Below are positions 1 through 40,503 of a DNA stretch of 40,503 nucleotides, in pieces. The stretch's first letter is position 1. The number at the start of each line of letters is the position of its first letter. Source of the DNA: Myxococcota bacterium (lineage in GTDB: Bacteria; Myxococcota; JAJVIH01). The position numbers and the translations under genes were made by a program. The notes under the pieces were generated by a model that was given only the letters and a program-made list of their open reading frames with translations, did no database searches and was not told the DNA's origin. The DNA lies in contig JAJVIH010000002.1 of NCBI GenBank assembly GCA_022072125.1, positions 1 to 40,503 of the forward strand, in the 5' to 3' direction.

Positions 1-1
1 G

Positions 2-1234
2 GAAACCATTGATCTGGTCCATCAATACGGCATCGCCCTCAAGGGTCCAACCACCACCCCGGTCGCGGGGGGCCACAAAAGCGTGAATGTCACCATCCGC
101 AAGGCGCTGGACCTGTACGCCAACGTGCGGCCGTCGAGATCGCTTCCCGGAGTCTCTACCCGTTACCCGGGCGTGAACCTGATCATCATCCGCGAGAATA
201 TCGAAGACACCTACGGCGGCATCGAACACATGCAGACCAAGGATGTCGCCCAATGTCTGCGCCTGATCACCCGTCAGGGCTGCCAGAAGATCGTGCGTTT
301 CGCCTTCGAGATGGCGCGGCAGCAACACCGCACCCGCCTGCTGTGCGTTCACAAGGCCAATATCATGAAAATGACCGACGGCCTGTTTCTGGAGGTGTTC
401 CGCGAGACCGCGGCGCAGTATCCCGAAATCACCACCGGCGACATGATGGTGGACAACGCCTGCATGCAGTTGGTCACCAACCCGCAGGGCTTTGACATGA
501 TGGTCATGCCCAACCTGTTCGGCGACATCGTCAGCGATCTGGCCGCCGGTCTTGTCGGCGGCCTGGGCGTCGCCCCCGGCGGCAATATCGGCGACAATTG
601 CGCTGTTTTCGAGGCCGTGCATGGCAGTGCGCCGGATATCGCCGGACTGAACCGCGCCAACCCCACGGCGATCTTGCTGAGCGCCTGCGCCATGCTGCGC
701 CATATCGGCCTGCCCGCCCATGCGGATCGGATAGAAAAAGCCCTGCGCGACACCATGGAAGGCGGGACCAAAACCGGAGATCTGGGCGGCAAGGCCACCA
801 CCACCGAATTCACCGACGCCATCTGCGCCGAGGTCGAAAAGGCCCCGCGCCGCCCTACCACCGGCGTTTTCGACAGCGTGGCGGAGTCCTGCATTGTCGT
901 GCCCGACTTCCCCCGGGTGCCGGCCCAGCAGCGCAAACTCGTTGGATTCGATATTTTCGTGGAGCACGTGGGCATACCGCCGATGCCGCATGAAGTGGGT
1001 CCGTTCAAACTCATCATGATCAGCAACCGCGGCACCAAGGTGTGGCCCGGTGATGATCCCGGCATTCTGCTGGTGGATGTACACCGCTGCCGTTACCAGA
1101 CCCAGGCGGACATCAAACAGGAGGACGTGATGGCGGCGATTCAGGAAATCGGCAAATCCTTCGCCTGGATGCATGTTGAAAAGCTTCAGATTTTCGACGG
1201 CAAGGAAGGCTTCACCAAAGCCCAGGGCCAGTGA
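2..1234 (+). CDS. icd: Isocitrate dehydrogenase, 5'-truncated (probably NAD-type, long form)
   Basis: Converts isocitrate to 2-oxoglutarate in the TCA cycle. The reading frame is open from base 2, so the gene starts outside the window; 410 residues are visible. The first residues contain the substrate-loop region (GPTTTPVAGGHKSVNV), followed by RENIEDTYGGIEH and the metal-binding region around NLFGDIVSDLAAGLVGG. The cofactor loop reads GSAPDIAG; E. coli NADP enzyme has Lys-Tyr at the two positions where this protein has Asp-Ile. Asp-Ile is typical of NAD-dependent decarboxylating dehydrogenases, so NAD use is inferred. A C-terminal extension of about 130 residues (including NRGTKVWPGDDPG) matches the long-form IDHs of Thermus/Rickettsia type. 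A GTG at base 83 is in frame but internal to the fold, so it is not the start. Family certain, cofactor inferred. Confidence 0.93.
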   Translation, partial: ETIDLVHQYGIALKGPTTTPVAGGHKSVNVTIRKALDLYANVRPSRSLPGVSTRYPGVNLIIIRENIEDTYGGIEHMQTKDVAQCLRLITRQGCQKIVRFAFEMARQQHRTRLLCVHKANIMKMTDGLFLEVFRETAAQYPEITTGDMMVDNACMQLVTNPQGFDMMVMPNLFGDIVSDLAAGLVGGLGVAPGGNIGDNCAVFEAVHGSAPDIAGLNRANPTAILLSACAMLRHIGLPAHADRIEKALRDTMEGGTKTGDLGGKATTTEFTDAICAEVEKAPRRPTTGVFDSVAESCIVVPDFPRVPAQQRKLVGFDIFVEHVGIPPMPHEVGPFKLIMISNRGTKVWPGDDPGILLVDVHRCRYQTQADIKQEDVMAAIQEIGKSFAWMHVEKLQIFDGKEGFTKAQGQ

Positions 1235-1391
1235 CAGGAAGACAGGCCCCGGTTCGCAAGCGCGCCCGCACCGCGGGTGAAACCAGCCGCCGCTTTCTCC
1301 ATGAAGCCGGTATCCCGGAGCATTGCCGATCAACGGCCGGGTGTGGAATAACCCCGTGCGAAGACCGCCCACTCACCACCGGGAGATCGCA

Positions 1392-2102
1392 ATGTCCGAA
1401 GCCCTGCATTACGAACTCAAGAATTCCATCGCTTGGATACGCATGGACGATGGCAAGCTGAATCTCCTGGGATCGCCCCTGATGCGCGGCCTTCAGGAAT
1501 TGCTCGGGCGCGCCGCCGCGGAAGCCAGCGCCGCCGTATTGATTGGCAGACCGGGCGCGTTTTCCGCCGGTCTGAACCTGAAGGAAGTGCGCGAGTTGCG
1601 GGGCGCCCAACTGGTGGAGTTCCAGAAACTCTTCAGCACGACGGTGTTCAGGCTCTTTACCTTTCCCAAGCCGCTGGTTGCGGCGGTGAGCGGACACGCC
1701 ATCGCTGGAGGCGCCATCTTCGCCATGGCCTGCGACCGGAGACTGGCCGCGCGCGGCGCTTTCAAACTTGGACTGAACGAGGTTCCCATCGGCGTAAGCT
1801 TCCCCCATTTCATTCTCGACATGGCGCGCTCGGTGTACACGCCGCAATACCTGGAGCGCGCGGTTCTTCACGGCGAACTGACCGATCCGGACACCGCCCG
1901 CGAGTGGGGATTGATCCACGAAGTAACGGCGGCGGAAGAACTGGAAGCCGCGGCGGCGCGGCAGGCGGAAGAACTGGCCAAACTTCCGCATGAACCCTAC
2001 TGGCGCGCCAAGGAATACCTGCGCCGGAAGACCTTTGGCCGTGAATTTTCCGCCGTGCTGGCCGAATTTGAATCCTTCGCCTTCTTCCAGAGCAGCCATT
2101 GA
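1392..2102 (+). CDS. Enoyl-CoA hydratase/isomerase (crotonase) family protein, isomerase-like
   Basis: Crotonase-fold enzyme of 236 residues, probably acting on fatty acyl-CoA in the cytoplasm. The oxyanion-hole segments are visible as GAFSAGLNLKEV and GHAIAGGAIFAMACD. Of the two catalytic glutamates of rat enoyl-CoA hydratase, the first (Glu144, in the GGGCE segment) is Ile here, while the second (Glu164) is kept in LGLNEVPIG. A single glutamate in a GLNE context is what mitochondrial delta3,delta2-enoyl-CoA isomerase has, so isomerisation is more likely than hydration; this is inference. The ATG at 1392 is preferred over an in-frame ATG at 1323 because GGGAG sits 7 bases upstream and the extra 23 residues look non-conserved. 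It follows icd by about 160 bp and converges on hemB. Confidence 0.85.
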   Translation: MSEALHYELKNSIAWIRMDDGKLNLLGSPLMRGLQELLGRAAAEASAAVLIGRPGAFSAGLNLKEVRELRGAQLVEFQKLFSTTVFRLFTFPKPLVAAVSGHAIAGGAIFAMACDRRLAARGAFKLGLNEVPIGVSFPHFILDMARSVYTPQYLERAVLHGELTDPDTAREWGLIHEVTAAEELEAAAARQAEELAKLPHEPYWRAKEYLRRKTFGREFSAVLAEFESFAFFQSSH

Positions 2103-2179
2103 GCGGTCTTGTGACAAAGGCTTGTGCCCAGGCCTGTCCTGCCGCCTGAAATCCGCCGCCGCGCCCCGGCGGTTTCGCC

Positions 2180-3160
2180 TCAGTCCGCCAGCCAGCGCGC
2201 CGCCTCGCGGGCGTAGTAAGTAAAGATGATGCTCGCCCCCGCGCGCCGGATGCCCAACAGGCTTTCCAGCACGATGCGCTTCTCCTCCAGCCAGCCGTTC
2301 ATGGAAGCCGCCTTGATCATCGCGTATTCGCCACTGACCTGGTACGCCGCCACCGGCAAGGCCGTGTGCTCGCGCATCAGGCGGATGACATCCAGATAGG
2401 GGCCCGCCGGCTTGACCATCACCGCGTCGGCGCCCTCTTCCTCATCCAGCCGCAGTTCGCGCAGCGCCTCGCGGACATTGGCCGGATCCATCTGATAAGT
2501 CTTCTTGTCGCCAAAACGGGGGGCGGAATCCAGGGCGTCGCGGAACGGTCCATAATAACCTGACGCATATTTGGCGCAGTACGACAAGATGGACACTTCG
2601 GTGAATCCCGACTGATCCAGCACCTGCCGGATGGCGCCGATGCGTCCATCCATCATATCGCTGGGAGCGACCATGTCCGCCCCGGCCTGGGCCTGCGAAA
2701 GCGCCTGCAATTTCAGGGCCTCCACTGTTTCGTCGTTGAGAATGCGCCCGTCGGCGGAGACAATGCCGTCGTGTCCATCGCTATTGTAGGGGTCCAACGC
2801 CACATCAGTGATGACGAATATCTCCGGAAAACGTTCCTTGATGGCGCGAATCGATCGCTGGACCAGTCCATCGGGATTCCAGGCTTCCGATCCGTCCCTG
2901 GTTTTCAGGGATTCCTCCACCGCTGGAAACAGCACCACCGCGCGGATGCCGTCGGCCCGGGCGTTGGCGATTTCATCCAGCAGGGCGTCCTGACCCAGGC
3001 GGTCGCGCCCGGGCATCGAACGGATCGGCTGCCGTCCGCCGCCATTGAAGATGAACAGGGGATACACCAGATTGCCGGCGGTCAGCGTGGTTTCGCGGAT
3101 CCATCCACGAACCAATTCGTTTTTGCGGTTGCGGCGCGGACGTTGGGGAAGATCAAGCAT
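2180..3160 (-). CDS. hemB: Delta-aminolevulinic acid dehydratase (porphobilinogen synthase)
   Basis: Condenses two 5-aminolevulinate molecules to porphobilinogen in haem and corrin biosynthesis; cytoplasmic. The 326 residues match the full family length. The two Schiff-base lysines are recognisable in SYCAKYAS and VMVKPAG. The metal loop reads ITDVALDPYNSDGHDGIV: the three zinc cysteines of the E. coli and human enzymes are Ala/Asp/Asp, as in the Asp-rich magnesium-type enzyme of Pseudomonas. Magnesium dependence is therefore inferred. GAGGAG lies 5 bases before the ATG. It starts 15 bp after the trpF stop on the same strand, so the two are probably co-transcribed. Confidence 0.96.
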   Translation of the reverse strand: MLDLPQRPRRNRKNELVRGWIRETTLTAGNLVYPLFIFNGGGRQPIRSMPGRDRLGQDALLDEIANARADGIRAVVLFPAVEESLKTRDGSEAWNPDGLVQRSIRAIKERFPEIFVITDVALDPYNSDGHDGIVSADGRILNDETVEALKLQALSQAQAGADMVAPSDMMDGRIGAIRQVLDQSGFTEVSILSYCAKYASGYYGPFRDALDSAPRFGDKKTYQMDPANVREALRELRLDEEEGADAVMVKPAGPYLDVIRLMREHTALPVAAYQVSGEYAMIKAASMNGWLEEKRIVLESLLGIRRAGASIIFTYYAREAARWLAD

Positions 3161-3175
3161 GGCGGCTCCTCGGGG

Positions 3176-3850
3176 CTATGCCGGACCGGATGTCGCGGAT
3201 GCGCCGGCGTCCAGGGCGTTGCGGACAAACGCCGCGAGCAGCCCCGCATCCAGTCCGTGGTTGATACGCACGCCAGAGCAGACATCCACCCCATACGGGC
3301 GCACCTGACGGATGGCCTGGACCACGTTTTCCGGTTTCAGGCCGCCCGCCAGAAAGACCGGACAATGGGCGTCCCGGACAATCCGCGCGCTGATATTCCA
3401 GTCGTGAATCAGGCCGGTGCCGCCAAGCTGCCGGACGCCATTGACCATGACGGAGCTGTCCAGAATCAACGCGTGGGCGCGGCGGGAATGGGCCACGGCC
3501 TCCGCCACGGCAGATTCATCCCGCACGTGAATCACCTTGATCAGGGGGATTCCCGGCATGGCGGCGCGCAACCCCGGGTAGGCTTCCAGATCCAGATGAT
3601 CCACCAGTTGAAGCGCCCCCGCCCCCAACCGCCGTTGCTGGGCGATGATGGCTTCGGGATCCCGCAAGGCCGTCAGCAACACCGGTGTTACGCCCGGCGG
3701 GGTCGCGGCGGCAAGCGCCTTGATACGCTCTTCCGGGACCGGCCCCCAGCCGGTGGGCATGCTGGAAATCAATCCCGCCAGGTGAACCCCGGAAGCCGCC
3801 GCCAGTTCGAGTTCCTGCTGATCCTGTATGCAACAGACCTTGATACGCAT
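3176..3850 (-). CDS. trpF: Phosphoribosylanthranilate isomerase-like protein
   Basis: A 224-residue TIM-barrel protein resembling TrpF, which isomerises N-(5-phosphoribosyl)anthranilate in tryptophan synthesis. The start reads MRIKVCCIQD; the family normally has KICGI, so the catalytic Cys is kept but the following Gly is Cys. The catalytic Asp and phosphate-binding region appear as ALILDSS...LGGTGLIHDWNI, and the second phosphate loop as LAGGLKPENV. The frame is open upstream to 4207, but that stretch overlaps the lipoprotein gene and lacks family similarity, so the ATG at 3850 is chosen. No other trp gene is nearby and the partner is hemB. The amino-terminal half is divergent, so another TrpF-like substrate cannot be excluded. 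Confidence 0.8.
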   Translation of the reverse strand: MRIKVCCIQDQQELELAAASGVHLAGLISSMPTGWGPVPEERIKALAAATPPGVTPVLLTALRDPEAIIAQQRRLGAGALQLVDHLDLEAYPGLRAAMPGIPLIKVIHVRDESAVAEAVAHSRRAHALILDSSVMVNGVRQLGGTGLIHDWNISARIVRDAHCPVFLAGGLKPENVVQAIRQVRPYGVDVCSGVRINHGLDAGLLAAFVRNALDAGASATSGPA

Positions 3851-3921
3851 GAATCGCTCATGGCGAGTGATGGCGCACAAAGGCCCGGTGGTCAACCTTT
3901 TCCGGATGCGCGGCCAAACGG

Positions 3922-4863
3922 TTAAAAACAGTCTGGCGCGGCGCTTTTCCATGCCTCGCAGGCGGAGCCCGATCCGCCGATGCAGGGCAATACCCCATCC
4001 CGGATGACCGTGCAGGCGGCGGCGCGGGTCTGATCCAGGCACCGTCCGCTTTTCGCGGCGTCCCAGTTGGCGGGCTGGCTTCCGCAGGCGCCCACCAGCA
4101 ATCCGGTGCAGCCGGGATAACTTTCCGCCACGGCCTTGCGTGAATCCACCGGCATGCAGCTTTCGCCAAACACCCGGGAACAGATGATCCACGCCCGGGT
4201 CTGGCAATAACGCTCCCAGGGATCCGCGGGCTCAATCACCAGCACGCAGTCTCCGGATGCGCCGCTGCGCACCTGGTCGCAATTCAGCGCTCCAGCGGTA
4301 AGGAGGGACTGGTTGCAGCGTTGGGCGCGCCCGTCATCCACCCGGTATGGTTTGCCTGGCCCCGCGTTCTTGAGGAGGTCCAGACAAGGTTTCAACCGGC
4401 CCTGCCGGCATTCGGCGATGTTGGAACCCAGGACATCCCGCTCGGGCCGGGAAAAGCAGGTCCCGTAAAAGGCTTCCCGGCACAGGCGATCAGACGCCAT
4501 GTAGCAGAGATTTTCCGCTTCGGATGGACCTCGGAATACCTGCTCGCATACGCCATGGGTCCCCAGCTTCAAATCCGGACAACTGGCGGTGGTGGTATAA
4601 TCCAGACACGATGCGGCGGCGCCGCCGGCATAAGGAAAGCCCGCTTCCTTCCTCGCCTGGCAAGATGCCCGTTCAGACTGGAAACAGCCGTCCCGATCAA
4701 AGGGAACGTAATCGCTGGCGGTGGCGGTCACCTGGCTGCATTCGGCGAGCCTGCCGCAGAAGAGCGCCGCGCGATCCTCGCAGAAGGACTCAGGCGAATG
4801 GCAGGCCGCCAATCCCAGCACCCCCACCAGCGCCCACACATGGCGAAGGCGATTGGACTTCAG
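3922..4863 (-). CDS. Cys-rich lipoprotein of unknown function
   Basis: Not recognised beyond being a Cys-rich envelope lipoprotein. A basic stretch (LKSNRLRH) followed by a hydrophobic run ending in LGLAAC forms a lipoprotein signal, so the mature protein should be membrane-anchored. About 25 cysteines are spread in pairs through the mature part (for example CEDRAALFCGRLAEC and CYMASDRLCREAFYGTC), suggesting disulfides outside the cytoplasm. The start is unclear: the only ATG codons in frame are far upstream (5046 and 5043) and would bury the signal. CTG at 4863 gives a normal signal peptide; GTG at 4839 would leave a signal without positive charges. It lies just downstream of another Cys-rich lipoprotein gene, separated by a two-hairpin spacer. 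Confidence 0.72.
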   Translation of the reverse strand: MKSNRLRHVWALVGVLGLAACHSPESFCEDRAALFCGRLAECSQVTATASDYVPFDRDGCFQSERASCQARKEAGFPYAGGAAASCLDYTTTASCPDLKLGTHGVCEQVFRGPSEAENLCYMASDRLCREAFYGTCFSRPERDVLGSNIAECRQGRLKPCLDLLKNAGPGKPYRVDDGRAQRCNQSLLTAGALNCDQVRSGASGDCVLVIEPADPWERYCQTRAWIICSRVFGESCMPVDSRKAVAESYPGCTGLLVGACGSQPANWDAAKSGRCLDQTRAAACTVIRDGVLPCIGGSGSACEAWKSAAPDCF

Positions 4864-5038
4864 ACGTTCGTACCGGTTTCCGGAGCCCGGAATGGCGCCG
4901 CTGTTGACAGGAGAGCAATCACCGGGACGCGCATATGTCTCCGCCCATCCCTCATGGCCATGGACTGCTGTTCCATCCATTCCCGCCGGGCGCTGGAGAC
5001 AGATATCCGCACCGCAAGCATTCATGAGTTGGCGGCCC

Positions 5039-5082
5039 CCCATCAACCCCTATCCACGGGGTTGATGGGACCTGCGCGCAGG
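5039..5082 (-). terminator. Two adjacent hairpins between the Cys-rich lipoprotein genes
   Basis: Bases 5039-5050 and 5058-5069 form a perfect 12-bp stem with a 7-base loop. Next to it, 5071-5082 is a perfect 12-bp palindrome (CCTGCGCGCAGG). They lie just after the stop of the upstream minus-strand gene. No clear T-run follows, so a transcript-end stabiliser or attenuator is as likely as an intrinsic terminator. Confidence 0.45.
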
Positions 5083-5093
5083 GGACCTGTTTT

Positions 5094-7121
5094 CTAATTG
5101 CACGAGCAAACCTGATAGCTGGGGTCGCTGGTGCTGCAAGAGCCGGAAAGCAAGGTTGAGCCCGTGCATTGGGATGCCTGGGAACAGGGCCTGCGGCACC
5201 GGGTATTGGAGCCCAACAGGCCGCATTTCAATCCGGACTGGCAGTCCGCCTGCTTGGTGCAGGTCTGGCACAACCCCACCGAACCCGGCGGTATGGATGA
5301 ATCGCCGACGCCGCTATCCGACACCCCGGCATCGGTGGCGATGGTCTCGCAGAAATTGTTCTTGCAATACATGGTTCCCTGCGGGCAATCCCCGTCGCTG
5401 GTGCAGCCGACACAACGGCCGGTCAGGCAACGCAACAACGCCTGCGAATGACAATCGGAATCCGCCAGACAAGAAGCGCATTTGCCATTGGCGTTGCAGA
5501 AGCGCCGATCGGAACTCGTGCAGTCGCTGTTGGAGGCGCACTCCCCGCATAGTTTCGTGGAAGGATTGCAGAAGGCCCCCACCGGATTGTTCGAACAATC
5601 GGCGTTGGTGGCGCAGGTGGTGCAGGAATTGAACTTGCAGACCTTGCCGCCGTTGCAATCGGTGGAGGTGAAACATTCCTGGCAACGCCCGGTGGTCTTG
5701 TCGCATTTCCCCTGCGGATTGAACGGATTCTGCGAGCAGTCGGAATCGGATTTGCAGGCGTTGGTCACACAGCCGCAGACCGGTTCGCCCTGACTGGAAC
5801 AGCGGCTGCTATTCTGGAAGGTATTGCAGTCGCCAAACGTGGTGCAAAGCGGGCGGCAGCGCAGGCTCTTGTTGCCGTCAAAGTCGGCGCATTTGGAGCC
5901 GGCGGGGCATTCCGAGTCGGATGTGCATTTGCGGTCGTCGCACATCAGCAATGGTTCCGAACAGGTCTGGGTGGCGGTGTTGCAAATGCCGCCCTGGGGG
6001 CACTGCTCGTTCTTCGTACACTGCACGCAGATGTTTTTCGTGGTGTCGCAACGGTTCCGGGGCGCGGTTTTGCAGTCCGGGTCGGCGGCGCATTGCACGC
6101 ACTTGCGGTTGCTGCAGATGGGGCGCTCCGGCGGACAGACCGCGCTGGTCACGCACTCCACGCATCCGCCGTTGGGGCCCGCCGCGGTATCGCATTTCAG
6201 GCCGGACGGACAGTCGCGATCCGTCTTGCAGCCTGGAACGCAGGCATTGTTGTTGCAGACCGATCCCAACTGGCAGTCGCTGTTCACCAGACAGGCCACG
6301 CACCGGCCACTGACCGTGTTGCATTTCTGGGGCGCCGCACACTGGGAAGAACTGGTGCAACGCACCTCACAGATGTTGTTGACGCACTCGCTGCCAGCGG
6401 GACAATCCCGCGTGGCGATGCACTGCACGCACCGTCCATTGCCCACGGCGGTGTCGCAGACCTGGCCGTTCTTGCAATCCCGTTCGCTGCGGCAGCCTTC
6501 GACGCAGGCGGCGTCCGTGCAGATTTGACCCAGCTTGCAATCGCTGTTGCTCAGACACTGCACGCATTCGCCGCGGGTGGTGTCACAGCGTTTGCCGGAA
6601 CACTCGGTGTCGCTCTTGCAGCGGAATACGCACTGGTTGTTGTCGCATTGCTGTCCGGCCGGGCAGTCATCCTTGGCCATGCATTGCACGCAGGTTCCAT
6701 TGGGTCCCAAGGCGAGATTGCATTTCTTGTCGCCGCAGTCGCGGGAACTCCGGCATCCCGGAATGCAGGTCTGCTCGACGCACAGGTTGCCGATGGGACA
6801 CTGGCTGTCCAGTTCGCATGGCTGCCCGCCGGCGTCGGGGGAGGCATCGGGAATGGCGCTGTCTCCGGGGCCTGCGTCCGGCGGCGCGGCGATATCATCC
6901 TCAGGTCCGGCATCTTCCACGGAAGCGTCCGCCGGGGTGACGGAACCGGCGTCTCCGCCATCTGAACCACCATTTCCGGGCGTGGGGGCGGGCGGAGGAA
7001 TGAACCCCGCTGGTTTTACGCTTTCTCCCCCGCACGAGGCGTACAGAAACAGTCCCAACAAAGCGGTTAACAACCCCGCCCGCTTGATGAATGAAGTTGT
7101 CGTATGCATGGAAGTCATCAT
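5094..7121 (-). CDS. Cys-rich tandem-repeat lipoprotein (23 C-x5-C units)
   Basis: A 675-residue predicted lipoprotein. Residues 11-30 are a signal peptide ending at Cys30 (FLYASC; Tyr at -3 is unusual for a lipobox). Residues 31 to about 105 are a Pro/Gly/Asp/Ala linker. From there to the end, the motif C-x5-C (CRSSRDC, CLSNSDC, CKTDRDC and so on) occurs 23 times, usually followed by a G-x2-C element and alternating with a (V/I)QC spacer, giving roughly 20-residue modules. A Ser/Asp/Gly-rich break near residue 600 separates the last two modules. Such repeats are common in Myxococcota-type surface proteins, probably disulfide-rich adhesive or stalk domains; function here is unknown. Start at 7121 or the adjacent ATG at 7118, with AAGG just upstream. 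Confidence 0.88.
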   Translation of the reverse strand: MMTSMHTTTSFIKRAGLLTALLGLFLYASCGGESVKPAGFIPPPAPTPGNGGSDGGDAGSVTPADASVEDAGPEDDIAAPPDAGPGDSAIPDASPDAGGQPCELDSQCPIGNLCVEQTCIPGCRSSRDCGDKKCNLALGPNGTCVQCMAKDDCPAGQQCDNNQCVFRCKSDTECSGKRCDTTRGECVQCLSNSDCKLGQICTDAACVEGCRSERDCKNGQVCDTAVGNGRCVQCIATRDCPAGSECVNNICEVRCTSSSQCAAPQKCNTVSGRCVACLVNSDCQLGSVCNNNACVPGCKTDRDCPSGLKCDTAAGPNGGCVECVTSAVCPPERPICSNRKCVQCAADPDCKTAPRNRCDTTKNICVQCTKNEQCPQGGICNTATQTCSEPLLMCDDRKCTSDSECPAGSKCADFDGNKSLRCRPLCTTFGDCNTFQNSSRCSSQGEPVCGCVTNACKSDSDCSQNPFNPQGKCDKTTGRCQECFTSTDCNGGKVCKFNSCTTCATNADCSNNPVGAFCNPSTKLCGECASNSDCTSSDRRFCNANGKCASCLADSDCHSQALLRCLTGRCVGCTSDGDCPQGTMYCKNNFCETIATDAGVSDSGVGDSSIPPGSVGLCQTCTKQADCQSGLKCGLLGSNTRCRRPCSQASQCTGSTLLSGSCSTSDPSYQVCSCN

Positions 7122-7299
7122 TGCCTTGAAGAGGCGTCCCCTGCTCTGTCCATAACGGAAACAGGGATTTCCTTCAAATGCCGGAGCCCTGCACGAAGAT
7201 CACAAATCCCGGCCGGGAAACAAGCGGGCCGCTTTGGAGCCCTGGTCACCCGTTCAAGCCGCACGCCAGCCGGCTGCCCGGCCTCAAATTCCCCTGTGT

Positions 7300-7317
7300 G
7301 ACAAACCACCGTTTGTC
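7300..7317 (-). terminator. Short perfect hairpin downstream of the cytochrome gene
   Basis: GACAAAC (7300-7306) and GTTTGTC (7311-7317) form a perfect 7-bp stem with a 4-base loop, 37 bases past the stop of the cytochrome gene. There is no T-run. It may mark the transcript end, or belong to the leader region of the next gene. The rest of the 7122-7353 spacer shows nothing else I can name. Confidence 0.3.
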
Positions 7318-7353
7318 CCCAGGAAGCTGCATTCCCGGTGGGCGGGTTCGTGG

Positions 7354-8493
7354 CTACTCCGGACAGCCCTTCGGCTCCATGGCGGCGATCCAGTCGCTGA
7401 TCAGTTTCACCCCTTTTTCATTGACCACCAGATTGGGCAACTCCGGCATCTTGATATCGGATTCCAGGGATTTCATCCGGAAGAGCAGAATGCTTTTTTC
7501 CGGATACCCCGGAACGATGTCATGGAGAAGGCCGCCGCTGCCCCGGCCCGCGGCGATGGGCTTTTTGCACACGCCATATTTCGCCGGATTGGTCTCCTGC
7601 GCCTTGAGAATCAGCGCCGATGCGCCGCCGCCGCCGCCGGCCTGATGACAATGAGCGCAATTGACATCAAGATAATGGCGGGCGCGCAGGTTCAGGTCAC
7701 CCGTTCCATAGGGCTCCAGAAAGGTTGGGCGCGCATCTGGAGCGGACGGCGCCTTGTCGAAAGCGCCCTGCGCGGCCAGCCAGTCAATCTGATTGACATC
7801 CTTGCCGTTGATCCGGTTCTGGCGGTTCAACTGGCTGGTTTTGGGACCCAACGTGGTCAACAGCTTGTTGACCGCGTGGCAATTCTTGCACTTGTTCTCA
7901 TCCGGAACGATGTACTCCCGGCTGACCGGTTGGCCGGCCTCATCGGTGAAGGACACCATGACGGTCCGCCCGGGGATATGCAGCTTGGCCTCTGTCTGTT
8001 CGCTGTTCCAGAGGTAGACATAACCCTTCCATCCGGCTGTCTCGTGAATCAGCAGGCGCGTTTCAATGATGCGCGTATTCCCCTCCGGCTGGCGGAAATC
8101 CCCGGGAAAATGGAAGGTCTTGATGATGATCGTCCCCACGGGAAACTTCCAGTCTTCCGTGTCGGAGTAAGCGATTTTCGCGCCTTCGGGCAGCACGATG
8201 AAGCGCTTTTTGGCGGCTGCATCCGACCACAGCGGCGAGATCATCTCATAGGGATGAATCCGTTTCCCCGGAACGTGGTCCTTCAGCGCGCCGGCGAAGA
8301 ACCGGTAGTCGCTCAGCAAAGGATAGGGATAGGGTCCCGCCAGATTGGGTTCCGGAAGCGGCTCCCCTGCGTCCGCCGCGGCGCCGTCCGGAACAGGCGC
8401 GGCCCCGCCATCGCCGGCGGAGCCGCCGCTGGAACAACCCCAGCCCAGCACGCCCAGCAATACCGCCACTGGGGCGATCGGGCGCATCTTCAT
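7354..8493 (-). CDS. SO2930-family diheme c-type cytochrome lipoprotein (TIGR03806 type)
   Basis: A 379-residue secreted protein. The signal ends in LGWGC, giving a lipidated Cys20 followed by a Gly/Ser/Asp-rich linker. Two haem-c motifs are visible, CKNCH at residues 202-206 and CAHCH at 279-283. The order of segments (YPLLSDYRFFAG, YEMISPLWSDAAAKKRF, HxVNKLLTTLGPKTSQLNR, C-terminal MPELPNLV) matches the family known as SO2930/TIGR03806. Members of that family regularly occur beside a TIGR03805 beta-helix protein, as here. The ATG overlaps the stop of that upstream gene by one base (TAATG), implying coupled translation. An electron-transfer role outside the inner membrane is inferred from the haems; the biological function of the pair is not known. 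Confidence 0.9.
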   Translation of the reverse strand: MKMRPIAPVAVLLGVLGWGCSSGGSAGDGGAAPVPDGAAADAGEPLPEPNLAGPYPYPLLSDYRFFAGALKDHVPGKRIHPYEMISPLWSDAAAKKRFIVLPEGAKIAYSDTEDWKFPVGTIIIKTFHFPGDFRQPEGNTRIIETRLLIHETAGWKGYVYLWNSEQTEAKLHIPGRTVMVSFTDEAGQPVSREYIVPDENKCKNCHAVNKLLTTLGPKTSQLNRQNRINGKDVNQIDWLAAQGAFDKAPSAPDARPTFLEPYGTGDLNLRARHYLDVNCAHCHQAGGGGGASALILKAQETNPAKYGVCKKPIAAGRGSGGLLHDIVPGYPEKSILLFRMKSLESDIKMPELPNLVVNEKGVKLISDWIAAMEPKGCPE

Positions 8494-9863
8494 TACTCGG
8501 CCTTTCCGGTCTGGGCGGGCAGCGTCTTGCCTTCGCAGGTCACCTTGCTGATGTCATTGGACTGGTTCTTGAACTCGCCGCACAGGTCGAAGTTCACGAA
8601 TTTGGCGTCGCCATTGTCCTTGAAGCAGTTCTTCGGAGCGTCCGGCTTCTTGGCGTCCACGCAACCATCCCACGCCAGCGGCGGAATGGGCTTGGGCAAT
8701 GGCAGGGCGTTGGCGAGACCCTGCGGATCATTGCCATTGTTCTCCAGGGTGTTTTTGTGGATGTAATTTCCCTGGGGATAAATGTCGAACTCGGGGTCAT
8801 TGAACTTCTTGAACACCAGATCCACGTAGGTGAAGAGCAGGATGCCCACGGAGGAGTTGCCCTTCACGATGTTCTCCGTGATCTCGTTTTCATCGGCCGC
8901 CAGCACGAGGATACCCGTGCCCGCCGGGACATTGGCCACCACGTTGCCTTCGGGAGCGAAGTTGGCGAGGTTGTTGTTCTCGACCCGGTTTTTGTGGACC
9001 TTCGAGCGCGAGCCATTCTTGATCTTCAACTCGGGAAGGTTGAACACCAGGATGCCGCCTGTATTGTCGTGGGCGTAGTTGTCCACCACTTCCGATTCCA
9101 GCGAGTTCTCGATTTCAATGCCGGCCACATTGCCGTGGACCTCGTTTTTGCGCACCAGGATTTTCTTCGACTGGCCCACGTAGATGCCCGCGTCGCTGGC
9201 GCCCACCACCACGCATTCCTCCACCAGCACGCCTTCCGATTCCACCGGATACAGACCGTACGCGCCGTTGGTCTTGGCGCCCTTGTCCGGCCACTCGACC
9301 ATGACCTTGCGGAAGACGACATTTTTCACCGCGGTCGCGCGGATGCCATCGCCCTTGGGCTTGAAAACCTTCAGGCCCTCGATGGTGAAGCCGTTGCCCG
9401 TGGCGGCGATGCCGTTGGCGCCCGTCTTCTGGCCGCTGAAATCAAGGATGGTCTTGTCCATCCCCGCGCCGCGGATCGTCAGATTGGTGGCGGTCAGGGT
9501 GATTTCATCGTTGAACTTGAAGGTTCCTTCGCCAAGGCAGATACCTTCCCCCGGCTTGGCCTGAATACCCGCGGTCTTGAAATTCTCCTGATCCTGCACG
9601 GAAGGGTTGATGCGGTAATGGCAACCGTCCGCCGCCGCGGCGTTGTAGGTCATTCCAGCGGCAGGAGGAGGACCGCTGTCGCCCCCGCCGCCATCGGAAG
9701 CCCCGCTATCGGGCTTGGTCCCGCCATCGCCAGCCGCCGCATCTCCGGTGGCGCCGGCGCCTCCGTCACCCGTGGATTTGTCATCGGAACACGCGCCCAG
9801 AACGAAGGCCGTGACGATCATCAACAAAGCGGAAAACCAAGTGGTCCGGCGGATAGATGGCAT
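8493..9863 (-). CDS. Parallel beta-helix lipoprotein (TIGR03805 type), cytochrome partner
   Basis: A 456-residue predicted lipoprotein: signal ending in VLGAC (Cys25), then a Gly/Asp/Ser/Ala linker to about residue 70. The remainder is a right-handed parallel beta-helix of the pectate-lyase/NosD kind, with successive turns such as GDGIRATAVKNVVFRKV, DAGIYVGQSKKILVRKNEV and AGIEIENSLESEVVDN, each with Gly-Ile and Asn-ladder features. Family members resemble carbohydrate-binding or carbohydrate-cleaving folds, but no catalytic set is evident. AGGAG sits 5 bases before the ATG. It leads the two-gene unit with the diheme cytochrome; the 258-bp space upstream presumably holds the promoter. Confidence 0.9.
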   Translation of the reverse strand: MPSIRRTTWFSALLMIVTAFVLGACSDDKSTGDGGAGATGDAAAGDGGTKPDSGASDGGGGDSGPPPAAGMTYNAAAADGCHYRINPSVQDQENFKTAGIQAKPGEGICLGEGTFKFNDEITLTATNLTIRGAGMDKTILDFSGQKTGANGIAATGNGFTIEGLKVFKPKGDGIRATAVKNVVFRKVMVEWPDKGAKTNGAYGLYPVESEGVLVEECVVVGASDAGIYVGQSKKILVRKNEVHGNVAGIEIENSLESEVVDNYAHDNTGGILVFNLPELKIKNGSRSKVHKNRVENNNLANFAPEGNVVANVPAGTGILVLAADENEITENIVKGNSSVGILLFTYVDLVFKKFNDPEFDIYPQGNYIHKNTLENNGNDPQGLANALPLPKPIPPLAWDGCVDAKKPDAPKNCFKDNGDAKFVNFDLCGEFKNQSNDISKVTCEGKTLPAQTGKAE

Positions 9864-10088
9864 GACTTCTCCTTCTGATGGTCCGGTAGCAATGGATGTT
9901 GAAGAAAGATTGTGCGTTTCCTCTCACCGAAAGTCAACGGAGATGAAACAGACGGCGGCGGGCGCACCCGCATCTGATCTGGCCGGGTTCTCCCGTGCGT
10001 CACACCGGACCATACGGACCATGCTCGCATGGAAGTCCGCTTCCCCGCGCGAGGCCGGGGAGACGCGCCGGGGCGAAAAAGCACGCCC

Positions 10089-10139
10089 GGAATGGATATT
10101 GAATGACCGGGATTACAACGATCATTCAATATCCATTCC
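10089..10139. repeat. Perfect 18-bp inverted repeat overlapping the ligase stop codon
   Basis: Arms at 10089-10106 and 10122-10139 are exact reverse complements (GGAATGGATATTGAATGA), with a 15-base loop. The right arm contains the last four codons and the TGA stop of the O-antigen-ligase-like gene, so the mirrored arm repeats the end of that coding sequence. No T-run follows on either strand. It may be a transcript-end hairpin or the relic of a small inverted duplication. The rest of the 9864-10121 gap shows only the ribosome-binding site of the beta-helix gene. Confidence 0.85.
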
Positions 10140-11366
10140 AGGTTGAGGCCGGGACGAGGCCGCGAACGCCAGGTAAAACCATAAGGTGAAAGCCACTTCG
10201 CCATCGTAGAGCGGGTCCTGGGTCAGCGCGCCCGCCGCGAACGCCAGCATGGAAAGGCCGAGGCCGGCCGCAGCCGGATGGGATTCGGGGCCGCGCGCCG
10301 GAAAAAACCTCCAGACCGCCGCAGCGAACAAGGCGATCAGGCATAGCAATCCCGCGGCCCCGGTTTCCGTGAAAACGTGCAGGAAGTTGTTGTGGGCGTG
10401 GCAGCGCACGGGAAATCCCGGCGCCAGATCGTCGTACCAGACGCGGGTGAGCGGGGTAAACGCGCCGGCGCCTATCCCGGCGCCGCCATGCTCCGCCGCC
10501 ATGGAGAAGGCGTTTTTCCACATGAAGATGCGGTCCAGGTTGTCATCGCGCGAGAGCCGGTCCAGCAGATGCACGCCTTCCAGCTCCATCAACGCCCAGA
10601 CCGCCGCCCCCAGCAACCCCGCCAGACCCACGGCGCGGGTTTTCCGGCCCGCCCGGGCGAGGATCAACGTCACCACCATGACCGCCAGACCCAGCATCAC
10701 CGCCCGCACATGCGCCGCCGCGATAGCCGCAACCAGCAACAACGCCATGGCCCCGGCGAGAGAGCGGGTTTTTCTTCTTTCCGCTTGCAGCGCCAGCGAC
10801 AGGGCGGCGCCCAGCGGAAACAGCCAGGCGAAGGCCAGCGTGGTTTGCATGTTGAAGGCCCCGGTGGCGCGATACCACCCGGGAAACAACGGCAGCGGCG
10901 AGCGGATTTCCAGGCCCGCCGGGCGAAACCAGTCCGCACCAGTGAAATGCTGAAAGATGGCGTAGGCTGACAGCAGCGCCGCCGGAATCCCTCCCGCGAT
11001 CAGCAGCCATCGCAACGGCAGGCGCGCATGATCAAAAGCGATGAAGCAGACTGGAAAGGCCGCCATCCCCCAGAACCACATGCGGTCTCCGTTCAGGGGA
11101 ATCCAGCTATTTTCCAGCAGGGAAAGCGCGTTCACCAGCATCCAGACGGCGATCAGGCTATGCCAGCCGGTCCAGCGCGGACGCACGGTTCCCGCCGCCA
11201 GACCAGCGAGCGCCGCCACAGCCATCAATCCGCAGAAGATTTCGGTCAGAACCAGGTTCCACGGCAGGACAAAGGCGGCGCCCAATAGCAATCCGCGAAA
11301 GACGGACTGATAGCCCCGCGCCGCGCCGGCGCCGGATGGATCGCGATCAAATCGCATCGAAGGCAT
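10122..11366 (-). CDS. O-antigen ligase / Wzy-like polytopic membrane protein
   Basis: A 414-residue integral membrane protein with about ten to twelve hydrophobic segments and a large periplasmic loop. The Wzy_C/WaaL-type signature is visible in the C-terminal third: RIFMWKNAF, then GGAGIGAGAFTPL, then RCHAHNNFLHVFTETGAAG. Proteins of this family join O-antigen or other polymers from undecaprenyl carriers onto lipid A core, or polymerise repeat units. It is followed upstream (82 bp) by a WbaP/WcaJ-type initiating transferase, so both likely serve the same surface glycan. The start could be 11366 or the ATG three codons later at 11357. Ligase versus polymerase cannot be decided from sequence alone. 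Confidence 0.83.
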   Translation of the reverse strand: MPSMRFDRDPSGAGAARGYQSVFRGLLLGAAFVLPWNLVLTEIFCGLMAVAALAGLAAGTVRPRWTGWHSLIAVWMLVNALSLLENSWIPLNGDRMWFWGMAAFPVCFIAFDHARLPLRWLLIAGGIPAALLSAYAIFQHFTGADWFRPAGLEIRSPLPLFPGWYRATGAFNMQTTLAFAWLFPLGAALSLALQAERRKTRSLAGAMALLLVAAIAAAHVRAVMLGLAVMVVTLILARAGRKTRAVGLAGLLGAAVWALMELEGVHLLDRLSRDDNLDRIFMWKNAFSMAAEHGGAGIGAGAFTPLTRVWYDDLAPGFPVRCHAHNNFLHVFTETGAAGLLCLIALFAAAVWRFFPARGPESHPAAAGLGLSMLAFAAGALTQDPLYDGEVAFTLWFYLAFAASSRPQPGMDIE

Positions 11367-11448
11367 TCCCGGTTCCGCTCAAGGTTTGCCGCAAGCCGGA
11401 TCCGGCGCCACCGGCCGGAAAGGCGGGGATTCCGCCCGCCGGGCCGCT

Positions 11449-12849
11449 TCAGTAGGCATTGCGCGACAGAAATCCGCCGAAGATCGTGCGCGCCAGAATG
11501 CGAAAATCCAGCCCCAACGACCAGTTTTCTATATAGTACAGATCACATTCGACCCTGCGCTCGATGCTGGTGTCGCCGCGCCAGCCATGGATCTGCGCCC
11601 AGCCGGTGATGCCCGCCTTCACCTTGTGGCGCAGATGATACTGGGGAATCCGCTGCTGGAATTGACGGATAAAAACCGGCCGCTCCGGACGCGGCCCCAC
11701 CAGGCTCATTTCGCCGCGAAGCACGTTGAAGAGCTGGGGAAGTTCGTCCAGACTGTATTTGCGCATGAAGGCGCCGGTCCGGGTGGCGCGATTGGCGGCG
11801 CCCTGGCTCTGAAAAACCGGGCCGTTGGCCTCGGCGTCCACCGGCATGGTGCGGAATTTGAGTATCTGGAACGGACGGCCATCCAACCCCACCCGCTCCT
11901 GCCGGTAAAAAATGGGTCCCGGTCCGCCCATGCGAACCAGCACGGCGCAAACGGCCATGACCGGGGACGCCACGAGCAACGCCAGCCCGCCGAACACCAG
12001 GTCGAATCCCCGCTTCAGAACGGCGTTCCACCCCGACATCGGACTGACCTGCAGGTTGATCAGCGGCAGATCGCCCAATTCCTCGACGCTGCTGTTGAGC
12101 GTCATGAAGCGGGTCAGGTCAGGAGCCATGCGAACATCCGCCACCACGCCGGACATGCTGTCGAGCAGTTCGCGCAGGCGGTGCTCCTCGCCGTTGGGCA
12201 GGGCGAACAGAACCTGATCCGCCTGAGTTTCCTCGAGAATCCGCGCCAGCGATCCGGCGTCGCCGAGGATGGGACGGCCGGAAAACCGCCCCCGCCGCAC
12301 CGGCCGCGTGCTGACGAATCCCAGCAACCGCAGACCGAACTCCGGGTGACGGTCAATCGCCTCCGCGATCTCGCGGGCCAGTTCGCCCACGCCCACCACC
12401 ACCACGGAGCGCTGGTTCCAGCCCCGGGCGCGCATCAGGTGCAGGATGCTGCGCAGGGTGGATCGGCTGACCAGGTTCAGCATGAAGACAAAGGCGGAGA
12501 AGATGACCAGGGTCAGGCGGGAATAGCGGACATCCAGCACAAAATAGCCCAACCCCACCAGGATGAGCAGTCCCAGGCCGGCGCCCTTGAGCAGTTCCAA
12601 CACCTCGGAAGCCGGGCCGCTGATGCGGTGTGACCGGTACAGACCAATCAACAGGTATGACAGGAAAAAACCGCCCACCGCCAGCGCCAGCACCAGAATC
12701 GTGTCTTTCCGGGGGGGGCGTGACGAAAATTCGATGAAGCCGGGCGACCAGAAGCGGACCAGGTGAGCCAGCGCAAAGGCGAAAACCCAGACCACAACGT
12801 CGGAAATCACCAGCAATGTCTGGAAAACCTGGGCGTGTTTTTTCAGCAT
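11449..12849 (-). CDS. Undecaprenyl-phosphate sugar-phosphate transferase (WbaP/WcaJ type)
   Basis: Initiates polysaccharide synthesis by moving a sugar-1-phosphate from a nucleotide sugar to undecaprenyl phosphate at the inner membrane. The 466 residues show the usual layout: four N-terminal membrane segments, a CoA-binding-like Rossmann domain ([17 protein letters not shown], near residue 150), a fifth hydrophobic hairpin ([19 protein letters not shown]) and the C-terminal catalytic domain. Catalytic-domain signatures include [50 protein letters not shown] and [17 protein letters not shown]. This is the TIGR03025/WcaJ architecture. The sugar is unknown; glucose or galactose are the usual options. 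Confidence 0.93.
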
Positions 12850-12922
12850 CCGGTTCCGCGTCCTCCCTGCTCAGGTGAGACTAGCAAAAGTCATGCCAGA
12901 CTGGCGGCGCCAGGGCGTCCGG

Positions 12923-14110
12923 TTATTTCCGGCCCCGGCGCAGTTCTTCCAGTTCGTCAAATTCATTGGCGTAGGTGTCTTCATCCAGATCGGCGTGCTC
13001 ATCCGGACCAATGCGCAGAATCTCGTAACTCGCCTTCCTGGTTTTTACATTGATGCGCAGAATCGCCGCCATGCCCTGGTTGGTCGAACCATCGAGCATT
13101 TTCCAGGGAAAGGAATCGCCCTGCGACGGATTCAGGAACACCTGCGGCGCCCAGACCCCCGGCGCCACGGGATTGCCAATCAGGTCGGAAGCGCGGCCGC
13201 CAGCCTCGATGATATGCCCATGGACGCCAAAATTGATCTTCCCCTTGGTCCCCTTGATGAACTCCGTGAGTTTGTAATCACCCACGTTGGACTTGTCGTG
13301 GATCACATCAATGCCGGTGGGTTTGGTCATTTTGGGCGGTCCATGGGTCAGGAACAGCAGGGGCGAATTGGCCAGCGGCGGCAATTTCTCCATGGCGTCC
13401 ACATCGGCGTCCTTATATAGGCAGGATGCGGTGTTGCGCGTGAACTGGCGGTCGTAATAGCCGGGCAGGCTCATGATGTCCGCGCCATCGCCGTCGAAGA
13501 AGCGGATCATGTTCATATTGAAGACGTTGTGATACTTCCATGTGATGGTGCGCACGGCGCGGTTGAACTGCCCGCGTGAGTCGTTATTTCCCATGATGAT
13601 GAAGACGGGCGTCCCCGTGCGGGCGAAGGTGAGCAGGTTTTTCTCCATGGCGTCTTCGCCGTTGGCGATATCCCCGCCCACGATGATGGCGTCCACGTTT
13701 TTCGACTTCCACCACTGGATGAATTTCTTGAGGTTGTAGATGGTCCCCGGCGCAGCCTCCTTCAAGGTGGAAACCACACCATAGGCCACTTCAGTCTTGC
13801 CCTTCTGGTTCTCTTCCACCATGCGGTGGCCGGAGATGACAAAACGGCGTCCGGCCACCGTCACCCGCGCCGGCGGATCCAGGGTGTCGAACGGCCCCAC
13901 GCAATTGCTTTCCCGCTGTTTCTGGTAGTTCAGCCAGGCATCCCAGTTTTCCGGAGCTGCGCCGGAGGCCGCCGTGGCGGGCGCGGCGATGACGGCGGGA
14001 CTCGCCGGACCAGACAGCGCGGGGGCGGCGGACAGACAGCAGACCGCGGACAGGCATGCCGCCGCGGATTTCACCGCCAGAAATGGGGGCTTGTAGCGCG
14101 CTGCCGTCAT
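12923..14110 (-). CDS. Secreted calcineurin-like metallophosphoesterase, paralog 1
   Basis: A 395-residue protein with an N-terminal signal (residues about 12-34) and an Ala/Pro linker. Metallophosphoesterase motifs are GGD (145-147), GNND (174-177), THGPPK (254-259) and HGHIIEAGG (296-304). The canonical first motif D-x-H, expected just after the first beta strand, is replaced: the strand reads GVVSTLKEAAP. The GHxH motif also lacks its last His. Metal binding may therefore be altered, or the enzyme belongs to a distinct subfamily. It is clearly homologous along its whole length to the next gene upstream, 51 bp away, so this is a tandem duplication. Substrate unknown. Confidence 0.83.
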   Translation of the reverse strand: MTAARYKPPFLAVKSAAACLSAVCCLSAAPALSGPASPAVIAAPATAASGAAPENWDAWLNYQKQRESNCVGPFDTLDPPARVTVAGRRFVISGHRMVEENQKGKTEVAYGVVSTLKEAAPGTIYNLKKFIQWWKSKNVDAIIVGGDIANGEDAMEKNLLTFARTGTPVFIIMGNNDSRGQFNRAVRTITWKYHNVFNMNMIRFFDGDGADIMSLPGYYDRQFTRNTASCLYKDADVDAMEKLPPLANSPLLFLTHGPPKMTKPTGIDVIHDKSNVGDYKLTEFIKGTKGKINFGVHGHIIEAGGRASDLIGNPVAPGVWAPQVFLNPSQGDSFPWKMLDGSTNQGMAAILRINVKTRKASYEILRIGPDEHADLDEDTYANEFDELEELRRGRK

Positions 14111-14161
14111 CGGATTCTCCAGTCCGGCGGGACGCCATCCGCCCCGCTCTCCATGAAGACG

Positions 14162-15322
14162 TTATTGTGCGCCGTCTTTTTTCAAAGGCTTCACGGGAGC
14201 CTTGGCCTTCGGCTTATCGAGGTCCATCAGTTCCTTCATGGCCTCATCTTCCCAGGTGCCCTTCGCCTCGCCGGATTTCCGCTCGCCTGGTTTGCTCTTC
14301 ATGATGCGATAGGACGCCTTGCCTTCCTTCGTGATCTTGACCAGCGCAGCCATACCCACCGACTCCTCGCCGGAGTTGAGCTTCCAAAACACGCTCGAAG
14401 CCGATCCGGGGTTCAGATACATCTCGGAGACCAGCACATCCTCCTTGATCAGCTTGTTGGAGATATCGGTGGCTCGCCCTCCCGCCTCCACGATATGGCC
14501 GAAAATTCCGAGGGGTATCTTGCTCTTTTTGATGACATCGGTCATCAGCGGATCGCCGACGTTGCCGGCGTTGAAGGCGTAGTCAATCGCCTCCTTGCCA
14601 TTCATTTTGGGCGGGCCATGGGACAACAGGATCACCGGGTTGTCCGACTCCTTGACCAGGGCGGCCACGCTGTCCACATCGGCCTTGTTGTACACACAGG
14701 TGTTGCGGCTGGCGGTGAACCGCTCGTCGTAATACCCCGGAAGGGTGACGATGTCGTAGATCGCGCCATCCACCCGGCGGATCAGGTTCATGTTGAAAAC
14801 ATTTCTATATTTGCCCTTGTTGAGCCGGGCGATGGCGTTGTTGAAGGCCCCGCGTTCGTCGTTGTTGCCCATGATCACGAAGACCGGCCAACCCGGCTCC
14901 GCCAGCACGGTCAACACCTTCTCAACCGTGATCTCTTCCAGACTCATGTCGCCGCCCATGATCACCGCGGTGGCTCCCTCCTTTTTCCACCACTCCACGT
15001 AGGACTGAAGGTTGGCGATGGTGTCCGGATGGCCATCCTTTGTGGTGGAGACGACGCCGATCAAATCGTGGTCTTTTGTCTCCTTGTTGAGTTGGATCAT
15101 CCGGGAGCCGGTGAGTTTATAGCTGTAGGTAGCCGTTTTGACCTCCAGCGGGTTTTCAATGGTCCGCACCGGATTGATACACCGCAGGCTTTGGGAACGT
15201 TCAAACTCTTCCCAGTTCTTCAGGTTTTTGCCGGCGGAAGATGGCAAATCCACCTGCGCCAGGGCGGGAAGCCCAAGCACGGCCAGCAGCATCAGGACGA
15301 GCAGAAGGGTGCGAAACTTCAT
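14162..15322 (-). CDS. Secreted calcineurin-like metallophosphoesterase, paralog 2
   Basis: A 386-residue protein with a signal peptide ending near LPALAQ. It matches the downstream gene throughout: NWEEFERSQSLRC/NWDAWLNYQKQRESNC, GVVSTTKDGH/GVVSTLKEAA, GGD (123-125), GNND (152-155), a HGPPKM motif and GHIVEAGGRA. As in its paralog, the first-motif Asp and His are missing from the usual place, although a nearby Asp-Gly-His (residues 96-98) could supply ligands. The C-terminal tail is Lys/Pro/Ala-rich. It is probably the first gene of the two-gene unit, with its promoter in the AT-rich island upstream. Substrate unknown. Confidence 0.83.
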   Translation of the reverse strand: MKFRTLLLVLMLLAVLGLPALAQVDLPSSAGKNLKNWEEFERSQSLRCINPVRTIENPLEVKTATYSYKLTGSRMIQLNKETKDHDLIGVVSTTKDGHPDTIANLQSYVEWWKKEGATAVIMGGDMSLEEITVEKVLTVLAEPGWPVFVIMGNNDERGAFNNAIARLNKGKYRNVFNMNLIRRVDGAIYDIVTLPGYYDERFTASRNTCVYNKADVDSVAALVKESDNPVILLSHGPPKMNGKEAIDYAFNAGNVGDPLMTDVIKKSKIPLGIFGHIVEAGGRATDISNKLIKEDVLVSEMYLNPGSASSVFWKLNSGEESVGMAALVKITKEGKASYRIMKSKPGERKSGEAKGTWEDEAMKELMDLDKPKAKAPVKPLKKDGAQ

Positions 15323-15722
15323 GATTCTTCCGGTGGATTGGAGGGCCGGATTGTCCGGACCTATATCTGCTACCAGAAGACCTGTGGAGGGTCAATCCAG
15401 GATTTTTTATTTTAAGAAAATATACTATGTATAGTATACTATACATATTAGTTAAAAACTATTAATAAAAATATATTATATAGACATATTATTTTTAACT
15501 AACATTTGTTAGTATGGATATTAAGTATTAATTTTTAACTATTAGTATTTATATTTCAACTTAAATATATTATACTTTTGTAATCCATTTTCATTTTCTA
15601 TTTTGCGAATCATCTCTCTTTCCAACGTTCTTTCACCCGCTGGATTCTCTCTTCCGCTTTGGCGGCGCTTGCGGAGCGCACCGCAGCCGCATTCCCTGAC
15701 AAGATGCCTCCCGGGAATGGCT
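15323..15722. other. 400-bp intergenic region with a ~200-bp AT-rich, dyad-rich island
   Basis: Bases 15401 to about 15607 are almost pure A+T, in sharp contrast to the surrounding GC-rich DNA. Contents: a perfect 22-bp palindrome at 15426-15447 (TATGTATAGTATACTATACATA has 22 bases, centred on GTATAC); a 7-bp dyad with a 2-base loop at 15498-15513 (ACTAACA/TGTTAGT); a direct repeat ATTTTTAACTA at 15491-15501 and 15531-15541, with its inverted copy TAGTTAAAAA at 15449-15458. I see no coding sequence I would support. It lies upstream of the phosphoesterase pair and downstream of the TPR lipoprotein gene. It could be a promoter/operator complex, a nucleoid-protein target or a small mobile-element remnant. 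Confidence 0.85.
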
Positions 15723-16493
15723 TCAATCAAACCCTGTCCGCACGCGGGCCTGCTGATTGCCCATCATCCGCTCGATCATATCGTGGGTAATCATGGGAAC
15801 GCCGCGATCCCGGAGCGTGCCCTTCATCGGACCGCTGGCGTTGAGCAGCTGCTCCGCCAAGTCGGCGGCAGGAGTTCCAGCCTCCTGCTCCGCCAACTCC
15901 TTGAGGATGCGCATCCCTTCCTCTTCGTATTTTCCACCGCGAGACAACAGCAGACGGCCCTCCATGAAGCGGAAATCGGGATTGCCGGGCTCTTCCTTCA
16001 GCAAAATCCGGTATTCCTTGAGGGCCCGTTCTTCCATGCCCAGGACCGCGTAGCAGGCGGCCAGGGTCACTCGCACATCCAACGCGGCAGGGCGATCTTT
16101 CAGGGCTTCTTCCAGGTAAATCACCGCGTCCGCATAGCGTTTGACCTGGTAAAACAGCATGCCGATATTGCGCCGGACCTGGAAATCCTTGGGACGGGCG
16201 TCAAAGGCGGCGCGGTTGGCGTCAATCATGCGGACCAAATCCGCCGCGCCCGGATCAGCCGCGTTGATGGAAGTGGCGCTATCCAGGTTGACGGACGCCG
16301 CCGTGGCGGGCGCGGCCTCCACCACACCGGCGGGGGTGACGGGAACATCCGGCTGGTTGCGCCCGGCCGGAGTGGTGCTGGCCAGCATGGCCGCCTGGGG
16401 ATTCGCTGGGCCGCTGAGGTGGGCGTCCGGGCCGCAGCCCTCCAGCGCGGAAATCAGCGCCAGACAGATGATCGCGCCTGCCTTGCCTTGCAT
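15723..16493 (-). CDS. TPR-containing lipoprotein
   Basis: A 256-residue predicted lipoprotein: signal ending in ALEGC (Cys20), then an Ala/Pro/Thr-rich linker to about residue 85, then three TPR-like helical pairs (for example DFQVRRNIGMLFYQVKRYADA, and LDVRVTLAACYAVLGMEERA). The C-terminal tail (residues about 195-256) is charged and helical. TPR lipoproteins usually scaffold envelope complexes; no partner can be named. The linker shares the strings LSGPA-x-P and AAPATAAS with the N-terminal linker of phosphoesterase paralog 1, across the AT-rich island. The 162 bp downstream of PaaI (16494-16655) hold only a weak 6-bp dyad at 16627-16646. Confidence 0.8.
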   Translation of the reverse strand: MQGKAGAIICLALISALEGCGPDAHLSGPANPQAAMLASTTPAGRNQPDVPVTPAGVVEAAPATAASVNLDSATSINAADPGAADLVRMIDANRAAFDARPKDFQVRRNIGMLFYQVKRYADAVIYLEEALKDRPAALDVRVTLAACYAVLGMEERALKEYRILLKEEPGNPDFRFMEGRLLLSRGGKYEEEGMRILKELAEQEAGTPAADLAEQLLNASGPMKGTLRDRGVPMITHDMIERMMGNQQARVRTGFD

Positions 16494-16655
16494 GAATCAG
16501 GAACTCCTTGTCCAGACCATTCCCGGGCGACGGCATAAACACCTGTTTCCCGGACCATGGAGTGGAAAAAACCGCTCGCCAACTCCCTTCAGATGCCCGT
16601 TCAGCCGGCGCGGAAGACTTCTAGGGGCGATTCTCTTGCAAATCGCGGCGAGTCC

Positions 16656-17147
16656 TCAACCCTGCTCTTGGCCTTCCTTGCCTTTCCAGAGAGAGCCTGG
16701 CTGGAGGATGAAATAGGTCACGGTGGAATGCGCGCACAGTTTGCCGTCGCTGCCGGTAATCTGGCAGTCAAGGTAGACGGTGCGCTGGCCAGCCCGCACC
16801 ACCCGCGCTTCCGCGATGGCGGCGCCCCTGGACACCGGCCGCAGGAAATTCATGTTGAGGTTCATGGTCACGAACCGCACCCCCGGCCCGTGCATGGACA
16901 AAATGGCCCACGCGGTGGCGTCGTCCACCAGGGTCATCATGGCGCCGCCGTGCATCAGGTTGGCGGGCTGCGACACCCTTGGGTTGAACTGCAACGAGGA
17001 CCTTGCCCATCCCCATTGAACATCATCGAGTTTGACGCCCACGGTATGGGTGAAACCATCGTTGTGATCCCCCGCCCTTTGCATCAGGAGTTCACGCCAT
17101 TCCGCATTGATGGGACCGCCCGGAAGGGTTGGAAACGATTCGATCAT
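16656..17147 (-). CDS. PaaI-family hotdog-fold thioesterase
   Basis: A 163-residue single hotdog-domain protein. The family signature is clear: NLMHGGAMMTLVDDATAWAI, with the HGG turn and the acidic residue on the long hotdog helix, then VTMNLNMNFLRPV and the TVYLDCQITGSDGKLCAHSTVTYFIL strands. These enzymes hydrolyse acyl- or aryl-CoA thioesters in the cytoplasm; the substrate is not deducible. The frame is open to 17198, but the ATG at 17147 is preferred because similarity begins there and AAGGCGG lies upstream. It lies 100 bp after tsaD on the same strand, possibly as the tail of that operon. Confidence 0.88.
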   Translation of the reverse strand: MIESFPTLPGGPINAEWRELLMQRAGDHNDGFTHTVGVKLDDVQWGWARSSLQFNPRVSQPANLMHGGAMMTLVDDATAWAILSMHGPGVRFVTMNLNMNFLRPVSRGAAIAEARVVRAGQRTVYLDCQITGSDGKLCAHSTVTYFILQPGSLWKGKEGQEQG

Positions 17148-17247
17148 CACATCCGCCTTTTCTTGCCCGGACCCCCAACTTCCGGACCGCCATGACACGG
17201 TGTGTTATAGTGGCGGCTTCCCGGCGGCGCAACGGCGGACCGCCTGT

Positions 17248-18288
17248 TCACGCCAGCCCGGAACCGGCGGCGGGGCGGTATTCCAGCGGCAGGCGCGCGG
17301 CGGCGGCCATGGACAGCGTATCGCGGCGGCCCCGCTCAAAGGCGATGCTTCCCGCGGCGGCGATCATGGCGGCATTGTCCGCGCACAGGGCGGGCGATGG
17401 AAAGATCACGCGCACGCCGGACTTGTCCGCACCAGCCAACATCAATTCCCGCAGCCGGGAATTGCAGGCCACGCCGCCGCTCACCACGGCGGTTTTCAGG
17501 CCGGTGATCCGCGCCGCGGCAAGGGTTTTCTTCACCAGCGCGCCAGCGGCCGCATCCTGGAAGCCCGCCAGCAGGTGATTCAACTCATCGCCCGCGGGAA
17601 CGCCGCCCATCTCCCCGATGCGCGTGATGACCGCGGTCTTGAGGCCGGAAAAACTGAACTCCAGATTGTCTTTTCCCGGCATGGGCCTGCGGAATTTGAC
17701 GCGCGCGGGATCGCCCTGCCTCGCCAGGCGGTCCACCACCGCGCCGCCGGGGTAACCCAGCCCGCAGACCTTGGCCACCTTGTCGAAGGCCTCGCCCGCG
17801 GCGTCATCGCGGGTGGAGCCGAGCAGATCGTATTCACCCCACTCGCGGGCGCGGTACAGCGAAGTATGCCCGCCCGACACCACCAGCCCGATGAACGGCG
17901 GTTCAATATCCGGATGCTCCAGCCGCGCCGCCGCCAGATGCCCTTCCAGATGATTGACCCCCACGAGAGGGCAATTCCAGGCCAGCGACAGCCCCTTGGC
18001 GAACTGCACCCCTGTCAACAGGGCCCCGATCAGGCCCGGCCCGCGCGTGACGGCGATGCAGGCGAGGTCCCCATGACTGATTTTCGCACGCGCCAGCGCC
18101 TCGCGGACCAGGGGCGGCAACCACATCAGATGGTTGCGCGCGGCGATCTCTGGCACCACGCCGCCAAAGGCCGCATGTTCCCTGACCTGCGAATGCACCA
18201 CCGACGACAGGATTTCCCGCCCGTCGCGCACCACCGCGGCGGCGGTTTCATCACACGAACTTTCGATCCCGAGCACCAGCATTGTCAT
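17248..18288 (-). CDS. tsaD: tRNA N6-adenosine threonylcarbamoyltransferase
   Basis: Transfers the threonylcarbamoyl group to A37 of ANN-decoding tRNAs, with TsaB/TsaE. At 346 residues it is full length. Signatures: LGIESSCDETAAAVV at the N-terminus, GVVPEIAARNHLMWLPPL (metal His), GLIGALLTGVQFAKGL, GVNHLEGHLAAARLE (metal His), LVVSGGHTSLY, FSFSGLKTAV and VVSGGVACNSRLRE. The ATG overlaps the rsmI stop in an ATGA arrangement, indicating translational coupling; an in-frame ATG two codons later at 18282 is an alternative start. Confidence 0.97.
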   Translation of the reverse strand: MTMLVLGIESSCDETAAAVVRDGREILSSVVHSQVREHAAFGGVVPEIAARNHLMWLPPLVREALARAKISHGDLACIAVTRGPGLIGALLTGVQFAKGLSLAWNCPLVGVNHLEGHLAAARLEHPDIEPPFIGLVVSGGHTSLYRAREWGEYDLLGSTRDDAAGEAFDKVAKVCGLGYPGGAVVDRLARQGDPARVKFRRPMPGKDNLEFSFSGLKTAVITRIGEMGGVPAGDELNHLLAGFQDAAAGALVKKTLAAARITGLKTAVVSGGVACNSRLRELMLAGADKSGVRVIFPSPALCADNAAMIAAAGSIAFERGRRDTLSMAAAARLPLEYRPAAGSGLA

Positions 18289-19145
18289 TCACCCTGACGG
18301 AACTTCACCCCTGTCAGATAGACCTCCTGGCCAGGCAGGCGGTATTTGCGGGCGATCTCGCGCGCGGCTCCCTTTACCGGGAGCCCGCCGGAGATCAACG
18401 CCGCCAGTTCCGCCCGCCAATCACCGGCAGCCGCGCCTTTCTCCTCTCGCGCGTTTCCCTCTGGCGCCAGCAGGACCAGCGTCCATTCACCGCGGCGATC
18501 GGCGGGCAGCGTTTCAATCACTCCGTTCAGGGTTCCGCGAAACGCCTGCTCGAACTGCTTGGTCAACTCCTTGCACAGGCAGGCGGGCCACTCTCCCGCC
18601 ACGGCGGCCAGTTCCGCCAGTTCCTCGTCCAGCCGGTGCGGAGACAAAAACAGCACCTGCGCGCCTTCATACCGCCCCAGGCGGGCGATAAATTCGCGGC
18701 GGTGGCGGGACCCGCGGGGCAAAAACCCCATCACATGCAAAAACGGCGTGGAGAAGCCCGCCAGCATGACCGCGGCCAGCGCCGCCGATGGCCCCGGAAT
18801 CACTTCCACCGGAATCCCCGCGCCGTGGGCGGCCTGAACCAGAAAGGGGCCGGGATCGGCGACTCCCGGCGTGCCCGCGTCGGTGACCAGGGCCACGGTC
18901 CTGGCTTCCTTCATCAAGCGTATGAAAAACGGCGCGTGTTCTTCCTTGCCTTCCTCGCGGAAGCCGCGCACTGGCTTGCGCACGCCCAAGGCGCTCAGCA
19001 GCCTGCGGGTATGGGCCACGCTCTCCGCCGCCACCATATCCGCCTTTTCCAGGGCCATCCGGGCGCGCGGGCTGATGTCCTGCAGATTGCCGATGGGGGT
19101 GGCGATGACCACCAGTTTGCCGCCATGACGGGGTGCTTCACTCAT
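18285..19145 (-). CDS. rsmI: 16S rRNA (cytidine-1402-2'-O)-methyltransferase
   Basis: SAM-dependent tetrapyrrole-methylase-fold enzyme that 2'-O-methylates C1402 in the decoding centre of 16S rRNA. The 286 residues show the family hallmarks: LVVIATPIGNLQDISPRA at the N-terminus, ALVTDAGTPGVADPG, IPVEVIPGPSAALAAVMLAG, and FLHVMGFLPRGSRHR. The C-terminal helical region (AREIARKY) is present. The start overlaps the end of wzt by 8 bases and the stop overlaps tsaD by 4, so a housekeeping modification gene pair is embedded at the tail of a polysaccharide-export operon. Confidence 0.97.
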   Translation of the reverse strand: MSEAPRHGGKLVVIATPIGNLQDISPRARMALEKADMVAAESVAHTRRLLSALGVRKPVRGFREEGKEEHAPFFIRLMKEARTVALVTDAGTPGVADPGPFLVQAAHGAGIPVEVIPGPSAALAAVMLAGFSTPFLHVMGFLPRGSRHRREFIARLGRYEGAQVLFLSPHRLDEELAELAAVAGEWPACLCKELTKQFEQAFRGTLNGVIETLPADRRGEWTLVLLAPEGNAREEKGAAAGDWRAELAALISGGLPVKGAAREIARKYRLPGQEVYLTGVKFRQGE

Positions 19146-20679
19146 TCTTCGGTTTTCCCAGGGCTTCCACGCCCGGCATGCGGGCCATCTCCCGGACTTC
19201 CCATATATGCGGAACCGCCGCGACGCCGTAATCGCGCGGCCCTTTGGTCACGCGGAACACCTCCGTGCGATCCAGGTAGATATAGGGCTTGAGTTGGCGC
19301 GTGTCATAAATGGAGGGGGACAGATCGTACTGTCCCGGCAGCAATGGCAGGTCCGGATAGGTGATGCTCAACTCCCAGGTTCCGGGGGGATAATCCCGCT
19401 GCGGGAATCCGTCATAACTGGTGTTGGGACCATGGACGTACACGGAGTCATTGCGATGGATGGCGCAGCCGAAGACCGGTTTCTTCAGCAGGCTTTCGTT
19501 GGTGAAAACCACCTTCAGGATCATCGTCCCAAAGGTCTCGAATTCGCGGGTGATTTCACCCTTGCCGTTCATCAACACGATGGAGTTGATGACCACGCCC
19601 TCTTCACCCACATGCTGAATGCCTTCCGGCAACCGGCCCACTTCCGCGCGTCCAACCACGGGCTCCCCGTCCGGGACGCCATCCTCACCCCCGGTTCCGT
19701 TCCCCGCCGGAGCCGCGGGAGCGGCTTCTTGCGGGATTTCCACCTCCTCCGCTGGAACGGAGACAGGGCCGCCGTCTTCTTCGCGCGCCTGGGCGCCGGA
19801 CGGCGCCGCGGCTTGCTGGCTGCTTGGGTGCGCCTGTCCGTCGGGCAATCCGTCGGCGAAATCCTGGGCGATGCGCGTGGCGTCCGTTTCTTCCGTGGAA
19901 CGGCGGATATGCAGCTTGCGGCCGGTTTTGGCCTCGCGGGCGCGCACATAGTCGGTATAGGCGCCGATGGTGGAGTCCGCCGGACCCAGCGCGGCGATTT
20001 TGCCATCCTTGAGCCAGAGCACGGTCTCGCACAGGCCGCGCAGCGTGTGCAGGTCATGGGAGACGAACAACAGCGTGCGTTTCTGCTCCAGGAAATCGCC
20101 CACGCGGTCCAGGCATTTGCGCATGAAGTACTGATCGCCCACCGCCAGCACCTCATCGAAGACCAGGATATCCGCGCCGACGCTGGTGGCGATGGAGAAC
20201 CCCAGGCGCATGCCCATGCCGGTGCTGTAGGTTTTCACCGGCGCGTCAATGAAATCCTTCAACTCGGAAAATTCGATGATGTCCTGCAGCACCTCGTTGG
20301 TCTGCTCCAGACTGAGCCCGCGCATGGCGCAGTTGAGATAGATATTTTCCCGGCCCGTGAATTCCGTGTGGAAGCCCGCGTTCAGATCCAGCAGGCTGGA
20401 GATGCGTCCCGCGCGGTGGATATGCCCCGAGGTCACCTGCTGCACCCCTGCGATGCAGCGCAGCAGCGTGGATTTGCCGCTGCCATTGTCGCCGATGATT
20501 CCAAAGGCGGCTCCCCGCGGCGCCTCGAAACTGACGGTGTTCAGCGCGTAGATGTCATGGTGGAATTTCTTTCCCCGGTTCCAGGGCATCAACTCGCGCA
20601 TGCGATCGGAGAATTTCGGGTAAACCTGAAACACCTTGGTGACCCCGGTCACCCCAATGGCGATCTCGCGCGTCTCCAT
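19138..20679 (-). CDS. wzt: ABC-2 polysaccharide exporter ATP-binding subunit with Wzt-like C-terminal domain
   Basis: ATPase of a polysaccharide ABC exporter at the inner membrane. Walker A GDNGSGKST is at residues 63-71, the signature region YSTGMGM around 151-157 and Walker B ILVFDE at 171-176, followed by a switch His in LLFVSHDLHTLR. After residue 250 comes a low-complexity Ala/Glu/Pro linker of about 100 residues, then a C-terminal beta-sandwich (residues about 365-495) like the Wzt carbohydrate-binding domain, including GCAIHRNDSVYVHGPNTSYDG. In known Wzt proteins that domain recognises the terminal residue of the finished glycan, so export here probably depends on a specific chain end. 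It begins one base after the wzm stop. Confidence 0.94.
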   Translation of the reverse strand: METREIAIGVTGVTKVFQVYPKFSDRMRELMPWNRGKKFHHDIYALNTVSFEAPRGAAFGIIGDNGSGKSTLLRCIAGVQQVTSGHIHRAGRISSLLDLNAGFHTEFTGRENIYLNCAMRGLSLEQTNEVLQDIIEFSELKDFIDAPVKTYSTGMGMRLGFSIATSVGADILVFDEVLAVGDQYFMRKCLDRVGDFLEQKRTLLFVSHDLHTLRGLCETVLWLKDGKIAALGPADSTIGAYTDYVRAREAKTGRKLHIRRSTEETDATRIAQDFADGLPDGQAHPSSQQAAAPSGAQAREEDGGPVSVPAEEVEIPQEAAPAAPAGNGTGGEDGVPDGEPVVGRAEVGRLPEGIQHVGEEGVVINSIVLMNGKGEITREFETFGTMILKVVFTNESLLKKPVFGCAIHRNDSVYVHGPNTSYDGFPQRDYPPGTWELSITYPDLPLLPGQYDLSPSIYDTRQLKPYIYLDRTEVFRVTKGPRDYGVAAVPHIWEVREMARMPGVEALGKPKNE

Positions 20680-20680
20680 T

Positions 20681-21514
20681 CTACACCAGGTCCGTGAAAC
20701 GCGGCTGGATGCGCGCGAACACGCGGTATCCCACCCAGGAGATGACCAGCGAATACACCAGCAGGGTGCCCATGGAGCGCACGGGCACGTCGTTTTTCAT
20801 GATCAACTCGCGCCAGATATCCACCAGATGCGCCACCGGATTCAGCACCAGCACCCATTGGAACTGATCCGGCAGGGTTTTGGACGAATAAAATATCGGC
20901 GTGATGAACATCCACAACAACAACGAGTTGGCGAGAATCTGCTCGACATCGCGGTACAGCACGTTCACCGCGGAGACAAACCACGACACGCCCAATGTCA
21001 GCAGAATCTGCAGCGCCAGCACCACCGGCAGCAGCAGGATGGTCGGGTTGAGGCGGCCCTGGCTCACCAGCAGCGCCCCCAGCAGAATCACCAGGCCAAT
21101 CATGCCGTGCAGGGCGTTGGACAGCACGATATGCGTGGGCAGGAAGCTGGCGGGGAAGCCGCTCATATGCACCAGGTTGCGGTTGGCGCGGATGCTGGTG
21201 GCCGCCTTGAGAATGCTTTCCGAGATCATGATCCACGGCAGCACGCCGCAGAACAGGTACAGCGAGTAGTCAAAGGCGCCCGTCCCGCTGTGGAATTCCA
21301 CGCGCAGCAGGGCGGAAAATACATAGGTGTAAATCGCCATCTGCACGAAGGGATTGATCACCGACCAGTAAATCCCCATGGCGCTTTCGGTGTATTTTTT
21401 CTTCAGATCGCTTTTGACAAAAGAGACCAGCAGGTAGCGCCGGTCCCAGTAAAACGCGAGCAACCGCATCGCGGTCTGGATGGATCCCTCGCCACGGACC
21501 TGCCCCGCGCTCAT
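20681..21514 (-). CDS. wzm: ABC-2 polysaccharide exporter permease
   Basis: A 277-residue ABC-2 type membrane protein with six predicted transmembrane segments. Family features are the N-terminal amphipathic stretch (LLVSFVKSDLKKKYTESAMGIYWSVINP is the usual cytoplasmic-to-TM1 region), the central ILLLPVVLALQILLTLGVSWFVSAVNVLYRDVEQ segment, and the FITPIFYSS and LNPVAHLVDIWRE motifs typical of Wzm/KpsM/RfbA permeases. It forms the channel for wzt. Its ATG overlaps the stop of a small upstream membrane-protein gene by four bases (ATGA). Confidence 0.94.
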   Translation of the reverse strand: MSAGQVRGEGSIQTAMRLLAFYWDRRYLLVSFVKSDLKKKYTESAMGIYWSVINPFVQMAIYTYVFSALLRVEFHSGTGAFDYSLYLFCGVLPWIMISESILKAATSIRANRNLVHMSGFPASFLPTHIVLSNALHGMIGLVILLGALLVSQGRLNPTILLLPVVLALQILLTLGVSWFVSAVNVLYRDVEQILANSLLLWMFITPIFYSSKTLPDQFQWVLVLNPVAHLVDIWRELIMKNDVPVRSMGTLLVYSLVISWVGYRVFARIQPRFTDLV

Positions 21515-21702
21515 GCCCGCCCCTCCCGCGCCGGCGCATGCGGATTGCGCCCGGGCCGCCGCGAGCGCAGCCGGTGCTGGATCAGGCCGCCCAGCCCGAG
21601 CAACATGCCAAGCGGCACGGTGATGGAGGCGATGGCGGCCCGCCCCGCCACCATGCAGGTCTCGCGCAATGGATTTCGCGGGGGCTCAGTGTTTTTGTTC
21701 AC
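21511..21702 (-). CDS. Small membrane protein in the polysaccharide-export operon
   Basis: A 63-residue protein, not recognised. The GTG start at 21702 has a strong GGAGAGG site 4-5 bases upstream. The gene overlaps the end of the PP-loop gene by 17 bases and the start of wzm by four (ATGA), and this arrangement is the main argument that it is real. One hydrophobic segment (residues about 18-42, with ASITVPLGMLLGLGGL) is followed by a very basic tail (QHRLRSRRPGRNPH), predicting a single-pass protein with the tail on the cytoplasmic side. It could be an accessory subunit of the exporter or of the PP-loop enzyme. Confidence 0.62.
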   Translation of the reverse strand: MNKNTEPPRNPLRETCMVAGRAAIASITVPLGMLLGLGGLIQHRLRSRRPGRNPHAPAREGRA

Positions 21703-22546
21703 GCAACCTCTCCGCGACTATCCGCCGGTTTTCCGCGATCCGATCAGCCAGTGGAACGCCCTCGCGCCTGCTCCACGACTCGATCAGCGCCTGCATGAGC
21801 GGATATTTCTCGCCGCAATAGGCTTCCGCGTCGCGCTCGCGCTGATCGCCCATCCGCGAATAAAACAGCTTGCCGTAGACATCCGCCGGAACGCCGAACA
21901 GGCAGGTTCCCTGGGTGTCGTACAGGATGAACTGCTGCTTCATGCGCGGCTCGCTGGTGACGCCCATGGCCCAGAGTTTCAGGTCCGATCGGCTTTCATC
22001 ATAAACCGGGGCGGTATGCGCCACGCCAAACTGCTCGGAGTAAAACCGCTGGTTGCGCTCGATCACGGAGGCCATCTGCTCCGGCACGCTGTCCTGCCGG
22101 GAGATGGAGCCATCGGCGATGAACGGAATGGTGTTCTCGATACAATACATCAGGGTGCGCACGTGCATGGAAAGCCGGCACCCCAGGCACACCATGACGG
22201 TCATGTTGAAGCCGTATTTGCGCAGATCCTGGGCGATATCGCCGAACAGGATGCGGTTGACGATGGGCTGGATGTCATCGCAAACGTATTTGACCCGGCC
22301 GGCGCCGAATTTTTCCTGCAACATGGCGGCCATCAGCGGCGGACGATCCATGCGGAACACGTATCCCGGCTGATAGGTCAGCAGATGCACGCGCTCGAAA
22401 TGCTCCAGCATCATGGCGGCGGCAAGTCCGGAGTCCGTGCCGCCGGAAAACAGCACCACGGCCTCGCCCGTGGGGACGCCGGTGGGAGAACGGTAAACGC
22501 CGGAATGCGCGAGCGCCGGTGACGCCGGAACGGAACGATCCATCAA
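21686..22546 (-). CDS. PP-loop (adenine-nucleotide alpha-hydrolase) superfamily protein
   Basis: A 286-residue cytoplasmic protein with an N-type ATP pyrophosphatase loop, SGGTDSG at residues 34-40, followed by LAAAMMLEHF. Such proteins adenylate a substrate and then transfer an amino or sulfur group (tRNA thiolases, QueC, asparagine-synthase-like sugar amidotransferases). A Cys-x2-Cys pair at residues 120 and 123 (VCLGCRLSMH) plus Cys135 resembles the cysteine pair of TtcA-like tRNA thiolases or a metal site. The gene leads an overlapping operon with a small membrane protein and the Wzm/Wzt exporter. That context could mean a glycan-modifying role, but nothing in the protein proves it. Exact family not recognised. 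Confidence 0.78.
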   Translation of the reverse strand: MMDRSVPASPALAHSGVYRSPTGVPTGEAVVLFSGGTDSGLAAAMMLEHFERVHLLTYQPGYVFRMDRPPLMAAMLQEKFGAGRVKYVCDDIQPIVNRILFGDIAQDLRKYGFNMTVMVCLGCRLSMHVRTLMYCIENTIPFIADGSISRQDSVPEQMASVIERNQRFYSEQFGVAHTAPVYDESRSDLKLWAMGVTSEPRMKQQFILYDTQGTCLFGVPADVYGKLFYSRMGDQRERDAEAYCGEKYPLMQALIESWSRREGVPLADRIAENRRIVAERLREQKH

Positions 22547-22739
22547 TTCACATCCAATGGCCCGCGTGGAATATTCACTATACCGGACCCGGGGCCGATT
22601 CCCAAATTCCGCCGCGCGGAACAGGTCCAGCTTGACGCGGCGGAAACGCTTTCCTACCTTCCCCGCGACTTCAGCGCCAGTTTCATCGCCACCCCTCCCG
22701 CGCCGGAAAAAAACGGACGCCTATGGACAGGAACACCGC

Positions 22740-24554
22740 ATGAGCCTTCACCACGATCAAAAACCGGTTGAACCGGTCGCCATTCAGCCGCCGCCGCCCG
22801 GGCAGCGCCGCAAGCGCAACGCCGATTTCGCCCGCCCCGGCGAGAAACGCACCCGGTATTCGCTGCCGGAACGGCTGGAGTCGTCTTCACCAGTGGGATA
22901 CCGCACGCGCATTCCCTTCACCATGGAGGAAACGCGCGCCATCATGCCCCTGTTGTCCCTCACCCGTCCCACGCGCTTCGTGGACCCCAAACCGCTCACC
23001 GAGGAAGCCCTCTTCGAGGAATGTTCGCTGGGCGTGCTGACCGCCCGTCAATCCACCAATTTCCGCGGGCACCGGCAGGTGACCTTCGGTCCGGAGGATT
23101 CCCGGCGCATCGCGCATCTGCTGCGCAGCCTGAATCACCGCGAGCGCGAGGCCGCGGTGCTCGACAACTGCGCCTGCACCCACGTGGTGCTGAGCCGTCC
23201 CTACCGCACGCCTTTCACCCTGCTGCTGACCTTTCTTGGACACAAACCGGTGATCAGCCTGGGGACGGTCGCCATCCGCGCGCTGCGCAAGAAAATCCAG
23301 CACGTGGATGACATTCCCTCGATTGGCTTTCTGCAGCAGTTGCATATCGGCATTCTCGCCGACGCCATGGAACGCGCGACGGCCGTCGCATCCCGGGGGA
23401 CCCGCAAGGCGCAGATTTTCATGGAGCCTTTCTGCAGCGAGCCGCGCCGCCGCGACAACAAGCCCATGCTGCACGCGCTGGAGGAGATGTGCGCCATCAC
23501 CCCGGCGGAAAAGGCGATGGGGTGGCGCGTCGCGCTGGTGGCCCAGACCGGCGAGGTTCCGCCGGAAGAACAAATGAAGCTTCCCGATTCCCTGTGGCGG
23601 AAAACCGGCGCCAACCTGATGGCCCTGCGCAGCGAGCGCATCCAGCCGGGCGTCAATCAGGATAAAAGCGCCCCTCCCTGTTACCAGGAGCGCCAGGACA
23701 TGGACGTGACGGACGAACTGACCGTGCAGGCGGGCCGCGCCGCCTATAACGCCTTCGCCCACTGGACATCCTGCGATCGCGAACGCGCCAAGCAGTTGCT
23801 AATGCTGGAACGCGTGGACGTGCTGACGCCCAATGGCAAGGAGCGCATCCGTGAAATCAGGGAGATGCTGAACGACATCACCAACCGCGTGGTGAAAAAT
23901 ATCCCGCTGTGGGCCGATCTGCCCACGGGAAAACGCTTGTCGCGGAGCGCGGAACTCGGGCGCAAGGCTTTCGGCATGGCGGGACAGCGCATCTACATCA
24001 CCGGCCTGTCGCGCTCCGAAATCGCCGCCGAGGGAATAGACTGGGACCTGGCGGTGCGGGCCACCGGGGCCGCCGCCGCGCGCAGTTCGCTGTACGCAGA
24101 GTTGATGGGCTGCACGGATATCCCGGAGAACTGCGACATGCTGGCGGGCGCCTGCCTGATGGCCGGCCCGGTCAACCAGAACGATGTCGGCAAGCAGTTC
24201 TATGGTTCTCCCGATCTGCTGGAGAAGGCGTTTCCAGGCCGCGACCCCACTTCGTTGCTGGTGTGGACGCTGAAAGCGAAGACGGTCACCGATCCGGTTG
24301 GCAACGAAGAGCAGTTGCTGAACCCCGCCCAGCAGGGAGCGCTGGTGGACTTGCGGCCGGGACCTCACGAGATCATCGGCGTCCGCACCGCACGCGGCAT
24401 CGAACCCATGCGCAAACTGGGTTCGCAGACCAATGAGGAACGGGCCTTTTATGACCAGGGCAATTTCGTGATCAGTCCGGGCGGCCTGGAAATTCCGGGC
24501 AACCGCGGGTCGCCTTGGCCCGGGAGCCTGCGCAAGGCCCGCGTATGGGGGTGA
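22740..24554 (+). CDS. Large orphan cytoplasmic protein, function unknown
   Basis: A 604-residue protein that I cannot place in any family. The ATG at 22740 is chosen because AGGA lies 7 bases upstream (22729-22732); the frame is open back to 22557, but that stretch is low-complexity and basic. There is no signal peptide and no transmembrane segment. The first ~50 residues are Pro/Arg/Lys-rich. Features include several His/Cys clusters (LDNCACTHVVLSRP near residue 145, MEPFCSEPRRRD, AHWTSCDRER) and a Gly-rich C-terminus (VISPGGLEIPGNRGSPWPG). Base composition matches the neighbours, so recent transfer is not indicated. It stands alone, divergent from the polysaccharide operon (193-bp shared upstream region) and convergent with prfB. 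Confidence 0.75.
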   Translation: MSLHHDQKPVEPVAIQPPPPGQRRKRNADFARPGEKRTRYSLPERLESSSPVGYRTRIPFTMEETRAIMPLLSLTRPTRFVDPKPLTEEALFEECSLGVLTARQSTNFRGHRQVTFGPEDSRRIAHLLRSLNHREREAAVLDNCACTHVVLSRPYRTPFTLLLTFLGHKPVISLGTVAIRALRKKIQHVDDIPSIGFLQQLHIGILADAMERATAVASRGTRKAQIFMEPFCSEPRRRDNKPMLHALEEMCAITPAEKAMGWRVALVAQTGEVPPEEQMKLPDSLWRKTGANLMALRSERIQPGVNQDKSAPPCYQERQDMDVTDELTVQAGRAAYNAFAHWTSCDRERAKQLLMLERVDVLTPNGKERIREIREMLNDITNRVVKNIPLWADLPTGKRLSRSAELGRKAFGMAGQRIYITGLSRSEIAAEGIDWDLAVRATGAAAARSSLYAELMGCTDIPENCDMLAGACLMAGPVNQNDVGKQFYGSPDLLEKAFPGRDPTSLLVWTLKAKTVTDPVGNEEQLLNPAQQGALVDLRPGPHEIIGVRTARGIEPMRKLGSQTNEERAFYDQGNFVISPGGLEIPGNRGSPWPGSLRKARVWG

Positions 24555-24660
24555 GCAGGCGCGCTCCGCGCGGCCGTCATTCTGGTTGCAGTTCACGCCG
24601 ACCGCAATCATGCGCGGACGGGATCGCCTGAACCGGAAACGGAACGCCGGGGCGGAAAAT

Positions 24661-25789
24661 CTACTCCAGGTCTTCGACCGCCATGGACTGACCGGAGCCC
24701 TTTTTCATCAGATAGGCCTCGATGAACTGATCCAGTTCGCCATCGAGAACAGCCTGCGGATTGCCGGTGGTCACGCCAGTTCGCAAATCCTTCACCATCT
24801 GGTAGGGCTGCAACACATACGAGCGGATCTGGCTGCCCCAGGCGATATCCTTTTTCTCTCCCGCCATGTTCTGGATTTTCTCCTCGCGCTTTTGCAGTTC
24901 CAGGGCGTACAGGCGCGACCGCAACATCTTCATGGCGGTGTGGCGGTTCTGATGCTGGCTGCGCTCGTTCTGGCAGGCGACCACGACGCCGGTGGGGATA
25001 TGGGTGATGCGGATGGCCGAATCGGTCTTGTTGACGTGCTGGCCGCCGGCGCCGCTGGACCGGTAGGTGTCCACGCGCAGGTCCTTTTCGGCGATATCAA
25101 TCTCCACGTCGTCGCTGATTTCGGGCATCACGTAAACCGACGCGAACGAGGTATGCCTGCGCTTATTGGCGTCGAAGGGACTGATGCGCACCAGGCGGTG
25201 AACCCCCATCTCCGCCTTGAGATGACCATAGGCGTAGGGGCCGGTGACCGTGAAGGTAGATGACTTGATCCCCGCCGTTTCGCCCGGGGTTTCCTCATTG
25301 AGTTCGGTCTTCCAGCCCTTGAGTTCGCAATAGCGCAGATACATGCGCAACAGCATCGAAGCCCAGTCGCATGATTCGGTTCCACCGGCTCCGGCGTTGA
25401 CCGATACAATCGCGTTGTTGGGGTCTTCCTGTCCCGACAACATGCGCTTGAACTCCAGGTCATGGATGCCCTTGCCGATCTCGGCCAATAGCGCCATGAG
25501 TTCTCCCTCGACGCTTTCATCCCCCGCTTCGATGCCAAGATCGTAGAGAGCGAGGGCGTCTTCCATCACCCGGCGGTATTTGTGATAGGGCTCCAGGATG
25601 GCGTCCAGGGCCGATTTCTCGCGCTGGATGGATTTGGCGCGCTCCTGGTTGTTCCAGAAATCCGGCGCGCTGCCGATCTCTTCGATTTCCTTCAGGCGCT
25701 TTTCAATGCCGGGGATGTCAAAGAAACCCCCGGAGATCATCAATTTTCCTGCGAGCTTCTTCCAGTTCCTGTTTGTGATCGGTCAACAT
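24661..25789 (-). CDS. prfB: Peptide chain release factor 2, with programmed +1 frameshift
   Basis: Releases the nascent chain at UGA and UAA. The gene must be read as two frames: 23 codons from ATG 25789 to CTT 25721, then the T at 25720 is skipped and reading continues from GAC (25719-25717) to 24661, giving 375 residues. The first segment (MLTDHKQELEEARRKIDDLR then GFL) and the join GFL-DIPGIEKRL align with E. coli GYL-DYDAKKERL. The stop-recognition tripeptide SPF (VRISPFDAN) and the catalytic GGQ (SGAGGQHVNK) are both present. The gene follows typA by 12 bases, and an AAGGA site overlapping the typA stop precedes the start. Annotation from the internal ATG at 25743 would miss the N-terminus. 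Confidence 0.97.
25717..25732 (-). promoter_or_regulatory. prfB +1 programmed frameshift site
   Basis: On the minus strand this reads CGG GGG TTT CTT TGA C. E. coli prfB has AGG GGG TAT CTT TGA C: the Shine-Dalgarno-like G-run, its spacing to the slip codon, the CTT slip codon and the TGA-C context are all the same. Low RF2 slows termination at TGA and lets the ribosome slip +1, so RF2 controls its own synthesis. Confidence 0.96.
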
Positions 25790-25801
25790 TCCTGCGTGTC
25801 C

Positions 25802-27649
25802 TTACTCGTCCAACATGGCGGACTGGGACTTGTCATACCGCTTGCGCTCGTTGTGATCTAGAATCCGTTTGCGGATCCTCACCGCCTTGGGGGTGACCTC
25901 CACCAGTTCATCGGGGTTGATCCATTCCAGCGATTCCTCGATACCCATGATGCGCGGCGGGACCAGGAAATTTTTTTCGTCGGCCCCGGCGGACCGGATA
26001 TTGGTCAGTTTCTTGGCCTTGCCAGGGTTGATGATCAGATCATTGTCGCGGGTGTGCTGGCCAATGATCTGCCCGGCGTAGACCTCTTCTCCGGGACCCA
26101 GGAACATCACGCCGCGATCCTGAAGGTTCCACAGGGCGTAGGTGACGGTTTTGCAGGGCTCCAGCACCACCAGCGCGCCATTGCCCCGCCGTTTCAGTTC
26201 GCCCGCGAAGGGTTCGTATCCGTGAAACACCGAATTGAGAATGCCGGTGCCGCGCGTCTCGGTCAGGAACTGGCTGCGGTAACCGATCATGCCCCGGGTG
26301 GGCGCCACGAACTCCAAGCGGGTGCGACCGCCCGCTTCATTCATGGACTGCAAACGCCCGAGCCGTTTGCTGATGCTCTCGATGACGGTTCCCACGTGGG
26401 CGCTCTCCACGTCGGCCATCACATACAACCAGGGCTCCTCGGGGCCGTTGGGCCCCTGGCGCATCACCACCTGCGGCTGGGAGACCATGAGTTCATAGCC
26501 TTCGCGGCGCATGGTCTCGATCAGCACGGAGATATGCAGTTCGCCGCGCCCCCGCACCTCGAAGGCGTCGGGGCTTTCGGTGTCCGACACTTGCAGCGAT
26601 ACGTTGGACTTCACTTCTCGCAACAACCGGTCGCGCAACTGCCGGCTGGTGAAATACTTCCCTTCCGATCCTGCCTTCGGCGAGTTATTGGCCATGAAGG
26701 TCATGCTGACCGTTGGCGGATCCACCTTGAGCGGCGGCAGGATGCGCGGGTTTTCCGCGATGGTGATGGTTTCGCCGACCTGCACTTCATCCATGCCGGT
26801 CATGGTGACGATATCGCCGGCCCCGGCTTCATCCAGTTCGAAGCGCTGCAGGCCATGAAAACCAAGGATTTTCTGGATGGCGAACTCCTGCCGGGAGCCG
26901 TCCAGCCGCGCCAGCATGACCTTCTGCCCGGGCCTGAATGCTCCGGACTGCACACGGCCGATCGCCATGCTGCCCAGATAGGAATCGTAGTCGAATGTGA
27001 TCACCTGAAACGCCGGGGGGCCATCCAGTTCCACCCGGGGCGGCGGCGCCCTGGCGACAATGGTTTCATAGAGCGGGGTCAGGTCCCGGGGCTCGTCGCC
27101 GAGTTGGCGGATGGCGTATCCGTTTTTCGCCGATGCAAAGACAATCGGAAAATCAAGCTGTTCATCGGTGGCGTGGAGCGACACAAACAGATCGAATACG
27201 CCGTTGACCGCGCCGTCGGGATCGCTTCCCGGACGGTCAATCTTGTTGACCACCAGGATGGGCCGCAGCCCGCGTTCGAGGGCCTTGCGGGTGACGAAAC
27301 GGGTCTGCGGCATCGGGCCTTCAAAGGCGTCCACCAGCAACAGGGCGCAGTCCACCATGCCCAGGATGCGCTCGACCTCGCCGCCAAAATCGGCGTGGCC
27401 CGGAGTATCCACGATATTGATGTGGTAGCCGCCCCACTCGATGGCCGTGCATTTCGCCAGGATGGTGATGCCGCGCTCGCGCTCGATGTCGTTCGAGTCC
27501 ATGACGCGGTCCTGCTGGCCTTCGCCGCGGCGGAAGCTGCCGGACTGTCCCAGCAGTTTGTCCACCAGCGTGGTCTTGCCGTGGTCAACGTGTGCAATGA
27601 TGGCGATGTTGCGTATCTTCGAGGGATCGCGGCGGGAGGAACTGCTCAT
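25802..27649 (-). CDS. typA: Ribosome-associated GTPase TypA/BipA
   Basis: Translational GTPase of 615 residues that binds the 70S ribosome and affects stress responses and ribosome assembly. G motifs are G1 [11 protein letters not shown]2 in the RERGITI loop, G3 [12 protein letters not shown] and G4 NKIDR. It continues with EF-G-like domains and the TypA-specific C-terminal domain ([19 protein letters not shown]). It is transcribed away from the antiporter gene (158-bp divergent space) and is closely followed by prfB, forming a translation-related pair. Confidence 0.97.
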
Positions 27650-27807
27650 GGCGCGGCGTTATCGTTGAATTCACGCGCCGCGTCAAACCCCCGTTGTTTC
27701 CCGCCGGCGCGGCCGGGACCACGCACCGCACCGGCGCGTGACGGCGCGGATTGTGATCTGGTAGAGCGATTCCGGCGCCAGTTCAAGCGCGGAGGAGCCC
27801 GTATTTC

Positions 27808-29100
27808 ATGGAAACCATTATCCTGACCCTGGGATTATTGTATTTCCTCGCCCACCTTTTCATGGTGGCGTTCAAGCGCGCACGGGTGCCGGATGTATTG
27901 CTGCTCATGCTGATGGGCATTCTGATAGGCCCGTTGGGCGGCTTCGCCAGTCCGGCCGATTTCGGGAAAGTGGGACGGGTCATGTCCACCATCGCCCTGA
28001 TCGTCATCCTGTTCGAGGGTGGAATTGATTTGGGGCTGGAAACCCTGCGCCGATCGCTAGGCGTCACCCTGAAAATCACGCTGATCACTTTCGCCTTCAC
28101 GGCGCTGGTGGTGAGCGCATTCATGATGCTGGTTTATGATCTGCCGTTTTCCGCGGCGCTGCTGACTGGTTTCATCGTGGGCGGAACGTCGTCGGCGGTG
28201 GTGATTCCCATGGTCAACCAGTTGCGCATGCACGATGAACCAGGAACTGTGCTGGTTCTGGAATCCGCCCTTACGGATGTGCTGTGCATCGTCATGACGT
28301 TTTCGATGATCGGCATCGCCCGCGGGGGAGAGGTTTCCATGGGCAGAATGCTGGGCTCCACGCTGGCCGCCCTGTTGATGGCGGCGCTGCTGGGCGTGGC
28401 GGGAGGGCTGGTGTGGCTGCGCATCCTGAAATTTGTCCGGCGGATGCAGAACTCCCTGGCGACCATTTTCGCCTGGGTCTTCATTCTGTATGGGGTCAGC
28501 GAAATGCTGAGCTTCAACGGCGGCATCACCGCGCTGGCCTTCGGCGTCACCCTGTCCAATATTCGACATATGGGGTTGCAACGGTTTTCCTGGTTCGACA
28601 GCCTGACCGGCGGCCTGACCAGCGGTGAACGCTCCCTGTACCAGGAAGCCGTTTTCGTGCTGAAGACCTTTTTCTTCGTCTACCTGGGTATTTCGATTCC
28701 CTTTGGCGACTGGGCGGCGTTCGGATGGGGAATGTTGATCACCGGCGCCGTGTACGCGGCCCGTCATGTCATCGTGAGGTTCACCGTCAGCCCGGCCATC
28801 AGTTCACGCGACGCCTCGATCATGGCGATCATGGCGCCCAAGGGACTGGCCGCCGCCGTGCTGGCTCAAACACCCCTGGATGCAGGCGTGCCGGGAGCGG
28901 AGATCATCCAGAACACCGTGTTCATGGTGGTATTCATCAGCATTTCCCTGACAGCGCTGATGGTGATTGCGCAGGAACAGGCGCCCATCCGCGCCATCTA
29001 TGAATCGCTGTACCATTCGTTCGCCCCGTGGAAAACCGGCGGCGCGGGGCCGGTTTCCGCGACGGATCCAGCGGAGAGCAATCCCACGGCGGAATCATAG
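27808..29100 (+). CDS. Cation:proton antiporter (CPA family)
   Basis: A 430-residue inner-membrane protein with about twelve hydrophobic segments. The pattern VPDVLLLMLMGILIGPLGG, IVILFEGGIDL, GTSSAVVIPMVNQL and ESALTDVLCIVMTFSMIG is that of the sodium/hydrogen exchanger domain (CPA1/CPA2), where the acidic residue in the ALTD segment takes part in ion exchange. No C-terminal TrkA-N or TrkA-C domain follows. It may move Na+ or K+ against protons; the ion is not deducible. GGAGGAG precedes the ATG by about 10 bases. It stands alone on the plus strand and its stop overlaps the stop of the convergent GNAT gene by six bases. Confidence 0.9.
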   Translation: METIILTLGLLYFLAHLFMVAFKRARVPDVLLLMLMGILIGPLGGFASPADFGKVGRVMSTIALIVILFEGGIDLGLETLRRSLGVTLKITLITFAFTALVVSAFMMLVYDLPFSAALLTGFIVGGTSSAVVIPMVNQLRMHDEPGTVLVLESALTDVLCIVMTFSMIGIARGGEVSMGRMLGSTLAALLMAALLGVAGGLVWLRILKFVRRMQNSLATIFAWVFILYGVSEMLSFNGGITALAFGVTLSNIRHMGLQRFSWFDSLTGGLTSGERSLYQEAVFVLKTFFFVYLGISIPFGDWAAFGWGMLITGAVYAARHVIVRFTVSPAISSRDASIMAIMAPKGLAAAVLAQTPLDAGVPGAEIIQNTVFMVVFISISLTALMVIAQEQAPIRAIYESLYHSFAPWKTGGAGPVSATDPAESNPTAES

Positions 29101-29694
29101 CTCCAGGCGGACGACGGGCTTGTGAGGTTCGCTCCCCAGCTTCCGCGCGAATCCCAGTTCCAGGAATATTTTCTCCGGCCCGGTGAAGGCGAAGACCCCC
29201 TCTATTTTCCTGCCGTCCACGGTGGATGTGATGGGATACCCTTCGATCACCCGGGCTCCCCCCGCACGGCATCCTTCCACCGCGGCCCGCAGCAACTTCC
29301 GGGCGACGCCTTGGCCGCGTCTTTTCGCGGGCAGATAAAAGCAGTTGATGGACCATACTCCTTCCCCGCCGCTCCCCGCGTATGCCTTGACGCGATCCAG
29401 CCGGGGAAAATCCGCCCGGGGGCCAAAGGCGCACCATCCCACGGGTTCGCCGCCATCATATGCCAGCACGCCACGGGCCGCGCCGCTCTCCACCAGCTTG
29501 CGGAATGCGGCTTGGGCCTTGGCGCCTTTCATGTCATCCCAGGTCTTTCCGCCGCGTTCAACGCGCCACCACATGCACCAGCACCCGCCGCAGGCGCCAT
29601 TCGGTCCAAACAGCCGCGCCAGGTCATCCCAATGATGGGGCTCCAGCAGTTCGCAACGGATATTCCCTGCTTCCGCCTGATATCCATCCTTCAT
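29095..29694 (-). CDS. GNAT-family N-acetyltransferase
   Basis: A 199-residue GNAT protein. The acetyl-CoA-binding motif A is clear: INCFYLPAKRRGQGVARKLL, with the Q/R-x2-G-x-G/A pyrophosphate loop. An unusual Cys/Trp-rich segment near residue 34 (ACGGCWCMWWRVE) is typical of a GNAT subgroup of unknown substrate. The start overlaps the murJ stop (ATGA), so it is the tail of the envelope operon; the functional link is unclear. Confidence 0.87.
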   Translation of the reverse strand: MKDGYQAEAGNIRCELLEPHHWDDLARLFGPNGACGGCWCMWWRVERGGKTWDDMKGAKAQAAFRKLVESGAARGVLAYDGGEPVGWCAFGPRADFPRLDRVKAYAGSGGEGVWSINCFYLPAKRRGQGVARKLLRAAVEGCRAGGARVIEGYPITSTVDGRKIEGVFAFTGPEKIFLELGFARKLGSEPHKPVVRLEL

Positions 29695-31331
29695 CCCGTC
29701 CTCCCGCTTTTGCGGCGCAGCCTGCCCGCCACGCGACGCAGCACCAAATCAATTTCCGCAACGCCCAGCAGTTTCGCCACCCCGGCGAAGACCAGCCCGC
29801 CCGCCGCGCACCCGCCGCCGAAGATGCCCGCCTTGACCAGCAAATCCAGCAGCCCGGAATATCCCGTACTCCATTGGGACAGCAGGGTCATTGGCCACAA
29901 TACTCCCCCCATGACCAGTGAAGCCGCGGTGGTGCGCCAGAACACCGGCCATAGGCGGAGCAATGGCGTCATCACTTCACGGGCGGCTCCTGTCCGTTGG
30001 GGAAATTTCACCCAGAACAGCACCATCAGCAATCCCAACTGCACCATGGAGGAAATCGAATTGGCCAGGGACAAACCCTTGCCGCCAAGTCCCAACAGCA
30101 GCCAGGAGCATACCCCATTCACGATGAAAGCCGCGAAGGCGATCTTGACCGGAGTCGCGGTGTCCTGCATGGCGTAGAAGGCCGGTGCGACGATGCGGAT
30201 TCCCGCGACCGCCCATAACCCCAGACCAGCGTAGAGAAAAATTTCCCCGACCAGCAGGGTGTCCGCGGCGGAGAAGCGCCCGCGCTGATAGACCAGGTTC
30301 ACCACCGGATTGCGCAGCACGATCATTGCAGTCATGGCGGGAATGCAGACCACAATCGCCAGCCGCATGGCCTGGTTCAGGGACTGGATGAATCCCTGAT
30401 GTTCCTGCCGGGCGAGTTTTTCCGACAGCGAAGGCAGCGTCACCGTGGCGATGGAGACGGCGATCACGCCCAGGGGCAATTCAAACAGCCGGTCCGAATA
30501 GTAGAGCGCGGTGATGGTTCCCTGATCCAGCGATGAAGCGAACATCCGCGAAACGGTGATGTTGAGGTAGTACACCGCCACGCCGACGGTCGCGTGCCCC
30601 ATGAGGTTGACCATCTTCCAGACGGCGGGGTCGCTCCCGTACTCGAAACCAGCGGGAACGCCCTCGCGCCCGAGCGCCGCCAGATGCAGCCACAACATGG
30701 CCGCGCCGCCCGTCAACGTGCCCGCCGCCACGCCATACATGCGCCAGCCGGGCGGCAGCAGCGGACACAACCCCAGAATCGCCAGCACCACGAAGATATT
30801 GAGCACAATCGGCGCGGCCGCCGGCGCCGCGAAATGTTTGCGGGCATTCAGCGCGCCTGCGGCCATCGCCGCCAAGCCAATGAAAAAAATGAAAGGAAAC
30901 AGCACCCGCAACAACGACGAAGCCAACTCCGCTGTCTGGGCGTCAAAGCCCGGCGCCATCAGGCGGACTATCCACGGCGCGGCCGCCGCTCCGATCACGC
31001 AGACCACCAACAGCAGCAGGGTGAACCAGGTCATGGCCACCCGCACCAGTCTGCGCGAATCCGCCTCCCCGCGCGAGGCGAAGGATTCTCCAAACACGGG
31101 AATGAACGCGATGGACAAGGCGCCCTCGCCGAGCAGACGCCGCAGCATGTTGGGGATCAGATACGCGATATTGAAAGCGTCCGTCTCGGCGGTGCGTCCG
31201 AAAATCGCCGCGAAGGCGGCCTCGCGCACCAAGCCCAGCACCCGGCTGCCAGTGGTGAACAGGCCGACCATTCCCGCCAGCCGCGCCAGCCGTGCGGTCT
31301 CTTTTTTTTCGCCCCCTGGCGCGCTGCTCAT
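29691..31331 (-). CDS. murJ: Lipid II flippase
   Basis: Flips lipid II across the inner membrane for peptidoglycan synthesis. The 546 residues contain about fourteen transmembrane segments of the MVIN/MOP fold. Diagnostic parts are the N-terminal GSRVLGLVREAAFAAIFG, the segment FNIAYLIPNMLRRLLGEGALSIAFIPVF, and RGRFSAADT. It starts 10 bases after the stop of the OmpA-like lipoprotein gene and ends overlapping the GNAT gene, so it is co-transcribed with envelope genes. Confidence 0.96.
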   Translation of the reverse strand: MSSAPGGEKKETARLARLAGMVGLFTTGSRVLGLVREAAFAAIFGRTAETDAFNIAYLIPNMLRRLLGEGALSIAFIPVFGESFASRGEADSRRLVRVAMTWFTLLLLVVCVIGAAAAPWIVRLMAPGFDAQTAELASSLLRVLFPFIFFIGLAAMAAGALNARKHFAAPAAAPIVLNIFVVLAILGLCPLLPPGWRMYGVAAGTLTGGAAMLWLHLAALGREGVPAGFEYGSDPAVWKMVNLMGHATVGVAVYYLNITVSRMFASSLDQGTITALYYSDRLFELPLGVIAVSIATVTLPSLSEKLARQEHQGFIQSLNQAMRLAIVVCIPAMTAMIVLRNPVVNLVYQRGRFSAADTLLVGEIFLYAGLGLWAVAGIRIVAPAFYAMQDTATPVKIAFAAFIVNGVCSWLLLGLGGKGLSLANSISSMVQLGLLMVLFWVKFPQRTGAAREVMTPLLRLWPVFWRTTAASLVMGGVLWPMTLLSQWSTGYSGLLDLLVKAGIFGGGCAAGGLVFAGVAKLLGVAEIDLVLRRVAGRLRRKSGRTG

Positions 31332-31341
31332 GGCGGATTGA

Positions 31342-32475
31342 TTACTCGGCCTGTTCCGCCGGAGCCTTTTTCTTCACGGGCTTGCCGTCAATTTCGAGGA
31401 CATGAAATTCGACGCGGCGATTCTGCTGGCGGCCTGAATCCGTGCGGTTACTGGCGATGGGAGAACTTTCACCGAAGCCCTGGGCGTCGAATATCGAGGG
31501 ATCAATCTTGTGGTTGATCACCAGGAATTTCACCACCGATTCAGCGCGCGCCTGGGACAGCTTCATGTTCATGTCGTCATTGCCGCGATCATCGGTGTGG
31601 CCTTCCACCCGGATGCGGGTGATTTTGTAGGTCTTGATCAGCGTCGCCACATCCGACAGCAGGGCGTTTGACGCCTTCCGGATGGTCGCCTTGCCCGTGT
31701 CGAACTGCACCTGCTCCTTGATTTCGATGCGGTTCTCCGCCAGGTTCATTTGCGCCTTTTTCACTTCCACCGGGCAGCCATGGTTGGAGACCGCCCCAGC
31801 GACCGACGGGCATTTGTCGTCGGGATCGGGAACGGTGTCGCCGTCGGTATCAGGGCAACCCTTGTACTCCGCGGGACCGGGCTGTTGCGGGCAGCGATCA
31901 TCCGCGTCGAGAATGCCGTCCTTGTCCTGATCGGGAGGCGGGCAACCCTTGAACTCGCGGACGCCTTTTAGCTCCTTGCATTCATCTTCGTTATCCAGAA
32001 TGCCGTCGCCATCCTTGTCGCCCCACGGACACCCCTTGTTTTCGCGCGGCCCCTTCTCGCTCAGGCAGGTGTCTTCGCAGTTGTTCACCCCATCCTTGTC
32101 GTCATCCAGCGAGCAGGGATCAATCTTCGGCGCGCGCTTGGCGATGATGATCTCGACATCCTTGCAGCGATCGGGATGGCGCTTGGTGATATCGAGCGCC
32201 AGATCCACGTTGGTCGCGGCGGTGAGCAGGTTGCCGTCGGCGCGGACGAATTGTCCTTCAAACAGGTCTTCCTCGGCGGCCTTGAGATAGGCTTCGGCGT
32301 GAGCCAGTTCACGGGGCGCGCATTTCTCCGCGCCGTTGCTGCGGGCCATGGCGGTCTTTTCCCGCACCACATCGGCCTGTGCGCGCAACTCGCCGCCGCC
32401 GCGCGCGGCGCATCCCGCCGCCAGAGCGAGAGCCGCCAGACCCGCCAGAAGAACCCGCTTTGGCTTCTTCATCAT
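31342..32475 (-). CDS. OmpA-family lipoprotein with calcium-type TSP3 repeats
   Basis: A 377-residue lipoprotein: signal ending in LALAAGC (Cys22), a helical DUF4398-like region (ELAHAEAYLKAAEEDLFEGQ), then four thrombospondin type-3 repeats rich in DxDxDG loops (DDDKDGVNN, DKDGDGILDNEDEC, DQDKDGILDADDRC, DTDGDTVPDPDDKC), then a C-terminal OmpA domain. The OmpA domain has FDTGKATIRKAS, VEGHTDDRGND, LSQARAESV and GFGESSPIASN...RQQNRRVEF, which bind the diaminopimelate of peptidoglycan. It probably links the outer membrane to the wall, with calcium stiffening the stalk. Its ATG overlaps the stop of the upstream lipoprotein gene (ATGA); a second ATG follows immediately at 32472. Confidence 0.95.
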   Translation of the reverse strand: MMKKPKRVLLAGLAALALAAGCAARGGGELRAQADVVREKTAMARSNGAEKCAPRELAHAEAYLKAAEEDLFEGQFVRADGNLLTAATNVDLALDITKRHPDRCKDVEIIIAKRAPKIDPCSLDDDKDGVNNCEDTCLSEKGPRENKGCPWGDKDGDGILDNEDECKELKGVREFKGCPPPDQDKDGILDADDRCPQQPGPAEYKGCPDTDGDTVPDPDDKCPSVAGAVSNHGCPVEVKKAQMNLAENRIEIKEQVQFDTGKATIRKASNALLSDVATLIKTYKITRIRVEGHTDDRGNDDMNMKLSQARAESVVKFLVINHKIDPSIFDAQGFGESSPIASNRTDSGRQQNRRVEFHVLEIDGKPVKKKAPAEQAE

Positions 32476-32873
32476 GGCTGGCCGCGCTTCTCCCGGGAGG
32501 GTTTCGCCGGAGATTTGGGGGGAGCTTCCGGGACCTCGCCCGCCGCGTCCCCCGGCGGAGCGCTTTCCTTCTGCTTCTGGGACTTGTTCAACGCCTTGAC
32601 GCGAGCCTTGCCGGCGAATTCCTCCGCCTCCGAAGCCAGCCGCGCCGCGGTATGATACTCGGCGTAGCCTTCCTTGTATTTGGCTTCTTCCAGTTGAAGC
32701 TTGGCGCGCCAGTATTCATAAGGCGCATGGCGAGGAGCATCAGCGGTTTCAGCGGCGGCCACGGCGGCGCCCGCGTCGTCAATATTCTTGCGGGCCCAAA
32801 CCGCCGCGCAGCCAGAGGCCAGCGCCGCCAGTGTCATGACCAATATCAGGGAAAGTAACGCCTTCATGGGCAT
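32472..32873 (-). CDS. DUF4398-like small lipoprotein
   Basis: A 133-residue predicted lipoprotein. The signal ends in ALASGC (Cys22). The mature part is helical with the DUF4398 pattern of alternating alanines (APYEYWRAKLQLEEAKYKEG, then YAEYHTAARLASEAEEFAGKA), and a Lys/Pro/Glu-rich tail. ATG at 32873, or the second ATG two codons on at 32867, is chosen because the signal starts there; the frame is open to 33023 but that segment is not conserved-looking. It overlaps the OmpA-like gene by four bases. That protein carries a related helical region, so the two lipoproteins probably work together. Confidence 0.85.
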   Translation of the reverse strand: MPMKALLSLILVMTLAALASGCAAVWARKNIDDAGAAVAAAETADAPRHAPYEYWRAKLQLEEAKYKEGYAEYHTAARLASEAEEFAGKARVKALNKSQKQKESAPPGDAAGEVPEAPPKSPAKPSREKRGQP

Positions 32874-33046
32874 CCGCGAAGCCGGAAATGGAACAAATCC
32901 AGTGAGGCTCAGGTTTAGCAACCACGGCGGTTGACTGGCAAGTTTCCGCGAAGGCGGAACATCCGCCTTAACCATGTCCCCCATGACTTGACCCCTGTGC
33001 ACAACCACGACAGACTTCACCACATCCCTATTCAGCAGGAGAAAAA

Positions 33047-33460
33047 ATGGACCCGCAATCCAGAAATCTTCGGACGATGCAGGAAATCTACATGGCGTTC
33101 GGATCGGGAGATATCCCCGCCGTTCTGGCCAAGTTGAGTCCGGATGTGGACTGGGAATGGGGCTATCCCCATAACGACGACATTCCCTGGCTGAAGCATG
33201 GCCGGGGCGTGGAGCATGTGGGGAAATTTTTCCAGCATGCGAGCAATTTTGAAATCAGGGATTTCTCCATCCTGACCATGATGGCCAATGAAGAGTGGGG
33301 GATCGCATTGATATCACTGGAATTTCTCTGGAAACCCACGGGGAAACTCCTGGTGGAACCGTGTGAACCCCATATCTGGCGTTTTGGCCCGGACGGCAAG
33401 GTGATCTCGATGCGCCATGGGGCCGATACCCGCCAGCATCTCGAGGTCAGCAAGGGGTAG
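33047..33460 (+). CDS. SnoaL-like / NTF2-fold protein
   Basis: A 137-residue protein of the SnoaL-like nuclear-transport-factor-2 fold. The pattern TMQEIYMAFGSGDIPAVLAKL, then DVDWEWG and a C-terminal HIWRFGPDGKVISMRHGADT strand is characteristic. Members are small isomerases, hydrolases or ligand-binding proteins; the activity here is not deducible. AGGAG (33037-33041) lies five bases before the ATG. It is a monocistronic gene divergent from the lipoprotein operon. Confidence 0.85.
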   Translation: MDPQSRNLRTMQEIYMAFGSGDIPAVLAKLSPDVDWEWGYPHNDDIPWLKHGRGVEHVGKFFQHASNFEIRDFSILTMMANEEWGIALISLEFLWKPTGKLLVEPCEPHIWRFGPDGKVISMRHGADTRQHLEVSKG

Positions 33461-33590
33461 GACCTGGCAGGGGTAATCCGGTTAAGCCCCCTTTCCGGTC
33501 CTCCATGCCGGCCGGGCATATGCACCGGGCGGATGAATGCTTGCGCCGGAGGACTTGGAATCTGGAACCATCCTGGCGGAAACATCCGGA

Positions 33591-34307
33591 TTATTTCGCG
33601 GATTTCGATGCTTTCATCTTTGCCCCGGTGACCCGCGTGCGGGAGGCCGCACGGGCGGCGGCCTTTTCAAGATAACTCACCGCATCGGGTGTTTTGCATC
33701 CGGTTTCGCCATGGTCCACTTCCACCTTGCCGATGGATTTCGCGGCCTGAACCGCCGCCTCGCGGAGGGCGTCCAATCCGATCCCGATGGCGATGAGCGC
33801 GTTGTTCATCGAATGACGCACCCGGTTCGGTGATTTGTGAATCTCTTTCTGGATGCGGGCGATATCCGCCTTCGCCGCGGCTTCGGGATATCGCTTTTCC
33901 GTGGCGAGAATGGCCACGATGTTCCAGCCAGCCGCGGCCGTCCATTCATGGGAAGACTTCCGCCAGCGGGACGCCAGGTCCATGGCCGCTGGGAGCCGGA
34001 CCGCCAGCGCCGAGACCGCATCGGAGATGATGTAGTTGGAGCAATCCTCCACCCACGCATCCAGCATTTTCGCGGACATCCGTTCTGGATCCGCGATCTT
34101 CGCGGCGAGCACCCGCGCATCGTGATTGCCGGACGCCCACAATTGCTCCGCCAGCCCCTGGTTCGCCTTGAGTTTTTTGGTCAGTTCTCCCAGATCGGCG
34201 TAGCTCACCCCAAACAACGGCTCGCGGACACCATGCCTGGCGTAAATCTTCGCGGTGTTGGGTTTGCCCTTTCCTTCGAGCAGTTTCATCACTTCAGCAG
34301 CGGTCAT
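33591..34307 (-). CDS. DNA alkylation repair-like HEAT-repeat protein (AlkD type)
   Basis: A 238-residue all-helical protein resembling the AlkC/AlkD family of HEAT-repeat DNA glycosylases, which excise N3- and N7-alkylated purines. Recognisable segments are GVREPLFGVSYADLGELTKKL, WASGNHDARVLAAKIADP and SNYIISDAVSALA; the Asp in the last one sits where AlkD has its catalytic Asp, but the usual neighbouring Trp is missing. The C-terminus is Lys/Ala-rich. The ATG at 34307 is preferred over 34322 because GGGAGG lies 4 bases upstream. A non-catalytic HEAT relative is possible. Confidence 0.78.
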   Translation of the reverse strand: MTAAEVMKLLEGKGKPNTAKIYARHGVREPLFGVSYADLGELTKKLKANQGLAEQLWASGNHDARVLAAKIADPERMSAKMLDAWVEDCSNYIISDAVSALAVRLPAAMDLASRWRKSSHEWTAAAGWNIVAILATEKRYPEAAAKADIARIQKEIHKSPNRVRHSMNNALIAIGIGLDALREAAVQAAKSIGKVEVDHGETGCKTPDAVSYLEKAAARAASRTRVTGAKMKASKSAK

Positions 34308-34397
34308 GGAGCCTCCCGGCATGGCGAAAATCTGGGGTTGACCCGCAATAGCATATCAGCCGCCGGGATGAAACCTCCACAACGCCGGCCTGCCGGC

Positions 34398-34427
34398 AAA
34401 AACCAGGGCGGCCCCGAAGGGCCGCCC
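34398..34427 (-). terminator. Rho-independent terminator of pckG
   Basis: A perfect 9-bp GC-only stem (GGGCGGCCC at 34406-34414 and GGGCCGCCC at 34419-34427) with a 4-base loop. On the minus strand it is followed by TGG and a run of five T (34402-34398). It lies about 35 bases past the pckG stop. Confidence 0.9.
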
Positions 34428-34462
34428 TGATATGAAAATCCCGGTTCGAAACCCGTGGATCG

Positions 34463-36262
34463 CTACTTGTTGTGGTGCAGCGTATTCCACTTGCGTTTGG
34501 TCAGGGTCGTGGCCCGTTCCAGGAACAACTGGCGCTGCATGTCGAGCACGCGGGGCAGACGATCACCCACCGATTTGAAAAATTCGCCCTGTCCCTCCAG
34601 TTCGGTGCGCCACTCATCCAGGTCCACTTCCGTGGCGGCGGCGACACGTTCCGGAGAAATATCCAGTCCGGAAAGCTCCAGGTCTTCCTCGCGCGGAACC
34701 CACCCGAAGGGGGTCTCAAGCCCGCCAATACGGACATGGGCGCGATCGACGATCCACTTGAGCACGCGCATGTTTTCGCCGTAGCCCGGCCACAGGAATT
34801 TTCCTTCGGTGTCCTTGCGGAACCAGTTGACCATGAAAATCTTGGGCGGATTGGGAATGCGCGCCTGCATATTGAGCCAGTGCGCGAAATAATCACCCAC
34901 ATGGTAGCCGCAGAACGGCAGCATGGCGAAGGGATCGCGCCGCACCACGCCCACCTTGCCCACGGCCGCCGCCGTGGTCTCCGACCCCATGGTGGAGCCG
35001 AAATACACGCCATGGGTCCAGTTGAACGACTGGATGACCAGGGGAACCGTGGTGGCGCGGCGGCCGCCGAAAATGATTGCGGAGATCGGCACGCCCTCGG
35101 GGTCGTCGGCATGTTTCGACAGGGCCGGATTATTGGCCATGGGCGCGGTGAACCGCGAGTTGGGGTGAGCCGCCAGTTCGGTGGAGCCCTTGCGCCACGG
35201 CCTTCCCTGCCAGTCGGTCAGTTCCGCGGGCGGTTCGCCGTCCATGCCTTCCCACCAGACGTCGCCATCGCTGGTCATGGCCACGTTGGTGAAAATGGTG
35301 TTGCGCTTCACGCTTTCCATGGCGTTGGGATTGGACTTGTAATTGGTGCCCGGCGCCACGCCGAAATACCCCGCTTCCGGGTTGACGGCGTACAGACGCC
35401 CGTCGGAGCCCACTTTCATCCAGGCGATATCATCGCCGACCGTCCAGACCTTCCATCCCTTGAAACGGGCGGGCGGAATCAGCATGGCGAAATTGGTTTT
35501 TCCGCACTGGCTTGGAAAGGCCGCGGCCACGTAGGTGGTCTGGCCCTCCGGGCTTTCCACGCCCAGGATCAGCATGTGTTCGGCAAGCCAGCCTTCGTTG
35601 CGCCCGAGATAGGAGCCGATGCGCAGGGCCAGGCATTTCTTGCCCAGCAGCACGTTGCCGCCGTATCCGCTGCCCACGGACCAGATGGTGTTGTCCTGCG
35701 GGAAGTGGCAGATGAACCGGCGGTCCGGATTCACATCCAGGGTGGAATGCAGACCTCGGTTGAAGTCGCCGGATTCGCCAAGCTGCTTGAGCGCAATCGT
35801 CCCCATGCGGGTCATGATGCGCATGTTGAGCACCACGTAAATGCTGTCGGTCAGTTCCACGCCGATTTTGGAAATCGGCGATCCGGCGGGACCCATGATG
35901 TAGGGCACGACATACATGGTGCGGCCCTTCATGCTGCCATCAAAGAGGCCGCCCAGTTTGGCGTAGGCCTCGTCCGGAGCCATCCAGTTGTTGGTGGGCC
36001 CCGCTTCTTCCCGGTTGGGGGTGCAGATGAAGGTCAGGTGTTCAACACGGGCCACGTCATTGGGATTGGAGCGATGCAGATAACAGCCCGGGCGCTTCTG
36101 CTGATTGAGCGGAATCAGGATGCCCTGGGCCACCGCTTCCTCGGTCAGCCGCCGGCGTTCCTCCTCGCTGCCGTCGCACCAGACAATCCGGTCCGGCTTG
36201 CACATGGCCGCCATTTCATTCACCCATTGATTCAACGCTTGATTGCTGGTGGGATTTGACAT
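34463..36262 (-). CDS. pckG: Phosphoenolpyruvate carboxykinase (GTP)
   Basis: Interconverts oxaloacetate plus GTP with phosphoenolpyruvate, CO2 and GDP; key step of gluconeogenesis. The 599 residues match the GTP-dependent family. Diagnostic segments are the P-loop with its reactive Cys ([13 protein letters not shown]), [22 protein letters not shown], the metal/nucleotide region [14 protein letters not shown], and [19 protein letters not shown]. The ATG at 36262 is chosen (AAGGA 8 bases upstream); an in-frame ATG lies at 36271 and the frame is open to 36529. A strong terminator follows. Confidence 0.97.
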
Positions 36263-36361
36263 TCGCTGCATCCTTCGAATTGGAGGTTCAATAACAAGTC
36301 CCCCGCGGGGCGGAACATTTCCGGGATCTTCGCGCGCGCGATCCAATTTCATCCATTGATC

Positions 36362-36382
36362 CTTGTCAAGCGCCATGACAAG
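36362..36382. promoter_or_regulatory. Dyad overlapping a TTGACA box upstream of pckG
   Basis: CTTGTCA (36362-36368) and TGACAAG (36376-36382) are perfect inverted repeats separated by 7 bases, in the 254-bp gap upstream of pckG. Read on the minus strand the arm nearer pckG contains TTGACA, a perfect -35 hexamer; the -10 candidate 17 bases on (TTGGAT) is poor. This could be an operator on the pckG promoter. Nothing else stands out in 36263-36516. Confidence 0.35.
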
Positions 36383-36516
36383 AGTCACACGCGGGCGCGG
36401 CGCAAGGCGTCTTTTCATCCGCGCCGGTTGATGCCGCCGCATCCGCAAGTGTGGATGGCGGGGCGTCCGCGTTTGGCCCCGAAACCGGAATCGCGGAGGC
36501 TCCGGCGATCCAGTGC

Positions 36517-38043
36517 TCACCCAAGCCATTTGCTGAGGAAGTTCTTCATTTTTCCCAGCAATTCATCTGACATGGACTGGGCCTTCTCCGTCTTCTCCTG
36601 GGCGTTGAGCGAGGACTCCATCGCCGCCTTGCGCCGGGCGATGGTCTGCGAAACCAACTCCAGGAATTTGGGATTCTGGCCCGCGATTTCCACAAAAGCC
36701 TCCCGCCGGATCTCGAAAACCAGGGAGTCCAACGCGGAAATGATGGAGGCTGTGCGCGGCTCTCCCGTCAGCACGCTCATCTCTCCGAAGAACTGGCCCG
36801 GCTGGATCTTCCCCAGCACCAGCCCTTCCGGATGTTTGTCATTGACCAGGCGGGCCTCCATCGCGCCTTCACCCACCACAAACATGGACTCACCCGGTTC
36901 TCCCTGCCGGATGACAATATCTCCGGCCTTGAAGAAACGCGGAATCATCATCTCGGCGAAACGCTTCAATTCGGTCCCGGTGGCGCCTTCAAACAACTCA
37001 ACGCGGCTGATCAGCAGCAACCGGGTATGCAGGCCCGTACCGGCGTCGGTATGCTCAACGGAGCCCAGCAGCAGGACTTCCTGAATCTCCCGCGAGGGAT
37101 GAATCCCCGCATTGAACAGGTGTTTGGCCACGCCCGCCATCACCTGGTTGCGGGCGCCGCCGCGGCTCATGTCCTGCAACGAATGATGGTAGCGCAGCCT
37201 GTATACGTAGCCGCCGGATGACACGCGGTCGAGAATGACATCCGGGGGCGGATCGGCGCGCACTCCATGGGGCGAGGCAATGGAAAGCGCACCCGCCTTG
37301 AGCACACGGATGATGCGCTCGGGCGGAATGGACGGATCGAAGGTAAACTCGAGTTCCCAGCGCCCCAGTTCCGATGGTTGGGAATAATTGGTGATGACCG
37401 ACTGACCCATCACGCTGTTGGGAATGATGATCCAGTTGTTGTCGTCGGTCTGCAGGCGGGTGGTGCGCCAGTTGATCTCGCGCACCCAGCCCATGGTGTT
37501 TTCGCCCTTGCCATGAATCTTCAGCCAGTCGCCAATCTGGTAGGGCTGATCCAGATTGATGGAAAGCCCCATGAACGCATCCAGAATGATCTCCTTCAGC
37601 GCCACGCCAAGCACGATGCTGACCACGCCCGATGTCGCCCACAGCCCTGATATGGGAACCGAGAACACGCGATTGGTCATCGCCAGCATCGAGAGCAGGA
37701 ACAGGCTCAAACGGGTCATCTGCCGCAGCAGGCCGGGAGCGGGACGGCCCCAGCGGCGCGGAACCCACCAGTCCCAGAACAGCGCATCCATCAGACGCAG
37801 GAAGAACCAAGTGATGAATAGCCATTCGGCGGCATGGACCAGCCGGGCGGCCTGATTGGCCGCGCCCGACCAGCCATGAGCTTCAAGTTCCTTGCCCCAG
37901 GCCCCAAGCTGCTGACGGAATTGCCAGGTCAACAGCGCCAACAGGGCCGGGACACCCAACCGGAAAATCGCCTGGCGGAATCTGGATACAGGTTCTGACA
38001 CGGTTACGGCTCGCTCCAGCCCAATCATCGTGAAATGTTGCAT
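36517..38043 (-). CDS. MscS-family channel with C-terminal cyclic-nucleotide-binding domain
   Basis: A 508-residue membrane protein. Four hydrophobic segments lie in residues about 25-175. The MscS pore region is [20 protein letters not shown], followed by the beta domain signature [12 protein letters not shown]...[19 protein letters not shown]. The MscS cytoplasmic alpha/beta part extends to about residue 335. Residues about 360-475 form a cNMP-binding domain ([40 protein letters not shown]), where the [14 protein letters not shown] cassette includes the phosphate-binding Arg. A C-terminal helix follows. This resembles the bCNG branch of MscS proteins, which respond to cyclic nucleotides rather than mainly to membrane tension. 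Start at 38043, or the ATG at 38028. Confidence 0.92.
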
Positions 38044-38140
38044 CCTCCGCCGGTGAGGTCAACGGGCTTCCCGGCCCCCGCATGGACCGTCATTCCTGTT
38101 CGCGCTTTACCTCCCCCGTGGCCGGTACTAACCTGAGCAC

Positions 38141-39691
38141 GTGAGATTCGCCATCCAGCGCCTGATTCTGTTTGTCCTCCTCGCCGCGGCTGTGGGCGCG
38201 CCTGTCCGCGCCCTGGCGGGAGATCAGGATTCCGCGCGATCCGGCGGGCTGTTCTGGATCGCCGCCGATCCGCGTGAATCCTCGCCCCTGCGCTGGTATG
38301 AAGATGCGGTGCGCGTCTATGAAGCATCCACCCTGCGGCGCAAACCCCAGGGCGGCGCGGCGAAGCTGGTGGAGAAATACGACCAGCATTTCGGAACCTT
38401 CAATCTGTCCGGACTCTACAATGATCTGGACAACCAGACTCCCAAATCCACCGAGCGATACCAGTTTTTTTCAGGCCGCCTGGAAGGCCGCGACATGCTG
38501 CTGGAAACGCCCGGAAAATCCCTGGCGGCGCCCCATTCCAGAGGGCTTGCGCGCTACCGGTTGAGCGTGGACCCGCGGCAGGAAATTCCCAACGGACGGG
38601 TATACCTGCTTGGCCTTCTGGCGGACCTGGGCGCGGGAAACCAGAAAGCGGACTGGGCGGCCGCGGCCGTGCGGCGCTATTTCACGGCGCTGGCGCTGCC
38701 TCCGCCAGAGCCTGAACGGCGCCATCTCGAATGGGCGGAACAGCATTTTCCGCTCGTCAAGGATGACCACAGCCGCAAGCTGCTGGCCCGCATCCGGCAG
38801 GAAGCGCCTTTGACGGCGGAGTTCGGTTCGCAGGCGCTGGTGCTGGAACGCTTCATGGGCGAAGAAGCGGCTCCGGGAGTGCGGCGGATGTCGCTGAAGA
38901 TGAAGCGCAATCCGGAATATCTGAGACGGGAATTTCCGGTGCTGGCGGAATTCGTCGAGCGCTCGACCGGCGCCTTCCGATCAGAGAACCTGATCACCAC
39001 GCCGGATGGCGAACCGGTGGCGGAGTTCGTGGTTCATTCGGGCCGCGGGCTGGACATCGCCTGGAATGCGCTGCTTTCCGCGAACGGGGTGCATCCCCAC
39101 GACGGAAAATACCAGAACCCAGGAGTGGGAATTGATCCCGCGGGCCCCAATGGATCAAGCTGGATCATCACCACCAACGGCCGCGCGCGCTTCGGCCCGA
39201 TGGTGATGACGCTCAACGGTTTTCGCATGATGACGCGGGTGGAGCGCACGCCTTCCAGCATTGGCGTGACTTTCGAGGTCACGGATGGCGGGCGCATCGC
39301 CATTGAAGGTGCGGCGACCCTGCGCGCGCTCATCGCCCTGTTCTTCCGCCAGGATATCGAGGACATCGCCCAGACGGTTTACACCGCCCTGGGGAATGGC
39401 GACCGTGGCAAGGGCATGAAAATCGGCCTGGAATTGCGGGAGGGACAACCGGCGTCGCGGATCATCTTTTCCGCCGCGGTTCCGGTGGCGCAGAACAATT
39501 TCATGGCGTTCATGCTGCGGCTGGTCAGCACCTATTACGGCGACCGCGTCAGGGCCCGGGAACAACTCGCGGCGCTGCAAATCCGGCTGTTCGACAATAT
39601 CTACCAGGATCTGGACAATCACCGGAAAATCCGGCCTGGCGGAGCCGCCCCCTCCCCGGCCAGCGCCGCGTCTTCCGCCACGCCACGGTGA
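38141..39691 (+). CDS. Orphan secreted protein, function unknown
   Basis: A 516-residue protein starting at a GTG (38141), with a clear signal peptide (residues about 5-26, ending in VRALAG). No lipobox, so it is periplasmic or secreted. I recognise no family. The first half (to about residue 245) looks alpha-helical with charged repeats; the second half has beta-rich segments around GPNGSSWIITTNGRARFGPMV and a Gly-Arg-Gly turn (VVHSGRGLDIAWNA). The C-terminus is Pro/Ala/Ser-rich. It diverges from the MscS gene (97-bp shared upstream region) and converges on polA with 35 bp between. Confidence 0.8.
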   Translation: MRFAIQRLILFVLLAAAVGAPVRALAGDQDSARSGGLFWIAADPRESSPLRWYEDAVRVYEASTLRRKPQGGAAKLVEKYDQHFGTFNLSGLYNDLDNQTPKSTERYQFFSGRLEGRDMLLETPGKSLAAPHSRGLARYRLSVDPRQEIPNGRVYLLGLLADLGAGNQKADWAAAAVRRYFTALALPPPEPERRHLEWAEQHFPLVKDDHSRKLLARIRQEAPLTAEFGSQALVLERFMGEEAAPGVRRMSLKMKRNPEYLRREFPVLAEFVERSTGAFRSENLITTPDGEPVAEFVVHSGRGLDIAWNALLSANGVHPHDGKYQNPGVGIDPAGPNGSSWIITTNGRARFGPMVMTLNGFRMMTRVERTPSSIGVTFEVTDGGRIAIEGAATLRALIALFFRQDIEDIAQTVYTALGNGDRGKGMKIGLELREGQPASRIIFSAAVPVAQNNFMAFMLRLVSTYYGDRVRAREQLAALQIRLFDNIYQDLDNHRKIRPGGAAPSPASAASSATPR

Positions 39692-39726
39692 ACGCGGACG
39701 CTGGAAGAAACCAAACCAACGGCCGT

Positions 39727-40503
39727 TCACTCCCACGAGTCCGCGATCACGACATCCGCCGCCATGGGGACCGCACGCACCAGTTCGCCTCCCGCTTCCT
39801 GCATCTCCCGCCTTACCATCCCGGCGATCTCTCCGGCTCCGGACTCTTCGCATTCCACCACAATCTCGTCGTGAATCGTGTTCACCAGCAGGGCGCTGGA
39901 CTGGTTCTGGTGAAAAGCCGTGCGAAGGCGGTGCAGCGCAATCTTGATGATATCGGCATTGGTCCCCTGGATGGGCATGTTTTTGGCGACCCGCTCCAGG
40001 GCGGCCCGCTGAGACGGCTCCCGCGCGCGCGGATCAAAATACAGCCGGCGGCCGGCGAGGGTTCGCGCATACCCCCGGCGCAGGGCTTCGCGGGCGCTCT
40101 CTTCCATATAGTCGCGCAGGCGGGGAAACGCCCGGAAATGGCTTTCCATCAGGCGGCGGGCTTCCTCCAGCGGAACCTCAAGCTGCCGCGCCAGACCGGC
40201 CGCGCCCATGCCATACGCAAGACCGAAATTGATGGCCTTGGCGCTGTTCCGCAAATGGACGTTTTCGTGCTTGCTCACCGGCTTGCCGAACATGCGCGTG
40301 GCGACCACCGAATGCAGGTCATCGCCGCGCCGGAATACCTCGATGAATCCCTCGTCGCCGGAGGCCTCCGCCAGAATGCGCAATTCACAGGCGTTGTAGT
40401 CGGCGGTGATGATCTTCCTGCCCGGCGGCGCACGGAAACATTAACGGTAACCACCGTCCTTGATCATGCTTTGCAGGTTGGGCTCCACGCAGGCCCTGCC
40501 CCC
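39727..40503 (-). pseudogene. polA: DNA polymerase I, polymerase domain, interrupted by an in-frame TAA
   Basis: The C-terminal part of PolA, cut by the window end. Motif A reads ADYNACELRILA (usual DYSQIELR), the O-helix motif B reads RNSAKAINFGLAYG and motif C NTIHDEIVVE. Upstream in the same frame, the TAA at 40443-40441 splits PNLQSMIKDGGYR from CFRAPPGRKIITADY. Both sides align with the continuous template-loop region of PolA (GRLSS-x2-PNLQ...FR-x-AF/CF-x-APPG), so the frame is otherwise intact. Either the gene is broken by a nonsense change, or the base is an assembly error near the sequence edge. Genes here otherwise use TAA as a normal stop. Pseudogene status is uncertain. Confidence 0.8.

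Follow-up and report, generated by a model that had tools for sequence, protein, structure and literature searches.

Bacterial genes are often preceded by DNA whose composition or symmetry takes part in their control. Known systems of this kind include the UP elements and other A+T-rich DNA upstream of sigma-70 promoters, the palindromic operators of dimeric regulators of the TetR, MarR, GntR or Fur type, and the targets of the xenogeneic silencers H-NS, MucR and Lsr2. A locus that shares features with each of them was found in a stretch of 40,503 nucleotides from a Myxococcota bacterium, which we call here the window.

An A+T island in the gap before a phosphoesterase pair

The maximal-scoring A+T segment of the window runs from 15402 to 15604 (203 bp, 86.7% A+T), in surroundings of 62% GC where, the island excepted, every 100-bp stretch has at most 55% A+T. 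A preliminary description, made on the letters of the DNA, had reported here about 200 bp of almost pure A+T; the island exists, but its A+T content of 86–87% falls short of that wording. To place it against its own genome we used a sample of 836 kb, composed of 40 stretches and the window, in which the island was the strongest A+T segment (score 107, compared to 54.5 for the runner-up). The 100-bp stretch of lowest duplex stability in the same sample also lies inside the island (0.955 kcal/mol per step, against a mean of 1.583). The island is non-coding, with stops throughout all six frames, and the flanking genes have a normal GC-rich composition, as had been stated from the beginning.

All the genes around the island are on the minus strand. 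A gene for a TPR protein (15723–16493, recognised by Pfam TPR models) ends at 15723, 119 bp before the island, and a gene for a calcineurin-like phosphoesterase, hereafter phosphoesterase 1 (14162–15322), starts at 15322; the island is, therefore, in the gap on the 5' side of the phosphoesterase pair. This gap separates two same-strand genes, measures 400 bp and contains the island entirely, at a shorter distance from the downstream gene, whose start codon is 80 bp away. The pair is a true duplication, as previously claimed: phosphoesterase 1, which has a signal-peptide-like N terminus by eye, and its tandem paralogue phosphoesterase 2 (12923–14110, minus strand) both match the Pfam model PF00149 (Metallophos) and are 41% identical in a local alignment. 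Past phosphoesterase 2, the minus strand continues with a sugar transferase gene and an O-antigen ligase gene.

Palindrome, repeats and sequence signals

The perfect 22-bp palindrome reported in the preliminary description, TATGTATAGTATACTATACATA, is found at 15426–15447, with its centre 114 bp before the phosphoesterase 1 start codon. A palindrome of this kind was reached by 4 of 1000 dinucleotide-preserving shuffles of the island (p = 0.004), the imperfect 28-bp version gave p = 0.007, and just five perfect palindromes of at least 22 bp occur in the 836-kb sample. Thus, it has the dyad symmetry, above chance, and the intergenic position upstream of a gene start that are seen in operators, and it is a candidate operator for a dimeric regulator. 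Operators usually, though not obligatorily, recur at co-regulated genes; this one is a single site in the genome, even when up to 3 mismatches are allowed across its inner 18 bp, and, because no second copy exists, no regulon backs the palindrome.

The other repeats fared differently. The tight 7-bp dyad with a 2-base loop (ACTAACA-TT-TGTTAGT, 15498–15513) is present as described, but the number of dyads in the island is unremarkable (p = 0.12 vs shuffles). The 10-mer TTTTTAACTA occurs inverted at 15449–15458 (minus strand) and direct on the plus strand at about 15492 and 15532, but such repeats are expected from the composition: three copies gave p = 0.06, not clearly above chance, and the longest direct and the longest inverted repeat of the island were both within chance (p = 0.12 and 0.18, respectively, over 1000 dinucleotide shuffles). 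A shuffle simulation had been proposed as a means to refute the dyads and, with these p values, it discards most of them and spares the main palindrome. The island also folds better than its shuffles, as DNA or as RNA (z about −3), probably in large part because of the 22-bp palindrome.

Searches for known binding sites in the island gave values expected from its composition. The best match to the UP element consensus was 12/14, which 66% of the shuffles equalled or exceeded, no match to the IHF consensus was above chance, the best DnaA box (6/8) was equalled by all shuffles, and the Fur consensus was at chance, the palindrome not fitting a Fur box. Elsewhere in the genome, a Fur-box-like A+T palindrome, GATAATGATTATCATTATC, is located directly upstream of a FeoB-like gene (L090:4837–4870). 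The promoter-like matches at the island are putative; at its gene-proximal edge TTGACC (15393–15398, minus strand) may be a −35 element, with no good −10 at standard spacing.

Several other classes were considered and rejected. An RNA gene or riboswitch finds zero Rfam matches even at E 1, and neither a tRNA nor an intrinsic terminator was found in the island. A genome repeat family does not agree with the single copy, and a viral origin does not agree with a palindrome that is missing from viral contigs and with the lack of a significant phage relative. For a replication origin, the island has no DnaA box, and parS-like sites are elsewhere, on contigs C1 and C7. These are perfect palindromes with TGTTTCACGTGAAACA or its core (L077:17824–17857, L077:18343–18368 and L101:17920–17939) that look like ParB-binding sites, and the replication origin may lie not far from 17.8 kb on contig C1.

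Copies, relatives and comparable islands

When the island was compared by nucleotide search with its own genome and with related ones, as the preliminary description had suggested, it matched only itself in the former and nothing in 146 genomes of the phylum, the nearest genomes compared being of the same phylum only. The whole intergenic gap gave one 35-bp GC-rich match, in one genome and outside the island. The named homologues of the phosphoesterase come for the most part from organisms once classed as Deltaproteobacteria, Myxococcota among them, and in a few cases from archaea, including Woesearchaeota; it is on this distribution that we call the genome Myxococcota-like. Upstream of these homologues, named genomes with GC of at least 57% showed no A+T peak above 58%; in two A+T-richer genomes (L050 and L051) the corresponding region peaks at 71–77% A+T, in keeping with the overall genome composition. 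A literature search returned nothing on this lineage.

Within the genome, a run of 44 A/T positions with at most 3 mismatches occurs at three sites: this island, C6:52971 and C1:214417. The other two are the strongest short A+T islands after this one, and each precedes the likely start codon of a gene by about 130 bp, a sigma factor gene for the C6 island and a type IV pilin gene for the C1 island (starts and names assigned by eye). The common upstream position of the three islands is what most favours a role in control, from a small number of cases (n = 3), and in a tandem gene arrangement any gap is upstream of some gene. Of two broader A+T-rich stretches, which look acquired, one (L085:17399–17633) is located upstream of a gene judged by eye to be Fic-like and the other (L100:19000–19900) near a protein-kinase-like reading frame. 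At L017:4204–6306, three type IV pilin-like genes stand in tandem, their N termini nearly identical.

A candidate control region and its alternatives

With modest confidence, we favour the view that the island acts from upstream of the promoter as a control region for the two minus-strand phosphoesterase genes and carries a palindromic operator; possibly, its control extends to the exopolysaccharide-type genes further along the same strand. Its A+T-rich DNA would provide an easily melted, flexible stretch able to bind HU-type proteins and the alpha subunit of RNA polymerase, and the 22-bp palindrome would be bound by a dimeric transcription regulator. Position, composition, uniqueness and a palindrome above chance are observed, whereas a promoter role, a regulator and the sense in which it would act are putative. 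This view is supported by the position in the gap, by the palindrome above chance, by the pilin and sigma factor islands, by the lowest stability in the sample and by the HU/IHF-family genes of the genome; against it are the UP-like matches, which are at composition level, a length above that of a typical UP element, the single copy of the palindrome, and the lack of a counterpart at the homologue loci of related GC-rich genomes. Of the three ideas put forward in the preliminary description, a control region is the best supported, given that the island occupies a 5' gap, with a start codon 80 bp away, and that the two comparable islands are similarly placed; its function is putative.

The main rival, which we consider unlikely, is a remnant of foreign A+T-rich DNA left in the gap, such as a decayed insertion, a phage or plasmid piece, or a small non-autonomous element. 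The composition is indeed far from that of the host, the related loci have no counterpart, and AATCCA at 15394 and 15582, the only repeat flanking the island when target-site duplications were searched at its edges, could be one. However, edge windows of this size share a 6-mer in about one third of trials by our own estimate, so the AATCCA pair is within chance. Moreover, the island is single copy, no terminal inverted repeats extend past GGATT/AATCC (at most 5 bp), the nine neighbouring proteins scanned contain zero recombinase domains, and phage and plasmid searches gave scattered A+T-rich matches only, none significant (the lowest E of the matches listed was about 1e-3). The idea of a mobile-element remnant, also proposed previously, is not supported. 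Mutational drift, by which an unconstrained gap would have turned A+T-rich with a palindrome arising by chance, would explain that most island repeats are at chance level; it is decidedly unlikely, since other gaps of the genome are not A+T-rich to the same degree and the palindrome has p = 0.004.

A site where a nucleoid silencer binds and nucleates would suit extreme A+T DNA upstream of envelope-type genes, in a genome with three HU/IHF-family genes. This third earlier idea is weakened, because no gene of the H-NS, MucR or Lsr2 families was detected in the genome (95.8% complete), and the same searches matched the positive controls in reference genomes; with the IHF consensus match also within chance, we judge it quite improbable. 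Finally, the island might be a chimeric insertion made during metagenome assembly: the assembly is a draft of 78 contigs, like its metagenome-assembled relatives, and the island is unique and compositionally alien. Nevertheless, it is in the middle of a contig and falls exactly between two genes that are themselves clean; two chimeric joins only 200 bp apart would be uncommon, which makes an artefact barely credible.

If the island is a control region, it represents an extreme case of easily melted DNA upstream of a promoter, in a genome that is GC-rich and where the known A+T-binding silencers were not detected, and it would offer a handle for finding the protein that does the silencers' job in this lineage; if it is not, it is ordinary intergenic DNA. 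In a bolder form, which we regard as very improbable, a GC-rich Myxococcota-like lineage in which no known silencer was detected would have here a regulatory A+T platform of its own, unusually long, and a new A+T-binding protein would act on it as well as on the islands of the pilin and sigma factor genes.

Compared to the described systems, the island resembles the targets of H-NS, MucR and Lsr2 in its A+T richness within GC-rich DNA and its closeness to envelope-type genes, and differs from them since none of these families was detected in the genome. With the operators of TetR-, MarR-, GntR- or Fur-type regulators it shares a perfect palindrome in an intergenic candidate control region, whereas its palindrome has one genome copy and no Fur box match. 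To the UP elements and promoter-upstream regions of sigma-70 promoters it is similar in having A+T-rich DNA of low duplex stability shortly upstream of a gene, but it extends over about 200 bp instead of about 20 bp, its match to the UP consensus is at composition-matched chance and its promoter is putative. The island is, thus, real and extreme in composition, but it belongs to a familiar kind of feature and is unusual only in its strength.
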